Positions 1-64,000 of a stretch of DNA of 64,000 bases are shown here, piece after piece. The notes under the pieces are model-generated. The model saw only the letters and a list, made by a program, of their open reading frames with translations. It ran no database searches and was not told where the DNA came from. Every line of letters starts with the position of its first letter. The first letter of the stretch is position 1. This DNA is from Cellulomonas wangsupingiae (lineage in GTDB: Bacteria > Actinomycetota > Actinomycetes > Actinomycetales > Cellulomonadaceae): assembly GCF_024508275.1 (NCBI RefSeq), contig NZ_CP101989.1, forward strand, positions 2,914,001-2,978,000. The letters are read 5' to 3'. The translations under genes and the position numbers were made by a program.

Positions 1-1
1 G

Positions 2-154
2 ATCGCCCACCGCCTGCACACCGCGCACGACGCGGACCGCGTGGCCGTGGTCGACGCGGGCCGGATCAGCGAGATCGGACCGCACGACGAGCTCGTCGCC
101 GCGGGCGGCGAGTACGCCGCGCTGTGGCGGTCCTGGCAGCACGAGTCCGCCTGA
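2..154 (+). CDS. ABC exporter ATP-binding protein, C-terminal fragment
   Basis: Only the last 50 codons are in the window; the 5' part lies upstream. The visible protein starts at the H-loop (IAHRL), whose histidine contacts the ATP gamma-phosphate, and continues with VAVVDAGRISEIGPHDEL and GEYAALW. This ending is typical of exporter-type ABC proteins in which a membrane domain is fused to the ATPase (MsbA/MdlB/CydC-like). The substrate cannot be told from this fragment. It ends at TGA 152-154 and converges on the SURF1-like gene, with a GC-rich hairpin between them. Confidence 0.8.
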   Translation: MAHRLHTAHDADRVAVVDAGRISEIGPHDELVAAGGEYAALWRSWQHESA

Positions 155-162
155 CACGGGGC

Positions 163-191
163 ACCGCGGCCGTCGCGACGGCGGCCGCGGT
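163..191. terminator. Candidate bidirectional terminator hairpin
   Basis: Nine-base arms ACCGCGGCC (163-171) and GGCCGCGGT (183-191) flank a loop that itself contains the palindrome GTCGCGAC. It sits between the convergent ABC ATPase and SURF1-like genes. No T-tract follows, which is common in high-GC actinobacteria. Function is inferred from position only. Confidence 0.35.
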
Positions 192-199
192 CCCGCCCG

Positions 200-1057
200 T
201 CAGCGTCGCGCCGCGAGCGCGTCGTCCTCGGCCTCGGCCGGTGCGTCGCCCGGCAGCAGGGGCCGTCCCGCCGCCTCGTCGCGCACCAGGCGCCACCAGA
301 GAGCGGCCACGAACAGCCCGAAGATCCACCACTGCGCCGCGTACGCGAGGTTCTGGATGTTCAGGCCGGAGCCGGCCCTGGTCGGCGGGTCGAGCGGCTC
401 GAGACCGGCCTGCGCGGCCGGGTCCGCGGGGTCGCTCGTCTGCACCACGAGGTAGCCGGTGTAGACGGGACCGCCCCAGGTCGTGAGGAGCTGGGCGGGG
501 CTGATCGCGTCGGTGCGTCCGTCGACGACGGGGTCGCCGGCCGCCTCGCCCACCTGCAACCACCCCACGACCTCGACGGGTCCGTCCGGCGCGGACGGGA
601 CGTCGTCCCCGGCCGTCCACCCGCGCACGACGGGCAGGACGGCCGTCCCCTCGTCGGTGGGCACGAGCAGCGGCGTCAGGACGAGGTTCCCCTCGCTGCG
701 CGTGTCGTGCGAGCGGCCCGTCACCAGCAGCGTGGCGTCGTCGTCGTAGGTGCCGGTGACGACGGCCTTGCGCGCCACGAGGTCCCCGACGAAGGGGTCG
801 CCGGGCGCCAGCAGGTCCGCGAGGGGCTCGGGGTCGGCGGACAGGATGCGCTCGGCCTCCCGGTCCGCCGACAGCGCGCCGCGCACCTCGGCCCGCTCGA
901 GCTGCCACACGCCGAGCCGGGCGCACACCGCGGCGGCGGCCAGCAGCACGACCAGCAGCCCGAGCATGCGCGGGCGGAGCGCGGCGCGCCACAGGGAGGT
1001 GGGGGTGTCGGCCACGTCTTCACGGTACCCGCCGCGGCCGGCCGGCCGGTGCGTCAC
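200..1057 (-). CDS. SURF1-family cytochrome oxidase biogenesis protein
   Basis: A 285-aa membrane protein with the SURF1 layout: an N-terminal membrane helix (about residues 32-48, [20 protein letters not shown] followed by QLER), an extracytoplasmic domain with VRGWTAG and VVGWLQVGE, and a C-terminal helix introduced by [21 protein letters not shown]1 proteins assist assembly of the haem-copper cytochrome c oxidase. An internal GTG at 1015 (VADTPTSLW) is an alternative start giving 271 aa; neither start has a strong ribosome-binding site. It is convergent with the upstream ABC gene and divergent from xfp. Family assignment is firm; the exact role is inferred. Confidence 0.85.
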
Positions 1058-1219
1058 CCGCGCCGCGCACGACGATGCCCCTGCGGTGGCGCCGCATGTG
1101 CGCTTGTATGGCTGTGGTCAGGAGCACAGACGATGTGGGCCGGACGTCCCACCTCTCGCCCCGACCTGACGGAAGGCTGGGCGACGGCCCGGCCACAGGT
1201 ACTGCCCTCGGGAGGGGAC

Positions 1220-3769
1220 ATGACATCCACCACTGCGGACCCGCACACCTCCGGTGCCGGTCCGATCGCCCCGGGGCTGTTCGCCGAGGCCGAGGCGAGA
1301 ACCGCCTGGCGCACGGGGTCCGGCGCCCTCGACGACGCGACGCTGCGCCGCATCGAGAAGTGGTGGCGCGCCGCCAACTACCTGTCCGTGGGTCAGATCT
1401 ACCTGCTCGACAACCCGCTGCTGCGCCGGCCGCTGAGCCGGGACGACGTCAAGCCGCGGCTGCTCGGCCACTGGGGCACCACGCCCGGCCTGAACTTCCT
1501 GTACGCGCACCTCAACCGCGCCGTCGCGGAGCGGCAGCAGTCGACGATCTACGTCACCGGACCCGGCCACGGCGGCCCCGGGCTCGTCGCGAGCGCGTAC
1601 CTCGACGGCACGTACTCCGAGGTGTACTCCGACATCACGAAGGACGAGGAGGGCCTGCGTCGGCTGTTCCGGCAGTTCTCCTTCCCCGGTGGCATCCCGT
1701 CGCACGTCGCACCGGAGACCCCCGGGTCGATCCACGAGGGCGGCGAGCTCGGCTACGCGCTGAGCCACGCGTACGGTGCCGCGTTCGACAACCCGCACCT
1801 GCTGGTCGCGGCGGTCGTCGGCGACGGCGAGGCCGAGACCGGCCCGCTGGCGACCAGCTGGCACTCGAACAAGTTCGTCAACCCGCGCCAGGACGGCATC
1901 GTCCTGCCGATCCTGCACCTCAACGGGTACAAGATCGCCAACCCCACGGTCCTCGCGCGCATCAGCGACGACGAGCTGCACGACCTCATGGTCGGCTACG
2001 GCCACACGCCGCACGTGTTCGTCGCGGGCTTCGACGACGAGGACGTCCTGGAGACGCACCGCCGGTTCGCGGTCCTGCTCGACGAGGTGCTCGACGAGAT
2101 CGCGCAGATCAAGGCGCGGGCGGCCGAGGGCGACCTCACGCGGCCGATGTACCCGATGATCGTGTTCCGCACCCCCAAGGGATGGACGGGGCCGGCGGAG
2201 ATCGACGGCAAGAAGACCACCGGCTCGTGGCGGGCGCACCAGGTGCCGCTCGCGAACGCGCGGGACACCCCCGAGCACCTGGCCGTGCTGGAGGAGTGGC
2301 TGCAGTCCTACCGCCCGGCCGAGCTGTTCGACGCCACCGGCTGCCTGGACCCCGACATCGCCGCGCTCGCCCCGGCGGGCGACCTGCGGATGAGCGCGAA
2401 CCCGCACACCAACGGCGGCCTGCTGCTGCGCGACCTGCGGATGCCCGACTTCCGCACGTTCGCGCAGGACGTGCCCGCCCCCGGTGCCACGTTCGCCGAG
2501 GCCCCGCGCGTGCTCGGGGAGTTCCTCACCGAGGTCATCCGGCGCAACCCCGACAACTTCCGGATCTTCGGGCCCGACGAGACCGCGTCCAACCGCCTGC
2601 AGGCGGTGTACGAGGTCACGGACAAGCAGTGGAACGCGGAGTTCTACGGGCCCGACGTCGACGAGCACCTGGCCCGTGCCGGCCGCGTCATGGAGATGCT
2701 GTCGGAGCACCAGTGCCAGGGCTGGCTCGAGGGGTACCTGCTCACCGGGCGGCACGGGCTGTTCACGTCGTACGAGGCCTTCATCCACATCGTCGACTCG
2801 ATGTTCAACCAGCACGCGAAGTGGCTGAAGGTCACCAACGACATCCCGTGGCGCCGGCCGGTCGCGAGCCTGAACTACCTGCTGTCGAGCCACGTGTGGC
2901 GCCAGGACCACAACGGCTTCAGCCACCAGGACCCCGGCTTCATCGACCACGTCGTGAACAAGAAGGCCGAGGTCGTGCGGGTCTACCTGCCGCCGGACGC
3001 CAACACGCTGCTGAGCACGTACGACCACTGCCTGCGCAGCCGGCAGTACGTCAACGTCGTCGTGTCCGGCAAGCAGCCCGCACCGAACTTCCTGACGATG
3101 GACCAGGCGGTCGCGCACTGCACGCGCGGCCTCGGCATCTGGGAGTGGGCCGGGTCCGAGGCCCAGGACGAGGAGCCGGACGTCGTGCTCGGCTGCGCCG
3201 GCGACGTGCCGACGCTCGAGGTGCTCGCGGCCGCCGACATCCTGCGACGCGAGCTGCCGCAGCTGAAGGTGCGCGTCGTGAACGTCGTGGACCTCATGCG
3301 GCTGCAGGACGCACGTGAGCATCCTCACGGTATGACCGACGCCGAGTTCGACACGATCTTCACCGCGGACCGGCCGATCGTCTTCGCGTACCACGGGTAC
3401 CCGTGGCTCATCCACCGCCTCACGTACCGCCGCAACGGGCACGCCAACCTGCACGTCCGCGGCTACAAGGAGGAGGGCACCACCACCACGCCGTTCGACA
3501 TGGTGATGCTCAACGACCTCGACCGGTACCACCTGGTCATCGACGTCATCGACCACGTCCACTGGCTGCGCGCGTCCCAGGCGGGCCTGCGTCAGCGTAT
3601 GGTCGATGCCCGCATCCGAGCGCGGCAGTACACGCGTGAGCACGGCGAGGACATCCCCGAGGTGCGTGACTGGGTGTGGCCCGACGTCGGTGAGACCGCG
3701 ACGGAGGAGGGCGGCCCGCAGCCCGCGCGCCCGTCCACGGCGGCGGACACCGGCGGGGACAACGAGTAG
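1220..3769 (+). CDS. xfp: Xylulose-5-phosphate/fructose-6-phosphate phosphoketolase
   Basis: An 849-aa thiamine-diphosphate enzyme that splits xylulose-5-phosphate or fructose-6-phosphate with phosphate, giving acetyl-phosphate plus glyceraldehyde-3-phosphate or erythrose-4-phosphate. Family motifs are GPGHGGP (114-120), SFPGGIPSH (154-162) and the cofactor-binding GDGEAETGP (201-209); the length is normal for the family. The ATG at 1220 is chosen because GGAGGG (1211-1216) precedes it and the following sequence aligns with known N-termini; the reading frame is open further upstream but without a ribosome-binding site. pta and ackA follow on the same strand and consume the acetyl-phosphate. 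A strong hairpin lies just after the stop. Confidence 0.95.
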
Positions 3770-3782
3770 CCGGACCATCAGC

Positions 3783-3816
3783 GGTGGCGTCCGGGCCCAC
3801 CGGCCCGGACGCCACC
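3783..3816 (+). terminator. Hairpin terminator or attenuator between xfp and pta
   Basis: Perfect 15-bp arms GGTGGCGTCCGGGCC (3783-3797) and its complement (3802-3816) around a 4-nt loop, beginning 14 nt after the xfp stop. There is no U-tract. It may uncouple xfp transcription from pta-ackA or only lower read-through; only 46 nt remain before the pta start. Confidence 0.6.
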
Positions 3817-3862
3817 GGAACACGACCAGCCCCCACCCGGGGCGACAGGAGTGAGCAGCACA

Positions 3863-5971
3863 GTGGCCAGGACGATCTACGTCATGTCGGCCGAGGGTGA
3901 CACGGGCAAGTCCGTCGTCGCCCTGGGTCTCGTCGACCTGCTGACGCGCTCGGTGCAGCGCGTCGGCGTCTTCCGCCCCGTCGCCAGGTCGACGGACGAG
4001 CGCGACTACGTCCTCGAGCTGCTGCTCGAGCACGACGGGGTCGAGATCGCCTACGACGAGGCGGTCGGCGCGACGTACGACGAGGTGATCGAGGACCCCG
4101 AGGCCGCGCTGTCGCGCATCGTGTCCCGGTTCCACGACGTCGAGCGGCGCTGCGACGCCGTCGTCGTCGTCGGCACCGACTACACGGACGTCGCCGGGCC
4201 CACCGAGCTGGCGTACAACGCGCGGATCGCCGCGAACCTCGGCGCACCGGTCGTGCTCGTGGTCAACGGCGCCCAGCGCACCCCCGAGGACGTGCACCAC
4301 GCGGTCGACGTCGCCACCGCCGCGATCACGGCCGACCACGCGCAGGTGGTCTCGGTGATCGCCAACCGCTGCGCCCCCGGCTCGCTCGACCAGGTGCGCG
4401 AGGCGCTCGCCGGGCCGGTCCCGGTGTGGGCGCTGCCCGACTCCCCGCTGCTGTACGCGCCCACGCTGCGTCAGCTCATGGAGGCCGTCGGCGGCACCCT
4501 GACCGGTGGCGACGAGGAGCTGCTGGGCCGCGAGGTGCTCGACGTGCTCGTCGGCGCCATGTCGATCGAGCACCTGCTGGACCGGCTGCAGGACGGCGCC
4601 GTCGTCATCACGCCCGGCGACCGCTCGGAGGTGCTGCTCGGCCTGCTCATGGCCCACCAGGCCGAGGGCTTCCCGTCCCTGGCGGGTCTCATCCTCAACG
4701 GCGGGCTCGCCCCCGCCCCCAGCATCGAGCGGCTCGTCAGCGGCCTCGGCTCGCGGCTGCCGCTCATCACCACCAACCTCGGGACGTTCCGCACCGCCAG
4801 CGCGGCGGCGGCGGCCCGCGGGCGCCTGACCCACGACGCGCAGCGCAAGGTCGACACCGCGCTCGCGCTCTTCGAGCAGCACGTGAACGGCGGCGAGCTG
4901 CTCGCGACGCTCGACGTGCCGCGCCCCGAGGTCGTCACGCCCCTGATGTTCGAGTACGCGCTGCTCGACCGGGCCCGCGCGGACCGCAAGCACGTCGTCC
5001 TGCCCGAGGGCAACGACGACCGCATCCTGCGCGCCGCGTCGACCCTGCTCCAGCGGCAGGTGGCGGACCTGACGATCCTCGGCGACGAGGCCGCGATCCG
5101 GACGCGGGCGATCGAGCTCGGCCTGGACCTCGACGGCGCGCAGGTCATCGACCCGAAGAACGGCGAGACGCTCGAGCGGTTCGCGGAGATCTACACCGAG
5201 CTGCGCAAGCACAAGGGCATGACGGTCGAGCGGGCGCGCGAGATCGTCTCGTCCGTGTCGTACTTCGGCACGCTCATGGTGCAGCTCGGCATGGCCGACG
5301 GCATGGTGTCCGGCGCCGTGCACACGACGGCGCACACGATCAAGCCGTCCTTCGAGATCATCAAGACCACGCCGGGCGTCGGCAGCGTGTCGTCCTGCTT
5401 CCTCATGTGCCTCGAGGACCGCGTGCTGGTCTACGCCGACTGCGCCGTCATCCCCGACCCGACGGCCGAGCAGCTCGCGGACATCGCGATCTCGTCCGCG
5501 GAGACCGCGACGCAGTTCGGCATCGAGCCGCGGATCGCCATGCTGTCGTACTCGACCGGCGAGTCCGGCTCGGGTGCCGACGTCGAGAAGGTGCGCGAGG
5601 CGACCCGGCTGGTCCGCGAGCGCCGTCCCGACCTGTCGGTCGAGGGCCCGATCCAGTACGACGCCGCGGTCGACGCGTCGGTCGCGAAGACGAAGATGCC
5701 CGACTCGGCGGTCGCCGGGCGTGCGACCGTGTTCGTCTTCCCCGACCTCAACACCGGCAACAACACCTACAAGGCCGTGCAGCGCTCGGCCGGCGCCGTG
5801 GCCATCGGCCCGGTGCTGCAGGGGCTGCGCAAGCCCGTCAACGACCTGTCCCGCGGCGCCCTGGTCCAGGACATCGTCAACACCGTCGCGATCACCGCGA
5901 TCCAGGCGCAGGCGCTCGCCGCCGCGAACGCCGCCGACACCGCCACGAACCCGGAAGGCACCACCCGATGA
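3863..5971 (+). CDS. pta: Phosphate acetyltransferase
   Basis: Interconverts acetyl-phosphate and acetyl-CoA. The long (about 702-aa) form has an N-terminal P-loop-like domain (TIYVMSAEGDTGKS at the start), a central DRTGG-type region, and the catalytic PTA/PTB domain from about residue 375 (HVVLPEGNDDRILRAA, DGMVSGAVHTTAHT, SYSTGESGSG). I place the start at GTG 3863 because AGGAG (3847-3851) is then 11 nt upstream and the product begins like other Pta proteins; an in-frame GTG at 3851 would touch that ribosome-binding site. The stop overlaps the ackA start by 4 nt (ATGA), so pta and ackA are probably translationally coupled. Confidence 0.95.
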   Translation: MARTIYVMSAEGDTGKSVVALGLVDLLTRSVQRVGVFRPVARSTDERDYVLELLLEHDGVEIAYDEAVGATYDEVIEDPEAALSRIVSRFHDVERRCDAVVVVGTDYTDVAGPTELAYNARIAANLGAPVVLVVNGAQRTPEDVHHAVDVATAAITADHAQVVSVIANRCAPGSLDQVREALAGPVPVWALPDSPLLYAPTLRQLMEAVGGTLTGGDEELLGREVLDVLVGAMSIEHLLDRLQDGAVVITPGDRSEVLLGLLMAHQAEGFPSLAGLILNGGLAPAPSIERLVSGLGSRLPLITTNLGTFRTASAAAAARGRLTHDAQRKVDTALALFEQHVNGGELLATLDVPRPEVVTPLMFEYALLDRARADRKHVVLPEGNDDRILRAASTLLQRQVADLTILGDEAAIRTRAIELGLDLDGAQVIDPKNGETLERFAEIYTELRKHKGMTVERAREIVSSVSYFGTLMVQLGMADGMVSGAVHTTAHTIKPSFEIIKTTPGVGSVSSCFLMCLEDRVLVYADCAVIPDPTAEQLADIAISSAETATQFGIEPRIAMLSYSTGESGSGADVEKVREATRLVRERRPDLSVEGPIQYDAAVDASVAKTKMPDSAVAGRATVFVFPDLNTGNNTYKAVQRSAGAVAIGPVLQGLRKPVNDLSRGALVQDIVNTVAITAIQAQALAAANAADTATNPEGTTR

Positions 5972-7185
5972 GCACGTCCCCCTCCCCGCAGCACCGCGCG
6001 ACGGTCCTCGTCGTCAACTCCGGGTCGTCGTCGATCAAGTACCAGCTCGTGGACCCGGACAGCGGCGACGCCGTCGCCTCGGGGCTGGTCGAGCGCATCG
6101 GCGAGGACACCGGCGCGGTCAAGCACGTCGCGCACGGCGTGACGACGCGCCGCGAGGTGCCCGTGCCGGACCACGCCGAGGGCCTGCGGATCGTGCTCGG
6201 GCTCTTCGACGAGATCGGCCCGGACCTGGCGACGTCGAACGTCGTGGCCGTGGGGCACCGGGTCGTCCAGGGCGGCGCCCTGTTCGACGGCCCGGCCCTG
6301 GTCGACGCCGAGGTCGAGCGCAAGATCGAGCAGCTCGCTCCCCTGGCGCCGTTGCACAACCCGGCCAACCTCACGGGCATCCGGGTCGCGCAGGCGCTGC
6401 TGCCCGACGTGCCGCACGTCGTGGTCTTCGACACCGCGTTCTTCCGCACGCTGCCCGACGCGGCCGCGACGTACGCGATCGACGCGCAGGTGGCCGCGGA
6501 CCACCAGGTCCGCCGGTACGGCGCCCACGGCACGTCGCACCAGTACGTGTCGCAGCAGGTGGCGCAGCTGCTCGGGCGTCCGGTGTCCGAGCTGAACCAG
6601 ATCGTCCTGCACCTGGGCAACGGCGCGTCGGCCTCGGCCGTGCGCGGCGGGGTCGCGGTCGAGACGTCCATGGGGCTCACGCCGCTCGAGGGCCTGGTCA
6701 TGGGCACGCGCTCGGGCGACATCGACCCGGCCGTCGTGTTCCACCTGTACCGCAACGCGGGCATGAGCATCGACGAGATCGACGACCTGCTCAACCGCCG
6801 GTCGGGCATCAAGGGCCTGTCGGGCGAGAACGACTTCCGTCAGCTGCACGACATGGTCGCGGCGGGCGACACGGCCGCGCGCCTCGCGCTCGACGTGTAC
6901 CTGCACCGTCTGCGCAAGTACATCGGCGCGTACCACGCGGTGCTGGGCCGCCTCGACGTCATCGCCTTCACCGCCGGCGTCGGCGAGAACGACGACATCG
7001 TGCGCGCGGGCGTCCTGAGCGGGCTGGAGGCGCTCGGCATCGAGCTCGACCTCGAGCGCAACGCGGGCCGCAAGTCCGAGCCGACGGTCATCTCCCCCGA
7101 CGGCGCCAAGGTCACGGTCCTGGTGCTCCCGACGAACGAGGAGCTCGCGATCGCCCGGCAGGCCATCGAGGTCGTCGGCGCCTGA
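5968..7185 (+). CDS. ackA: Acetate kinase
   Basis: A 405-aa ASKHA-fold kinase converting acetyl-phosphate and ADP to acetate and ATP. Signatures are VLVVNSGSSSIKYQL near the N-terminus, VGHRVVQGG, FDTAFFRTLP, RRYGAHGTSHQYV with the catalytic-site histidine, LGNGAS, and FTAGVGENDD. It starts inside the pta stop codon (ATGA overlap). With xfp and pta it forms a phosphoketolase-to-acetate branch that recovers ATP. It is convergent with the aldehyde dehydrogenase gene across a palindromic repeat. Confidence 0.96.
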   Translation: MSTSPSPQHRATVLVVNSGSSSIKYQLVDPDSGDAVASGLVERIGEDTGAVKHVAHGVTTRREVPVPDHAEGLRIVLGLFDEIGPDLATSNVVAVGHRVVQGGALFDGPALVDAEVERKIEQLAPLAPLHNPANLTGIRVAQALLPDVPHVVVFDTAFFRTLPDAAATYAIDAQVAADHQVRRYGAHGTSHQYVSQQVAQLLGRPVSELNQIVLHLGNGASASAVRGGVAVETSMGLTPLEGLVMGTRSGDIDPAVVFHLYRNAGMSIDEIDDLLNRRSGIKGLSGENDFRQLHDMVAAGDTAARLALDVYLHRLRKYIGAYHAVLGRLDVIAFTAGVGENDDIVRAGVLSGLEALGIELDLERNAGRKSEPTVISPDGAKVTVLVLPTNEELAIARQAIEVVGA

Positions 7186-7206
7186 CGCCGGCACCTCGGC
7201 GACGGG

Positions 7207-7264
7207 CCGGATCGCTCTCTCACCGCGGGGTGGACACCCGCCCGGGCGTGGGAGAGCGATCCGG
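7207..7264. repeat. Intergenic palindromic repeat, copy A (probable bidirectional terminator)
   Basis: Arms CCGGATCGCTCTC (7207-7219) and GAGAGCGATCCGG (7252-7264) pair perfectly and extend four more pairs inward, one a G-T wobble; the loop is 24 nt and has its own inverted sequence. It lies between convergent ackA and the aldehyde dehydrogenase gene. The right half followed by GTCC closely resembles the units at 38904-39051, which also separate two convergent genes. Terminator function is inferred. Confidence 0.6.
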
Positions 7265-7281
7265 TCCCGACGCGGACGGCC

Positions 7282-8895
7282 TCAGGGCAGGCGGAGCGTC
7301 CGCTCCGCCCGCAGCAGGCGCGTGAGGACCCGGGGCCACACGTCGGGACCGAGCTCGTGGAGCTCGCGCATGCCGAACCCGCGGCCGCTGTGGACGCCAC
7401 GCTGGGCGACGACACCCTGGGTCCACGTCGTCTCCCACAAGCCCTCGCGGCCGTGGCGGCGGCCGAACCCCGACGCACCCACCCCGCCGATCGGCACCCC
7501 GACGCTTCCCCACAGCAGGTGGTGGGTGTCGTTGACGACCACCGCACCGGCCCGCGTGCGCGCCGCGAGCGCCGTGCCCCGCGCCGTCGAGCGCGTCCAC
7601 ACGGCCGCGACGAGCCCGAGCTCGGAGTCGTTCATCGCGGCCACGGCCTCGTCGTCGGACGCGACCGGGTAGACCGACACGACGGGCCCGAAGGTCTCCT
7701 CGCGGTGGGCCCGGGCCGTGGGAGGCACGTCCGCCAGCAGCGTCGGCTCGAAGAAGTACGGCCCGAGGTCGGGCCGCTGCTCACCGCCCGTCAGGAGCGT
7801 CGCGCCGTGCCCCAGGGCGTCCTCGACGTGCTCGACGACGCGCGCGAGCTGCGCCGGGCCGACGAGCGACCCCATGTCGGCGCGGTAGTCGAGCCCCGCC
7901 CCGAGCCGCAGCGCGGCCGTCCGGCGCACGAGGGCCGCGACGAACGCGTCGCGCACGTCCTCGTGGACGTAGATCCGCTCGATGCTGGCGCACAGCTGCC
8001 CGGCGGACCCGAAGCAGGCCCGCACGGCGCCCTCCGCGGCCGCCTCCACGTCGACGTCGTCGGCGACGTACATCGCGTTCTTGCCGCCGAGCTCCAGGGT
8101 CACCGGCACGCCGAGCTCACCCGCACGCCCGGCGAACACCCGCCCGGAGGCGGTCGACCCGGTGAAGCCGGCGTGGTCGACGTGCTCGAGCAGCGCCATG
8201 CCGACGTCGGGGCCGCCGACGAGCACCTGCAGCAGGTCGGGCGGCAGGCCGGCGTCCTCGAGCAGCTCGGCACCCCACAGCAGCGTGAGCGCCGTCTGGG
8301 GGTCGGCACGCAGCAGCACCGCGTTGCCGGCCACGAGCGCGGGCAGGGGGTCCCCCAGGCCGAGGGACAGCGGGTAGTTCCACGGCGTGACGATCCCGAC
8401 CACCCCGACGGGGTGCCGCAGCACGCGGGCCGACGTGAAGGGCCCGAACAGCCCGCGCACGCTGCGCGGCGCGAGCATGCGGCGGGCGCGCAGCCCGTAG
8501 TAGCGCGCCGCGTTGGCGACGTCACCGAGCTCCTCCCACGCGTGCGCGCGGGCCTTGCCGGTCTCCACCTGCAGCAGGTCGAGCACGTCGGACTGCCGCT
8601 CGAGCAGCAGGTCGTGCACCCGCAGCAGCACGGCAGCGCGCTCGGCCACCGGCCGGGCCGCCCACAGCCGCTGCGCCGCGCGGGCGCGGCGGGCCGCGTC
8701 GGGCAGGTCACCGGGCGCGGTGAGCGGGACGGCCGCGACGGGGCTGCCCGTGAACGGTGCCACGGCCGACGCCGTGGCGTGCCCCGGGCTCGCGACGACG
8801 CGCGCGAGGAGAGGACGCACGTCGTCGGGCTCGAGCACGTACGTGGCGAGCGGGTCGGTCTCCGGGTCGTGCAGGTCGGCATGCTCGGGCGCCAT
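7282..8895 (-). CDS. NAD(P)+ aldehyde dehydrogenase, GabD2/succinate-semialdehyde dehydrogenase-like
   Basis: A 537-aa aldehyde dehydrogenase. Visible are the Rossmann segment VVGIVTPWNYPLSLG, the general-base motif VTLELGGKNAMYV, and the nucleophile motif FGSAGQLCAS; ETFGPVVSVYPV and LGLVAAVWT are also typical. The stretch ARYYGLRARRMLAPRS and overall similarity recall actinobacterial succinate-semialdehyde dehydrogenase (GabD2), which makes succinate from succinate semialdehyde; the substrate is uncertain. ATG 8895 is chosen because the reading frame upstream is low-complexity arginine/proline-rich. It follows ptsI by 52 nt on the same strand, but no functional link to the PTS is evident. 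Confidence 0.85.
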   Translation of the reverse strand: MAPEHADLHDPETDPLATYVLEPDDVRPLLARVVASPGHATASAVAPFTGSPVAAVPLTAPGDLPDAARRARAAQRLWAARPVAERAAVLLRVHDLLLERQSDVLDLLQVETGKARAHAWEELGDVANAARYYGLRARRMLAPRSVRGLFGPFTSARVLRHPVGVVGIVTPWNYPLSLGLGDPLPALVAGNAVLLRADPQTALTLLWGAELLEDAGLPPDLLQVLVGGPDVGMALLEHVDHAGFTGSTASGRVFAGRAGELGVPVTLELGGKNAMYVADDVDVEAAAEGAVRACFGSAGQLCASIERIYVHEDVRDAFVAALVRRTAALRLGAGLDYRADMGSLVGPAQLARVVEHVEDALGHGATLLTGGEQRPDLGPYFFEPTLLADVPPTARAHREETFGPVVSVYPVASDDEAVAAMNDSELGLVAAVWTRSTARGTALAARTRAGAVVVNDTHHLLWGSVGVPIGGVGASGFGRRHGREGLWETTWTQGVVAQRGVHSGRGFGMRELHELGPDVWPRVLTRLLRAERTLRLP

Positions 8896-8947
8896 CGCGT
8901 CAGCGTACGCCGCCGCGCCGGTCAGCCCTCGTGCGACACCGTCCCCG

Positions 8948-10666
8948 TCACAGGGCGAGGGTCGTGCGCACCTCGGGGTCCACGAGGGCCGTGGCCGCGG
9001 CACGCGCCTCGCGGGCCGTGCGCGCGTCGAGCGCGGCGGCCGCGATCTGCCCGCAGCGCGCCGAGGTGTGCCGCCGGACGGCGTACCGGGCCGCGGGCAG
9101 CGCACCGGGAGCCATCGACAGGCTCGTGACGCCGAGACCGACGAGCACGAGCGCCATCACCGGGTCCGCCGCCGACTCGCCGCACACCCCCACGGGCTTG
9201 CCGGTCGCGGCCCCGGCCCGTGCGGTCGCCGCGACCAGGTCGAGCACCGCCGGCTGCCAGGCGTCCAGCAGGTCGGCCAGCTCGCCGCGCAGCCGGTCCG
9301 TCGCCATCGCGTACTGGGCGAGGTCGTTCGTCCCGAGCGACACGAAGTCGACCTCCGCCAGGATGTCCCCGGCCCGCAGCGCCGCGGCGGGCACCTCCAC
9401 CATGACGCCCGCCGTCACGACGCCGGCGGCCCGCGCCCGCGCCGCGAAGTCGCGCGCCTCCTCGGGCGTCGCGATCATCGGGGCCATCACCCAGGGCGTG
9501 GCGCCGGTGGCGTCCTGCGCCCGGGCGAGTGCCGCGAGCTGGGTGTCGAGCAGCTCGGGGTGCGAGCGCACCAGGCGGTAGCCGCGCACCCCGAGCGCCG
9601 GGTTCTCCTCGTCCGGCTGGGTCGCGAAGGCCAGCGGCTTGTCGGCGCCCGCGTCGAGCGTGCGGACGACGACCTTGCGCCCGTCCGCCGCGCGCAGGAC
9701 GGCCGCGTAGGCCTCGGCCTGCTCCTCGACCGTCGGCGCCGCCTGCCGCTCGAGGAACAGCACCTCGGTGCGGAAGAGCCCGATGCCCTCGGCGACGGCG
9801 CCGACGCGCTCGGCGTCCGCCGGGGTGCCGATGTTGGCGAGCAGCGCGACCGCCTGCCCGTCCGCCGTGGCACCGGGCGCGGTGTCGGCCGCGAGCGCGG
9901 CCTGCGCGACCCGCCGCCGCTCGAAGGCGTCGCGCACCGCGTCGTCCGGGTCGGGCTGCACGGTGCCGGCGGCGGCGTCGACGGCGACCACCGTGCCGTC
10001 GGGCAGGTCCGCGGCGCCGGCGACGCGCACGACGCACGGCAGCCCGAGCTGACCGGCGATGATCGCCGTGTGACCCGTCGGCCCGCCCAGCTCGGTGACG
10101 ATGGCCAGCACCTTGTCCAGGTCGAGCGCGGCGGTGTCCGCCGGGGCGAGGTCGCGGGCGACGACGACCGACGCGCGATCGAGACGCGGCACGCCCGGGT
10201 CCGGCAGCCCCAGCGTGCGGGCGACGACGCGGTCGCGGACCGAGCGCAGGTCCGTGACCCGCTCGGCCAGGTAGCCGCCGGCCTGCTCGAACATCGTGGC
10301 GAACATCTCCACGACGCCGTCGATGGCGCCCACCGGGGGCTCGCCGGCGTCGACGCGGGTCAGCACCTGGCTGCGCAGCGCGGCGTCGTCCGCCATCTGC
10401 GCCGTGGCGGCCAGCACGTCGGCCACCGTGCCCGACGCGGCCGCGGCCTGCTCGCGCAGCCCGGCCGCGACCTCGGCGAACGCCCGCTCGACGGCGTCGT
10501 GGACACGCCCGGGCCCGGCCACCTCGCCGTCGACCACGAGCGGCGCGTCCGCGGGGACGGCCGGTGCGGCGCGCACCTGCGCGACGGGGCCGACGACGGC
10601 ACGTCGCCCCACGCCCACGCCCTGCAGCACGCCGCCGGCGGCTTCGTCGACCGTGGGGGCGGTCAT
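8948..10666 (-). CDS. ptsI: PTS Enzyme I (phosphoenolpyruvate-protein phosphotransferase)
   Basis: A 572-aa cytoplasmic enzyme that takes phosphate from PEP and passes it to HPr. The phospho-histidine is H199 in GGPTGHTAIIA. The PEP-binding half contains GLFRTEVLFLER, DEENPALGVRGYRL and the catalytic cysteine C495 in GVCGESAADP. It starts in a 4-nt ATGA overlap with ptsH, and is the last gene of the fructose PTS operon. Length and motif order are normal, so it should be a full general Enzyme I. Confidence 0.95.
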   Translation of the reverse strand: MTAPTVDEAAGGVLQGVGVGRRAVVGPVAQVRAAPAVPADAPLVVDGEVAGPGRVHDAVERAFAEVAAGLREQAAAASGTVADVLAATAQMADDAALRSQVLTRVDAGEPPVGAIDGVVEMFATMFEQAGGYLAERVTDLRSVRDRVVARTLGLPDPGVPRLDRASVVVARDLAPADTAALDLDKVLAIVTELGGPTGHTAIIAGQLGLPCVVRVAGAADLPDGTVVAVDAAAGTVQPDPDDAVRDAFERRRVAQAALAADTAPGATADGQAVALLANIGTPADAERVGAVAEGIGLFRTEVLFLERQAAPTVEEQAEAYAAVLRAADGRKVVVRTLDAGADKPLAFATQPDEENPALGVRGYRLVRSHPELLDTQLAALARAQDATGATPWVMAPMIATPEEARDFAARARAAGVVTAGVMVEVPAAALRAGDILAEVDFVSLGTNDLAQYAMATDRLRGELADLLDAWQPAVLDLVAATARAGAATGKPVGVCGESAADPVMALVLVGLGVTSLSMAPGALPAARYAVRRHTSARCGQIAAAALDARTAREARAAATALVDPEVRTTLAL

Positions 10667-10959
10667 GACGCGGCCGCGGTGCCCGGCGCGTCCGGCGCGT
10701 CGAGGTCCGTCGCGAGCAGCGCGACGAGCTCGTCGAGCACGCGGTCGGCGTCGGGTCCGTCGGCGGCGAGCGTCACCTCCTCGCCGTGCGGCACGCCGAG
10801 CGACATGACGAACAGGATGCTGGACGCGTCGACGGGCGCGCCGCCGGCCTTCGCGATGGTCACGGGGACCCCGCTCGCGGCGACGGCCTGGGTGAACAGC
10901 ATCGCGGGGCGGGCGTGCAGCCCCACGCGCGAGGCGACGGCGACGGTGCGCTCGGCCAT
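10663..10959 (-). CDS. ptsH: PTS phosphocarrier protein HPr
   Basis: A 98-aa HPr that shuttles phosphate from Enzyme I to the fructose EIIA. The phospho-acceptor is H15 in VGLHARPAM, and S46 (VDASSILF) corresponds to the regulatory serine of Gram-positive HPr. ATG 10959 is preceded by GGAGA at good spacing (reverse strand of 10964-10970), so the longer upstream frame is not used. It overlaps ptsI by 4 nt and lies 25 nt after the EIIBC gene. Confidence 0.95.
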   Translation of the reverse strand: MAERTVAVASRVGLHARPAMLFTQAVAASGVPVTIAKAGGAPVDASSILFVMSLGVPHGEEVTLAADGPDADRVLDELVALLATDLDAPDAPGTAAAS

Positions 10960-10984
10960 GGTGGTCTCCTTCGACGGGGAGGGA

Positions 10985-12553
10985 TCAGGCGGACCGGGCG
11001 ACGAGCGCGGGGTCGCGCTCCTCCTCGGCGGCACGCTCGGCGGCGACGACGGGATCGTGGGCCAGGGTCTTGAGGAGGACGACGATCACCGCGGTGACGA
11101 CCGTGCCGACGACGACCGCCGCCAGGAAGCCCAGCGGGTTGCCGATGAGGGGCAGCACCCACAAGCCGCCGTGCGGAGCGACGAGCGTCGAGCCGAAGCC
11201 CATGACGAGGGCGCCGGTCGCGGCGGACCCGACGACCGACGACACGATGACGCGCCACGGGTCGGCCGCCGCGAACGGGATCGCCCCCTCCGAGATGAAC
11301 GACGCCCCGAGCAGCCACGCCGCCTTCCCGTTCTCCTGCTCGACGTGCGTGAACAGCCGCTTGCGCACGGTCGTGGCGAGCGCCAGGGCCAGCGGTGCGA
11401 CCATCCCGGCGCCCATGACGGCGGCCATGATCCGGTACTGCGTCGCGTCGGCCGTGAGCCCTTCGGTGGCCAGCCCCGTGACCGCGAACGTGTACGCGAC
11501 CTTGTTGACGGGCCCGCCGAGGTCGAAGCCCATCATCGCGCCGAGGAGGAGGCCGAGCAGGACGGCACTGGACCCCGACAGGCCCTCCAGCCAGCTCGAC
11601 AGCCCTTCCATCGCGGCGGCGATGGGGCGTCCCAGCAGGACGAGCATGACGACGCCGACGATCGCTGACGACAGCAGGGGGATGACGACGACGGGCATGA
11701 TCCCGCGTACGCCCCGGGGGACGTTCCAGCGGCTGATCCACAGGGCCAGGCCGCCGGCGATGAAGCCGGTCACCAGACCACCCAGGAACCCGGCACCGAC
11801 GAACACCGCGGCGGCACCACCGAGGAACCCCGGCACGAGCCCCGGCCGGTCGGCGATCGCGTAGGCGATGAAGCCGGACAGCACGGGCACGAGGAACCCG
11901 AACGCGAGCTGCCCGGTCTTCAGCAGGATGACCGACCAGTCCTGCAGCGAGGCGGGGTCGAACGCGCCCACGACCTCGGCGGCGTCGACGTTCGTCACCT
12001 CGATCGCACCCTCGGCACCGCCCCACGCCACCTGCGCGAGCATGTAGGACAGCGCGATGAGGATCCCGCCGGCGGCGACGAACGGGATCATGTAGGACAC
12101 GCCCGTCATCAGCCACTGGCGCACCTTCGTCCCCGCCCCGGCGCCGCGGTCGCCCGCGGGCGCCGGTGCGGGCGTGGCGGCAGGGCGGTCGGCGGCGTGG
12201 GCCGGCCCGGTGCGCGCCTCCTCGGGGCGGGGGTCGGCCGTGGCGCCCGCCTGGACCGCGGCGACCGCGGCGGCGATGACGCCGGGCGCGTCGTGCACGG
12301 CCTTCTTCACGCCGACGTCGACGAAGGGCTTGCCGGCGAAGCGCTGCTTGTCCTTCACCTCCAGGTCGGCGGCGTAGATGACGCCGTCCGCGGCGGCGAT
12401 GACGGCGGGGTCGAGCGGGGTGGAACCGGCAGCGCCCTGCGTCTCGACGTGCACCTCGTGGCCGGCGGCCTTGCCCGCCTGCTCCAGCGCCTCGGCGGCC
12501 ATGTACGTGTGGGCGATCCCCGTGGGGCACGAGGAGACGGCGACGAGCTTCAT
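10985..12553 (-). CDS. fruA: Fructose-specific PTS EIIBC permease
   Basis: A 522-aa membrane permease that imports fructose as fructose-1-phosphate. The N-terminal EIIB domain (about 1-100) has the phospho-cysteine C9 in SSCPTGIAHT. A Pro/Ala-rich linker (about 105-140) leads to an EIIC domain with roughly ten membrane segments, including MTGVSYMIPFVAAGGILIAL, GFDLGGPVNKVAYTFAV and EGAIPFAAADPWRV, all typical of the fructose subfamily. It starts in an ATGA overlap with the EIIA gene. The EIIA domain, fused in some homologues, is separate here. Confidence 0.93.
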   Translation of the reverse strand: MKLVAVSSCPTGIAHTYMAAEALEQAGKAAGHEVHVETQGAAGSTPLDPAVIAAADGVIYAADLEVKDKQRFAGKPFVDVGVKKAVHDAPGVIAAAVAAVQAGATADPRPEEARTGPAHAADRPAATPAPAPAGDRGAGAGTKVRQWLMTGVSYMIPFVAAGGILIALSYMLAQVAWGGAEGAIEVTNVDAAEVVGAFDPASLQDWSVILLKTGQLAFGFLVPVLSGFIAYAIADRPGLVPGFLGGAAAVFVGAGFLGGLVTGFIAGGLALWISRWNVPRGVRGIMPVVVIPLLSSAIVGVVMLVLLGRPIAAAMEGLSSWLEGLSGSSAVLLGLLLGAMMGFDLGGPVNKVAYTFAVTGLATEGLTADATQYRIMAAVMGAGMVAPLALALATTVRKRLFTHVEQENGKAAWLLGASFISEGAIPFAAADPWRVIVSSVVGSAATGALVMGFGSTLVAPHGGLWVLPLIGNPLGFLAAVVVGTVVTAVIVVLLKTLAHDPVVAAERAAEEERDPALVARSA

Positions 12554-13011
12554 GACGGGACCACCTCTCGGGTGACGATCTGCGCGACGGTCGCGGCGTC
12601 CGGCGCCTCGAGGAGCGAGGTGCGGAACTCCTCGTGCACCAGCCGCCGGGCGAGGGCGGCCAGGATCTGCAGGTGGTCGGCGTCGCCCGAGGCGGGTGCG
12701 GCGATGAGGAACACGAGCCGGGCCGGGCCGTCGGGCGCCCCCCAGTCGACGCCCTGCGCCAGCTTGCCGACGGCGAGGCTCGGGGCGACGACGTGCTCGG
12801 AGCGGGCGTGGGGCAGGCCGATGCCGCCGGGCATGCCGGTGGCCATCTGCGCCTCGCGCGCCGCGACGTCGGCCGCGAAGCCGTCGCCGTCCGACACGCG
12901 TCCGGCTGCGACGAGCAGGTCGATGAGGCGACGCGTCACCTCGGTGCGGTCGGCGGCCACCAGGTCGACGGCGACGAGGTCGGCGGTGATGAGCGGGGTG
13001 GTCGTGCCCAT
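12550..13011 (-). CDS. Fructose PTS EIIA component
   Basis: A 153-aa cytoplasmic EIIA of the mannitol/fructose (PTS_EIIA_2) family. The phospho-histidine is H68 in GIGLPHARSEHV, followed by VFLIAAPASGDADHLQIL and a C-terminal LARRLVHEEF segment. ATG 13011 lies 1 nt after the fruK stop and has AGGAG 8 nt upstream. It links HPr to the EIIB cysteine of the next gene. Its order between fruK and fruA supports fructose specificity. Confidence 0.92.
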   Translation of the reverse strand: MGTTTPLITADLVAVDLVAADRTEVTRRLIDLLVAAGRVSDGDGFAADVAAREAQMATGMPGGIGLPHARSEHVVAPSLAVGKLAQGVDWGAPDGPARLVFLIAAPASGDADHLQILAALARRLVHEEFRTSLLEAPDAATVAQIVTREVVPS

Positions 13012-13012
13012 G

Positions 13013-14008
13013 TCACAGCTCCTTGAGTGCGAGGCCGGGGTCGGGGCCCTCGACGACGCGGACCGCGTCGAGGTCGAGCTGGGCGGGTGAGGGGACCTCG
13101 GTGCCGGGCAGCAGCACCGCGGCGCGCCCCCACGCCACACCGTTGCGGAGCCGCTCGGCACCCGTGCCGGTGCCGGCGAGGAAGCCGGCGACCGTCGAGT
13201 CGCCGGCCCCGACGGTGGACAGCGGCACGAGCGGGGGGCCGCCGGCCCACCAGGTGGCGTCGTCCAGCACCAGCAGCGCACCGTGCGCGCCGAGGCTGAC
13301 GAGGACGGCCGACGTGCCGAGCGCGATGACCTCCCGCGCGGCCGCGACGACGTCGCCGACGGTGACGAGGTCACCTCCGACGAGCTCGGCGAGCTCCTCG
13401 GCGTTCGGCTTGATGAGGCACAGCCCGCCGGCCCGCACGGCGCGCGCGAGCGGCGTCCCGGACGTGTCGAGCACCACGGGGACGCCGTAGCGCCCGGCCA
13501 GGCCCGCGAGGCGGACGAAGAAGACGTCGCCGGCGCCCGCCGGGAGCGACCCCGCGGCGACGACCGCGCGCGGCGCGGTGGCGAGCTGGTCCTCCACCGC
13601 CGCGAGCAGGGCGTCGACCTCGGCGTCGGACAGCCGCGGGCCGGGCGCGTTGACCTTGGTGGTCACGCCGTCGGCCTCGACGAGCGTGATGTTGGTGCGG
13701 GTGTCACCGCTGACCGGCACCGGCACGGCGGGCACCCCGTGCTCCGCGAGCAGCGTGACGAGCCGCGTCCCGTCGGCGCCCCCGACCGGGACGACCGCGA
13801 GCGCCGCCTCCCCGTGCCGGACCAGCGCCCGCGCGACGTTGATGCCCTTGCCGCCCGGGTGCACGTGCACCCCGTGCGCCCGGTTCACCTCACCGACCTC
13901 GAGACGGTCGAGCTCGAGCGCACGGTCCAGGCTGGGGTTGGGCGTGACCGTGACGACCGTGCGTGCGCTGCTCGTCGCACCCGGCCCACGCGTCGTCGCG
14001 TCCGTCAT
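13013..14008 (-). CDS. fruK: 1-phosphofructokinase
   Basis: A 331-aa PfkB-family sugar kinase that turns fructose-1-phosphate into fructose-1,6-bisphosphate. It has TVTPNPSLDRAL at the N-terminus, HPGGKGINVARAL in the substrate lid region, and STVGAGDSTVAGFLAG with the catalytic aspartate near the C-terminus. I use ATG 14008 (MTDATTRG); an in-frame ATG at 14032 is an alternative and neither has a strong ribosome-binding site. It is the first gene of the fructose operon, so PEP-to-fructose transfer and the next glycolytic step are encoded together. No DeoR-type repressor gene is adjacent. Confidence 0.92.
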   Translation of the reverse strand: MTDATTRGPGATSSARTVVTVTPNPSLDRALELDRLEVGEVNRAHGVHVHPGGKGINVARALVRHGEAALAVVPVGGADGTRLVTLLAEHGVPAVPVPVSGDTRTNITLVEADGVTTKVNAPGPRLSDAEVDALLAAVEDQLATAPRAVVAAGSLPAGAGDVFFVRLAGLAGRYGVPVVLDTSGTPLARAVRAGGLCLIKPNAEELAELVGGDLVTVGDVVAAAREVIALGTSAVLVSLGAHGALLVLDDATWWAGGPPLVPLSTVGAGDSTVAGFLAGTGTGAERLRNGVAWGRAAVLLPGTEVPSPAQLDLDAVRVVEGPDPGLALKEL

Positions 14009-14107
14009 GTCCACATCGCCCCCGGGGCCCATCCTGCGCCCGCGGGTCGCTGCGCGCACGCGCCCGTGTCGCGCAGGTCACCTTTCCTCGCCCCGGGGTC
14101 GATGGGC

Positions 14108-14126
14108 TAAGGTAAGCCTCACCTAC
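14108..14126 (+). promoter_or_regulatory. DtxR/IdeR-type iron box
   Basis: The sequence TAAGGTAAGCCTCACCTAC matches 17 of 19 positions of the actinobacterial iron-box consensus TWAGGTWAGSCTWACCTWA. It lies 79 nt before the siderophore-binding lipoprotein gene. By analogy with known IdeR/DtxR targets, iron-loaded repressor would bind here and shut off the uptake operon when iron is sufficient. It also lies about 100 nt upstream of divergent fruK, where regulation seems unlikely. Confidence 0.85.
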
Positions 14127-14204
14127 AGAGCCCGCCTCCCGCGGGCCCGTCGGACGGGCGCCCGCGCGCCGTCGTGACGACTGCGACCTCCCTGAAGGAC
14201 CACC

Positions 14205-15266
14205 ATGCGCACTGCGCTCTCCCGCCGCGCCTTGCGACCGCTGGTCGCCGCGACCGCCGCGTCGCTCCTCCTCGCCGCCTGCGCCTCGGGCGGCACGGAC
14301 GACCCCGCGGACGCCGCGGCCACGTCCGGCGCCTCGGACGACGTCTTCCCCGTGACCCTGACGAACACCTTCGGCGAGACGACGATCGAGTCGGAGCCCA
14401 CGGCCGTCGCCACCGTCAACTGGGGCAACCACGACGTGCCGATCGCGCTCGGCATCGTCCCCGTCGGGTTCGCGGGGGCGACCTACGGCGACGACGACGG
14501 GGACGGCGTGCACCCCTGGACGTACGAGGGCCTCGAGGCGCTCGACGCGACCGGTGACGACCTGCCCGTGCTCTTCGACGAGACCGACGGCATCCCGTAC
14601 GAGGCCGTCAACAACACGTCCCCCGACGTCGTCCTCGCGGCGTACTCCGGCCTCACGGAGGACGACTGGACGACGCTGTCGCAGATCGCGCCCACCGTCT
14701 CGTACCCGCAGTTCGCGTGGGGCACGAACTGGAAGGACATGGCGCTGGTCAACGGCGAGGCGCTCGGCCGCAAGGCCGACGCGCAGGCGCTCGTGAACGA
14801 CGTCCTCGCCCAGATCGACGACGCGCTCGCCGAGCGCCCTGACGTCGAGGGCAAGACCGTCGCGTTCACGTGGCTGGACCCCGCCGACCCCAGCACCATC
14901 GGCGTCTACACGCCGCTCGACGCGCGCGTGCAGCTCCTCGCGGACCTCGGCATGACCAACGCGCCGTCCGTCCTCGAGCTCGCGGGTGACACCGACCAGT
15001 TCTTCGTCGACCTCGCCGCCGAGCAGGCCGACGCGCTGTCGGACGTGGACGTCCTGGCGACCTACGGCGACGACACCACGCTCGCCCGGCTGCAGGCCGA
15101 CCCGCTGCTCAGCAAGATCCCGGCCGTCGCCCGCGGGTCGGTGGCCGTGATCCCCGACGGCGTGCCGCTGGCCTCGGCCACGTCGGGCCCGACCATCCTG
15201 TCGGTGCCGTGGGCCCTCGACGCGTACCTCGACATCTTCCAGGGTGCCGCCGAGCGCGTCGGATGA
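14205..15266 (+). CDS. Iron-siderophore ABC transporter substrate-binding lipoprotein
   Basis: A 353-aa FepB/FecB-type binding protein. The N-terminus is a lipoprotein signal peptide with lipobox LLAAC, cysteine at 26, followed by a Gly/Asp/Ala-rich linker. The mature part has the class III binding-protein pattern (FPVTLTNTFGETTIESEPTA, then NTSPDVVLAAYSGLTEDDW). AAGGA precedes the ATG at good spacing. It heads a four-gene operon in which each gene overlaps the next by 4 nt, and an iron box lies upstream. The siderophore bound cannot be told from sequence. Confidence 0.92.
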   Translation: MRTALSRRALRPLVAATAASLLLAACASGGTDDPADAAATSGASDDVFPVTLTNTFGETTIESEPTAVATVNWGNHDVPIALGIVPVGFAGATYGDDDGDGVHPWTYEGLEALDATGDDLPVLFDETDGIPYEAVNNTSPDVVLAAYSGLTEDDWTTLSQIAPTVSYPQFAWGTNWKDMALVNGEALGRKADAQALVNDVLAQIDDALAERPDVEGKTVAFTWLDPADPSTIGVYTPLDARVQLLADLGMTNAPSVLELAGDTDQFFVDLAAEQADALSDVDVLATYGDDTTLARLQADPLLSKIPAVARGSVAVIPDGVPLASATSGPTILSVPWALDAYLDIFQGAAERVG

Positions 15267-16318
15267 CCCTGACCGCCGCACCGGGGACGCCGGCCGCACC
15301 CTCGCGGGTGGGGCCGGCGTCCCTGCGCCGTCGGCGCGCCCTCGGGCTCGCCGCGTGCGTCGTGGCGGTGCTGCTGGCCGTGGTCGCGTCGCTCGCGTTC
15401 GGCGCGCGGGTCGTCGGGTGGTCCGACGTCGTCGCCGGCGTGCTGCACCCCGACACCTCGGACATCGCCCAGGCCGCCGTGCAGTCGCGGGTCCCGCGCA
15501 CGGTCCTCGGCCTGCTCGTGGGGGCGGCGCTCGGCATGGGCGGTGCGGTCCTGCAGGGGCTGACGCGCAACCCGCTCGCGGACCCCGCCCTGCTCGGCAT
15601 CAGCTCCGGGGCGTCGCTCGCCGTCGTCCTCGGCATCATGCTGCTCGGCCTGTCGACCCTCACGCAGTACGTGTGGTTCGCGTTCGCGGGCGCCGGCCTG
15701 GCCTCCCTGCTGGTCTACGCGATCGGGTCGCTCGGCCGTGAGGGCGCGACGCCCCTGAAGCTCGCCCTCGCAGGTGCCGCCACCACCGCGGCGCTCGGGT
15801 CCGGCGTCTCCATGGTCCTGCTGTCCCGCACCGACGTGCTCGACACGTTCCGGTTCTGGCAGGTCGGGTCCCTCGGCCGCGCCTCGTTCACGGAGATCGG
15901 CCAGGTCCTGCCGTTCCTCGTCGCGGGCGCCGCGCTGGCGGTCGGCTGCGCGCGCGGCATGGACGCCATCGCGCTCGGCGACGACGTCGCCGTCGGGCTC
16001 GGGCAGCGTGTCGGCGTCGTGCGGGCCGTCGGTGGGGGCGCCGCCGTCCTGCTGTGCGGCACGGCCGTCGCCGCGGCTGGCCCCATCGGCTTCGTCGGCC
16101 TCGTCATGCCGCACCTCGCCCGCACGTTCACCGGGCCCAGCCACCGCTGGCTGCTGCCGTGCTCCGCGGCGCTCGGGGCCGCGCTCCTGCTGGCGGCCGA
16201 CGTCGTCGGCCGCGTCGTGGCCCGCCCCCAGGAGCTCGAGGTCGGGATCGTCACCGCAGTCCTCGGTGCGCCGGTGTTCATCGCGATCATCCGACGACGC
16301 AAGGTGAGCGAGCTGTGA
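15263..16318 (+). CDS. Iron-siderophore ABC transporter permease (FecCD family), first subunit
   Basis: A 351-aa BtuC/FecCD-type permease with about nine to ten membrane helices. Typical segments are RVPRTVLGLLVGAALGMGGA, LQGLTRNPLADPALLGISSG and AAGPIGFVGLVMPHLARTFTG, the last near the site that contacts the ATPase. It starts in the stop of the binding-protein gene (ATGA). With the next permease it should form a heterodimeric channel in the cytoplasmic membrane for ferric-siderophore import. Confidence 0.93.
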   Translation: MTLTAAPGTPAAPSRVGPASLRRRRALGLAACVVAVLLAVVASLAFGARVVGWSDVVAGVLHPDTSDIAQAAVQSRVPRTVLGLLVGAALGMGGAVLQGLTRNPLADPALLGISSGASLAVVLGIMLLGLSTLTQYVWFAFAGAGLASLLVYAIGSLGREGATPLKLALAGAATTAALGSGVSMVLLSRTDVLDTFRFWQVGSLGRASFTEIGQVLPFLVAGAALAVGCARGMDAIALGDDVAVGLGQRVGVVRAVGGGAAVLLCGTAVAAAGPIGFVGLVMPHLARTFTGPSHRWLLPCSAALGAALLLAADVVGRVVARPQELEVGIVTAVLGAPVFIAIIRRRKVSEL

Positions 16319-17367
16319 CCGCCGTCCTGCCGGACGCCCCGGCCACCGGCGTCGTCGTGGCCCGCGGCCGGCGCGCCCGCACGCGGCGCGCCCGCGCCGT
16401 GGTGCTCGTGCTGCTGCTCGCGGTGCTCGCGGTCGCCGTCGTGGCGCTGTGCGTCGGGGAGCGGACCTACACGCCGGTGCAGGTGCTGCGCGTGCTGCTC
16501 GGCGAGGAGGTGCCGGGGGCGTCCTTCAACGTCGGCGTGCTGCGGGCGCCGCGGGTCCTGACGGGGATGCTCGTGGGCCTCGCGTTCGGGATGGGCGGCG
16601 TCGTGTTCCAGACGATGCTGCGCAACCCCCTGGCCAGCCCCGACATCATCGGCGTGAGCGCGGGCTCGAGCGCCGCCGCGGTCGTCGCCATCACGATGTT
16701 CGGGTTGTCCGGCGCGTCGCTCTCGCTCGTCGCCGTGGTCGCAGGGCTCGGCGTCGCGGCGGTGATCTACGCGCTGTCCTGGCGCAACGGCGTCCAGGGG
16801 GCGCGGCTCGTCCTGATCGGCATCGCCGTGGGCGCCATGCTCGACTCCGTCATCGCCTACGCGATGACGCGGGCGGGCGTGTACGACGCGGGCGAGGCGC
16901 TGCGGTGGCTCACGGGATCGCTGAACTCCGCCTTCTGGGCGGGCGTCGGCCCGCTCGCGGCCGCGCTCGCCGTCCTGGTGCCCCTGCTCCTGGCGCTGGC
17001 CCGCCGGCTGCCCGCGCTGCAGCTCGGCGACGACGCGGCCGCCGGGCTCGGCGTCGCGCCCGACCGGTCGCGCCTCTACCTGCTGCTCGTCGCGGTCGCC
17101 GTGATCGCGGTGGCGACGGCGGCGTCCGGACCGATCGCGTTCGTCGCCTTCCTGTCCGGGCCCATCGCGCACCGGCTGCTGCGCGGCGCCGGCTCCCTGG
17201 TCGTGCCCGCGGGGCTCGTCGGCGTGCTGCTCGTGCTGGTGGGCGACCTCGTCGGGCAGCACCTGCTGGGTCACCGCTTCCCGGTCGGCGTCGTCACCGG
17301 CGTCCTCGGGGCGCCCTACCTGCTCTGGCTGCTCGCCAGGACCAACCGTTCCGGAGGCTCCCTGTGA
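16315..17367 (+). CDS. Iron-siderophore ABC transporter permease (FecCD family), second subunit
   Basis: A 350-aa FecCD-type permease paralogous to its neighbour, with RAPRVLTGMLVGLAFGMGG, FQTMLRNPLASPDIIGVSAG and ASGPIAFVAFLSGPIAHRLL. The start is GTG 16315, overlapping the previous stop (GTGA). The first 20 residues are arginine-rich, and the first membrane helix begins near residue 24. It pairs with the first permease and the following ATPase. Confidence 0.93.
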   Translation: MTAVLPDAPATGVVVARGRRARTRRARAVVLVLLLAVLAVAVVALCVGERTYTPVQVLRVLLGEEVPGASFNVGVLRAPRVLTGMLVGLAFGMGGVVFQTMLRNPLASPDIIGVSAGSSAAAVVAITMFGLSGASLSLVAVVAGLGVAAVIYALSWRNGVQGARLVLIGIAVGAMLDSVIAYAMTRAGVYDAGEALRWLTGSLNSAFWAGVGPLAAALAVLVPLLLALARRLPALQLGDDAAAGLGVAPDRSRLYLLLVAVAVIAVATAASGPIAFVAFLSGPIAHRLLRGAGSLVVPAGLVGVLLVLVGDLVGQHLLGHRFPVGVVTGVLGAPYLLWLLARTNRSGGSL

Positions 17368-18227
17368 CGGACTCCCCCGCTCCCCACACGCTCGCGGTCG
17401 AGGCCGTCACCGTCGGGTACGACGACCGCGTCGTCGTGCACGACATGACGCTGGAGGTCGTGCCGGGCGCCGTCACGGCGATCGTGGGCGCCAACGGCTG
17501 CGGCAAGTCGACGCTGCTGCGCGCCATGGCCCGTCTGCTGCCGGCGCGCACGGGTCGCGTGCTCCTCGACGGCGTGCCGATCGACACGATCCCGTCGCGC
17601 CAGGTGGCGACCGTGCTGGGCCTGCTCCCGCAGTCGCCGGTGTGCCCGGAGGGCATCGCCGTGGCCGACCTCGTGGGGCGCGGGCGGTACCCGCACCAGG
17701 GCTGGTTCCGTCGGTGGACCGCGGACGACGACGCCGTCGTCGAGCAGGCGCTCGTGGCCACCGACATCCTCGACCTCGCGGACCGCCCCGTCGACGAGCT
17801 GTCCGGCGGGCAGCGCCAGCGCGTCTGGATCGCGATGGCCCTCGCGCAGCAGACCGACGTCCTCCTGCTCGACGAGCCGACGACGTTCCTCGACGTCGCC
17901 CACCAGGTCGACGTCCTCGACCTGCTGGTGGACCTCAACCGCGAGCGCGGCACGACCATCGTCATGGTGCTGCACGACCTCAACCTGGCCGCCCGGTACG
18001 CCGACAGCCTGGTGGCGCTGACCGACGGCCGCCTGTACGCGCAGGGCGACCCGGCGCAGGTCGTCACCGAGCAGATGGTGCAGGACGTGTTCGGCATGAC
18101 CGCGCGCGTCGTGCCGGACCCCGTCAGCGGCACGCCGCTGGTGCTGCCGGTGGGACGCCACCGGGCCCGGCAGGCGCCGTCCGCCGCGGCGCTCACCGAG
18201 CGGTCGGTCTCCCTGCCCGTACCGTGA
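17364..18227 (+). CDS. Iron-siderophore ABC transporter ATP-binding protein
   Basis: A 287-aa FepC/FecE-type ATPase. Motifs in order: Walker A GANGCGKST (about 39-47), Q-loop region LLPQSP, signature LSGGQRQRVWIAMAL, Walker B VLLLDEPTTFLD and switch histidine VLHDLNLA. The FLD-variant D-loop and ARYADSLVAL ending are usual for iron-chelate importers. The start is GTG 17364 in a 4-nt overlap with the permease. It powers the importer encoded by the preceding genes. Confidence 0.94.
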   Translation: MTDSPAPHTLAVEAVTVGYDDRVVVHDMTLEVVPGAVTAIVGANGCGKSTLLRAMARLLPARTGRVLLDGVPIDTIPSRQVATVLGLLPQSPVCPEGIAVADLVGRGRYPHQGWFRRWTADDDAVVEQALVATDILDLADRPVDELSGGQRQRVWIAMALAQQTDVLLLDEPTTFLDVAHQVDVLDLLVDLNRERGTTIVMVLHDLNLAARYADSLVALTDGRLYAQGDPAQVVTEQMVQDVFGMTARVVPDPVSGTPLVLPVGRHRARQAPSAAALTERSVSLPVP

Positions 18228-18231
18228 GGAG

Positions 18232-19347
18232 ATGACCTCTCGCGAGGACGCGGTGGTGTACCCGGCCGGGTGGGAGCCGGACGTCCTCGGCGAGGGGTAC
18301 GAGCAGCGGACGCTGCCGCTGCCGGACGACCCCGAGGGGCCGGTGGTCGCGACCCTCGTGCGGCGCGTGCGGGGACCCGATGCCCCCGACCTGGGGCTCG
18401 ACGTCCTGTACGTGCACGGGTGGTCGGACTACTTCTTCCAGACCGAGCTCGCGGACTTCTGGACGGCGCAGGGCGCCCGGTTCTTCGCGCTCGACCTGCG
18501 CCGCTACGGGCGCAGCCTGCGTCCCGGGCAGATCCCCGGCTTCGTCACCGACCTCGCCACGTACGACGAGGACGTCGCCGCCGCCCGTGCCGCCATGGCG
18601 GAGGACGTGCCGGACGGAGCGCCGCGGCGTCTGGTGCTCATGGGGCACTCGACCGGCGGCCTGACCCTGAGCCTGTGGGCGCAGCGGAACCCGGGCGAGG
18701 CGGCGGCCCTCGTCCTCAACAGCCCGTGGCTGGAGCTCCAGACGCGTGAGGTCGGCCGGGTCCTGCTCGAGCCGGTCGTGCAGGTGGGCGCGCGACTGAA
18801 CCCGGCGCGGCAGCTGCCGGTCGTCGACCCGGGCTTCTACACGCGCGTGGTGTCCGACGCGTACGGCGGTGAGTGGCACTACGACATGGCGTGGCGTCCC
18901 GAGCGCGGCTTCCGCGTGACCTCCGGCTGGCTGGGCGCGATCTTCGCGGGGCAGGACCGCCTCGCCCGCGGCCTCGACCTGCTCGTTCCGGTGCTGGTCC
19001 TGCTGTCCACCCGCAGCGCGCTGCTCCCCCGCTGGGACCCCGCGCGGATGACCCGGGCGGACGTCGCGCTCGACGTCGACGGCGTCGCCCGCCGGGCCGC
19101 CGACCTGGGGCGGCACGTGACGATCGTGCGGATCGAGGGAGCGCTGCACGACGTCGTGCTGTCGGCGGCGCCCGTGCGCAACGCCGCCTACGAGGCGACG
19201 GCCCGCTGGGTGGCCGGGACGGTCACCCTGGGCGACGTGACGGCGGCCGCCGCCCGCTCCCCCGACGCCCGGGGCGCCGCGCCGACGCACCCGGGCCTCC
19301 TCGAGTGGCTCGCCCGCCGCCACCGCGACGTCACCGGCCGCGGGTGA
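18232..19347 (+). CDS. Alpha/beta hydrolase, lysophospholipase/monoacylglycerol-lipase-like
   Basis: A 371-aa serine hydrolase. The oxyanion region is LYVHGWSDYFF, and the nucleophile elbow is MGHSTGG with S140. The likely histidine is in GALHDVVLS, near residue 305. The layout resembles serine aminopeptidase S33/monoacylglycerol lipase enzymes. It begins 4 nt after the transporter ATPase stop, with GAGGAG directly abutting ATG 18232, so it is probably transcribed with the iron operon. That position would fit a role in opening an ester-linked siderophore, but the sequence does not show this. Confidence 0.75.
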   Translation: MTSREDAVVYPAGWEPDVLGEGYEQRTLPLPDDPEGPVVATLVRRVRGPDAPDLGLDVLYVHGWSDYFFQTELADFWTAQGARFFALDLRRYGRSLRPGQIPGFVTDLATYDEDVAAARAAMAEDVPDGAPRRLVLMGHSTGGLTLSLWAQRNPGEAAALVLNSPWLELQTREVGRVLLEPVVQVGARLNPARQLPVVDPGFYTRVVSDAYGGEWHYDMAWRPERGFRVTSGWLGAIFAGQDRLARGLDLLVPVLVLLSTRSALLPRWDPARMTRADVALDVDGVARRAADLGRHVTIVRIEGALHDVVLSAAPVRNAAYEATARWVAGTVTLGDVTAAAARSPDARGAAPTHPGLLEWLARRHRDVTGRG

Positions 19348-19366
19348 CGCCGGGCGGGCCGACCCG

Positions 19367-20491
19367 TCAGAACGGCTGGTACGGCGAGACGACGACCTCG
19401 ATGCGCTGGAACTCCTTGAGGTCCGAGTACCCCGTGGTCGCCATGGCCCGCCGCAGCGCACCGACGAGGTTGAGGGTGCCGTCGGCGGTCCGCCCGGGGC
19501 CGAACAGGATCTGGTCCAGCGTGCCGACCGTGCCCACCTCGACGCGCTCGCCGCGCGGCAGCTGCGGGTGGTGCGCCTCGGGGCCCCAGTGGAAGCCGCG
19601 GCCGGGCGCGTCGCTCGCGCGCGCCAGCGCGGCGCCGAGCATGACCGCGTCGGCGCCGCAGGCGACGGCCTTGACGAGGTCGCCGGAGCGCCCCACGCCG
19701 CCGTCGGCGATGACGTGGACGTAGCGGCCACCGGACTCGTCGAGGTAGTCGCGGCGGGCCGCGGCGACGTCGGCCACGGCCGTGGCCATGGGCGCGTGGA
19801 TGCCCAGCGACACCCGCGTCGTGTGGGCCGCTCCCCCGCCGAAGCCGACGAGCACGCCCGCGGCACCGGTGCGCATGAGGTGCAGCGCGGCGGTGTACGT
19901 GGACGCGCCGCCGACGATCACCGGGACGTCGAGCTCGTAGATGAACCGCTTGAGGTTGAGCGGCTCCGCACGCCCGGACACGTGCTCGGCGGACACCGTG
20001 GTGCCGCGGATGAGGAACAGGTCGACCCCCGCGTCGACGACGGTCCGCCAGTGCTCCTGCGTCCGCTGGGGGCTCAGCGCGCCGGCCACCACCACTCCGG
20101 CGTCGCGGATCTCCTGCAGGCGCGCGCGGATCAGCTCGGGCTGGATGGGCGCCGCGTAGATCTCCTGCATGCGGGCCGTCGCGCGGGCGGCGTCGAGGGA
20201 CGCGATCTCCTCCAGCAGGGGCGTCGGGTCCTCGTACCGCGTCCACAGCCCTTCGAGGTCGAGGACGCCCACACCCCCGGCCTGCCCGAGCGCGACGGCG
20301 GTCGCCGGGCTCACCACGGAGTCCATGGGAGCGGCGAGGATCGGCAGGTCGAAGTGGTAGGCGTCGATCTGCCAGCCGACCGAGACCTCCTCCGGGTCGC
20401 GGGTGCGCCGCGAGGGCACCACCGCGATGTCGTCGAAGGAGTACGCCCTGCGTCCCCGCTTGCCGCGTCCGATCTCGATGTCGCTGGTCAC
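19367..20491 (-). CDS. guaB3: GuaB3-family IMP dehydrogenase-related protein
   Basis: A 374-aa TIM-barrel protein of the IMP dehydrogenase/GMP reductase superfamily, GuaB3 clade. It begins IEIGRGKRGRRAYSFDDIAVVPS and lacks CBS domains. VPVIVGGASTYTAALHLMRTG, LVGFGGGAAHTT, HVIADGGVGRSGDLVKA and ADAVMLGAALARA mark the phosphate-binding half. GuaB3 is common in actinobacteria beside guaB; proposed activities include GMP reductase or IMP dehydrogenase-like function. It is 40 nt downstream of guaB on the same strand and probably cotranscribed. Confidence 0.92.
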   Translation of the reverse strand: MTSDIEIGRGKRGRRAYSFDDIAVVPSRRTRDPEEVSVGWQIDAYHFDLPILAAPMDSVVSPATAVALGQAGGVGVLDLEGLWTRYEDPTPLLEEIASLDAARATARMQEIYAAPIQPELIRARLQEIRDAGVVVAGALSPQRTQEHWRTVVDAGVDLFLIRGTTVSAEHVSGRAEPLNLKRFIYELDVPVIVGGASTYTAALHLMRTGAAGVLVGFGGGAAHTTRVSLGIHAPMATAVADVAAARRDYLDESGGRYVHVIADGGVGRSGDLVKAVACGADAVMLGAALARASDAPGRGFHWGPEAHHPQLPRGERVEVGTVGTLDQILFGPGRTADGTLNLVGALRRAMATTGYSDLKEFQRIEVVVSPYQPF

Positions 20492-20531
20492 CCCACGAGC
20501 CTACCGGCGCCCGCGGGTGGCCCCGTGCGGC

Positions 20532-22807
<2,276 letters not shown>

Positions 22808-23003
22808 GGGGTTCCTCCTCGCGCCGATCCCGATACCACACGCGTGCACGGGTCCATGCCTGCATCGGCGTTACCGGTGCGTCACGTTAGCCCCCGGGAC
22901 GTACCGTCGATAATCGAACGCGCCGTTTCCTCACAGTTACGGGCGCTCGCGTGCTATGCGATCACGCGTTCGGGTCATCCGGTCGTGGACGAATGAGACA
23001 ACG

Positions 23004-24083
23004 TCACAGCGGCGACGACTGGACGACCGCGGCCAGCGCCTCGTGGAGCAGGCCCGGCAGGGTGCGCGCGCGGTGGACCGAGCGGTCCAGCGGGACACGC
23101 CCCTCGGCCGCTTCGGCCACCATGACGAACTGCGGGAGGTCGCTGCGCTCCTGCGCGAGCCGGGCGACCACGGACAGGTCCGGCGTCGGCGACTCCGACA
23201 GGGTCACGACGGCCCGCGCCCGGGTCATCAGGGCGAGCTCGCCCGCGTGCCGGGTCGACACGGGTCCGGCGACGAGGCGCGCGTCGACGCCGCCGTCGAC
23301 CAGCGCGGCCGCGAGCACGTGCGCGAGCACCGGCCGCGGCTCGCCCGGGACGGGCAGCAGCAGGACGACCGGGGCGCCGGAGGGCGGCGGCGTCGCGGTG
23401 TGGGCACGCAGGGCCGCGAGCACGGCACCGAGCAAGGTCTCGCGCGCGTCGACGCCCGGCCGCTCGACGACGGTGCGGCGCGCGAGGGCCGCGAGGGCCG
23501 GCTGCACGAGTCCCGTCCACCACCGCGCGAGGTCCTGGCCGGCGGCGACGTCGAGGAGCGCGGCGCAGCGATCGGCCCGGCCGGTGAGCGCGGCGTCGAC
23601 CAGCGCGACGGTCGCGCCCGCTCCCCCGTCGGCCCGGCCGGACGTCGCGGACCCCCTCGCGCCCCCGTCCGTGCGCGCGCTGGGCACCGTCGTCGCGGGC
23701 AGGCGGCCGGTGAGGTCGTCGCTGGCCGGGGTGGTCGGGGGCACGACGGCGTCACGCACGTCGGACGAGAGCGCGAGCCGCGCCGCCTCCGCCGGGGCGA
23801 CACCGTCGATGGTCAGCCGCCGCATCACCAGGAGCCGCTCGAGGTCGTGCGTGCTGTAGCGCCGGTGCGCGCCGGCGGAGTGCTCGGACGGCCCCAGCCC
23901 GTAGCGCCGGTCCCAGGTGCGCAGCGTGGCCGGGGCGACGCCGAGGCGGCGCGCGACCGCCGCGACCGTCAGCGCCGGGCTGCCCGCGCCGGGCGGCTCC
24001 GGAGCGCGGTCCGCCTCGGCGGCCGGCCCGGTGCGCTCCGCGTCGCCGGGACCCACCGAGGTCTCGTCTGCTGCGGGCGCCAT
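23004..24083 (-). CDS. MerR-family regulator with degenerate B12-binding-like domain
   Basis: A 359-aa protein. The N-terminal winged helix (about 36-105) is MerR-type: LTVAAVARRLGVAPATLRTW, DRRYGLGPS and GAHRRYSTHDLERL. A Ser/Pro/Gly-rich linker (about 120-165) leads to a C-terminal domain laid out like the cobalamin-binding half of CarH/LitR regulators: a helical part with LARWWTGLVQPAL, then a Rossmann-like part with VVLLLPVPGEPRPVLAHVL. The usual ligand pattern (E-x-H-x-x-G) reads E-P-R-P-V-L, so the histidine is lost and B12 binding is doubtful. ATG 24083 is chosen over a longer frame. It is divergent from whiD; the ligand is unknown. Confidence 0.7.
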   Translation of the reverse strand: MAPAADETSVGPGDAERTGPAAEADRAPEPPGAGSPALTVAAVARRLGVAPATLRTWDRRYGLGPSEHSAGAHRRYSTHDLERLLVMRRLTIDGVAPAEAARLALSSDVRDAVVPPTTPASDDLTGRLPATTVPSARTDGGARGSATSGRADGGAGATVALVDAALTGRADRCAALLDVAAGQDLARWWTGLVQPALAALARRTVVERPGVDARETLLGAVLAALRAHTATPPPSGAPVVLLLPVPGEPRPVLAHVLAAALVDGGVDARLVAGPVSTRHAGELALMTRARAVVTLSESPTPDLSVVARLAQERSDLPQFVMVAEAAEGRVPLDRSVHRARTLPGLLHEALAAVVQSSPL

Positions 24084-24220
24084 GACGCGATTGTGCCAGC
24101 CGGTGGCGCGATCGCCCGCCGGGGGCCCGTACACGCCCTGAGCGCCCGGACGGACGTCCTGCACCTCCGTCCAGATCGCGCCAGCGAACCGCGCCGCACG
24201 ATCGCGTCAGAAAGAGGGTC

Positions 24221-24249
24221 TTGAACAACTTGTGGCGCGGTTGTAGCGT
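24221..24249 (+). promoter_or_regulatory. Candidate whiD promoter
   Basis: TTGAAC (24221-24226), a 17-nt spacer, then TAGCGT (24244-24249), about 90 nt upstream of the whiD start. Both hexamers fit the actinobacterial housekeeping sigma pattern reasonably well. Confidence 0.5.
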
Positions 24250-24341
24250 TGCGGCACGTCGCCACGAGAACCACGGTGTCGACGACGACTTTCGTCCCGG
24301 CGGTGCCGCTGGACGTTCACGACGCAGCCCAGGAGGAACAC

Positions 24342-24638
24342 ATGGCCGAGATCTCGCGTCTGCCCGGACCGGTGATGGACCTGTGGGAGTGGCAGTTCGA
24401 CGGCGCGTGCCGCGACGCCGACCAGGACCTCTTCTTCCACCCCGAGGGCGAGCGCGGCTCGGCCCGTCGTCGTCGTGCGGAGGCCGCCAAGGCGATCTGC
24501 GCCACGTGCCCGGTGCTGAACGAGTGCCGCGAGCAGTCGCTCGCCGTGCGCGAGCCGTACGGCGTGTGGGGCGGCCTGTCCGAGGAGGAGCGGGCCGCCG
24601 TGCTCGCCGACCGCGCAGGGCGTCGCGTCACCGCCTGA
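24342..24638 (+). CDS. whiD: WhiB-family iron-sulfur regulator, WhiD/WhiB3 type
   Basis: A 98-aa Wbl protein expected to bind a 4Fe-4S cluster through C23, C53, C56 and C62 (GACRDAD, ICATCPVLNEC), followed by the turn GVWGG (74-78) and a basic C-terminus. The N-terminus (LPGPVMDLWEWQFDGACRD) and FFHPEGERG closely match WhiB3 of Mycobacterium and WhiD of Streptomyces. The genomic place between guaB and groES is the same as in those genera. ATG 24342 has AGGAGGA 6 nt upstream. Family members bind sigma factor region 4 and sense redox/NO; regulation here is inferred. Confidence 0.92.
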   Translation: MAEISRLPGPVMDLWEWQFDGACRDADQDLFFHPEGERGSARRRRAEAAKAICATCPVLNECREQSLAVREPYGVWGGLSEEERAAVLADRAGRRVTA

Positions 24639-24659
24639 GCCGACCACCGACCTGGGTGC

Positions 24660-24699
24660 ACGACGAAGGCCCCCTCCCGAGGGAGGGGGCCTTCGTCGT
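24660..24699. terminator. Bidirectional intrinsic terminator between whiD and groES
   Basis: Perfect 19-bp arms (24660-24678 and 24681-24699; the left arm contains GAAGGCCCCCTCCC) with a 2-nt loop. It lies 22 nt after the whiD stop and 34 nt beyond the groES stop, so it can serve both convergent genes. Confidence 0.75.
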
Positions 24700-24732
24700 G
24701 CCCGGGACGCGTCCCGGTCAGCAGATCTGTCG

Positions 24733-25026
24733 TCAGCCGACGATCGCGAGGATGTCGCGCGCCGAGAGGATCAGGTAGTCCTCACCGGCGTACTTGACCT
24801 CGGTGCCGCCGTACTTGGAGTAGATGACCTTGTCGCCGACGGCCACGTCGAGCGGCACGCGGTTGCCCTTGTCGTCGATCCGACCGGGGCCCACCGCCAG
24901 GACCTCGCCCTCCTGGGGCTTCTCCTTGGCGCTGTCGGGGATGACGAGACCCGAAGCAGTCGTCGTCTCGGCCTCAAGGGTCTTGACGACGATGCGGTCC
25001 TCGAGGGGCTTGATGGAGACCGACAC
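24733..25026 (-). CDS. groES: Co-chaperonin GroES
   Basis: A 97-aa Hsp10 that caps GroEL. Sequence hallmarks are [17 protein letters not shown], the mobile loop [26 protein letters not shown] and [14 protein letters not shown]. No groEL follows: a terminator comes next and then whiD on the opposite strand, so groES is monocistronic and its GroEL partner must be elsewhere. Two CIRCE operators and a strong promoter lie upstream. Confidence 0.97.
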
Positions 25027-25119
25027 AGCGGACCTCCCCTTCGCATGTGAGTAGTTCAGGTGAGTGTCTGCGCCGCACCGTCGCCGCCGTCGTCGCGGGA
25101 GCCGGGGCCACGGGCACGG

Positions 25120-25146
25120 TTGGCACCCTCACGGGGAGAGTGCCAG
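25120..25146 (-). promoter_or_regulatory. CIRCE operator 2 (HrcA site), downstream of the groES -10
   Basis: TTGGCACCC, nine spacer bases, GAGTGCCAG: 13 of 18 arm positions match the CIRCE consensus TTAGCACTC-N9-GAGTGCTAA. It lies immediately after the groES -10 hexamer, covering the predicted transcription start. Confidence 0.65.
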
Positions 25147-25152
25147 ATCCTC

Positions 25153-25181
25153 ACTCTAGGAAGGCGTTAGCACTCGGTCAA
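25153..25181 (-). promoter_or_regulatory. groES promoter
   Basis: On the reverse strand TTGACC (25181-25176), a 17-nt spacer, then TAGAGT (25158-25153). The -35 lies inside the spacer of CIRCE 1 and the -10 lies just before CIRCE 2, so repressor on either site should block RNA polymerase. The untranslated leader would be about 120 nt. Confidence 0.75.
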
Positions 25182-25193
25182 CCCGAGTGCCAG
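25167..25193 (-). promoter_or_regulatory. CIRCE operator 1 (HrcA site) over the groES -35 region
   Basis: TTAGCACTC (25167-25175), nine spacer bases, GAGTGCCAG (25185-25193): the left arm is perfect and the right arm has two changes from the consensus GAGTGCTAA. CIRCE is the heat-shock operator bound by HrcA. Confidence 0.88.
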
Positions 25194-25278
25194 CATCCAC
25201 CCGTTTTCCGGGCTCGTGACCCGCCCGCGCGGCCGGAGCGCCGTGACCAGCCGCGGCGCGACGTGGGAGGCTGGGCAC

Positions 25279-26481
25279 GTGGACGACGCCGGCCTGGTCA
25301 AGCTCCTGCGACCCGACGGGTGGGCGCTGCTGCAGGCGCTGCCGCCGTACGACGAGCGGCTCGCGCTGCCGATCGCGGAGCGGCTGCAGAAGGAGGGCCT
25401 GGACCCCTCCCTCGTCGCCGCCGCGCTGACGCAGTCGCGGCTGCGCGCCAAGGCCCGCGGCAAGCTCGGCGACTTCGCCGACGGGATGCTCTTCACCGTC
25501 GCAGGGCTGGAGCAGGCCACCCGCCTGGAGGTCGCGGCGCACCACGCCCGGCGGTACCTCGATGCGGGCTGCACCTACGTGGCGGACCTGACGTGCGGCC
25601 TGGGCGCCGACGCCCTCGCGCTCGCCGGCGTGGGCCTGCGGGTGCTGGCCACCGACGTCGACGAGACGACGGCCGCGCTCGCGACCGTCAACCTGCGCGC
25701 CTTCCCCGAGGTCGAGATCCGCATGGGCGACGGCCTCGCGCTCGACCTCGTCGCCGAGGGCGTCGACGGCGTGTACGCGGACCCCGCGCGCCGCACCGGC
25801 ACGGGCCGGCGCGTCTTCGACCCCCGGGCGTACTCCCCGCCGCTGGACGAGGTGCTCGCCGTGCGCGACACCGTCCCCGCGCTGGGCCTGAAGCTGGGCC
25901 CCGGCCTCGCGCACCGCGACCTGCCGGTCGACGCCGACGCGCAGTGGGTCTCCGCGGACGGCGAGGTCGTCGAGCTCGGGCTGTGGTTCGGCCCCCTGGC
26001 GCCCGACGGCCCGGGACGCTCCGCGCTCGTGCTGCGCGACGGTGCCGCGCACACGCTGCGCGCCCACCCCGACGGCGTCGACGACGCGCCCCCGGTCGGG
26101 CCGGTCGGCGGCTACCTGTACGAGCCCGACGGCGCCGTCATCCGCGCCGGCCTGGTCGGCACCGTCGCGCACCGCGTGCGCGGACGGCTGGTGGACCCGA
26201 CGATCGCCTACGTGACGTCCGACGCCCTCGCCGACCGCACCGCCTGGTACCCGTACGCGACCGCGTACCGGGTCCTCGACGAGCTGCCGTTCGGGCTCAA
26301 GCGGCTGCGCACGTACCTGCGGGAGCGGGGCGTCGGCCGGCTGACGATCAAGAAGCGCGGCACCGCGGTGGTCCCCGAGACGCTGCGCCGCCAGCTGGAC
26401 CTGAGGGGCGGAGCCGAGGGCACGGTCGTGCTCACGCGCGTCGCCGGCCAGCAGCGTGTGCTCGTCGTGGAGCCGATCTGA
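25279..26481 (+). CDS. SAM-dependent methyltransferase with THUMP-like domain
   Basis: A 400-aa class I methyltransferase. A helical N-terminal part leads to the SAM-binding motif YVADLTCGLGADALALA, an acidic strand-2 end (VLATDVDE) and VYADPARR at the catalytic strand. The C-terminal part (from about residue 300) with LKRLRTYLRERGVGRLTIKK and PETLRRQL resembles the THUMP-like domain of this actinobacterial family. GTG 25279 is chosen because GGGAGG (25265-25270) lies 8 nt upstream. It overlaps the next gene by one base. RNA is the likely substrate, but the target is unknown. Confidence 0.8.
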   Translation: MDDAGLVKLLRPDGWALLQALPPYDERLALPIAERLQKEGLDPSLVAAALTQSRLRAKARGKLGDFADGMLFTVAGLEQATRLEVAAHHARRYLDAGCTYVADLTCGLGADALALAGVGLRVLATDVDETTAALATVNLRAFPEVEIRMGDGLALDLVAEGVDGVYADPARRTGTGRRVFDPRAYSPPLDEVLAVRDTVPALGLKLGPGLAHRDLPVDADAQWVSADGEVVELGLWFGPLAPDGPGRSALVLRDGAAHTLRAHPDGVDDAPPVGPVGGYLYEPDGAVIRAGLVGTVAHRVRGRLVDPTIAYVTSDALADRTAWYPYATAYRVLDELPFGLKRLRTYLRERGVGRLTIKKRGTAVVPETLRRQLDLRGGAEGTVVLTRVAGQQRVLVVEPI

Positions 26482-27629
26482 TGGCCGCGCCCGTCGCCCT
26501 GCCGTTCGCGCACTCCGAGCGCTCGACCGTCGGGATCGAGTGGGAGGTCGCGCTGGTCGACCAGGACTCCGGTGACCTGCGGCAGGCGGCGCAGGCGATC
26601 TTCGCGGCCGTGCAGCCCCCGGACGGGCGGGACCACCCCCACATCACCTCCGAGCTGCTGCTCAACACGGTCGAGGTGTCCTCGGGCAAGTGCCGGACGG
26701 TCGGCGAGGCCGGTGCCGACCTGCAGCGCGCGCTCGACGAGGTCGCGGCCGCCGCCCGGCCCCTGCGGATCGAGCTGATGGGCGCGGGCACCCACCCGTT
26801 CGCCAACTGGGCCACGCAGCGCGTCACCGACAAGCAGCGCTACACCACCCTCATCGACCGGACCCAGTGGTGGGGCCGGCAGATGCTCATCTACGGCGTC
26901 CACGTGCACGTCGGCATCGAGGACCGCGCCAAGGTCCTGCCGCTGAGCCGCGCGATGCTCACGGTGTTCCCGCACATCCAGTCGCTGTCGGCCTCGTCGC
27001 CGTTCTGGGGCGGCCAGGACACCGGCTACGCGTCGAACCGGGCCCTGCTCTTCCAGCAGCTGCCCACCGCCGGGCTGCCGCCGCAGTTCGAGCGGTGGGA
27101 GCAGCTCGAGCAGTACGTGGGCGACATGAGGCACACCGGCGTCATCGACGAGGTCAACGAGGTGCGGTGGGACATCCGGCCGTCGCCGCGGTTCGGGACC
27201 CTCGAGATGCGCATCGCCGACGGCGCCGCGAACCTGCTCGAGGTCACGGCGATCAGCGCGCTGACCCACTGCCTGGTCGAGCACTTCTCGTCGATGATCG
27301 ACGCCGGCGAACCGCTGCCCACCCTGCCGCCGTGGTTCGCGCAGGAGAACAAGTGGCGCTCGGCGCGGTACGGCATGGACGCGATCGTCATCACGAACGC
27401 CGACGGGGACGAGGAGCTCGTCACCGACTCGATCGGCCGCTGGCTGGTCGAGCTGGCGCCCGTCGCCGAGCGCCTGGGGTGCGCGGCGGAGCTGGAGCAG
27501 GTGCGCGTCATCCTGCGGCGGGGTGCGTCGTACCAGCGGCAGCGGGCGGTGGCCCGACGGCACGCGGGCGAGCTCGAGCCCGTCGTGCGGTCCCTGGTCG
27601 CCGAGCTCGCGGCCGGCCGCCCGCTCTGA
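26481..27629 (+). CDS. GCS2-family carboxylate-amine/glutamate-cysteine ligase (YbdK type)
   Basis: A 382-aa ATP-dependent ligase. Diagnostic segments are TVGIEWEVALVD, HPHITSELLLNTVEVSSG, MGAGTHPFANW, YGVHVHVGIEDR, and RFGTLEMRIADG. The family makes an amide between glutamate and cysteine or a similar amine; YbdK enzymes have weak glutamate-cysteine ligase activity. The ATG overlaps the methyltransferase stop (TGATG), so the two are coupled. It converges on the next gene with only 3 nt between stops. The physiological product is uncertain. Confidence 0.85.
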   Translation: MAAPVALPFAHSERSTVGIEWEVALVDQDSGDLRQAAQAIFAAVQPPDGRDHPHITSELLLNTVEVSSGKCRTVGEAGADLQRALDEVAAAARPLRIELMGAGTHPFANWATQRVTDKQRYTTLIDRTQWWGRQMLIYGVHVHVGIEDRAKVLPLSRAMLTVFPHIQSLSASSPFWGGQDTGYASNRALLFQQLPTAGLPPQFERWEQLEQYVGDMRHTGVIDEVNEVRWDIRPSPRFGTLEMRIADGAANLLEVTAISALTHCLVEHFSSMIDAGEPLPTLPPWFAQENKWRSARYGMDAIVITNADGDEELVTDSIGRWLVELAPVAERLGCAAELEQVRVILRRGASYQRQRAVARRHAGELEPVVRSLVAELAAGRPL

Positions 27630-27632
27630 GCC

Positions 27633-28841
27633 TCAGACCCACCGCCAGGACGCCAGGAGCGCGTCGAGGGCGTGCAGCGGTGCCGGCTCCGGCGTCGTGC
27701 GCGTCAGCGACCACGCCCAGGTGCGGCCGTCGCGGTCGAGCCGCAGCTCCGTGCGCCGCACGCCGTCCCCGACCGCGAAGGTGCGGGCGAGCACCTCGCC
27801 CGCGGGTGTCGTACGCGCCGTGACGGGTCCCACCGGGAGCACCGACGGCCCGTAGGGGTGCACGTGCGGGGACTCCAGAGCGGTACGGGCGTCGCGCCCG
27901 CCGGCCAGCGGCGCCGACGTGACGACCAGCGCCGCAGCGCGGGTGAGCCGCACGTACAGGTGGGTCCAGGTGCCGTCGACCGCCGGCACGTCGACGGCGG
28001 TCGGTGCCGCGGGCAGCAGGCACGTGGCGACCGTCGAGCCCTCGGGTCCACCGACGGCGACCGGCAGGGTCGCGTCGCACGGGTCGTCGGGCAGGTCCGG
28101 CGCGGCGGGACACGGGGCGGCCGCGGGGTCGTCCGGCAGCCACTGCCAGCTCGCCAGGACGGCGTCGACGAGACGGTCGACGTCGAGGTCCGTCTCCCCG
28201 TCGCGACGCATCACCCCGATGGCGAACGCCCAACCGTCGTGGTCGACGTGCGTGTCCGTGATGCGGCCGTTCCCCACGACGAACGTGGCACGCCACGCCG
28301 GCCCGGCGGCCGTCTGCGCGTGCTCCACCTCACCGACGTGGCGCGTCCGGTCACCGCCGATCGCGCGCACCACGACCGGGCGGTCGGGCGCGGCGGGCAT
28401 CAGCTCACCGCGCGTGACCGCACCGACGCGGCCGTTGCACGCGACGAGGAGCGCGCGACCGGGACCCAGCCCGACGACGACGTCCGTCCGGCTGCCGTCC
28501 TCTCCCAGTGCCCCGGCGCGCGGGTCGTTGGGCCCCGGCGCCAGGAACGCCTCACCGGGCCGCCCGTCGCCGAGCGGCGCGACGCGGATCGGCACGGTGG
28601 GCACGGCGGGGTCCGCGCCGCGCGGGAGGGCCGCGAACCCGCGCGGCGCCCGCGCGACCGGGACGATCTCGTGCACGTGGCGCACGGCGGCGGCCCGGTC
28701 CTGCGGCGACAGCCGGGGGTCGAGCCTCCGGATCATGCGGCGGCGCAGCCGCCACCGCCCGAGCGGCCCGAGGTCACGCACGAACAGCCACAGCAGCCCC
28801 GCGCCGACCACGACCAGCAGTGCGGTGTGCACGTCGCTCAC
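27633..28841 (-). CDS. Unrecognised membrane-anchored protein with an internal duplication
   Basis: No known family was recognised. The start is taken as GTG 28841, giving 402 aa with an N-terminal membrane helix (about 6-20, TALLVVVGAGLLWLF) followed by a basic patch (RLRRRMIRRL), so the bulk is probably on one face of the membrane. Two copies of a module of about 53 residues are visible, at about 182-234 and 350-402. Each runs from a (A/V)xARTF-like strand through VG[ND]G, a D-x-D/D-G turn, an aromatic strand and a final helix ending ASW[QR]W. Three cysteines lie between the copies or nearby. Upstream is the PadR gene on the opposite strand. Confidence 0.6.
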   Translation of the reverse strand: MSDVHTALLVVVGAGLLWLFVRDLGPLGRWRLRRRMIRRLDPRLSPQDRAAAVRHVHEIVPVARAPRGFAALPRGADPAVPTVPIRVAPLGDGRPGEAFLAPGPNDPRAGALGEDGSRTDVVVGLGPGRALLVACNGRVGAVTRGELMPAAPDRPVVVRAIGGDRTRHVGEVEHAQTAAGPAWRATFVVGNGRITDTHVDHDGWAFAIGVMRRDGETDLDVDRLVDAVLASWQWLPDDPAAAPCPAAPDLPDDPCDATLPVAVGGPEGSTVATCLLPAAPTAVDVPAVDGTWTHLYVRLTRAAALVVTSAPLAGGRDARTALESPHVHPYGPSVLPVGPVTARTTPAGEVLARTFAVGDGVRRTELRLDRDGRTWAWSLTRTTPEPAPLHALDALLASWRWV

Positions 28842-28924
28842 CCCGACGCAGTCGGCACGGGGCGCGGTGGACTTGACCCGCGACGAGGGGGGCCACACAC
28901 GCTGAGCCGCGGGGCCGCACCGTC

Positions 28925-28941
28925 GGCTATCTTGCATAGCC
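28925..28941. promoter_or_regulatory. Inverted repeat, candidate PadR operator
   Basis: GGCTAT-CTTGC-ATAGCC, perfect 6-bp arms with a 5-nt spacer. It overlaps the -35 of the PadR promoter, a usual place for autorepression. Assignment to the adjacent PadR protein is inference. Confidence 0.5.
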
Positions 28942-28960
28942 TGCTACCCGGCGTTACTGT
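28932..28960 (+). promoter_or_regulatory. Promoter of the padR-HAAS pair, leaderless
   Basis: TTGCAT (28932-28937), a 17-nt spacer, TACTGT (28955-28960). The GTG start codon at 28967 is 6 nt after the -10, so the transcript should begin at the start codon. Confidence 0.6.
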
Positions 28961-28966
28961 TCAGCA

Positions 28967-29356
28967 GTGCACCGACCCCGCGACCCCCAGCTGCTCAAGG
29001 GCGTGCTGCCGATGCTCGTCCTCGCCGCGCTGGCGCACGACGAGACGTACGGCTACGAGCTCGTCACGGCGCTGCGCGAAGCCGGCCTGGACGACCTGTC
29101 GACGGGGACGCTCTACCCGGTCCTCAGCCGGCTCGAGCACGACGGGCTCGTGACGTCGCGGCTCGTCCCGTCGTCGTCCGGTCCCGCGCGCAAGTACTAC
29201 CGCCTGAGCGCACCGGGCGTGGCCGCCCTGGACGAGCGGCGCGCGGCCTGGGACGCGCTCGTGGCCACCGTCGAGGGCGTCCTCGACGCCGTTCCCCCGC
29301 CCGACGTCCACCCGTACGTCCCACCCCGCACCGACCACCCCAGGAGGACGCCATGA
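28967..29356 (+). CDS. PadR-family transcriptional regulator
   Basis: A 129-aa winged-helix repressor. The DNA-binding part is clear: LLKGVLPMLVLAALAHDETY, GYELVTALREAGLDDLSTGT, LYPVLSRLEHDGLV and a wing ending YYRLSAPG. The C-terminal part is short (PadR-s2-like) and proline-rich. The start is GTG 28967, apparently leaderless. The stop overlaps the next gene (ATGA). Such PadR/HAAS pairs usually control a membrane or stress function; the effector is unknown. Confidence 0.88.
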   Translation: MHRPRDPQLLKGVLPMLVLAALAHDETYGYELVTALREAGLDDLSTGTLYPVLSRLEHDGLVTSRLVPSSSGPARKYYRLSAPGVAALDERRAAWDALVATVEGVLDAVPPPDVHPYVPPRTDHPRRTP

Positions 29357-29916
29357 CCCTGACCGCCGACCTGCCGGGGGCACCCGCCCCGCAGCCCGCC
29401 CGGCACCTCGGGCGTGCCGACCGGCTCCGGCTCGAGGTGTGGCTGTGGCGCCTCGCGCAGGCGATGGACGACTACCCGCGGCGTGCCGCTCGCGAGATCC
29501 GCCGGGACCTGCGCGCGTCCGCGCTCGACGAGGCGTCGCGCGTCGGCATGGCGGCGGCGCTGCGCGACCTCGGTCGGCCCTCCCGCCTCGCGGCGGCGTA
29601 CTTCGCCCAGCTGGACCGGCCGCGCCCGCGCTGGACGGACGGCGCCGTGCTGGCCTTCCTGGTCGGGGCCGCGTTCCCCGTGTACCTGGCCTGCGCGTGG
29701 GCCGTGGGGGCCACGCAGGCGGTCGCTGCCATGGGCGGCGGCACCGTGGAGCTCACGTGGCTGTGGGCCCCGGTCACGGTGGAGAGCACCGACGACGCGA
29801 TGGGCGTCGAGTTCGCGACGGCGTGGCAGCCGCTGGCCGTCGCCCTGGGTCTCGGGTCGATCGCGTTCGCCCTCGGCGCCCGCATCTGGCGGCTGTGGGC
29901 GACGCCCCGGCCGTGA
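29353..29916 (+). CDS. HAAS-domain membrane protein paired with PadR
   Basis: A 187-aa protein. The N-terminal helical region (about 20-90, with LRLEVWLWRLAQAMDDYP and REIRRDLRASALDEASRVG) resembles the HAAS signalling domain that accompanies PadR regulators. Two membrane segments follow, about 97-122 (AVLAFLVGAAFPVYLACAWA) and 158-180 (LAVALGLGSIAFALGARIW), with a short extracytoplasmic loop. It overlaps padR by 4 nt. A role in transmitting a membrane signal to PadR is suggested by domain association only. Confidence 0.7.
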   Translation: MTLTADLPGAPAPQPARHLGRADRLRLEVWLWRLAQAMDDYPRRAAREIRRDLRASALDEASRVGMAAALRDLGRPSRLAAAYFAQLDRPRPRWTDGAVLAFLVGAAFPVYLACAWAVGATQAVAAMGGGTVELTWLWAPVTVESTDDAMGVEFATAWQPLAVALGLGSIAFALGARIWRLWATPRP

Positions 29917-29932
29917 CACCCCCGCCGGGGTG
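29917..29932. terminator. Small bidirectional hairpin between HAAS gene and tsaD
   Basis: CACCCC-CGCC-GGGGTG, six-base arms and a 4-nt loop, occupying almost the whole 18-nt gap between two convergent genes. It is weak but in the expected place. Confidence 0.4.
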
Positions 29933-29934
29933 GG

Positions 29935-30975
29935 TCAGACGAGGACCTGGGTCAGCGGCATCGTCGAGTCCACCGGCAGGTCCAGCGGCGACGGCGGCAG
30001 GCCGCGCCGCACGACCGCCGACCCGAGCGCCGCGATCATCGCGCCGTTGTCCGTGCAGTAGCGGATCGGCGGGATCCGCAGGTCGATGCCGGCCTCCGCG
30101 CAGCGTGCCGCCGCCATGTCGCGCAGCTGGGAGTTGGCGGAGAAGCCGCCGCCGACGACGAGCGTCGAGACACCCTCGCGCCGGCACGCCGCGATCGTCT
30201 TGGCGGTGAGCACGTCGGCGACCGCGGCGGCGAACGACGCGGCGACGTCCTCGAGCGGGACCGGCTCGCCGGCGTCCTGCCGCGCCTCCACCCACCGCGC
30301 CACCGCGGTCTTCAGCCCGGAGAACGAGAAGTCGGTCGCGTGCTTCGCCTGGTCCTTGGGCGCCGTCAGCCCGCGCGGGAACCGGATCGCCGTGGGGTCT
30401 CCCGCGCGCGCGAGCCGGTCGATGTGCGGGCCACCGGGGTAGGGCAGGCCGAGCAGCCGACCGACCTTGTCGAACGCCTCCCCCGCCGCGTCGTCGAGCG
30501 TCGAGCCGAGCTCGGTGACGTTCACGGTGTCGTCGATCATCAGCAGCGACGAGTGCCCGCCGGACACCACGAGCGCCATGACACGCTCGGGGAACGGCCC
30601 GTCGACGAGCTCGTCGACCACCGCGTGCCCGATGACGTGGTTGACGCCGTAGAGCGGCTTGCCGAGTCCGAGCGCGAGCGCCTTGGCGGCGGCGGCGCCG
30701 ATGGTCAGCGGGCCCACGAGCCCGGGGCCGGCGGTGACGGCGACCGCGTCGACCTGGTCGAGCGTCACCTGCGCCGTGGCGAGCGCACGCTCGATGGTGG
30801 GCACCATCGCCTCGAGGTGGGCCCGCGACGCGATCTCGGGGATGATCCCGCCGAACCGCGCGTGCTCGTCGACCGAGCTGGCGACGGCGTCGACGAGCAG
30901 GTCGTACCCGCGCACCAGACCGACGCCGGTCTCGTCGCAGGAGGTCTCGATCCCGAGGACGAGGGGTGCGCTCAC
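29935..30975 (-). CDS. tsaD: tRNA threonylcarbamoyladenosine transferase TsaD
   Basis: A 346-aa Kae1/TsaD protein that transfers the threonylcarbamoyl group to A37 of ANN-decoding tRNAs, with TsaB and TsaE. Motifs: [16 protein letters not shown] at the N-terminus, metal-binding H113 and H117 in [36 protein letters not shown], and the C-terminal [13 protein letters not shown] 30975 gives the normal length; a TATCCT hexamer lies 7 nt upstream (leaderless). tsaB and tsaE are about 2-3 kb away on the same strand, separated by a nitroreductase gene on the other strand. Confidence 0.96.
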
Positions 30976-30982
30976 GGCGTCC

Positions 30983-30988
30983 AGGATA
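30983..30988 (-). promoter_or_regulatory. Candidate -10 for a leaderless tsaD transcript
   Basis: Reverse-strand TATCCT lies 7 nt before the GTG at 30975. No good -35 was found. Confidence 0.4.
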
Positions 30989-31063
30989 GGCGGCACCCGC
31001 ACCGTGACGCGTCTCACGGTTGCCCGGGGGTATCGATGCGAACGCAACGACGTTGACGACGGC

Positions 31064-31690
31064 GTGACCACCAGCGAGCTCCTCCACGCGACCCCGGCGC
31101 CGCGCGCCGACGAGCGCACCCTCGACCTGCTGTTCCGTGACGCCCGCACCACGGGCCGCTTCCTGGACACCCCGGTGCCCGACGAGCTGCTGCGCGACGT
31201 CCACGACACGGTGCGCTGGGGCCCGACCGCGATGAACACCGTCCCCCTGCGCATGCTCGTCGTGCGCAGCAGCGACGCCCGCGAGCGCCTCGCCGCGCAC
31301 ATGAGCGAGTTCAACCGCGCGCGCGTCCTGGCCGCGCCCGTCACGCTCGTCGTCGCCGCCGACACCGACTTCCACCTGCACCTGCCCACGCTGACGCCGC
31401 ACGCCCCGACCTCCGGGGACGGCCTGGCGGGCGTTCCCGAGGTGCGCGCCCGCATGGCCCGCGACAACGCGTGGCTGCAGACCGGCTACCTCGTCGTCGG
31501 CCTGCGCGCCGCCGGCCTGGGCGTCGGGCCCATGACGGGCATGGACGCCGACGGCGTCGACGGCGAGTTCTTCGCCGGCACGTCGTGGCGCACGCTGGCG
31601 GTCCTCAACGTCGGGTGGCCCGACGGCGAGGGCACCGACCGGCCGCGCGCACCGCGGCTCGCGTGGGACCAGGTCGCGCGCGTCGTCTGA
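31064..31690 (+). CDS. Nitroreductase-family protein, RutE/malonic-semialdehyde-reductase-like
   Basis: A 208-aa FMN-dependent oxidoreductase. Regions resembling RutE are [76 protein letters not shown] and [20 protein letters not shown]. RutE reduces malonic semialdehyde in pyrimidine catabolism, but no other rut genes are nearby, so a different substrate is possible. GTG 31064 is the best fit to family length; no strong ribosome-binding site is seen. It is a lone plus-strand gene within a minus-strand block. Confidence 0.82.
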
Positions 31691-31717
31691 CCGCGTGAGA
31701 CGGCGGTGCGGTCCCGC

Positions 31718-32578
31718 TCAGCCGGTCGCGACAGGGCGGTCCGGGTCGTTCGACCACTGGGACCACGATCCCGGGTACAGCGCGGCGTCGACCCCCACCG
31801 ACGCGAGCGCGGCCACCTCGTGCGCGGCCGTGACCCCGGACCCGCAGTACACCCCCACACGGACGCCGCCGCCGGACACCGGCACGCCGAGCCCCGCCAG
31901 GCGCGCGGCCAGCGCGTCGGCGTCCAGGAAGCGGCCGTCGGGTGCGAGGTTCGCCGACGTCGGCGCGCTCACCGCACCGGGCACGTGACCCGCGCGCGGG
32001 TCGACCGGCTCGACCAGGCCGGCGTACCGCTCGGCCGCGCGCGCGTCGAGCAGCAGGCCGTCCGCGGCGATCGCGGCCGCCCCGTCCGCGTCGACCGTCT
32101 CCAGCGCCCCGGGCACGAGCACGACGTCCCCCGGCTCGGGCGTCACCTCGCCCGGCTCGACGCCGTACCCCGCCGCGGTCCACGCCGGCAGCCCGCCGTC
32201 GAGGATCCGCACGTCGCGCACGCCCGCCCAGCGCAGCAGCCACCACGCGCGCGCGGCCGACGTGCCGCCCGCGTCGTCGTAGACGACGACCGCCGCACCG
32301 TCGCGCACGCCCCAGCGGCGGGCGGCCCTCTCCAGGTCCGCCACGTCGGGCAGGGGGTGACGCCCGGCCCCCGGGGACGGCGGCCCCGCCAGCTCGGTGT
32401 CGAGGTCGACGTACACGCCGCCCGGCAGGTGCGCCGCGAGGTACCGCTCGTGGCCGTCGGTGCGCCCCAGCGCCCACCGCACGTCGAGCAGGACGGGCGG
32501 CTCGTCGTCCGCCAGCAGCCGCGCCAGCTCGTCCACGTCGACCAGGACGCCCCGGCGGGCGGCGTCGGACGCACTCAC
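31718..32578 (-). CDS. Thiosulfate/3-mercaptopyruvate sulfurtransferase
   Basis: A 286-aa tandem-rhodanese protein. The inactive N-terminal domain has VLLDVRWALG and HLPGGVYVDLDTEL; the active C-terminal domain has LLLDARAAERY, GHVPGAVSAP and the loop YCGSGVTAAHE with catalytic C245. The start is GTG 32578, overlapping the rimI stop by 4 nt. It moves sulfane sulfur to cyanide or other acceptors. Position at the end of the alr-tsaE-tsaB-rimI run suggests cotranscription; a possible tie to sulfur supply for tRNA is speculative. Confidence 0.9.
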   Translation of the reverse strand: MSASDAARRGVLVDVDELARLLADDEPPVLLDVRWALGRTDGHERYLAAHLPGGVYVDLDTELAGPPSPGAGRHPLPDVADLERAARRWGVRDGAAVVVYDDAGGTSAARAWWLLRWAGVRDVRILDGGLPAWTAAGYGVEPGEVTPEPGDVVLVPGALETVDADGAAAIAADGLLLDARAAERYAGLVEPVDPRAGHVPGAVSAPTSANLAPDGRFLDADALAARLAGLGVPVSGGGVRVGVYCGSGVTAAHEVAALASVGVDAALYPGSWSQWSNDPDRPVATG

Positions 32579-33069
32579 GGCGCCTCCTGCGCGGTGCGGG
32601 CCGGACGCGGCAGCGGCAGCTGCATGGTCCACGCGTCGACGTTCTCCGGCTGGTAGTACCCGCGGCGGCGCCCCAGCCGCCGGAAGCCCAGGCTCTCGTA
32701 CAGGTGGATCGCGGGCGCGTTGTCGACCCGCACCTCCAGCAGCACCGACTCCGCGCCGACCGCGCGTGCATGGTCCAGCAGCGTCGTCAGCATCCGGCGC
32801 CCGATGCCCTGCCCCTGGTGCCCGGGGTCGGTGGCGACGGTCATGACCTGGGCGTCGCGGCCGTCGAACCACAGGCCGGCGTACCCCACGAGCGACCCGC
32901 CCGGCAGCTCGGCACCGACGTACGTGCGGCCGGGCCCGACGAGCTCGTCGGCGAGCATCTGCCGCGACCACGCACTGACGCCGAACAGCGTGCGCTCCAT
33001 GCGGTCGAGCGCCGCGAGGTCGGCCGCCACGAGGGGCCGGACCAGCACGTCGACGGCGGCCGCACTCAC
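32575..33069 (-). CDS. rimI: GNAT N-acetyltransferase, RimI-like
   Basis: A 164-aa GNAT protein. The acetyl-CoA pyrophosphate loop is DPGHQGQGIGRRML, preceded by VMTVAT and followed by VLLEVRVDNAPAIHLYESLG and the C-terminal YYQPENVDAW. This matches RimI, which acetylates ribosomal protein S18 in enterobacteria and lies beside tsaB in many actinobacteria. GTG 33069 overlaps the tsaB stop by 4 nt. The true protein target here is unknown. Confidence 0.9.
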   Translation of the reverse strand: MSAAAVDVLVRPLVAADLAALDRMERTLFGVSAWSRQMLADELVGPGRTYVGAELPGGSLVGYAGLWFDGRDAQVMTVATDPGHQGQGIGRRMLTTLLDHARAVGAESVLLEVRVDNAPAIHLYESLGFRRLGRRRGYYQPENVDAWTMQLPLPRPARTAQEAP

Positions 33070-33755
33070 GCCAGGACCCGCTTGGCGCCGGAGGGCGGCA
33101 CGGCATCGGGGCGGCGCAGGTACAGCGGGTCCGCGGGGAGCTCCTCGCCGGCCGCGAGGCGCCGCTGCGCGATCCGCACGAGGTGCACGGGGTTCGGGCT
33201 GCGCAGGTCGGGGTCGTGCGACGGCACGCGCGGATCGGGCGCGCCGAACACCTCCGGGTACAGGTCGCGCGCCGCACCGAGGACGATCTCGCCGGGCACG
33301 CGCGGGACGTCGCCCGGCGCGGCCACGTCGGGGCCCGAGACGGGCACGGCCGCACGGTCGCGCACCTCGTAGCGAGCCCAGTAGACCTCGCGGCGGCGCG
33401 CGTCGGTCACGACGAGCAGCGGCGTGCCGTCGTCCACGGCCCCGAGCTGCGCCGCCCGCTCGGCCAGCGCGTCCAGGCTCGACACCCCGTGGACGGGGAC
33501 GCCGAGGGCCAGACCCAGCGTGCGCGCCGTCACCAGGCCGACACGCAGCCCCGTGAACAGGGCGGGCCCGGTCCCGACGACGATGCTCTCGACGTCCCGC
33601 AGCGGCCGCCCCTTCCGCTCGGAGAGCTCGGCGATCAGCGGTGCGAGCAGCTCCGCGTGCCGGCGCGGCTGGTCGTCGGCGAGCGACTCGGCGTGGACCT
33701 CGTCGAGCACGAGCGCGGCGGCGACCTCCCCCGACGTGTCGATCCCCAGGTGCAT
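33066..33755 (-). CDS. tsaB: tRNA threonylcarbamoyladenosine biosynthesis protein TsaB
   Basis: A 229-aa ASKHA-fold scaffold that dimerises with TsaD. MHLGIDTSGEVAAALVL, HAELLAPLIAEL, IVVGTGPALFTGLRVGLVTA and VHGVSSLDALA are typical. ATG 33755 overlaps the tsaE stop by one base (TGATG), and its own stop overlaps rimI. No nucleotide-binding residues are expected, as TsaB is a structural partner. Confidence 0.94.
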   Translation of the reverse strand: MHLGIDTSGEVAAALVLDEVHAESLADDQPRRHAELLAPLIAELSERKGRPLRDVESIVVGTGPALFTGLRVGLVTARTLGLALGVPVHGVSSLDALAERAAQLGAVDDGTPLLVVTDARRREVYWARYEVRDRAAVPVSGPDVAAPGDVPRVPGEIVLGAARDLYPEVFGAPDPRVPSHDPDLRSPNPVHLVRIAQRRLAAGEELPADPLYLRRPDAVPPSGAKRVLA

Positions 33756-34315
33756 CAGGCCCCGCTCCCCTCGTGGTCGTCCGCGTGCACGCGCGACGCG
33801 GTCGCGGACGTGGTCGGCAGCTCGACGCCCGCCCAGCGCTTCCCCACCCCGTGGACCGTGAGCACCCGCTCCCCCGCGGCGGCGTCCTCGACGTCGTCCA
33901 CGACGCCCCCGTGCGGGCGCTCCAGGCGCAGCTCGAGGCGGTCGTCGGCGAGCCCCTCGACCCAGCCCTCGCCCCACTCCACGACCGTGACGGCCTCGTC
34001 GAGCCCCGCGTCGAGGTCGAGCGCCTCGACCTCGTCCAGGGAGCCCAGGCGGTACGCGTCGACGTGCACGAGCGCGGGACCACGCGTGCCGTCGGGGCGG
34101 GGCAGCGACGGGTGCTCGCGCGCGATGACGAACGTCGGCGACGCGACCTGCCCGCGCACGCCGAGGCCCTCGCCGATCCCCTGCGTGAGCGTGGTCTTGC
34201 CGGCGCCGAGGTCACCGGTGAGCACGAGCAGGTCCCCGGCGCGCAGCACCGCCGCCAGCGCCCGGCCCCACGCCCGCGTCGCGTCGGCGTCGGGCAGGCG
34301 CACCTGCGCGGTCAC
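33755..34315 (-). CDS. tsaE: tRNA threonylcarbamoyladenosine biosynthesis ATPase TsaE
   Basis: A 186-aa P-loop ATPase that drives the TsaBD cycle. Walker A is LTGDLGAGKTTLTQGIGEGL; SPTFVIARE, LVHVDAYRL and VVEWGEGW follow in the family order. The C-terminal 25 residues after VLTVHGVGKRW look like a non-conserved extension. GTG 34315 overlaps the alr stop by 4 nt, and the stop overlaps tsaB, so alr-tsaE-tsaB-rimI are translationally linked. Confidence 0.94.
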   Translation of the reverse strand: MTAQVRLPDADATRAWGRALAAVLRAGDLLVLTGDLGAGKTTLTQGIGEGLGVRGQVASPTFVIAREHPSLPRPDGTRGPALVHVDAYRLGSLDEVEALDLDAGLDEAVTVVEWGEGWVEGLADDRLELRLERPHGGVVDDVEDAAAGERVLTVHGVGKRWAGVELPTTSATASRVHADDHEGSGA

Positions 34316-35517
34316 GCGGCACCTCCGACGACCGTCGTGAGGGCGGTCACGGACAGGTCGCCCCGCTCGGTGTCGACGTAGTCGCGCGGCACGCGCGCGC
34401 CCAGCCGCGTGACGATCTCGTAGGAGATGGTGCCCGCCGCCTCGGCCCAGTCCTGCGCGGTGGGCCCGCCGTCGCGGCCGTCGCCCCACAGGACGACCCG
34501 GTCGCCGGCGACCTCGGCCGCCCCGGGTCCGAGGTCCACCACGACCTGGTCCATGCACACTCGCCCGGCGATCCCCAGGCGCCGCCCCCCGACCTGCAGG
34601 GGACCGCCCCAGCGGTCGGCCGTCCCGGAGGCGTGCCGCGGGATGCCGTCGGCGTACCCGAGCGGGACGACGCCCAGGACCGTGTCGTGCGGCACCACGT
34701 ACTCGTGGCCGTACGAGACCCCGGACCCGGCCGGCACCGGCTTGACCGTGGCGAGCTGCGCCTCGAGCGTCATCGCCGGCACCAGGCCGTACCGCTCCGG
34801 TCCACCGACCTGCGGGACCGGCGACAGGCCGTACACCGCGACGCCGGGACGCACGAGGTCCCAGTGCAGGTCCGGTGCCGTGAGCGTCGCGGCGGAGTTG
34901 GCGAGGTGGCGGACCTCGAGCCGCGCACCTGCCGCCTCGACGGCGGCGACGGACTGCGCGAAGACCGCGGCCTGCCGACGGACCACGGGGTGCCCGGGGT
35001 CGTCGGCGAACGCGAGGTGCGACCACAGCCCGACGACGCGCAGCACGCCCTCCGCCTCGGCCGCCAGAGCGGCGGCGAGCACGTCGGGCAGCTCCGCGGG
35101 CACCAGGCCGTTGCGCCCCAGCCCGGTGTCGACCTTGAGGTGCACGCGCGCGGTGCGCCCCGCCTCCCGTGCCGCGGCGACGACGTCGTGCAGGGCCCAG
35201 CGCGACGCCACGGACAGGTCGAGGTCGGCCTCCACGGCCTCGCGCAGCGGTGCGCCCGGGGCGTAGAGCCACGCCAGGATCCGCACGCCGGTGACGCCCA
35301 CGCGCCGCAGGTGCAGGGCCTCGGGGATCTGCGCGGTCCCCAGCCAGGTGGCGCCGCCCTCGACGGCCGCGAGCGCCGCGGGCACCAGCCCGTGCCCGTA
35401 CGCGTCGGCCTTCACCACGGCCATGACCTGCGCGGTGGGTGCGTGGGCCGCGAGCGCGCGGACGTTGCCGCGCACCGCCCCCAGGTCGACGACCGCACGT
35501 GCCGGGAAGTCGTTCAC
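34312..35517 (-). CDS. alr: Alanine racemase
   Basis: A 401-aa PLP enzyme making D-alanine for peptidoglycan. The PLP lysine is K36 in VMAVVKADAYGHG; VHLKVDTGLGRNG, GLWSHLAFAD, VRPGVAVYGLSP and the catalytic-tyrosine segment GSGVSYGHEY follow, with IAGRVCMDQVVVDLG near the C-terminus. GTG 35517 gives the usual N-terminus (AVVDLGAVRGNVRAL). It is 56 nt from the upstream kinase gene and overlaps tsaE. Confidence 0.96.
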   Translation of the reverse strand: MNDFPARAVVDLGAVRGNVRALAAHAPTAQVMAVVKADAYGHGLVPAALAAVEGGATWLGTAQIPEALHLRRVGVTGVRILAWLYAPGAPLREAVEADLDLSVASRWALHDVVAAAREAGRTARVHLKVDTGLGRNGLVPAELPDVLAAALAAEAEGVLRVVGLWSHLAFADDPGHPVVRRQAAVFAQSVAAVEAAGARLEVRHLANSAATLTAPDLHWDLVRPGVAVYGLSPVPQVGGPERYGLVPAMTLEAQLATVKPVPAGSGVSYGHEYVVPHDTVLGVVPLGYADGIPRHASGTADRWGGPLQVGGRRLGIAGRVCMDQVVVDLGPGAAEVAGDRVVLWGDGRDGGPTAQDWAEAAGTISYEIVTRLGARVPRDYVDTERGDLSVTALTTVVGGAA

Positions 35518-35573
35518 GCCCGCAAGTGTCTCACCGCCGCGTCGCGTCCGGTGATGGCCCGCCGCGCGGCGGG

Positions 35574-36278
35574 TCAGCCGAGCAGGTCCGGGCCCACCAC
35601 GACGTCCGCGCGCGCGGCCGTCGGGGCGACCAGCCGGGCGTTGGCGGCGTCCGGGCCGGTGGACCACGCGAGCGCCGCGGCGGGCGGCTTGCCGAACCGC
35701 TCGTGGCGCGCGACGAGACGCGCGAGCCGCAGGTCCTCCCGGGGTGCCGTGAACCAGGACTCGTCGAGCAGCTCGGCGACGGGCGCGAAGCCGTGGGCGT
35801 CGAGCAGCAGGTAGTTGCCCTCCGTGACGACGAGGGGCACGTCCGCGGGCACCGCGATCGCGCCCGCGACGCCGTTGCGCAGGTCACGGCGGTACTCGGG
35901 GGCGTACACGACGTGCCCGGGGCGCGGCTCGCGCAGGCGTCGCAGCAGCGCGACGTAGCCGTCGGCGTCGAACGTGTCCGGCGCACCCTTGCGGTCCGCC
36001 CGGCCGAGCCGCTCCAGCTCGGTCTGCGCCAGGTGGAACCCGTCCATCGGCACCACGACGCACGCGTCGCCGAACGTCGCGGCCAGCTGCGCGGCGAGCG
36101 TCGACTTGCCCGCGCCGGGCGGGCCGGTGATGCCGAGCACGCGCCGCCCGCCGCCCGCCAGCAGCGCACGCACGCGGCGGGTCAGCGCCGGGGCGAGCGG
36201 CGGGTCGGGGAGCGCGGCGGGCGCGGCGGGCGCGGCGGGCGCGGACGACGATCCGCGGGCGGACGGGCGGTCGGTCAT
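35574..36278 (-). CDS. P-loop nucleoside/pantothenate-kinase-like protein
   Basis: A 234-aa kinase of the uridine kinase/pantothenate kinase superfamily. The first 25 residues are Ala/Pro-rich. Walker A is GITGPPGAGKSTLAAQL (about 49-65), followed by VVPMDGFHLAQTELE, YAPEYRRDLR and VVTEGNYLLLD. Related actinobacterial proteins are labelled only as nucleoside/nucleotide kinases, and the substrate is unknown. Its start overlaps the nnr stop by 4 nt, so it is cotranscribed with a metabolite-repair enzyme. Confidence 0.78.
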   Translation of the reverse strand: MTDRPSARGSSSAPAAPAAPAALPDPPLAPALTRRVRALLAGGGRRVLGITGPPGAGKSTLAAQLAATFGDACVVVPMDGFHLAQTELERLGRADRKGAPDTFDADGYVALLRRLREPRPGHVVYAPEYRRDLRNGVAGAIAVPADVPLVVTEGNYLLLDAHGFAPVAELLDESWFTAPREDLRLARLVARHERFGKPPAAALAWSTGPDAANARLVAPTAARADVVVGPDLLG

Positions 36279-37771
36279 GCCCGCAGCAGCCCTGCGACGG
36301 CACCGGGCAGCGCGGCGGCCACGCCACCGGCCGAGACCGGTCCCCCCGGGTTGGCGTGGTGCGCGGCGCGGCCGTGCACGAGCGCCGCGGCCGCCGCGAG
36401 CGCGGCCGGCAGCGTCGGCTCGGCGGCCGCCTGCGACGCCCTGCCGGCCAGCAGCGCGCCGAGGACCCCGCCGAGGACGTCCCCGGCCCCCGCCGTCGCC
36501 AGCCACGGCGGGCCGTCGGCCTGCGCGTACGACGCACCGTGCGGTCCCACGACCACCGTGGTCCCGCCCTTGAGCAGCACGGTCGCGCCCGTCAGCTCGT
36601 GCGCGCGACGTGCGTGGGCCCACGGGGCGGCCTCGACGTCGGCGCGGGTGACGTCGGCGCCCCGGTCGCGCAGCAGGGCCGCGAGCTCGCCCGCGTGCGG
36701 CGTGAGCACGACGTGCGGGGGGACCCTGTCCGGCAGCAGGTCGAGCGCTCCGGCGTCGACGACCGCGGGCTCGCCGTGCGCGAGGGCGTGCTCCAGCGCG
36801 TCGCGTGCCCGCGCGCGCTGCTCGTCGTCGTCCGGCGCGACGCCCGACCCGAGCACCCAGGCCTGCACGCGCCCCTCCCCCACGACGACCTCGGGGTGCG
36901 CGGCGAGCACCTGCGGCCCGGCCGCCCCCTGGTAGCGCACCATGCCGACACCGGCGCCGATCGCCCCGGACACCTGCAGCACCGCGGCGCCGGGGTAGCG
37001 GGCGGAGCCGGCGACGACGCCGAGGACCCCGCGCACGTACTTGTGCGCGTCGCGTCCCGGCACTGGCCACAGGCCGGCGACGTCCGCGGCCGCCAGCCGG
37101 ACGACCGCCGGCCGGCCCGTGAGGTGCAGGCCCAGGTCGACGACCTCGACACGGCCGGCCGCGGCCGCCGCGGGCGGCAGCAGGAGCGCGGGCTTGCACG
37201 CGCCGAACGTCACGGTGAGGTCGGCGTCCAGCACGTCGCCCGTCCGCGTGCCGTCGTCGACCCCGACGCCCGACGGCACGTCGACCGCGACGACCAGAGG
37301 ACGCGCGCCCGCGTCGAGCGCCGCCAGCTGCGCGACGAGCCGCGCCCCCGGTCCGCGCACGCCTCCGCGACCGCCGATGCCCAGGAGCCCGTCGAGCACG
37401 ACGTCCGCGCGCGCCAGGTCGCCCGCCAGGGCCTCGGCCGCCGCGTCGTCGAGCGCCGTCACGACGCGTCCGTGTGCGGCGCGCAGCGCCTCGAGACCGC
37501 CGGCGTGGGTCCGTGCGGCGGTGAGCACGGCGGTGACCTGCACCCCGCGGCGCGCGAGCAGCGCGCCGGCGTGCAGGGTGTCACCCCCGTTGTTGCCGGA
37601 ACCGACCAGCAGAGCCACCCGCGACCCCCCGACCCGGCCGCGGGCGTCGCGCAGCACGCGCGCCACGTGGGTCGCGAGCGCGAAGGCGGCGCGTCCCATC
37701 AGCGGCACCCCGGCCGCGAGCAGCGGTTGCTCGGCGGCTCGCACGGCGGCGGCGTCCCACGAGTGCAGCAC
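36275..37771 (-). CDS. nnr: Bifunctional NAD(P)H-hydrate epimerase and ADP-dependent dehydratase
   Basis: A 498-aa repair enzyme. The N-terminal YjeF_N epimerase domain has GSGNNGGDTLHAG (57-69) and VVAVDVPSGVGVDDG; the C-terminal ribokinase-like YjeF_C dehydratase domain has KYVRGVLGVVAGSARYPGAA, VLTPHAGELAALL, LLKGGTTVVVG and LATAGAGDVLGGVLGALLAG. Together they restore NAD(P)HX hydrates to NAD(P)H. GTG 37771 follows an AGG-rich ribosome-binding site. It heads the kinase gene in an ATGA overlap. Confidence 0.94.
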   Translation of the reverse strand: MLHSWDAAAVRAAEQPLLAAGVPLMGRAAFALATHVARVLRDARGRVGGSRVALLVGSGNNGGDTLHAGALLARRGVQVTAVLTAARTHAGGLEALRAAHGRVVTALDDAAAEALAGDLARADVVLDGLLGIGGRGGVRGPGARLVAQLAALDAGARPLVVAVDVPSGVGVDDGTRTGDVLDADLTVTFGACKPALLLPPAAAAAGRVEVVDLGLHLTGRPAVVRLAAADVAGLWPVPGRDAHKYVRGVLGVVAGSARYPGAAVLQVSGAIGAGVGMVRYQGAAGPQVLAAHPEVVVGEGRVQAWVLGSGVAPDDDEQRARARDALEHALAHGEPAVVDAGALDLLPDRVPPHVVLTPHAGELAALLRDRGADVTRADVEAAPWAHARRAHELTGATVLLKGGTTVVVGPHGASYAQADGPPWLATAGAGDVLGGVLGALLAGRASQAAAEPTLPAALAAAAALVHGRAAHHANPGGPVSAGGVAAALPGAVAGLLRA

Positions 37772-37899
37772 CCGCTCATCCTGCCTCCCCGCGCCCCGGT
37801 GCGCGCACGGGCGCGCCCTCGACGCACCCGCACGGCGAGGAGCGCGCGTCCACGGCGCGGCCTCCGCGCCCCGACGAGGCCGCGCCCCGTGCGCCCGGG

Positions 37900-37905
37900 T
37901 AGCGT
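37900..37905 (+). promoter_or_regulatory. Candidate -10 for a leaderless LLM-oxidoreductase transcript
   Basis: TAGCGT lies 7 nt before ATG 37913, and no ribosome-binding site precedes that start. The -35 region is not recognisable. Confidence 0.4.
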
Positions 37906-37912
37906 GCGTCAC

Positions 37913-38899
37913 ATGCGCTTCGGACTCTTCATCCCCCAGGGCTGGCGGCAGGACCTCACGGGCATCGAGCCCCGCGACCACTGGAAGGTCATGCACGGCC
38001 TGGCCCGGTGGGCCGACGACGGCGACGTCTTCGAGTCCATCTGGGTCTACGACCACTTCCACGCGGTGCCCGAGCCCAACGGCGAGGCCACGCACGAGGC
38101 CTGGAGCCTCATCAACGCGTTCGCGGCGTCCACGTCACGCGTGCGCCTCGGCCAGATGTGCACGTGCATGGCGTACCGCAACCCCGCCTACCTCGCGAAG
38201 GTCGCCACGACGGCCGACGTCATCTCGGGCGGCCGCGTCGAGATGGGCATCGGCGCCGGCTGGTACGAGCACGAGTGGCGTGCGTACGGCTACGGCTTCC
38301 CGCGCGCCGGCGAGCGCATCGCGATGCTCGACGAGGGCGTCCAGATCTTCAAGCAGATGTGGACCAACGGCACCGCGACCCTGCACGGCGAGCACTACCA
38401 GGTCGAGGGCGCGCAGCTCTCGCCGCTCCCGCTGCAGGTCGACGGCCCGCCGCTGTGGATCGCGGGCGGTGGCGAGAAGAAGACGCTGCGCATCGCCGCG
38501 GAGCACGCGCAGTACACCAACTTCGACGGCAGCCTTGAGGGCTTCGCGCACAAGTCGGAGATCCTGCGCGGCCACTGCGAGGCGATCGGCCGCCCGTTCG
38601 AGGAGATCACGCGGTCGTCCAACTACAACGTGGTCATCGGTGCGACGCAGGCCGAGGTCGACGACCGCATCGCGTGGGTCGAGGAGCACTACGCGAACAC
38701 GGTGCCGGACAAGGCGCCCGGTGTCGCCGAGGAGTTCCGTCGCGGCCCGCTCGTCGGCACCCCCGACCAGATCGTCGAGAAGCTGCGCGCCCTGCAGGAC
38801 CTGGGCATGACGTACGCGATCTGCTACTTCGCCGAGGCGGCGTACGACCGCTCGGGCATCGAGCTCTTCGCGCGCGAGGTCGCGCCCCGGCTCCGCTGA
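37913..38899 (+). CDS. LLM-class flavin/F420-dependent oxidoreductase
   Basis: A 328-aa luciferase-like monooxygenase family protein. It begins MRFGLFIPQGWRQDLTGI, has VYDHFHAVPEP, VRLGQMCTCMAYRNPAYLAK, TADVISGGRVEMGIGAGWYE and PLWIAGGGEKKTLRIAAEH. The last stretch LVGTPDQIVEKLRALQDLG is typical of F420-dependent members. The reaction and substrate are not evident. Translation is probably leaderless. It converges on acpS across an unusual repeat block. Confidence 0.87.
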   Translation: MRFGLFIPQGWRQDLTGIEPRDHWKVMHGLARWADDGDVFESIWVYDHFHAVPEPNGEATHEAWSLINAFAASTSRVRLGQMCTCMAYRNPAYLAKVATTADVISGGRVEMGIGAGWYEHEWRAYGYGFPRAGERIAMLDEGVQIFKQMWTNGTATLHGEHYQVEGAQLSPLPLQVDGPPLWIAGGGEKKTLRIAAEHAQYTNFDGSLEGFAHKSEILRGHCEAIGRPFEEITRSSNYNVVIGATQAEVDDRIAWVEEHYANTVPDKAPGVAEEFRRGPLVGTPDQIVEKLRALQDLGMTYAICYFAEAAYDRSGIELFAREVAPRLR

Positions 38900-38903
38900 C
38901 CCG

Positions 38904-39051
38904 ACTGGATTGCTCTCTCACCCCAGGGTGAGAGAGCAATCCAGTCCCCCCACCCCAGGCGTGAGAGAGCAATCCAGTCCCCCCGCCCCTCAGGCGTGAG
39001 AGAGCAATCCAGCCCACCCCACCCCCCAGGCGTGAGAGGGCGATCCAGTCC
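38904..39051. repeat. Palindromic intergenic repeat block, copy B
   Basis: The block opens with a perfect 20-bp inverted repeat (38904-38923 and 38926-38945, 2-nt loop). The right arm, core GTGAGAGAGCAATCCAGT, is then repeated near 38961, 38996 and 39032, spaced 33-36 bp and separated by C-rich spacers; the last copy reads GTGAGAGGGCGATCCAGT. One left arm could therefore pair with any of four right arms. It fills most of the gap between two convergent genes and is related to 7207-7264. Confidence 0.8.
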
Positions 39052-39062
39052 GACGCCGGCGG

Positions 39063-39419
39063 TCAGGCGTCGCGCTCGGCGACGACGACGGCCGACGCGA
39101 TGCCCGCGTCGTGCGAGATCGACAGGTGGAACCGGGACACGCCGAGCTCGTCCGCACGCGCGCGGACCGTCCCGACGACCTCGACGACCGGCTGGGCACC
39201 GACCGCGCGCCGGACCGTCGCGTCCTGCCAGCTCATGCCGGCCGGGGCACCCAGCGCCTTGGCGATCGCCTCCTTGGCGGCGAACCGCGCGGCGAGCGAC
39301 GCGTCGGGCAGGTCCCGCTCGTCGGGCGTGAACAGGCGCGTGCGCAGCGCGGGTACGCGCTCGATCGTCGCCACGAAGCGCGCGACGTCGACGACGTCGA
39401 TGCCCACGCCGACGATCAC
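39063..39419 (-). CDS. acpS: Holo-[acyl-carrier-protein] synthase
   Basis: A 118-aa trimeric-type phosphopantetheinyl transferase that moves 4'-phosphopantetheine from CoA to acyl carrier proteins. [14 protein letters not shown] holds the metal-binding aspartate, [13 protein letters not shown] the catalytic Glu/Lys pair, and [17 protein letters not shown] the C-terminal strand. GTG 39419 is the only start giving a standard N-terminus. It follows glmS by 25 nt on the same strand. Confidence 0.93.
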
Positions 39420-39444
39420 GCGGCGCACCGCCCGTCCGTGCCGG

Positions 39445-41301
39445 TCACTCGACCGTGACGGACTTCGCGAGGTTGCGCGGCTGGTCCACGTCGAGCCCCT
39501 TGGCCGTGGCGAGCTCCGAGGCGAAGATCTGCAGCGGCACCACCGCGAGCAGCGGTGCGAGGAGGGTCGACGTCTGCGGCACGAAGAAGACCTCGTCCGC
39601 GTAGGGCACGACCGCGTCGTCGCCGTCCTCGGCCACCACGAGCGTGCGGGCGCCGCGCGCACGGATCTCCTGGATGTTCGAGACGACCTTCGAGTGCAGG
39701 GAGTTGCGTCCGCGCGGTGACGGCACGATGACGAACACCGGCTGGCCGGGCTCGATCAGCGCGATCGGCCCGTGCTTCAGCTCGCCGGCGGCGAAGCCCT
39801 CGGCGTGGATGTACGCCAGCTCCTTGAGCTTCAGCGCGCCCTCGAGCGCGACCGGGAACCCGACGTGCCGGCCGAGGAACAGGACCGACTGGGTGTCGGC
39901 CATCCACCGGGCGATCTCCCGCACCCGCTCGGACCGGTCCAGGACCTGCTGGATCTTGTCCGGCATCTGGCGCAGCTCGCCGAGGGTCGTCGCGATCTCG
40001 TCCGGGAACTTGTTGCCGCGCAGCTGGGCGAGGTACAGCCCCAGCAGGTAGGCGGCCGTGATCTGGGCCAGGAACGCCTTGGTCGACGCGACCGCGATCT
40101 CCGGGCCGGCGTGCGTGTACAGCACGGCGTCGGACTCCCGCGGGATGGTCGAGCCGTGGGTGTTGACGATGGCGAGCGTCGTGGCGCCCTGCTCGCGCGC
40201 GTGACGCACGGCCATCAGGGTGTCCATCGTCTCGCCCGACTGCGACACCGCGACGACGAGCGTCCGGTCGTCCACGACGGGGTCGCGGTACCGGAACTCG
40301 TGCGCGAGCTCGACCTCGACCGGGATGCGGCACCAGTGCTCGATCGCGTACTTGGCGACGTGGCCGGCGTACGCGGCGGTGCCGCACGCGACGACGACGA
40401 TCTTGTCCACCGACCGCAGCACCGACTCGTCGATGCGCATCTCGTCGAGCGTGAGGAGCCCCGACACGTCCAGCCTGCCGAGGAGCGTGTCCGCGACGGC
40501 GTGCGGCTGGTCGTGGATCTCCTTCTCCATGAACGAGCGGTAGCCGCCCTTCTCGGCGGCCTTCGTGTCCCAGTCGACCGTGAACGGCTTCGCCTCGACG
40601 GGGTTGCCCTCGAGGTCCGTCACCTCGACGGACGTCGGTGTGATCGTCACGACCTGGTCCTGGCCCAGCTCGAGCGCGCGACGCGTGGAGCCGATGAACG
40701 CCGCGACGTCCGACCCGAGGAAGTTCTCGCCGTCGCCGAGCCCGACCACGAGGGGCGAGTCGTGCCGCGCACCCACCACGGTGTCCGGGGCGTCGGCGTG
40801 CACGGCGAGCAGCGTGAAGGTCCCGTCGAGGCGCCGCGAGACCGACGTGAGCGCCGCGGTCAGGTCCTTCGACTCGTCGTACGCGCGCGCCACGAGGTGG
40901 GCCACCACCTCGGTGTCCGTCTCGGAGAGGAACTCGGCTCCCGTGGCGAGCAGCTCCGCCTTCAGCGCGGCGAAGTTCTCCACGATGCCGTTGTGGATCA
41001 CCGCGAGCCGACCCGCCACGTGCGGGTGCGCGTTGGCGTCGGTCGGCCCGCCGTGCGTCGCCCACCGGGTGTGCCCGATCGCGGCCGTCGCCGGCGGCAG
41101 CGGGTGCTGCTCGAGCTCCTCGACGAGGTTGGCGAGCTTGCCCGCCTTCTTGGCCGTGGCGAGCTCACCACCGGGCACGACCAGAGCGACACCGGCGGAG
41201 TCGTACCCCCGGTACTCCAAGCGCCGCAGACCCTCCAGCACCACGTCGAGCGGACGTCCGCTCGGCCCCCCGCTGCCCACGTACCCGACGATTCCGCACA
41301 T
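39445..41301 (-). CDS. glmS: Glutamine-fructose-6-phosphate aminotransferase (isomerising)
   Basis: A 618-aa enzyme making glucosamine-6-phosphate for peptidoglycan. The N-terminal glutaminase starts MCGIVGYVG with nucleophile C2; [18 protein letters not shown] and [10 protein letters not shown] follow. Two SIS domains carry [16 protein letters not shown] and [10 protein letters not shown], and the C-terminus ends [16 protein letters not shown] hexamer 7 nt upstream of the ATG suggests a leaderless mRNA, leaving no room for a glmS ribozyme. glmM, the next pathway step, is 4 kb away. Confidence 0.97.
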
Positions 41302-41308
41302 GCGCCCG

Positions 41309-41314
41309 ATCCTA
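41309..41314 (-). promoter_or_regulatory. Candidate -10 for leaderless glmS
   Basis: Reverse-strand TAGGAT, 7 nt from ATG 41301. The divergent coaA -10 candidate lies about 65 nt away, so both promoters share an 88-nt gap. Confidence 0.45.
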
Positions 41315-41377
41315 ACGGGGGTCCACGCGTCTCGGCCCGGACGGCGCGGCCCGGCGGGCGCACGGGCCGCGATGCGG

Positions 41378-41383
41378 GAGAAT
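41378..41383 (+). promoter_or_regulatory. Candidate -10 for leaderless coaA
   Basis: GAGAAT ends 6 nt before GTG 41390. It supports the GTG over the upstream in-frame ATG at 41372, which would lie before the predicted transcription start. Confidence 0.4.
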
Positions 41384-41389
41384 CGTCGG

Positions 41390-42337
41390 GTGCCGTCCCT
41401 GGTCCCCGCCACCCCCTACGTCGACCTCGACCGTGACGCCTGGACCCGGTTGTCCGCCTCGACGCCGCTGCCGTTCACCGACGCCGACATCGACCGGCTC
41501 CGCGGCATCGGCGACCCCATCGACCTCGCGGAGGTCGACGCGACCTACCGCCCGCTGTCCCGCCTGCTCGACCTGTACATCCAGGCCACGCAGGGCCTGC
41601 ACGGCGCCACCAGCACGTTCCTGCGCGAGGACGTGGGCCGCACGCCCTTCGTCATCGGCGTCGCGGGGTCCGTCGCGGTCGGCAAGTCCACGACGGCCCG
41701 CGTGCTGCGCGAGCTCATCGCACGCTGGCCGGCGACGCCGCGGGTCGAGCTGGTGACGACGGACGGGTTCCTGCACCCCAACGCCGAGCTCGAGCGACGT
41801 GGCCTGCTGCAGCGCAAGGGCTTCCCCGAGTCGTACGACCGGCGTGCGCTGCTGCGCTTCGTGTCGAAGGTCAAGGCGGGCCGCCCCGAGGTCGCGGTCC
41901 CCGTGTACGACCACCTGACGTACGACATCGTGCCGGGCGCGCAGGTCGTCGTGCGCCAGCCCGACGTCCTGATCGTCGAGGGGCTCAACGTGCTGCAGCC
42001 CGCGCGCCCGACCCTCGAGGGCACGTCCAACCTGGCCCTGAGCGACTTCTTCGACTTCTCGATCTACGTCGACGCGCGCACGTCGGACGTCAAGCAGTGG
42101 TACGTCGACCGGTTCCTGTCGCTGCGGGCCACCGCGTTCGCGCGACCCGAGTCGTACTTCCACCGGTACGCGTCGCTCACGGACGAGGAGGCGGTGGCGC
42201 GCGCCGAGAGCATCTGGGACAGCATCAACGCCCCGAACCTCGAGCAGAACATCCTGCCGACGCGCAGCCGCGCGACGCTCGTGCTCACCAAGGGTCCGGA
42301 CCACACCGTGCAGCGGGTCCGGCTGCGCAAGATCTGA
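41390..42337 (+). CDS. coaA: Pantothenate kinase, type I
   Basis: A 315-aa kinase that phosphorylates pantothenate, the first step to CoA. Walker A is [14 protein letters not shown] (93-106); [49 protein letters not shown] and [19 protein letters not shown] are conserved. Starting at GTG 41390 aligns the N-terminus ([13 protein letters not shown]) with the M. tuberculosis enzyme; an in-frame ATG at 41372 would add six residues. It is divergent from glmS. Confidence 0.95.
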
Positions 42338-42365
42338 CGGCACGGCGGCCGAGGCACCGCACGTC

Positions 42366-42917
42366 TCAGGAGGACGCCCCCGCGACAGGCTGCGCCAGGG
42401 CGACGGGGTGCTCGGTGCGGTCGACGACGCCGAGGTCGGCCAGCGCCACCGCGAGCTCGTCGCCCGCGCACGCCGCGTCGCGCGGCAGCAGCACGGCCGC
42501 GCCCATCGCGTCGACGAGCCACACCTGCGCGACGACGCCGGTCCCGCACGCTGCGACCGTCGTGGTCCCGGCGACGAGGTCGACGAGCGGGTCGAGGTCG
42601 CCCTCGAGGAGCGTGGCGGTGACGGCGCGCCACCGGCCGGCGGAGTCCCGCAGGGTCTCGCCGCGGTCGCACACCAGGGCGGTCTCCGCGACGAACCCCT
42701 CGGGCGGCAGGCCGCGCGTGACGGGTGCGGGGGCCCGGGTGCGCAGGGACTCGTCGAGCTCGAGGCCCAGAGCGTCGAGCACGTCGGGGTCGAGGCAGCT
42801 CGCCTCGGTCCGCACCTCCGCGGTCGTGGCAGCCGGTGCGTCGGACGTCGCTGCGCTGCAGCCGGCGAGCAGCAGCACCGCGGTCGCCCCCGCCGCCACG
42901 CGTCCTGCTGCCCGCAC
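42366..42917 (-). CDS. Putative lipoprotein of unknown function
   Basis: No family was recognised. From GTG 42917, preceded by GGGAGG at 6-nt spacing, the product is 183 aa with a lipoprotein signal peptide (AAGATAVLLLAGC, lipid-modified C20). Three more cysteines (in EASCLDPD, ALVCDRGE and VAACGTG) plus one in DAACAGDE could form two disulfides outside the membrane. It converges on coaA. The 238-nt upstream gap contains a 17-bp palindrome. Confidence 0.65.
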   Translation of the reverse strand: MRAAGRVAAGATAVLLLAGCSAATSDAPAATTAEVRTEASCLDPDVLDALGLELDESLRTRAPAPVTRGLPPEGFVAETALVCDRGETLRDSAGRWRAVTATLLEGDLDPLVDLVAGTTTVAACGTGVVAQVWLVDAMGAAVLLPRDAACAGDELAVALADLGVVDRTEHPVALAQPVAGASS

Positions 42918-43102
42918 CTGTCGCCTCCCGCTGCCGTCCGTCCCGGCGCACGCGTGGCCGGACCCCCGTCGGACGAGGGCCTCGCGAGCGCGGGGAAGGA
43001 CGACTGCCACGTCGCCCTGCGCCCGAGCGTAGGACGGACCGCGGGGTGCCGCCCGGTGACGGAGCAGTCGATACCGGATCGTTGTCACACCGTCCGTATC
43101 GT

Positions 43103-43119
43103 GAGGTCATCGTGACCTC
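43103..43119. promoter_or_regulatory. 17-bp palindrome, candidate operator
   Basis: GAGGTCA-TCG-TGACCTC, perfect 7-bp arms, in the gap between the DedA gene stop and the lipoprotein gene start. It could be a repressor site or a small hairpin; no protein partner is implied by the sequence. Confidence 0.35.
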
Positions 43120-43155
43120 TACACGGCGTGCCGCGCCGACCGGCGGCTCGGCCCG

Positions 43156-43854
43156 TCAGGCCGCGGTGCCCTCGCGGGGCGCCGTCTGCTCGACCGCCAT
43201 CGGCGCGCCCGGCACGTCGGCGGACGGCTCGTCCCCGGGCTCGTCCGGACCCGGGAGCTCCGGAGGCGCCACGCCGAGCCACCGGCGCATGACCCAGTCC
43301 ACCACGAGGCCGATGACGAACCCGCCGACGACGCCCACGACGACGCCGGTCAGCGGCGAGTGGCCGAGGACGGCGCCGGTGCCGACGCCGATCGCGGTCG
43401 CGTACAGCGCCCACGTGACCGCCGCGATCCCCGTGAGCAGCACGAACCGGCCGCGCGGGAACCGCAGGGCGCCGGCCGTCATGTTGACCGCGACCCGACC
43501 GATGGGCACGTACCGGGCCCCGATGATGAAGGCGGCACCCCGCGTGCGCAGCGCGTGCTCCGCCCAGTCGAGGACCGCGTGGCCGCGACGGCCGCGGAAC
43601 ATCCGCAGGCGCCGGATGGGCACGGCCGTACCGATCTGGTAGGCGATCTGGTCACCGGTGAAGGCACCGAGCGCCCCGACCACGATGACGGCCCACAGCA
43701 CCGGGCTGCCCGTCGACATCGACAACGAGGCGAGCGCGATGACGATCGACTCGCTGGGGACCGGGGGGAAGATCCCGTCGACGGTCACCATGCCGAGCAG
43801 CACCGCGAAGACCCACGGCGATCCCGCCAGGTCGAGTGCCCACTGCTCGAGCAC
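43156..43854 (-). CDS. DedA-family membrane protein
   Basis: A 232-aa polytopic protein. The DedA pattern is visible: a re-entrant region with VDGIFPPVPSESIVIAL, then VVGALGAFTGDQIAYQIG, FIIGARYVPIGRVAVNMTAG with the conserved arginine cluster, and two C-terminal helices (about 150-210). The last 30 residues are acidic and proline-rich, probably cytoplasmic. DedA proteins support proton-motive force and lipid-carrier recycling or scrambling. GTG 43854 has GGGGAG 6 nt upstream; ATG 43878 is an alternative. Confidence 0.87.
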   Translation of the reverse strand: MLEQWALDLAGSPWVFAVLLGMVTVDGIFPPVPSESIVIALASLSMSTGSPVLWAVIVVGALGAFTGDQIAYQIGTAVPIRRLRMFRGRRGHAVLDWAEHALRTRGAAFIIGARYVPIGRVAVNMTAGALRFPRGRFVLLTGIAAVTWALYATAIGVGTGAVLGHSPLTGVVVGVVGGFVIGLVVDWVMRRWLGVAPPELPGPDEPGDEPSADVPGAPMAVEQTAPREGTAA

Positions 43855-43947
43855 GTGATCTCCCCCCGTCGTGCCCACCCCCCAGCGGGGCCGACAGGAC
43901 CACGCTAGGCGCGCGCACCGTGCAGGTACATGGGGATTACCCCCGAA

Positions 43948-44742
43948 TCAGCCCTGAGAGACGCCGCTCCCGTCCCGGGGTACGGGTCCACGGCGGCCGC
44001 CGTCCGTCCCCGGGTGGACGTGCCGCTCGACGAAGGCGCGTAGCACCGCGGGCACCGTGCGCACACCGCTCGTGCGTGCGGCGGCGACGACCTCCGTCGC
44101 CTCCTCCGGGTCGAAGTAGCCGTCGTAGCGGTAGGCCTCGACGCGCGTCTCGAGGCCGTCCGCGTCGAGCTCGGGGTGGAACTGGGTGGCGTACACGTGG
44201 CGTCCCACGCGGAACGCCTGGACGGGTGCGGTGGCCGAGGTCGCGAGGAGCACGGCGTGCGGCGGCGGGGCGCTGAGCCCTTCCTTGTGCCCCACGAACG
44301 CACCGAACCGCGCGGGCGCGGCACCCATGACCGGGTCGGCGCGACCTGCGGCCGTGAGCTCCACGGTCACGGCCCCGACGGGCTCGGGGTGCGCGCGGTC
44401 GACGACCGCGCCCTGGTGCCGTCCCAGCGTGCCGATGCCGTAGCAGGCGCCGAAGAACGGGAAGTCGGCGGGCACCACGGCGTCCAGCAGGCGCGCGAGG
44501 TCCGCCTCGACACGGCGCTGCACGGCGGACTTGCCGTCCTCCGGGTCGCTCACGCAGAACGGTCCCCCGCCGAGCACGATCCCCGACCACGCGTCGAGAT
44601 CCACCTCGCCGAGCGGGGCCGCCTCGAGCCGCACCCGGCGCAGCGTGGACTCGTCCAGGCCGGTGCAGCGCAGCATGGCCGCGTACTCGTCGTCAGCGGG
44701 TGTGTCCTCCGGGCGCACCCCGAGGAACAGGAACGGCTTCAT
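43948..44742 (-). CDS. Class I glutamine amidotransferase domain protein
   Basis: A 264-aa stand-alone GATase. The catalytic triad is visible: C100 in FGACYGIG, H189 and E191 in QFHPELD. IVLGGGPFCVSD and FVGHKEGLSAPP are typical of GuaA-like members annotated as glutamine amidotransferases. No synthetase partner lies nearby, so the ammonia acceptor is unknown. Its start overlaps the deformylase stop by 4 nt. Confidence 0.85.
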   Translation of the reverse strand: MKPFLFLGVRPEDTPADDEYAAMLRCTGLDESTLRRVRLEAAPLGEVDLDAWSGIVLGGGPFCVSDPEDGKSAVQRRVEADLARLLDAVVPADFPFFGACYGIGTLGRHQGAVVDRAHPEPVGAVTVELTAAGRADPVMGAAPARFGAFVGHKEGLSAPPPHAVLLATSATAPVQAFRVGRHVYATQFHPELDADGLETRVEAYRYDGYFDPEEATEVVAAARTSGVRTVPAVLRAFVERHVHPGTDGGRRGPVPRDGSGVSQG

Positions 44743-45434
44743 CGCGGCTCCTCCCGGGCGCCCGGACGCGCCGTCTGCGGGATCTCGAAGCCCAGCGCCC
44801 GCGCGGCCTCGTGCGGGACGGGCTCCGACCCCCAGTGTGCGCCCCAGGCGTCCGTCGCGGACAGCGAGCGCGGCAGCGCCCGGTCGACGTACAGCGTCCC
44901 GTTCAGGTGGTCCGTCTCGTGCTGCACGATCCGCGCGGGCCAGCCGGTGAGGACCTCGTCGAGCGCGCGGCCCGTCTCGTCGTACCCGGTCAGGTGGACG
45001 GCCCGGGGCCGCGCGACCACCGCCTGGTAGCCGACGACGCTCAGGCAGCCCTCGTAGAACCCGACGCGGTCGTCGCCGACCGGCGAGTAGGCGGGGTTCA
45101 CCAGCACCCGGTGCGCCAGGACCGGCCGCTCACGGACCCGCGCCACCTCCTCGTCGCCGGCGCCCGGGTCCTCGACGACCGCGAGGGCGAGCGGCAGGCC
45201 GATCTGCGGCGCGGCGAGCCCCACCCCGGGTGCCGCGCGCATGGTGCGGTCCATGAGGGCCAGCAGCGCGGTCAGCTCGTCGGCGCCCAGATGCCCGTCG
45301 TACGGCGACGCGACGGCGCGCAGCACGGGGTGCCCGGCCTGCACGATGGGGGCGACGGCGTCGGGTCCGGCCACCCGTGCCGCCTCGAGCGTGCGCAGCG
45401 CCAGCTCGCGCACGATCCGGTCGCGTCCGGTCAT
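44739..45434 (-). CDS. def: Peptide deformylase
   Basis: A 231-aa metalloenzyme that removes the formyl group from nascent N-terminal methionine. All three motifs are present: GVGLAAPQIG (70-79), EGCLS with metal-binding C130, and QHETDHLNG with H172, E173 and H176. It has an N-terminal extension of about 30 residues and a C-terminal tail compared with short deformylases. ATG 45434 is preceded by GAGGAG. It is cotranscribed with the GATase gene and follows glmM by 43 nt. Confidence 0.95.
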   Translation of the reverse strand: MTGRDRIVRELALRTLEAARVAGPDAVAPIVQAGHPVLRAVASPYDGHLGADELTALLALMDRTMRAAPGVGLAAPQIGLPLALAVVEDPGAGDEEVARVRERPVLAHRVLVNPAYSPVGDDRVGFYEGCLSVVGYQAVVARPRAVHLTGYDETGRALDEVLTGWPARIVQHETDHLNGTLYVDRALPRSLSATDAWGAHWGSEPVPHEAARALGFEIPQTARPGAREEPR

Positions 45435-45477
45435 GGTGCTCCTCGCTCGGTTCAGTGCCGGGCTGCTCGCGTGCTCG

Positions 45478-46824
45478 TCACAGCGCCAGCCGGGCGCGCA
45501 CGACGTCGGCCAGCTCGTGCGCCACACGGTCCGCCTCGTCCTGCGTGCCTGCCTCGACCATGACACGGACCAGCGGCTCCGTGCCCGACGGGCGCAGCAG
45601 GACGCGCCCGCTGTCGCCCAGCGCCTCGCTCGCCACGGCGACGGCCTGCGCCAGGACCTCGTCGTCCGTGCGCGCGCGGTCGACGTCCGGGACGTTGACG
45701 AGCGTCTGCGGCAGCCGCTGCACCACGCCGGCGAGCTCCGCGAGCGTGCGGCCCGTCTCGACCACGCGCGCTGCGAGCTGCAGCGCCGTGAGCAGGCCGT
45801 CGCCGGTGGTCGCGTGCGCCGCCATGATGATGTGCCCCGACTGCTCGCCGCCCAGCCCGTAGCCACCGGTGCGCATGGCCTCCAGCACGTACCGGTCGCC
45901 GACGCCGGTCTCGACGGTGGCGATCCCCGCCTCCCGCATCGCGATGCGCAGGCCGAGGTTGCTCATGACGGTGGTCACCAGCGTGTCGTGCGGCAGCTCG
46001 CCCCGGTCGCGCAGCGCGATCGCGAGGATGCCCATGATCTGGTCGCCGTCCACCAGCCTGCCGGTCGCGTCGACGGCCAGGCACCGGTCCGCGTCGCCGT
46101 CGAAGGCCACACCCAGGTCGGCGTGCGCCGCGACGACCGCGGACTGCAGCTGCTCCGGGTGCGTGGAGCCGCACGCCTCGTTGATGTTGCGGCCGTCGGG
46201 CGACGCGTTGATGACGACGACGTCCGCGCCCGCCTCGCGCAGGGCGGCCGGGCCGACCTCGCTGGCCGCGCCGTTGGCGCAGTCCACGACGATGCGCAGG
46301 CCCTCGAGCCGCGTGCCGATGGTCGCGACGAGGTGGTCGACGTACTGCTGGCCCGCGAGGCTCACGTCGGTGCGGATGCGCCCGACGGCGGCGCCCAGCG
46401 GTCGGTCCCACACCTCGCCCATCCGCGCCTCGATCGCGGCCTCGACCTCGTCGTCGAGCTTGAGCCCACCACGGGAGAGGAACTTGATGCCGTTGTCCGG
46501 CATCGGGTTGTGCGACGCCGACAGCACGACACCGAGGTCGACACCCCTCGCGGCGGTCAGGTACGCCACCGCGGGCGTCGGCAGGACGCCGACGTTGTCG
46601 ACGTCGACACCCGCCGAGGCGAGGCCGGCCGCGACCGCCGCGGACAGGAACTCCCCCGACACGCGCGTGTCGCGACCCACGACGGCGCGGGGACGGTGCC
46701 CCTCGAACGCCCCGGTGGTCGCCAGCACGTGCGCCGCGGCCACGGACGCGTCGAGTGCGACCTCCGCCGTCACGTCCCGGTTCGCAAGACCGCGAACCCC
46801 GTCGGTCCCGAACAGTCGACCCAT
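45478..46824 (-). CDS. glmM: Phosphoglucosamine mutase
   Basis: A 448-aa phosphohexomutase converting glucosamine-6-phosphate to glucosamine-1-phosphate. [10 protein letters not shown] opens the protein; the phosphoserine is S104 in LSASHNP; the metal loop is [19 protein letters not shown] binds sugar and [15 protein letters not shown] binds phosphate. ATG 46824 has AAGGAG 8 nt upstream. It lies downstream of rplM-rpsI, as in other actinobacteria, but a strong terminator separates it from rpsI. Confidence 0.97.
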
Positions 46825-46944
46825 CAACCGGCTCCTTCGTCCTGCCCACGACAGGCACCCCGCGTGGGGCGCACCGCCGCCGGCGTGCCTGATCCGTGTA
46901 CGACGACGCTGCGGGCGCGTCGCGGCCCTGCGCCCCGGCATGCC

Positions 46945-46980
46945 GATGGCCCCGGCGGTCTGTCGACCGCCGGGGCCATC
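46945..46980 (-). terminator. Intrinsic terminator after rpsI
   Basis: Perfect 16-bp arms GATGGCCCCGGCGGTC (46945-46960) and complement (46965-46980), with a TGTC loop. It starts 16 nt after the rpsI stop and separates rplM-rpsI from glmM. Confidence 0.7.
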
Positions 46981-46996
46981 GGGCCGGAGCGCTGGG

Positions 46997-47485
46997 TCAG
47001 CGCTTCGAGTACTGCGGCGCCTTGCGGGCCTTCTTGAGACCCGCCTTCTTGCGCTCGACCACACGCGCGTCACGCGTGAGGAAGCCGGCCTTCTTGAGGG
47101 CCGGGCGGTTGTTCTCCTCGTCGATGGCGTTCAGCGCACGGGCGATGCCCAGACGCAGGGCGCCGGCCTGGCCGGAGACGCCACCACCGGTGATGCGCGC
47201 GACGACGTCGAAACGACCCTCGACGTCCACGAGCTTCAGCGGGGAGTTGACGAGCTGCTGGTGCACCTTGTTGGGGAAGTACTCCTCCAGGGCGCGGCCG
47301 TTGATCTTCCACTGGCCGGTGCCGGGCACCAGGCGGACGCGGGCGACAGCCTCCTTACGACGGCCGAGCGCCTGGCCCGGTGCCGTGAGGGACTGCCCGC
47401 GGCCGGTGGGCGCAGCGGTCTCGGAGGTGTAGCTGGTGGGCGTGTCGTCGCCCTCGTACTCGGTCTCGACGGTGGTCTGAGCCAC
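46997..47485 (-). CDS. rpsI: 30S ribosomal protein S9
   Basis: A 162-aa S9 with an actinobacterial acidic/Thr-rich N-terminal extension (about 35 residues) before [38 protein letters not shown] and the C-terminal RKAPQYSKR, whose tail reaches the P-site tRNA, are intact. It follows rplM by 43 nt on the same strand. Confidence 0.98.
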
Positions 47486-47528
47486 GGGATCCTCGCGTTC
47501 TAGTTTCTTCGCCGCAGCAGCCGGGGGC

Positions 47529-47972
47529 TTACTGCGCCACCTGGGTCAGCACGAACGGCTTCGGCTGCTGGGCCTGGTGCGGGTGCTCCGCACCGGCGTA
47601 GACCTTGAGCTTGCTCAGCTGCTGACGACCGAGGGTCGTGTGGGGCAGCATGCCGCGAACGGCCTTCTCGATCGCCCGCTCCGGGTGCTTCTCGAGCAGG
47701 TCGACGTAACGGGTCGCCCGCAGACCGCCCGGGTAGCCGGAGTGCCGGTAGGCGAGCTTGGTCTCACGCTTGTTGCCGGTGAGCGCGACCTTCTCCGCGT
47801 TGATGACGATGACGAAGTCGCCGCCGTCGACGTGGGGAGCGAAGGTCGCCTTGTGCTTGCCGCGCAGCAGGGTGGCCACGTGGCTGGCCAGGCGGCCGAG
47901 CACGACATCGGTCGCGTCGATGACGTACCAGTTCCGCTCGACGTCGCCGGGCTTCGGGGTGTACGTGCGCAC
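47529..47972 (-). CDS. rplM: 50S ribosomal protein L13
   Basis: A 147-aa L13, starting [20 protein letters not shown] (GTG 47972) with [35 protein letters not shown], and [23 protein letters not shown] is the stop, uncommon in this window. The leader is about 160 nt from the predicted promoter. Confidence 0.98.
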
Positions 47973-48087
47973 GGGTGCCTCTGTCTCGTGATACGTGTCG
48001 TGGCCGGGCGCACGGGGCGACCGGCCGAGGATGGCTGCCGGAGCATCCCGCCCGGCGAGTGGGATCGCACCAGGACGGCCATCGGCA

Positions 48088-48111
48088 CACGGTGGTGAGA
48101 AGCCACCGGTG
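48088..48111 (-). other. Small stem-loop in the rplM leader
   Basis: GGTGG (48091-48095) and CCACC (48103-48107) pair around a 7-nt loop, and flanking CAC and GTG extend the stem past a bulged base. It lies within the predicted rplM 5' leader. Ribosomal-protein leaders often hold autoregulatory structures, but no known L13 leader motif was recognised here. Confidence 0.25.
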
Positions 48112-48139
48112 CGCAACGGGGGACGCACAACGACACAAC

Positions 48140-48167
48140 AGACTACCCGTACGTCGCCGCACGGCAA
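48140..48167 (-). promoter_or_regulatory. Promoter of the rplM-rpsI operon
   Basis: On the reverse strand TTGCCG (48167-48162), a 16-nt spacer, TAGTCT (48145-48140). It lies between the ABC-F stop and rplM. Confidence 0.6.
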
Positions 48168-48187
48168 AACGCGGTCCGGCCAGGTGC

Positions 48188-49864
48188 TCAGCGCACCCGC
48201 TGCACACGCCCCGCGTCCCAGACGGGCTCGGGTGTCTCGACGACCGAGCCGTCGGCCGCGAAGAGCAGGAACCGGTCGAAGGTGCGGGTGAACCACCGGT
48301 CGTGCGTGACGGCCAGCACCGTGCCGTCGAACGCGGCGAGGCCCACCTCCAGCGCCTCGGCCGAGTGCAGGTCGAGGTTGTCCGTGGGCTCGTCGAGGAG
48401 CAGCAGCGTCGCTCCCCCGAGCTCCAGCAGGAGGATCTGCAGGCGCGCCTGCTGCCCGCCCGACAACGTCTCGTACGGCTGCTCGGCCGCGGCGACCAGC
48501 TCGTAGCGGTCCAGGGCCCGGCTCGCGGCCTCCCGGCCGAGGCCGGCCCGGTGCCCGTCGCCGCGGTGCAGGATCTCCAGCAGCGTGCGCCCCACGAGCT
48601 CGGGGTGCGCGTGGTTCTGCGCGAACCAGCCGGGCCGCACGCGCGACCCGAGGACGACCGACCCGGTGTGCGGCACCGGCGCGGCGACGACGTCGCCCGC
48701 GGGCGCGTGCTCGGGGTCCGAGCCGCCGGCCGCGAGCAGGCGCAGGAAGTGGGACTTGCCCGACCCGTTGGCGCCGAGCACCGCCACCCGCTCGCCGTAC
48801 CAGACCTCCAGGTCGAACGGCTTCATGAGGCCCGTGAGCTCCAGCCCGGTGGCGACCACGGCCCGCTTGGCGGTGCGCCCGCCCCGCAGGCGCACGCGGA
48901 CCTGCTGCTCGCGCGCGACGACGGCCGGCGGTCCCGCCTCCTCGAACTTGCGCAGCCGGGTCTGCGCGGCCTGGTAGCGCGAGGCCAGCCCGTCGTTGAA
49001 GGCCGCCTTGGTGCGCAGGGTGAGGACCAGCTCGCGCAGCTGGGCGAGCTCCTCCTCCCAGCGGCGCAGCAGCTCCTCCAGGCGCGCGCGACGATCCGCC
49101 CGGGCCTGCGCGTAGCTCGCGAAGCCGCCGCCGTGGACCCACACCCGGGCGCCCCCGGGCGTCGGCTCGAGCGTCGCGACGTGCGTCGCGACGCGGGCCA
49201 GCAGCTCGCGGTCGTGGCTGACGAACAGCACGGTCCGCCCGCTGGCGACCAGACGGTCCTCGAGCCAGCGCTTGGTCGGCACGTCGAGCGCGTTGTCGGG
49301 CTCGTCGAGCAGCAGCACCTCGTCCGGGCCGCGCAGCAGCGCCTCGACGACGAGCCGCTTCTGCTCGCCGCCCGACAACGTGCGCACGTACCGGTGCTGC
49401 GCACGCTCGAACGGCAGCGAGAGGACCGCCTGCGTCACGCGGTCCCACCCGGCCTCGGCGTCGTACCCGCCGACGTCCGCCCAGTCCGCGAGCGCCTGCG
49501 CGTAGCGCATCTGCGTCGGCTCGTCGTCCACCTCCATCATCGCCAGCTCGGCGGCCGTCAGCTCGGCCGCCGCCGAGCGGACGGCCGGCGGGGCGAGGTC
49601 CGCGAGCAGGTCCCGCACGCTGCGGTCGTCGTCGATGCGCCCCACGTCCTGCCGCATCACGCCCAGCCCGCCGCTGCGCTGGACCGATCCCGCGTGCGGC
49701 GAGGTGTCCCCGGTGACGATGCGCAGCAGCGTCGACTTGCCGACGCCGTTGGGGCCGACCAGCGCCACGCGCGCGCCCTCCGGGACGCGGAACGTGACGT
49801 CGTGCAGCAGCGGGCGACCGTCGGGGAGCGTGTAGCCGACACCGCCGACGTCGAGATGACCCAT
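48188..49864 (-). CDS. ABC-F family ATPase
   Basis: A 558-aa soluble protein with two ATPase domains and no membrane segments. Domain 1: Walker [12 protein letters not shown], signature LSGGEQKRL, Walker [13 protein letters not shown]. Domain 2: Walker [12 protein letters not shown], signature LSGGQQARL, Walker [13 protein letters not shown]. The linker between them (about 250-310) is rich in Arg/Glu and Leu, as expected for the P-site tRNA interaction motif. ATG 49864 begins [16 protein letters not shown] proteins act on the ribosome in translation or antibiotic protection; the subgroup is not clear. Confidence 0.88.
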
Positions 49865-49965
49865 GCCGTCAGTGTCCCCGGCGACGGGCCCGCGGCGAAA
49901 CGCAGTGCGCACCACGGGCAACGGTCCTGTGGCGGGCTCCCGGCTGCGGTGCTTGGGTCGGGGGC

Positions 49966-50454
49966 ATGAGCGAGGACACCCCAGCCACCAGCACCGACCC
50001 CGCCCTCGGTTCCGAGGGCGACAGCAACCAGCTTCCGGGCGAGGACACCTTGGTCGAGCGCGGCGTCGAGGACCCGCTCGACGAGGGCGTCGCGCCGCCC
50101 GAGCGGCCGCGACCGGCGTCCGCGCACTTCGGCGAGACCGCCTGGGAGGAGGCGCGCGGCGAGACGCTCGACCAGCGCGTCGCGCAGGAGGAGCCGGAGG
50201 TGTGGGAGGTCGACGCGCCGCCCGCGCCCCACCGCGACGAGCTCCGCGCCGGTCGCCTGGTCGAGGACGAGGACGCGGTGGAGGCGGGCGGCACCGACCA
50301 GTTCGCCGTCGACGCCGGCGTGGACGGCGGTGCGGCGAGCGCCGAGGAGGCCGCCGTGCACGTCATCGAGGAGGAGTACGTGGTCGTGGACCCCATGGGC
50401 GACGACGACGAGGTGACGTACCTGCCCGGCACCGACGAGCCGGGCCCGCGCTGA
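49966..50454 (+). CDS. DUF5709-like acidic protein
   Basis: A 162-aa, strongly acidic protein without membrane segments. LVERGVEDPLDEGVAPPERP and GETLDQRVAQEEPEVWE match the pattern of actinobacterial DUF5709 proteins. Function is unknown. It probably is intrinsically disordered given its Asp/Glu/Gly/Ala content. It is divergent from the ABC-F gene and nearly abuts the convergent truA stop (7 nt between). Confidence 0.75.
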   Translation: MSEDTPATSTDPALGSEGDSNQLPGEDTLVERGVEDPLDEGVAPPERPRPASAHFGETAWEEARGETLDQRVAQEEPEVWEVDAPPAPHRDELRAGRLVEDEDAVEAGGTDQFAVDAGVDGGAASAEEAAVHVIEEEYVVVDPMGDDDEVTYLPGTDEPGPR

Positions 50455-50461
50455 CGAGCCG

Positions 50462-51376
50462 TCAGCCGCAGCACCCGCGCGGCGCGTCGTCCACGTCGTG
50501 GGCGGCGCGCCGCGCGCGCGTCTGCTCGGCGCGTCGCCCCAGCTCGTCGTCCGACGGGTAGCCGACCTCCTCGAGCGTGAGCCCGTGCGCGGCCACGACC
50601 GTCGCCCCGCCCTCCCGGCGGCGGCCGTCGAGCAGCTCGCGCGGCCACGTCACGGGCCGGCGCCCCTCCCCCACGGCGAGGCTCGCCCCCACCAGGGCAC
50701 GGACCATCGAGTGGCAGAACGCGTCGGCCTGCACGTGGGCGACCACGAGGCCCGCGTCGGCGCCGTCGGCCGGGCGGGACCAGCCGAACTCCTCCAGCGT
50801 GCGGATCGTCGTCGCGTCGGGGCGCGGCTTGCAGTACGCCGCGAAGTCGTGGCGCCCGACGAGCGTGCGGGCCGCCGCGTCCATCGCCGCGGCGTCCAGC
50901 GGACGACGGTGCCACAGCACCCAGCCGCGGCTCAGCGGGTCGCGCGCGGCGTCCAGGTCGCACACCCGGTACGCGTACCGGCGGCGCAGCGCGGAGAAGC
51001 GCGCGTCGAAGCCCGGCGGCGCGTGGGTGACCGCCCGCACCACGAGGTCGGCGGGCAGGACGCCCGCCAGCCGCGCCGCCAGCGCGTCGACGTCCGCGCG
51101 GCCGGAGCGCCCGCGCGCCGCGTCCAGCGCGGCCGCGACGACGTCGACGTGCGCGACCTGCCCACGGGCGTGGACCCCGGCGTCGGTCCGCCCTGCCACG
51201 GTCACGCGCGGCGGCGCCTCGCCCCGCGGCACGCTGCGCAGGACCGTGGCGAGCCCTTCCTCCAGGACGCCCTGCACGGTCCGCAGACCGGGCTGGCGCG
51301 CCCAGCCCGCGAAGTGCGTCCCGTCGTACGCGAGGTCCAGACGCAGTCGCACGGTGGGTGTCTCCTCGCCGGTCAC
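50462..51376 (-). CDS. truA: tRNA pseudouridine(38-40) synthase
   Basis: A 304-aa enzyme if started at GTG 51376, which lies 7 nt after a -10-like TACCGT; a GTG at 51385 would add three residues. The catalytic aspartate is in VAGRTDAGVHARGQVAH. LRLDLAYDGTHFAGWARQPG, RRYAYRVC, FAAYCKPR and CHSMVRALVGASLAVG are typical. It isomerises U38-U40 in the anticodon arm. In other actinobacteria truA follows rplQ directly; here two plus/minus genes and a terminator intervene. The C-terminus ends CCG. Confidence 0.95.
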   Translation of the reverse strand: MTGEETPTVRLRLDLAYDGTHFAGWARQPGLRTVQGVLEEGLATVLRSVPRGEAPPRVTVAGRTDAGVHARGQVAHVDVVAAALDAARGRSGRADVDALAARLAGVLPADLVVRAVTHAPPGFDARFSALRRRYAYRVCDLDAARDPLSRGWVLWHRRPLDAAAMDAAARTLVGRHDFAAYCKPRPDATTIRTLEEFGWSRPADGADAGLVVAHVQADAFCHSMVRALVGASLAVGEGRRPVTWPRELLDGRRREGGATVVAAHGLTLEEVGYPSDDELGRRAEQTRARRAAHDVDDAPRGCCG

Positions 51377-51381
51377 GGCCC

Positions 51382-51407
51382 CCACGGTAGCCGCCGGGCT
51401 ACCGTGG
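51382..51407. promoter_or_regulatory. Palindrome holding divergent -10 elements of truA and ppgK
   Basis: Perfect 10-bp arms CCACGGTAGC (51382-51391) and GCTACCGTGG (51398-51407), 6-nt spacer. Each arm carries TACCGT on one strand; one is 7 nt from truA GTG 51376 and the other 6 nt from ppgK GTG 51412. Both transcripts would be leaderless. No -35 hexamers were recognised. Confidence 0.55.
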
Positions 51408-51411
51408 CACG

Positions 51412-52185
51412 GTGACCCGCGCCTCCGAGCCGTACACGCTGGCCGTCGACTGCGGCGGCAGCGGCATCAAGGCCTCGGTGCTCGACGCCGACGGCACGCT
51501 GCACGTCCCGCCCGTCCGTGTCCCGACGCCCTACCCGCTGCCGCCGGAGCGGCTCGCCGACACGATCACCGAGATCGCGGCGGGTCTTCCGCCCGCCCAG
51601 CGCGCGACCGTCGGCGTGCCGGGCATGATCCGCCACGGCGTCGTCGTCGCCACGCCGCACTACGTGACGCGCTCCGGGCCGCGCTCGGCGGTGCTCCCGG
51701 AGCTGCTCACGGCGTGGTCCGGCTGCGACGTCCAGGCGGTGCTCGCGCACCGCCTGGGGCTCCCCACGCTCGTGCTCAACGACGCCGAGGTGCACGGCGC
51801 GGGCGTCGTGTCGGGCACCGGGCTCGAGCTCGTGCTCACCCTCGGGACGGGCCTGGGCTCGGCGCTGTTCGACGGCGGGCGACTCGCGCCGCACCTCGAG
51901 CTCTCGCACGCCCCCGTGCGCCGGGGCACGACGTACGACGCGTACATCGGGCAGCACGAGCGGGCGCGTCTGGGCGACGCCCTGTGGTCACGCCGTGTCC
52001 GCCGGGTCGTCGACGGCTTCCGCCCGGTCTTCAGGTGGGACCGCCTGTACCTCGGCGGCGGCAACTCGCGGCGTATCACCGCGCGCGTCCTGGACGACCT
52101 CGGGGACGACGTCGTCGTGGTCCCCAACCAGGCCGGGATCGTCGGCGGCGTGCGTGCGTGGGACCTCACCGGCCGGGAGCACTGA
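51412..52185 (+). CDS. ppgK: ROK-family kinase, polyphosphate glucokinase-like
   Basis: A 257-aa sugar kinase. DCGGSGIK (13-20) is the phosphate-binding loop of the PPGK clade, VLNDAEVHGAG holds the catalytic D124, and LTLGTGLGSALFDGGRLAP the second phosphate segment. LELSHAPVRRGTTYDAYIG replaces the usual ELGH region of polyphosphate glucokinases. These enzymes phosphorylate glucose with polyphosphate and often ATP; the phosphoryl donor is not proven here. Its 3' end is overlapped by about 198 nt by the convergent hydrolase frame. Confidence 0.8.
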   Translation: MTRASEPYTLAVDCGGSGIKASVLDADGTLHVPPVRVPTPYPLPPERLADTITEIAAGLPPAQRATVGVPGMIRHGVVVATPHYVTRSGPRSAVLPELLTAWSGCDVQAVLAHRLGLPTLVLNDAEVHGAGVVSGTGLELVLTLGTGLGSALFDGGRLAPHLELSHAPVRRGTTYDAYIGQHERARLGDALWSRRVRRVVDGFRPVFRWDRLYLGGGNSRRITARVLDDLGDDVVVVPNQAGIVGGVRAWDLTGREH

Positions 52186-52914
52186 CCCGCCCGATCGTGC
52201 CGCCAGCACGTCGAGCACGTCGAGCAGCACCCGCGTGAAGCGCACCGGCTGGACGAGGCTGACCAGGTGCGTGGCCCGCGGCACCACGACGAGCCGCCCG
52301 TCGCGGCACGCCGCGAGGAACCGCCGCTCGTCGCCGCGGAAGTGGTCGTACTGGCCGTTCACGAGCCAGACCGGCGCCCGTACCCGGGCGAGATCGGCGA
52401 CGGGTGCCGCCTGGCGCATCGCCCGCATGACGTCGCCGACGACGCCGAGGGCGAAGCCGCCGGCGCCCACGTCCGCGGCGCTCCCCGGGGGCAGCGTGCG
52501 GTCGACCAGCGCCTGGTTGATCGCCGCGCCGCGGTCCGGCAGCCGGGCGAACAACGCGTCCGCGGCCAGCCCCCACGCCCGCACCACGGCGGGACGGGGC
52601 ACCGAGCTGCACGCGGCGGCGACGAGACCGACCACCTGCTCCGGGTGCCGCGCCGCGTGCGCGATCGCGGTGTAGCCGCCGAGGGACAGCCCGACGACCA
52701 GCGCACGACCGCCGACGGCGTCCACCCCGTCGCGCACGGCCCCGACGGCACCGTCGAGCGTGAACGTCTCCGCCATCCGCTCGCCATGCCCCGGCAGGTC
52801 GATCGCCACCGCGACGTGACCGGCCTGCCGCAGCGCCTCGACCTGGGCACGCCACATGGTCCGGGAGGCCCGCATCCCGTGCACCAGGACGACGGGAGGT
52901 GCCGCGGCAGCCAT
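51988..52914 (-). CDS. Alpha/beta hydrolase with C-terminal extension into ppgK
   Basis: A 308-aa frame. The first 240 residues form a compact alpha/beta hydrolase: VVLVHGMRASRTMW, IDLPGHGERM, the elbow VGLSLGGYTAI with S77, D190 in GQYDHF, and H216 in RATHLVSLVQP. Nothing conserved is visible after residue 240; the last 66 residues are read antisense to the ppgK 3' end because no stop occurs earlier. Substrate unknown. The overlapping tail could be real or the result of a lost stop codon. Confidence 0.72.
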   Translation of the reverse strand: MAAAAPPVVLVHGMRASRTMWRAQVEALRQAGHVAVAIDLPGHGERMAETFTLDGAVGAVRDGVDAVGGRALVVGLSLGGYTAIAHAARHPEQVVGLVAAACSSVPRPAVVRAWGLAADALFARLPDRGAAINQALVDRTLPPGSAADVGAGGFALGVVGDVMRAMRQAAPVADLARVRAPVWLVNGQYDHFRGDERRFLAACRDGRLVVVPRATHLVSLVQPVRFTRVLLDVLDVLAARSGGSVLPAGEVPRTHAADDPGLVGDHDDVVPEVVQDARGDTPRVAAAEVQAVPPEDRAEAVDDPADTA

Positions 52915-52978
52915 GCGGCCAGGCTACTGCGGCGCACCGGGCGCTGCCCGGACGCTCGGGCGGGCCCCCCGCACGACG

Positions 52979-53019
52979 CACGAGGGCCCGGACACCGTGG
53001 TGGTGTCCGGGCCCTCGTG
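52979..53019 (-). terminator. Intrinsic terminator after rplQ
   Basis: Perfect 18-bp arms (52979-52996 and 53002-53019; core GAGGGCCCGGACACC) with a 5-nt loop, 16 nt after the rplQ stop. It ends the rpoA-rplQ transcript. Confidence 0.72.
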
Positions 53020-53034
53020 AGGGTGCTGCGTGCG

Positions 53035-53574
53035 TCAGGCCTTGTCGGCGGGCGCGTCCTCGACGGGCGCGTCCTCGACGGGCGCGTCCTCGACGGGCGC
53101 GTCCTCGACGGGCGCGTCCTCGACCGGCTTGTCCTCGACCGGCTTGGCGGCCTTCTTCGGCGCGGCCTTCTCGGTGGCCTTGGTGGCCTCCTTGACGACG
53201 GCCTGCTTCGGCGACAGCGGCTCCAGGACGAGCTCGATGACGGCCATGGGGGCGTTGTCGCCCTTGCGCGGGCCGATCTTCGTGATGCGCGTGTAGCCGC
53301 CCTGACGCTCGGCGACGGCCGGCGCGATCTCGGTGAACAGGGCGTGCACGACACCCTTGTCCTTGACGACGGTCAGCACCCGGCGGCGCGAGTGCAGGTC
53401 GCCGCGCTTGGCGAACGTGATGAGGCGCTCGGCCAGAGGGCGCAGGCGCTTGGCCTTCGTCTCGGTCGTGGTGATCCGCCGGTGCTCGAACAGCGCCGTC
53501 GCGAGGTTCGCGAGGATGAGCCGCTCGTGCGCCGGGCTGCCACCGAGCCGCGGACCCTTGGTGGGCGTGGGCAT
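53035..53574 (-). CDS. rplQ: 50S ribosomal protein L17 with a repetitive acidic tail
   Basis: A 179-aa L17. Residues 1-120 are the normal protein ([40 protein letters not shown], and a C-terminal [14 protein letters not shown]). The tail of about 55 residues first is Lys/Ala-rich and then consists of tandem pentapeptides: [10 protein letters not shown] five times, then PADKA. It is encoded by 15-bp DNA repeats. L17 extensions occur in actinobacteria; copy number here is probably variable. It follows rpoA by 82 nt. Confidence 0.97.
53047..53151. repeat. 15-bp tandem repeat inside rplQ
   Basis: Four identical units GACGGGCGCGTCCTC (53062-53121) flanked by degenerate units from 53047 to 53151. 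They stay in frame and encode PVED[AK]. Slippage would add or delete five residues without a frameshift. Confidence 0.9.
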
Positions 53575-53656
53575 GGTCTCTACTCCTTGAGTGATGCGGT
53601 GAGGGGCGACGTCCCGGGGGCCGGCGCGTCAGCGCTCGGTCCCCGGATCACCTACG

Positions 53657-54670
53657 TCAGTACTGCTCGTCCTCGACGAAGTCCGTCTCGTCGTCCCCGT
53701 AGTAGCCACCGGCGGCCGAGGGGTCGAAGTCCAGCGGGCTGTCCTTGAGGGTCAGGCCCAGCTCGGCCAGCTTCTCCTTGACCTCGGTGATCGACTTCGC
53801 ACCGAAGTTGCGGATGTCCAGCAGGTCCGCCTCGGACCGCGCGACGAGCTCGCCCACCGTGTGGATGCCCTCACGCTTGAGGCAGTTGTACGACCGGATC
53901 GTCAGCTGCAGGTCCTCGATCGGCAGCGCCAGGTCCGCGGCGAGTGCCGCGTCCGTCGGCGACGGGCCGATCTCGATGCCCTCGGCCTCGACGTTGAGCT
54001 CACGGGCGAGCCCGAAGAGCTCGACGAGCGTGCGGCCGGCCGACGCGAGCGCGTCGCGCGGGCTGATGGCCGCCTTCGTCTCGACGTCGACGATGAGCTT
54101 GTCGAAGTCCGTGCGCTGCTCGACACGGGTCGCCTCGACCTTGTAGGTCACCTTGAGCACCGGCGAGTAGATCGAGTCGACCGGGATCCGGCCGATCTCG
54201 GCGTCGAAGGACTTGTTCTGGTTGGCAGACACGTAGCCGCGGCCGCGCTCGACGGTCAGCTCGATCTCGAGCTTGCCCTTGTCGTTCAGCGTGGCCAGGT
54301 GCAGGCCCGGGTTGTGGACCTCGACGCCGGCGGGCGGCACGATGTCCGCGCCGGTGACCTCGCCCGAGCCCTGCTTGCGCAGGTACATCACGACGGGCTC
54401 GTCGTTCTCCGAGGAGACGACGAGGTTCTTGATGTTGAGGATGATCTCGGTGACGTCCTCCTTGACACCCGGGATCGTCGAGAACTCGTGCAGCACGCCG
54501 TCGATCCGGATGGAGGTGACGGCGGCGCCCGGGATGGACGACAGCAGGGTCCGGCGCAGGGAGTTGCCGAGGGTGTAGCCGAAGCCGGGTTCGAGAGGCT
54601 CGATGGAGAACCGCGAACGGTTCTCCGAGATGACCTCTTCGGTCAGGGTGGGGCGCTGTGCGATCAGCAC
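53657..54670 (-). CDS. rpoA: DNA-directed RNA polymerase alpha subunit
   Basis: A 337-aa subunit. The N-terminal assembly domain has [20 protein letters not shown] and [16 protein letters not shown]; the C-terminal domain (about 245-310) has [40 protein letters not shown] and [17 protein letters not shown]. The tail is acidic. rpsD, which lies between rpsK and rpoA in many bacteria, is absent: rpsK is the next gene upstream, 216 nt away across a hairpin. Confidence 0.98.
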
Positions 54671-54842
54671 GGTGTGATTCCTCTCCGCGAGCGTCCGCCA
54701 TATGACGCTTTCGCAGGTACTGCGTGCCTGGACGTGCCTCGGTCCGCATGTCCGGGCGGGAGTGCGGGTGTGGTCCGACGTCGTGCCGTGCGCCTGTGTC
54801 CCCTCACGGGGCGACGAGCGTGGTCCGTGTCGGACACGCGAG

Positions 54843-54877
54843 GGCCGGGACGCGTGCCGTGCGGCACCGTCCCGGCC
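54843..54877 (-). terminator. Hairpin between rpsK and rpoA
   Basis: Outer arms GGCCGGGAC (54843-54851) and GTCCCGGCC (54869-54877) enclose an inner GTGCCG/CGGCAC stem. It begins 9 nt after the rpsK stop. It may terminate or attenuate transcription before rpoA, in the place where rpsD would normally lie. Confidence 0.5.
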
Positions 54878-54886
54878 ATGCGTGAC

Positions 54887-55288
54887 TCAGACGCGGCGAC
54901 GCTTGGGCGGACGGCAGCCGTTGTGGGCCTGCGGCGTCACGTCCTGGATCGAGCCGACCTCGAGGCCGGCAGCCGTCAGCGACCGGATCGCCGTCTCACG
55001 GCCCGAGCCGGGGCCCTTGACGAAGACGTCGACCTTGCGCATGCCGTGCTCCTGCGCGCGACGCGCGGCTGCCTCGGCGGCGAGCTGCGCGGCGAACGGG
55101 GTCGACTTGCGCGAGCCCTTGAAGCCCACCTGGCCCGACGAGGCCCAGGCGATCACGGCACCCGAGGGGTCCGTGATGGAGACGATGGTGTTGTTGAACG
55201 TGCTCTTGATGTGCGCCTGGCCGTGGGAGACGTTCTTCTTCTCCTTGCGGCGCGGCTTGCGCACGGCGGTGCGGGACTTGGGAGGCAT
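54887..55288 (-). CDS. rpsK: 30S ribosomal protein S11
   Basis: A 133-aa S11, with [38 protein letters not shown] and the C-terminal [15 protein letters not shown]. It follows rpsM by 77 nt and precedes the hairpin and rpoA. Confidence 0.98.
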
Positions 55289-55365
55289 CTCTTCTTCTCT
55301 CGAGGTCTACGGGTCGGTGGGCCGACGGGCGGGCGGTCAGCGGCGAGCGCGACCGGCCCGCGTCG

Positions 55366-55746
55366 TCACTTGCGCCCGGCCTTCTTCTTGCCGGCGACGG
55401 TGCGCTTGGGGCCCTTGCGGGTACGCGCGTTGGTCTTGGTGCGCTGACCACGCACCGGGAGGCCGCGGCGGTGACGCAGACCCTCGTAGCTGCCGATCTC
55501 GACCTTGCGGCGGATGTCGGCGGCGATCTCGCGACGGAGGTCACCCTCGAGCTTGAAGCTGCCCTCGAGGTAGTCGCGCAGCGCGACCAGCTCGGTGTCG
55601 CCCAGGTCCTTGACCCGGACGTCGGGGCTGATGCCCGTGGCGGCCAGGGTCTGCTGCGCACGCGTGCGCCCGACCCCGAAGATGTAGGTGAGAGCGACCT
55701 CGACCCGCTTGTCGCGGGGGAGGTCGACACCGATGAGACGTGCCAT
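55366..55746 (-). CDS. rpsM: 30S ribosomal protein S13
   Basis: A 126-aa S13: [59 protein letters not shown] and a lysine-rich C-terminus. ATG 55746 is chosen over an open upstream extension because it gives the standard N-terminus. It follows rpmJ by 169 nt. Confidence 0.98.
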
Positions 55747-55915
55747 GTGCCTGGTGGCTCCTGTACGGCGTTCGGAGGTCTGCCGCACCGTCCTCCCGCG
55801 GATCTGCGGGCCCCAGCCTCCGAGCTGGGGGTTCACCGTGCCGGCGGGCCCGAGGGCCCTCGTCACGGAGCGGCGGTGCGCTTGCTGGTCCTGGTGGACC
55901 GGTGGTGGTGGCTGC

Positions 55916-56029
55916 TCAGCCCTGGCGCTGCTTGTGGCGCAGGTTCTCGCAGATCACCTGGACGCGACCGTGCCGGCGGATCACCTTGCACTTGTCGCAG
56001 ATCTTCTTGACGCTCGGCTTGACCTTCAT
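55916..56029 (-). CDS. rpmJ: 50S ribosomal protein L36
   Basis: A 37-aa L36, starting [20 protein letters not shown] and ending RQG. The zinc-binding residues C11, C14, C27 and H32 are all present, so this is the C+ (zinc) form. It lies 68 nt after infA in the usual order infA-rpmJ-rpsM-rpsK. Confidence 0.97.
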
Positions 56030-56097
56030 CGCGTTCGTTCCTCCGCCGCCGCACACCGGACCCTGGGGCCCGACCGACGGCGTCTCGATGGTGGTGG

Positions 56098-56319
56098 TTA
56101 CTTGTAGCGGTAGACGATGCGCCCGCGGGACAGGTCGTACGGGCTGAGCTCCACGACCACCCGGTCCTCGGGGAGGATCCGGATGTAGTGCTGGCGCATC
56201 TTGCCCGAGATGTGGGCAAGCACCTTGTGGCCGTTCGCGAGCTCCACGCGGAACATCGCGTTGGGCAGCGCTTCGACCACGCTGCCCTCGATCTCGATGA
56301 CGCCGTCCTTCTTGGCCAT
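56098..56319 (-). CDS. infA: Translation initiation factor IF-1
   Basis: A 73-aa S1-fold protein: [40 protein letters not shown], and [17 protein letters not shown]. It has GGAGG just upstream of ATG 56319 and ends with TAA. It heads the infA-rpmJ-rpsM-rpsK group. Confidence 0.98.
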
Positions 56320-56480
56320 GTCCTCCGCTAACTGTCGTGCTCGACTTGTCCTGCCGGTGGTCGTCCCACCCCGCGCCGCAGCCCGGCACACGTGCCGGAC
56401 ACCGCCGGACCATGCCTGGTCCCGCGGAGGATCATGGGGTGACTGGTCGCCGAACCAACGGCGCACACAACCAACGGGAA

Positions 56481-56486
56481 ATCATA
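56481..56486 (-). promoter_or_regulatory. Candidate -10 of the infA operon
   Basis: Reverse-strand TATGAT is about 160 nt upstream of infA in the 220-nt gap after map. The -35 is poor. Confidence 0.4.
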
Positions 56487-56525
56487 CGGCATCCGGACGG
56501 GCGGTCGGTACCCGGAGCCGCACAG

Positions 56526-56541
56526 GACCGGCGCACCGGTC
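56526..56541 (-). terminator. Weak hairpin at the end of map
   Basis: GACCGG-CGCA-CCGGTC, six-base arms overlapping the map stop codon. It is a possible weak terminator for the secY-adk-map group. Confidence 0.3.
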
Positions 56542-57373
56542 AGATCGACGCGATCTCCACACCCAGTGCCCGCAGCCGCTCGGCGCCGCCGTCCCGTGCC
56601 GTCAGCACGACGATCCCGCCGTCCAGGAGGGCGACCGTGTGCTCCCAGTGCGCCGCCCGCGACCCGTCGTCGGTGACGACGGTCCAGTCGTCGGCGAGCA
56701 CGTGGTTGACCTGCGAGCCCCGCACGAGCATGGGCTCGACCGCGACGCAGAGCCCCGGGCGCAGCCGGGTGCCGCGGTCACGGGTGCGGAAGTTCGGGAC
56801 GTCCGGCGGCTGGTGCATGGCCGTGCCGATGCCGTGGCCGACGTAGTCCTCGACGATGCCCAGCGGCGCCGTGCCGGTCCGGGCGGCCGCGGCCTCGACG
56901 ACGTCCTCGACGGCCTCGCCCACCGCACCGAGGCGCTCCCCCGTCGCGAGCGCGGCGATGCCGGCCCACAGGGCGTTCTCCGTCGTGGCGGCGAGCGCGA
57001 CGTCCGCCGGGTCGGCGGGGTCGAGCACGGCCGTGAAGGCCGAGTCGCCGTGCCAGCCGTCGACGACGGCGCCGCAGTCGACCGACACGACGTCACCGGG
57101 CTGCAGCACGCGCGAGCCGGGGATGCCGTGGACGATCTCGTCGTTCACCGACACGCACAGCGACGCGGGGTAGCCGTGGTACCCGAGGAACGAGGGCGTG
57201 GCCCCCGCCGACGCGATGACCTCCTCGGCCACCGCGTCGAGCTCGGCCGTCGTCACGCCCGGCGCGAGCACCGCCCGCACCGCGTCCAGCGCGTCGGCGA
57301 CCACCAGCCCGGCGCGCCGCATGACGGCGACCTGCTCGGGTGTCTTGTACTCGATGCGCTCGCGACCGAACAC
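56540..57373 (-). CDS. map: Methionine aminopeptidase, type I
   Basis: A 277-aa metalloprotease that removes initiator methionine. FLGYHGYPASLCVSVNDEIV, GDVVSVDCGAVVDGWHGDSA with two metal-binding aspartates, VGHGIGTAMHQPPDVPNF with the active-site histidine, LRPGLCVAVEPMLVRG and AHWEHTVALL with the last ligands are all in place. It lies 10 nt downstream of adk, as in the usual secY-adk-map order. Confidence 0.97.
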   Translation of the reverse strand: MFGRERIEYKTPEQVAVMRRAGLVVADALDAVRAVLAPGVTTAELDAVAEEVIASAGATPSFLGYHGYPASLCVSVNDEIVHGIPGSRVLQPGDVVSVDCGAVVDGWHGDSAFTAVLDPADPADVALAATTENALWAGIAALATGERLGAVGEAVEDVVEAAAARTGTAPLGIVEDYVGHGIGTAMHQPPDVPNFRTRDRGTRLRPGLCVAVEPMLVRGSQVNHVLADDWTVVTDDGSRAAHWEHTVALLDGGIVVLTARDGGAERLRALGVEIASI

Positions 57374-57383
57374 CGTCGCCCCG

Positions 57384-57962
57384 TCAGGACAGGACGGGGC
57401 TCAGCGCCGCGAGGAGCCGGGCCGTCACGTCGTCGACCGCGCCCAGGCCGTCGACCTGGACGAGCAGGCCACGGGCTGCGTAGACCTGCGAGATGGGGGC
57501 CGTCTGCTCGGCGTAGACGTCGAGCCGGTGCCGGACGACGTCCTCGGTGTCGTCCGCGCGCCCCTCGATCTGAGCGCGACGCGTGAGCCGCTCGACGACC
57601 ACCTGCGCGTCGACCGTCAGCTCGAGCGCGATGTCGAGCGCGTGCCCGGCGGCCGCGAGGATCTCGTCCAGCGCCGCGACCTGGGCCACGTTGCGCGGGT
57701 ACCCGTCGAGCAGGAACCCGTCGACCGCGTCCGCCTGGGCCAGGCGGTCACGGACGAGCTCGTTGGTCAGCTCGTCCGGGACGAGCGACCCCGACGCGGT
57801 GATGTCCTGCACCCGGCGTCCGAGCTCGGTGCCGTTCTTGATGTTGGACCGGAAGATGTCGCCCGTCGAGATGGCCGGGACACCCAGCCGATCCGCCAGA
57901 CGGACGGCCTGCGTACCCTTCCCCGCTCCGGGGGGGCCGAGCAGGACCAGACGTGCGCTCAA
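57384..57962 (-). CDS. adk: Adenylate kinase
   Basis: A 192-aa short-type adenylate kinase. The P-loop is GPPGAGKGTQ (9-18); ISTGDIFRSNI and FLLDGYPRN follow. The LID is the short form without zinc cysteines (EGRADDTEDVVRHRL). The only start that retains the strand before the P-loop is TTG 57962, overlapping the secY stop (TTGA); upstream in-frame codons lie inside secY. Confidence 0.95.
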   Translation of the reverse strand: MSARLVLLGPPGAGKGTQAVRLADRLGVPAISTGDIFRSNIKNGTELGRRVQDITASGSLVPDELTNELVRDRLAQADAVDGFLLDGYPRNVAQVAALDEILAAAGHALDIALELTVDAQVVVERLTRRAQIEGRADDTEDVVRHRLDVYAEQTAPISQVYAARGLLVQVDGLGAVDDVTARLLAALSPVLS

Positions 57963-59254
57963 CGCAAGAACCCTTCGTAGTGCCGCTGCTGAAGCTGGGA
58001 CTCGATCTGCTTGACGGTCTCGAGGCCGACGCCCACGACGATGAGGATCGACGCCCCGCCGAACGGGATGTTGGTGCCCACGCCGAGGACGATGAACGCG
58101 ATCGTCGGGATCAGCGCGACCAGGGCCAGGTAGATCGAGCCCGGCGCGGTGATCCGCGTGATGACGAAGTCCAGGTACTCGGCCGTGGGACGGCCCGCAC
58201 GGATGCCGGGGATGAACCCGCCGTACTTCTTCATGTTGTCCGCGACCTCGTCCGGGTTGAACGTGATCGCCGTGTAGAAGTAGCAGAAGAAGATGATCAG
58301 CAGCAGGTAGATCCCGATGTGCAGCGGCGCACCCGGGTCCGCGAGGTTCACGCTGATCCACTGCACCCAGCCCGCGGTCGCGTCGCCGAACTGGGCGATG
58401 AGCGTCGGCACGGCCAGCAGCGAGGAGGCGAAGATGACCGGGATGACGCCGGCCATGTTGATCTTGATCGGGATGTAGGTGCTCGACCCGCCGTACATGC
58501 GGCGGCCCACCATGCGCTTGGCGTACTGGACCGGGATGCGGCGCTGCGACTGCTCGACGAAGACGACGAGCCCGATGACCAGGACGACGACCGCCAGGAC
58601 GGCGATGAACTTGCCGGCACCGCCGGCGCCGCCGGCGATCGACCACATGGCGCCGGGGAACGACGCGGCGATCGACGTGAAGATGAGCAGCGACATGCCG
58701 TTGCCGACGCCGCGCTCGGTGATGAGCTCGCCGAGCCACATGATCAGGCCGGTGCCCGCGGTCATCGTGATGACCATGATGAGCAGCGTGATCGGCGTGT
58801 CGTCGGGGATGACCTCGAGGCTGCAGCCCTGGAACAGGTTGCCGGAGCGCGCGAACGTGATGATCGTCGTCGACTGCAGGATCGCCAGGCCGATGGTCAG
58901 GTACCGCGTGTACTGCGTGAGCTTCGCGGTGCCGGACTGGCCCTCCTTGTGGAGCTCCTCGAACTTGGGGATCACCACGCGCAGGAGCTGGACGATGATG
59001 CTGGCCGTGATGTACGGCATGATCCCGAGCGAGAACACCGACAGCTGCAGCAGCGCGCCGCCGCTGAACAGGTTGACCAGGCCGAGCAGGTCGTTGTCGG
59101 CGGTCTGCTCGATGCAGGCCTGCACGTTCGGGTAGCTGACACCAGGGGTCGGCAGGAACGACCCGATGCGGAACACCACCATCATGCCGATGGTGAAGAG
59201 CAGCTTGCGCCGCAGGTCGGGCGTCCTGAACGCCCGAACGAATGCACTGAGCAC
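57959..59254 (-). CDS. secY: Preprotein translocase subunit SecY
   Basis: A 431-aa ten-helix channel protein. Hallmarks are SFLPTPGV, LFSGGALLQLSVFSLGIMPY, ITERGVGNGMSLLIF, GGSSTYIPIKINMAGVIPVI and NMKKYGGFIPGIRAGRPT, the last on the cytoplasmic loop that binds SecA/ribosomes. ATG 59254 is 75 nt from the preceding gene. Upstream is a surface-protein locus rather than rplO, so its promoter must be in that gap or within the locus. Confidence 0.98.
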   Translation of the reverse strand: MLSAFVRAFRTPDLRRKLLFTIGMMVVFRIGSFLPTPGVSYPNVQACIEQTADNDLLGLVNLFSGGALLQLSVFSLGIMPYITASIIVQLLRVVIPKFEELHKEGQSGTAKLTQYTRYLTIGLAILQSTTIITFARSGNLFQGCSLEVIPDDTPITLLIMVITMTAGTGLIMWLGELITERGVGNGMSLLIFTSIAASFPGAMWSIAGGAGGAGKFIAVLAVVVLVIGLVVFVEQSQRRIPVQYAKRMVGRRMYGGSSTYIPIKINMAGVIPVIFASSLLAVPTLIAQFGDATAGWVQWISVNLADPGAPLHIGIYLLLIIFFCYFYTAITFNPDEVADNMKKYGGFIPGIRAGRPTAEYLDFVITRITAPGSIYLALVALIPTIAFIVLGVGTNIPFGGASILIVVGVGLETVKQIESQLQQRHYEGFLR

Positions 59255-59329
59255 CTGTCGTCCTCCTGCTGTGTGGGCCGTCCTCAGACCCCGTCGCCGT
59301 CGAAGAGCGGGACGGACCGCCGGTAGAGA

Positions 59330-60271
59330 CTACCCCGCAGACGGCGGAGCGCCGCACCCGTGCGGCTCCCGGGGTCGTCCGGCCGGCCCCGGCGCCCCCG
59401 GTCCGGCGCCGTTCGCGCCGTCGACGGACGGCGCCACCGGCAGCCGGCCGGCCTCGCGCCGGGCGTCGCGACGACGCCGGGCCCCACCCAGCAGCATCGA
59501 GCCGGTCCCGATCGCGACCACCGCGACCAGCGCGGCCCGCAGACCGTGCAGGACGGTGTGGGCGAGCGGCCCCGCACCGGCCCCTCCTGCCGCCTGGACC
59601 TCCGCGATCGTCACGATGGTGTCGGCCTGCGGCGTCACGGCGTCGACGTCGGTCCCCGCGGGCCCGGAGGGCGACGTGGCCGCGGCCCTGGCCCACGTGC
59701 TCCCGTCCAGCCGCAGCACGACCTCGTACGTGGCCTCCCGCGGCGCGACGTTCGCACGGTTGCCCGACGTCGCGTCCGTGGCGAGCGCGGTCACCACGGT
59801 GACCTCGGTGCTCGCCCCGCGCGCGAGCAGCACGTCGACCACGGGCGTGGCACCCGCCGTCGCGAGCCGACGGAACGACGAGTGCCCGTCCCCCGACGCG
59901 GTGCGCCACGTGAGCGTGAGGTCGGCGTAGAAGTCCACCTCCGGCGGACCGTCGGGGAGGTCGGCCTCGGGGGCGTCGGGGTCGAGGAGCTGCACGTCCT
60001 GCACCCAGCCGCGCAGCACCGCGTCGGTCGGGCCGGCGTTGGTCACGGTGATCGTCCTGCCCTGGACGCCGCCCGGCACCACGACCGGCGCACCCGAGAA
60101 CGTCGCGGAGCTGGCCGTGGCCGGCGGCCCGTCCCACGCGAGGTCGACGGACGGCCCGTCCCACGTGGTCACGAGCTCGTCGCCGGACGCCGCCGCTGCG
60201 CCGGCCGGCACCACGAGCGCCAGGAGGACACCGGCCACGAGGGCCCGGGAGGCGGGGGCCGCCCGCGTCAC
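59330..60271 (-). CDS. Secreted membrane-anchored protein of the SipW locus
   Basis: A 313-aa protein with no recognised family. From GTG 60271 it has a normal Sec signal (ASRALVAGVLLALVVPAGAAAA, cut near residue 28), an extracytoplasmic beta-rich domain (about 30-225) with VVVPGGVQGRTITVTNAG, a C-terminal membrane helix (about 243-262) followed by an arginine cluster (ARRRRDARRE), and a Pro/Gly-rich cytoplasmic tail. No LPXTG motif is seen. It overlaps the preceding gene by 4 nt. It may anchor or cap the products of the upstream genes. Confidence 0.62.
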   Translation of the reverse strand: MTRAAPASRALVAGVLLALVVPAGAAAASGDELVTTWDGPSVDLAWDGPPATASSATFSGAPVVVPGGVQGRTITVTNAGPTDAVLRGWVQDVQLLDPDAPEADLPDGPPEVDFYADLTLTWRTASGDGHSSFRRLATAGATPVVDVLLARGASTEVTVVTALATDATSGNRANVAPREATYEVVLRLDGSTWARAAATSPSGPAGTDVDAVTPQADTIVTIAEVQAAGGAGAGPLAHTVLHGLRAALVAVVAIGTGSMLLGGARRRRDARREAGRLPVAPSVDGANGAGPGAPGPAGRPREPHGCGAPPSAG

Positions 60272-60987
60272 CGGCCGGGCCGGAACGTGGTGAACGTGAA
60301 CGTCAGGCGGTGCGTCGGCTCGTCCGCCGGCACGAGGGCCCTGCCCACCGACGCGCTCCACCGGTCCTCGTCGGTCACGCGCTGCGGCGTGGCCCCGCCG
60401 GAGGTGGCGACGCCGGCGTCGACGGACGCCGTGCTGTCGTACGTGCCCTGCACGGGGTCGAAGGTCGCCACGAGGCACCAGTACTCGCTGGTCAGCCGTC
60501 GGGTGTCGCTGTAGTCGGCCGGGACGGGCGTCGACGCGCCGGCGTCGGGACCGGCCACCGTGGTCGTGCAGGCGGCGGGCCCGGCCACCTTGACGAGCCG
60601 CACGTCCGACTCCCCGAGGATGCCGCCCGCGATGTGCCGCGTCACGGTGTACCGCAGGCCCCGGTGCCCCTGCGCGAGCGCGTCGACCTGCACGGGGACG
60701 GCGATCGACCCGGTCGCGAGGAGCGTCGCGGCGGCGGCGGGACCGAACGTCAGGTCCACGGTGTCACCGGGGCCCGTCGCGTAGTCCGTGAGCGTCCCGG
60801 GCTCGCCGGGGGGCCCGACCCCGAACACGACGACCCCGGCGGGCATGCCGGCCGTGACGGTCTCGACGTCGCGCCACAGCGCGAGCGTCCCGCCGCCGAC
60901 GACCCCCACGAGCGCGGCGAGCGCGACGGTGAGGGCCAGCACCCCGGCCGTGGGCAGGCTGACGACCCGGTCGCGCAGGCCGCTCAC
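60268..60987 (-). CDS. Protein with SipW-type signal peptide (second accessory)
   Basis: A 239-aa protein. The N-terminus is a hydrophobic segment ending GGGTLALWRD (about 31-40), resembling the alternate signal peptide of SipW substrates, where a short aromatic motif follows the helix. The remainder is beta-rich with two cysteines (AACTTTV, YWCLVA). No further family is recognised. GTG 60987 overlaps the previous stop (GTGA). Confidence 0.6.
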   Translation of the reverse strand: MSGLRDRVVSLPTAGVLALTVALAALVGVVGGGTLALWRDVETVTAGMPAGVVVFGVGPPGEPGTLTDYATGPGDTVDLTFGPAAAATLLATGSIAVPVQVDALAQGHRGLRYTVTRHIAGGILGESDVRLVKVAGPAACTTTVAGPDAGASTPVPADYSDTRRLTSEYWCLVATFDPVQGTYDSTASVDAGVATSGGATPQRVTDEDRWSASVGRALVPADEPTHRLTFTFTTFRPGR

Positions 60988-61595
60988 GGCGCGAGCCCGT
61001 CGTCCCGCACCTGCCGCAGGTCGACCTGGATCGTCCCGCCGACCCGGGTCGCGGGCTGCCCGGCCAGGGTGGACGGTGCCACCACCCGGTCGGCGCCGTT
61101 CCACACGAGGGTCGCCACCAGCGTCCACTCCCCCGTGCCGAGGGGCAGGCTCGCCCCGGCGCCCGACGGCAGCGTCAACGGCGTGCCGAGCGGGGCCGGG
61201 GCGCTGGGGACGCCCGACGGCGGCGTCACGACGTACGTGCCCTCGACGCCCGCCGGGACGGGCCCGGCCGGCAGCCAGGAGACCGTGAGACGCGCGCGCA
61301 GGTTGTCGCCCTCCAGGGTCGTCCGGAAGCGTTGCGTGACCGTGAAGGAGTCGCCCGGGACCGCGAGGTGGCCGGCGGTCCCGTCCGCTCCCGACGCGAC
61401 GGCGTGGCCGACGTGGCCCGGGGAGGTCTCGGCCCACCGGACGTCACCGACCAGCTCGAGATCGAGGTCCCCGGAGCGCAGGACGCCGATCGACGCCTCG
61501 GCGTCGGTCGACCACAGGGCGTAGGTGGTGCTGCTCATGAGGGACGCCGTGAGCACGGCGGCCACCGCCAGGGCGGCGAGGCGGCGCCGGCTCAT
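60984..61595 (-). CDS. SipW-dependent signal-peptide protein (TasA/CalY-like accessory)
   Basis: A 203-aa protein. After a short basic start (MSRRRL), the helix AALAVAAVLTASLMSSTT ends at YALWSTDAEASIGVLRSGDL, the clear SipW-type pattern. The mature part has EGDNLRARLTVSW, shared with the TasA-like protein (EGDNLAAQLDVSN), so the two proteins are probably related. ATG 61595 overlaps the sipW stop by 4 nt. Confidence 0.72.
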   Translation of the reverse strand: MSRRRLAALAVAAVLTASLMSSTTYALWSTDAEASIGVLRSGDLDLELVGDVRWAETSPGHVGHAVASGADGTAGHLAVPGDSFTVTQRFRTTLEGDNLRARLTVSWLPAGPVPAGVEGTYVVTPPSGVPSAPAPLGTPLTLPSGAGASLPLGTGEWTLVATLVWNGADRVVAPSTLAGQPATRVGGTIQVDLRQVRDDGLAP

Positions 61596-62203
61596 GCGTC
61601 GACGTCCGCGGCGCGCCGGTCCTCGTCGGACGCGGTCCCGTCCGTGGCTGCGGCACCGTCCGCGCGCGCCTGACGACGCCCCCGGTCGGGGCTGAGCACC
61701 ATCCACGCGCCGTACACCAGCAGGACGGCGGCGCCCGCCATGACGACCGTGGAGCGGTGGGCGCCGACGGCCACCATGACGTGCCCGACGTCGGGCACGT
61801 GGTAGACGACCTCGGCCTTGATCTGCTCCGGGCGCAGGGGCTCGTCGTCGGTGTCGTTGGCGTCACCGCGCGTCACCCAGCGCGGGCCGTCGGACGTCGA
61901 GCGGACGGCGACCACGCGGTGCGTGACGAGCGTGGGGTCCTCCGGGAAGGGCTGGAACGACACGACGTCGCCCACCTCGATCTCGGCCGGCACGTCCTTC
62001 ACGCCGCGGACGACGACGACGTCACCGGGCTCGTAGGTCGGCACCATCGACCCGGTGAGGACGGTGAGCGCGACGCCGTCGAGTAGCCGCGGGACCAGCG
62101 CCAGCGCGACGGCCAGTGTGAGCACCACGACGACCGCGGCCGTGCTGAGCACCGACAGGACGGTCGGCAGGACGCGGCGGCGCGCGGTGCGGGGCCGGTT
62201 CAT
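61592..62203 (-). CDS. sipW: SipW/ER-type signal peptidase I
   Basis: A 203-aa membrane peptidase. A first helix (about 15-40) precedes the nucleophile S52 in LTGSMVPTYEPGD. The general base is H95 in LVTHRVVAV rather than lysine, and GDANDTDDEP carries the box-E aspartates; this Ser-His arrangement is the ER/SipW class. A second helix (about 143-170) and an acidic tail end the protein. It probably processes the neighbouring SipW-type precursors. Confidence 0.88.
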   Translation of the reverse strand: MNRPRTARRRVLPTVLSVLSTAAVVVVLTLAVALALVPRLLDGVALTVLTGSMVPTYEPGDVVVVRGVKDVPAEIEVGDVVSFQPFPEDPTLVTHRVVAVRSTSDGPRWVTRGDANDTDDEPLRPEQIKAEVVYHVPDVGHVMVAVGAHRSTVVMAGAAVLLVYGAWMVLSPDRGRRQARADGAAATDGTASDEDRRAADVDA

Positions 62204-62247
62204 GGCGTCCTCCTGTCGGTGCGGGGTGGTAGGTCGGTCGGGTGGGG

Positions 62248-62285
62248 ACCCGGGCGGCGCGCCGCGGAGGCGCCGCCGCCCGGGT
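62248..62285 (-). terminator. Hairpin between the TasA-like gene and sipW
   Basis: Arms ACCCGGGCGGCG (62248-62259) and complement (62274-62285), starting 6 nt after the stop of the TasA-like gene. It could reduce read-through into sipW so that the structural protein is made in excess. Confidence 0.5.
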
Positions 62286-62291
62286 GGTCCG

Positions 62292-62921
62292 TCAGGCGCC
62301 GGCGACCTGCGTGAGGCTCACGCCCACCTCGCCCAGCTGGTAGACGGTCGCGGACATGTCCGCCGCCTTGTCCGAGGCGAAGTCGACGGTCACGACCACG
62401 TGCACGTCGGCGGCCGTCGTCTTGTCGACCGCCACGTTGCCGGCCGCGCCGCGCAGGTCGGCGCCGGCGTCGGGGCCCACGAACGTCAGCTTGCCGCCGA
62501 CGAGCTTGCTCGTGATCTCGTTCCTGTTGCCGTCGTAGATCTTGAACGCCGCGGTGCCACCGTTCGCGGCGACGACCCGGAGGTTCGAGACGTCGAGCTG
62601 CGCGGCGAGGTTGTCGCCCTCGAGCGCCACGTCGAACGAGTACGTCGCCTCCGCGCTGTCACCCGGGACGGTGCGCCACGTCGCCAGGTCGATCGTGTGC
62701 CCGGCACGCCCCGTCACCGGGGTGGTCGCGGCGGCGTCCGACCGGCCGGCCGTCACGTCGTACCAGACCGGCGTGCTGACACCCGTGATGTCGAGCTTTC
62801 CGGAGGTGATGGTGGCGCCGTTCTGCGTGAGGGTCTCGCTCCACGTCGCGAACGTGGTGCCGCCCGCGAGCAGCGCGATGCCGGCGACACCGGCGAGGAC
62901 GCCCTTGGTCTTCTTGTTCAT
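62292..62921 (-). CDS. TasA/CalY-like protein with SipW-type signal peptide
   Basis: A 209-aa secreted protein. MNKKTKGVLAGVAGIALLAG followed by TTFATWSE (22-29) is an alternate-type signal peptide typical of SipW substrates such as TasA and camelysin. The mature part is beta-rich with no cysteine: SGKLDITG, then EGDNLAAQLDVSN and KLTFVGPDAGADLRGAAG. It lies first before sipW, with a hairpin after it. I infer it to be the main fibre subunit; no structural evidence is available. Confidence 0.78.
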   Translation of the reverse strand: MNKKTKGVLAGVAGIALLAGGTTFATWSETLTQNGATITSGKLDITGVSTPVWYDVTAGRSDAAATTPVTGRAGHTIDLATWRTVPGDSAEATYSFDVALEGDNLAAQLDVSNLRVVAANGGTAAFKIYDGNRNEITSKLVGGKLTFVGPDAGADLRGAAGNVAVDKTTAADVHVVVTVDFASDKAADMSATVYQLGEVGVSLTQVAGA

Positions 62922-63038
62922 GGTCGTGCCCTTCTGAGAGGAGAGGTCTGCCCGGAGGCGGTGTCCGAGACGTCCGGAGGGCGCCTCGAGGGGTGGATCA
63001 GGTCGGTCGGTCTGGTCGCCGGTCAGGGGGCTGCGTCG

Positions 63039-64000
63039 TCACAGCACCCCCCTGGACCGGCAGCCGATCTCCTGGCCGGGGGCCAGGGACGGGATGGTGA
63101 CGGACGTCCCGGCGGGGATGTCGGTGCGTCCCGGGCACGCGATGGCGGCGTCGCCCGTGGTCGTGGCCCCGCCGACGGTGACGGCGGCGTAGGCGTCACG
63201 CAGCCGGATGTCGACGAGGGTGGTCTGGCCGGTGTTGCGCACCGTGTACCGCCGGACGATGTGCGTCCCGGCGGGCCGCCGCTCGCCGGTGGGGATCGGC
63301 GACGCGAACGCCGTGTCGTCGGCCAGGAACGTCTGCGTGACGACCTCGACACCGGGCCGCAGGTTCACCACGGTGCACGTGTGGCTGCGTCCGCGCTCCA
63401 GCCTGACGTCGTACGGGTTCCCGGTGGCGGTCACGGCCGCCGCGCCGCCGTCGTCGCGGCGGCAGGTCACGGTGTCGACGACGTAGCCGGCGGGCACCGC
63501 CTCCGTCACGCGCACGACGCGCGTCGCGTCGGGCACGGCGACCGTCGCCGCGGCGGAGCCGCCGGGTCCGGTGACGAGCGGGGCCGCACCCAGCGCGTCG
63601 ACCGTGAACTCCCAGCCCGCGGTCGGTACCCCCGCGCCCGGCGCCGCGCCCTCGGGCACCGCCACGCCGACGAGGGTGAGGGTCGTGGGTGCCACGTAGC
63701 TGCTGACGAAGGTGCAGACGAGCGGGGCGGCAGCGGCCGTCGCGGCCTCCGGGACGTTCTCCAGCACGACGCTGCGCGCGCCGGGACCGACCGTGGCGCC
63801 CGGCGCCAGCACGGCGCCCCGCCCGTCCCGGCAGGTGATCGAGGAGAGCTCCCACGAGGCCGCCGGTGCGTCCGCGGTGAGCACGACGCGCTCGCGTCGC
63901 GCGAGGACCGTGCCCGCGGCGGTCGACACGGTGCTCCCCGGGCCGGTGACGGCCGTCGGCGACAGCGTGTACCTGGCCGCCGGTGCGGCGCCGCGCTCCG
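63039..64000 (-). CDS. Large secreted surface protein, C-terminal part (5' end outside window)
   Basis: At least 320 residues are open to the window edge; the start lies beyond it. The visible part is a chain of beta-rich, Thr/Val/Gly-rich modules, each with a paired cysteine: SITCRDGRG with LVCTFVSSY, VTCRRDDG with SHTCTVVN, and IACPGRTD with IGCRSRGVL at the C-terminus. VTRVTEAVPAGYVVDTV-like segments recall SdrD/SpaA-type surface repeats. No cell-wall sorting signal is present at the C-terminus. It is the nearest upstream gene of the SipW locus (117 nt). Confidence 0.65.
   Translation of the reverse strand, partial: ERGAAPAARYTLSPTAVTGPGSTVSTAAGTVLARRERVVLTADAPAASWELSSITCRDGRGAVLAPGATVGPGARSVVLENVPEAATAAAAPLVCTFVSSYVAPTTLTLVGVAVPEGAAPGAGVPTAGWEFTVDALGAAPLVTGPGGSAAATVAVPDATRVVRVTEAVPAGYVVDTVTCRRDDGGAAAVTATGNPYDVRLERGRSHTCTVVNLRPGVEVVTQTFLADDTAFASPIPTGERRPAGTHIVRRYTVRNTGQTTLVDIRLRDAYAAVTVGGATTTGDAAIACPGRTDIPAGTSVTIPSLAPGQEIGCRSRGVL

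Follow-up and report, generated by a model that had tools for sequence, protein, structure and literature searches.

The cassette between rplO and secY

The window is the whole 64,000-nt stretch that we analyzed. It corresponds to positions 2914001-2978000 of the source genome, that of Cellulomonas wangsupingiae, which is a single contig of 4.12 Mb. Six co-directed genes (A1 to A6) lie on the minus strand of the window, between rplO and secY (Table 1). A first-pass annotation had reported contiguous minus-strand genes before secY, and their positions are as it claimed: there are six genes, with A1 starting outside the window. Neighboring genes from A3 through A6 share 4 bp at each junction (A3/A4, A4/A5, and A5/A6), and 88 bp separate A2 from A3.

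Table 1. Features of the cassette and its neighbor (positions within the window)
Feature	Position	Strand	Remarks
A1, adhesin-like surface protein, 3' part	63039..64000	-	5' part lies beyond the window
A2, putative main subunit of the fibre, with a SipW-type signal	62292..62921	-	Above cut-off for TIGR04089 and TIGR04088; P-G-D box
Hairpin after A2	62248..62285	-	16 pairs, one bulge
A3, SipW/ER-type signal peptidase	61592..62203	-	TIGR02228; conserved Ser52 and His95
A4, second SipW-substrate-like protein, resembles A2	60984..61595	-	TIGR04089 45.2 bits, below 60
A5, third protein with SipW-type signal	60268..60987	-	TIGR04088 21.8 bits
A6, exported, with an anchor region at its C-terminus	59330..60271	-	
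Sorting-signal region of A6: LAHTV, hydrophobic segment, RRRR	59468..59566	-	
secY	57959..59254	-	adk is next

The order A1-A6 is kept in all 17 cassettes at 15 Cellulomonas loci (L001, which is the window's locus, and L043-L056), and dN/dS for the six genes is 0.15-0.49 (window versus L043), so the cassette is more than a chance arrangement. A permuted set is clear at 4 of the 6 distant loci that we fetched (L058, L059, L061, and L062). There, the order is a large protein, an A4-like protein, a protein of ~308 amino acids, an A2-like protein, SipW, and an A6-like protein. The gene sets went through a base-composition filter that removed some genes, among them A6 at L051 and L054, A5 at several loci, and some second copies.

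A SipW-type peptidase and its putative substrates

Among NCBIfam models, A3 matches TIGR02228 (75.5 bits, cut-off 51.85) and is short of the cut-off for the Bacillus SipW equivalog, NF046067 (61.2 vs. 190). SipW uses a Ser-His pair; Ser52 and His95 of A3 are invariant in 18/18 aligned proteins. A2 is above cut-off for both TIGR04089 (alternate-type signal peptide protein; 86.7, cut-off 60) and the signal model TIGR04088 (20.3, cut-off 19). A5 exceeds the cut-off for TIGR04088 (21.8) and is under it for TIGR04089 (11.2), while A4 scores under the cut-off for TIGR04089 and has no match to TIGR04088. The proposed SipW-class peptidase beside signal-bearing proteins is supported by A3, A2, and A5. 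Of the two more proteins to which SipW-type signals had been ascribed, A5 has one by this measure, but A4 lacks a TIGR04088 match. Across relatives, TIGR04088 matches 19/20 A2, 2/20 A4, and 3/11 A5 proteins at E ≤ 0.01. TasA, as a control, scores 38.0 for TIGR04088 and 16.7 bits for TIGR04089, the latter over residues 3-52 only. NCBIfam gave no match for A6 or for the part of A1 that is within the window.

The same genome has two further SipW loci. One (L010) encodes an A2-like protein above the TIGR04089 cut-off, SipW, a kinase, a regulator, and an anchored protein; the other (L011) encodes one substrate and a SipW-type peptidase. We had taken a frame in L010 (9990-10631) to be sortase-like and rejected it because it matches no family.

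Similarity of the putative subunits to TasA

The cassette had been described as including a TasA-like protein. In a profile comparison, A2 and TasA are significantly similar in the signal and first mature residues only (45 columns, E = 2.5e-4, probability 43%); the TasA signal in this comparison was checked by profile only. Beyond the signal, mature TasA aligned to the A2/A4 profile with E = 0.1 (hhalign), and the comparisons of TasA to the A5 and A6 profiles gave E = 0.61 and 0.16. For the camelysin profile (PF12389, cut-off 22.5), A2, A4, and A5 score 15.0, 14.1, and 13.2, all under the cut-off, and the A2 match is confined to the signal region; the TasA control scores 129.1 bits over its whole length. 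At E ≤ 1, PF12389 matches 14/20 A2 proteins (best 0.0011). For NF046066 (cut-off 450), A2 scores 12.5 and the TasA control 513.8. Searches of the PDB by sequence with the A2 and A5 profiles found no TasA.

The predicted structure of A2 (pLDDT 78.8, pTM 0.79) has a disordered N-terminus (pLDDT < 50 for the first 14 mature residues). When we compared it to 350,542 PDB chains with Foldseek, FimG ranked first (E = 0.013) and the TasA fibre second (E = 0.026). Both matches are non-significant, with TM-scores of 0.27-0.34 (0.32/0.27 for the TasA fibre). The model of A5 is mostly beta, and no TasA is among the best 50 of its 537 fold matches. Two cysteines of A5 are invariant (11/11 aligned).

A2 and A4 share a P-G-D box: P86 and D88 of A2 are invariant in 20/20 proteins, as are G81 and D82 of A4 (also 20/20). 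P66-G67 is conserved in A6. The P-G-D box is the counterpart of the proline box (P62) of TasA, which excerpts of PMC10151520 single out as the best conserved stretch of the interface between protomers. Overall, the signal, the first mature residues, and the P-G-D box resemble TasA, but the camelysin profile and the mature comparison do not extend this to the rest of the protein, and the link to TasA is only suggestive. Given the non-significant fold matches, the failed comparisons of mature profiles, and the scores for the camelysin profile, we would say, also suggestively, that A2 "works like" TasA rather than that it "is a member" of its family.

The first-pass annotation also stated that SipW and TasA build amyloid fibres in Bacillus. 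The excerpts consulted describe TasA fibres as formed by donor-strand exchange, not as amyloid (PMC9674648), and TasA as having several forms (PMC10151520). Whether TasA is amyloid is itself debated in these papers, and we rejected amyloid fibres as stated.

An exchangeable adhesin-like protein

A1 is 627 amino acids long (given the start codon that we chose). By eye, it has a Sec-like signal and no C-terminal anchor. A1 proteins have two types of N-terminal part. Those of type I (from the window, the first copy at L043, and L044-L047) align along most of their length, and the A1 of the window has SpaA_4 prealbumin-like domains. The two type II proteins that we scanned have CshA_NR2 (E = 4e-33 and 8e-33), GEVED, and DUF11 domains. 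CshA is a streptococcal adhesin.

What the window's A1 has in common with type II is a C-terminal part of ~110 amino acids. All 7 tblastn matches between the types at E ≤ 1e-4 are confined to residues 416/503-627. Four type II A1s (those of the second copies at L043 and L045, and those at L048 and L050) have no tblastn match at 1e-4 and were identified via weaker blastp matches. A1 is an adhesin-like, exchangeable surface protein. (Fibrillar adhesins are treated in PMC9210967, of which we used excerpts.)

A variant sorting signal in A6

A6 had been described as a membrane-anchored protein. It does have an anchor region, but this is not a plain anchor: the C-terminus is a variant sortase sorting signal. 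The 19 aligned A6 proteins end in LAxTG (14), LPxTG (3), or LAHTV (2: the window and L043, a close relative). The substrate motif of class E sortases is LAXTG, according to the part of PMC5148588 consulted. The A6 of the window fails this motif, with LAHTV for LAxTG, and has the hydrophobic stretch and positive tail. The genome encodes a class E sortase near 24 kb (NF033747, 246.8 bits, cut-off 160). The cassette has no sortase gene; all three PF04203 matches in the genome are elsewhere. By eye, the C-termini of A2, A4, and A5 lack LPxTG. A6 looks like a wall-anchor protein.

Although we favor an anchored fibre (see below), A2, A4, and A5 might instead be matrix proteins or loose polymers released into the biofilm. 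A1 and A6 would then be surface proteins in their own right, and there would be no organised anchored fibre. The BsaA polymers of C. perfringens occur mostly outside the cell and do not bind tightly to the wall (excerpts of PMC7395162), and the A6 of the source genome has LAHTV, both of which fit with loose polymers. We consider this unlikely, as 17 of the 19 A6 proteins have LAxTG or LPxTG, the six genes recur together, and A1 retains its C-terminal part where the remainder has been exchanged.

A hairpin after A2

In the window, the 88-base gap between A2 and A3 has a predicted fold of -43.2 kcal/mol (z = -2.5). We searched the Cellulomonas cassettes for stems, allowing one mismatch and no bulge (L052, with masked bases, was not judged). 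In 13 of the 16 cassettes judged, a hairpin with 13-15 pairs begins no more than 10 nt from the A2 stop (p = 0.003 for 12 of these and 0.007 for one, with 300 shuffles each). The other three (the window and the first copies at L043 and L045) have a bulged stem, for which the no-bulge search gave 7-8 pairs (p = 0.29-0.41). The z-scores for the entire gap range from -4.4 to -0.4 across 14 Cellulomonas rows. At more distant loci, the hairpin is present in 1 of the 5 tested and absent from 4. Because it lies between A2 and the overlapping A3-A6 block, the hairpin suggests that A2 is made in excess over A3-A6.

By eye, the stems differ in sequence among the cassettes. Another element, ACTTTCG-N-GGGTGAAAG, is upstream of A1 in 8 of 14 carriers and occurs once in the source genome. 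Comparing positions 1900-8400 of L001 to Rfam gave a single match, under its gathering score.

The hairpin bears on another alternative, a surface complex without any filament, in which A6 would carry a small, fixed-size stalk of A2, A4, and A5 with A1 on display. This could explain why one operon encodes three dissimilar exported proteins that bear SipW-type signals, and why one of them (A5) shows no detectable likeness to TasA. The suggested excess of A2 argues against a fixed-size stalk, as do the disordered N-terminus of A2 and its pilin-like top fold matches (albeit non-significant). We view the stalk as quite improbable.

Distribution and the rplO-secY site

We found A5, by its profile, in 15 of 81 Cellulomonas genomes. 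In 14 of these it is in the rplO-secY gap, and in the fifteenth (G189) it is elsewhere. Named records with relatives of A5 are from C. phragmiteti, C. sp. KH9, C. avistercoris, C. humilata, C. uda, C. composti, and one MAG. With A6 as the query, matches came from 25 of the 200 genomes that we sampled across the family. Phylum-wide, TIGR04089 matches 4 of 396 genomes (including the source genome), 2 of them above cut-off. As the evidence favors both SipW-type secretion and conservation of the gene set, the outcome that would have refuted the first-pass annotation did not arise, and its interpretation is partly supported.

In 78 of the 81 genomes, rplO and secY could both be placed on a single contig. 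The gap between them is 144-690 bp in 64 genomes and 6.0-12.5 kb in 14, and all 14 of the long gaps hold A5. (Our count of gene orders does not include the fourteenth filled site, in G613.) G186 and G187 each contain a tandem pair of dissimilar cassettes, and in G185 a second cassette is located elsewhere. We built a tree from 53 of the 81 genomes, including 39 of the 64 with short gaps (quick search, midpoint rooting). At least 4 changes, which may be gains or losses, are needed to explain the state of the site. Some short-gap kin of carriers have wider gaps (341-690 bp, compared to a median of 175 across 63 genomes without A5), and these might be scars of cassette loss.

At 39 short-gap and 14 filled sites, we saw by eye that rplO is followed by a hairpin (a putative terminator) and that a conserved stretch (a putative leader) leads up to secY, with the cassette, if present, in between. 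Because of these flanking elements, expression of the ribosomal genes and of secY is probably unaffected by the cassette. The placement directly before secY had been given, along with the larger gene set, as a reason to suspect a distinct surface-appendage system. The position is correct, but as 64 of the 78 genomes have a short gap with no cassette, the proximity to secY has no clear functional meaning. The idea that A3 serves general or enzyme secretion in an operon shared with secY, which the cassette adjoins on the same strand, is very improbable and we rejected it, given this survey of gaps (with the cassette in just 14), the flanking hairpin and conserved stretch, and the two other SipW loci in the source genome.

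We saw no sign of carriage by phages (one weak match to A3 in 50,697 records) or by plasmids (5 matches to A3 in 72,556 records). For the match on a Pseudarthrobacter plasmid, the surrounding annotation names no such cassette. TasA had no plasmid match at E ≤ 0.01.

Proposed function

The cassette is genuine and conserved, and it tells us more than the first-pass annotation had described. Its most likely function is an adhesive, SipW-dependent fibre. Specifically, we estimate a probability of roughly 60% that these are genes for an adhesive cell-surface fibre with SipW-type signals, its own peptidase, an anchor protein, and an exchangeable adhesin. A2 and, less abundantly, A4 and A5 would be exported by Sec via their SipW-type signals and released by A3. 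A2 would then polymerise into the shaft, and its freed N-terminal segment would probably insert into the next subunit, as in TasA. A1, with its ordinary signal, would be seated on the fibre via its conserved C-terminal part and present the exchangeable binding domain. A6 would tie the fibre to the cell. In most relatives, this would depend on LAxTG and a class E sortase; in the source genome, with LAHTV, A6 might stay in the membrane. The content and order of the genes, their signals and sorting signals, the swapped domains of A1, the hairpin, and the distribution were observed directly, while polymerisation, the donor strand, the assignment of proteins to shaft, tip, or base, and adhesion are inferred.

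A more specific proposal is tentative. The cassette may encode an actinobacterial hybrid pilus, with a TasA-like, SipW-released, donor-strand shaft, a LAxTG base anchored by class E sortase, and an exchangeable tip adhesin. These would be encoded together in a cassette that has been gained or lost repeatedly at a single, apparently neutral position in the ribosomal spc cluster.

Cellulomonas includes cellulose degraders. A cassette that joins an anchor and an adhesin would show how such a fibre is fixed to the wall and targeted in actinobacteria, and its presence or absence at one site provides matched strains for comparison. We found no title on such a locus among the listed open-licence papers (mostly judged by title and opening of the abstract) on SipW/TasA in actinobacteria, on SipW in Cellulomonas, on camelysin and pili, on Cellulomonas pili or adhesion, or on SipW and sortases.

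Comparison to known systems

Sortase-assembled pili of Gram-positive bacteria have a shaft, a tip adhesin, and a wall-anchored base. The cassette likely has the same split. Unlike those systems, it has no sortase gene, and A2, A4, and A5 have no LPxTG, so we do not class it with them.

As in tapA-sipW-tasA of B. subtilis, a SipW-type peptidase is encoded beside exported proteins with SipW-type signals. The cassette differs in having three substrates, the adhesin-like A1, and a protein with a sorting signal (A6). Its subunits resemble TasA in the signal, first mature residues, and P-G-D box, but not in the camelysin score or the mature comparison.

The sipW-bsaABCRSD locus of C. perfringens likewise combines SipW with several putative secreted proteins, and BsaA forms filamentous polymers, which do not need the neighboring sortase and are not tightly bound to the wall (PMC7395162). 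That locus also resembles L010, which has a kinase and a regulator nearby. The excerpts of PMC7395162 describe no adhesin or LAxTG anchor.

The TasA/CalY/CapP heterofilaments of B. cereus are likewise built from two TasA-type subunits and an accessory protein at the cell wall, but are described as sortase-independent, unlike the sortase-type anchor proposed here (excerpts of PMC13082335). For the SipW fibres of B. subtilis, B. cereus, and C. perfringens, the excerpts describe no sortase-type anchor or tip adhesin, with CapP at the cell wall. If the cassette does encode a SipW-dependent fibre with a sortase-type base, then this would be new among these described systems.

Variation between rplO and secY

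Two loci from other Cellulomonas genomes (L043 and L045) each have two dissimilar cassettes in tandem, with a gap of about 12 kb between rplO and secY. In five short-gap relatives of the carriers (L099 and L116-L119), the gap is 341-690 bp, as compared to a median of 175 bp for the 63 genomes without the A5 marker. These wider gaps are possibly scars of cassette loss. The sorting-signal protein A6 has the variant motif LAHTV both in the window and in L043. Upstream of the adhesin-like gene A1, the element ACTTTCG-N7-GGGTGAAAG, which occurs just once in this genome, is found in 8 of 14 carriers and is a possible regulatory site.

Features of the Cellulomonas wangsupingiae genome (G000:C1, its contig)
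Feature	Position	Comment
LAHTV of A6	window 59552-59566	replaces LAxTG
ACTTTCG-N7 element	G000:C1:2979110-2979132	upstream of A1, beyond the window
Second SipW locus	L010:7939-13425	in G000:C1:3928000-3945000
Third SipW locus	L011:5680-7183	in G000:C1:3164000-3178000

Other SipW loci

The second SipW locus of this genome encodes an A2-like protein, a further exported protein, SipW, a sensor kinase, a response regulator, and an anchored protein; one reading frame there had no family match. The third encodes a SipW-type peptidase and a single camelysin-like substrate, which scored 18.3 bits against Pfam M73 (under the 22.5 cut-off). A layout that resembles the Cellulomonas cassette occurs in a firmicute, on a plasmid of Enterococcus wangshanyuanii (L138), where the genes for SipW, a pair of proteins of the BsaA family, and one large protein are consecutive.
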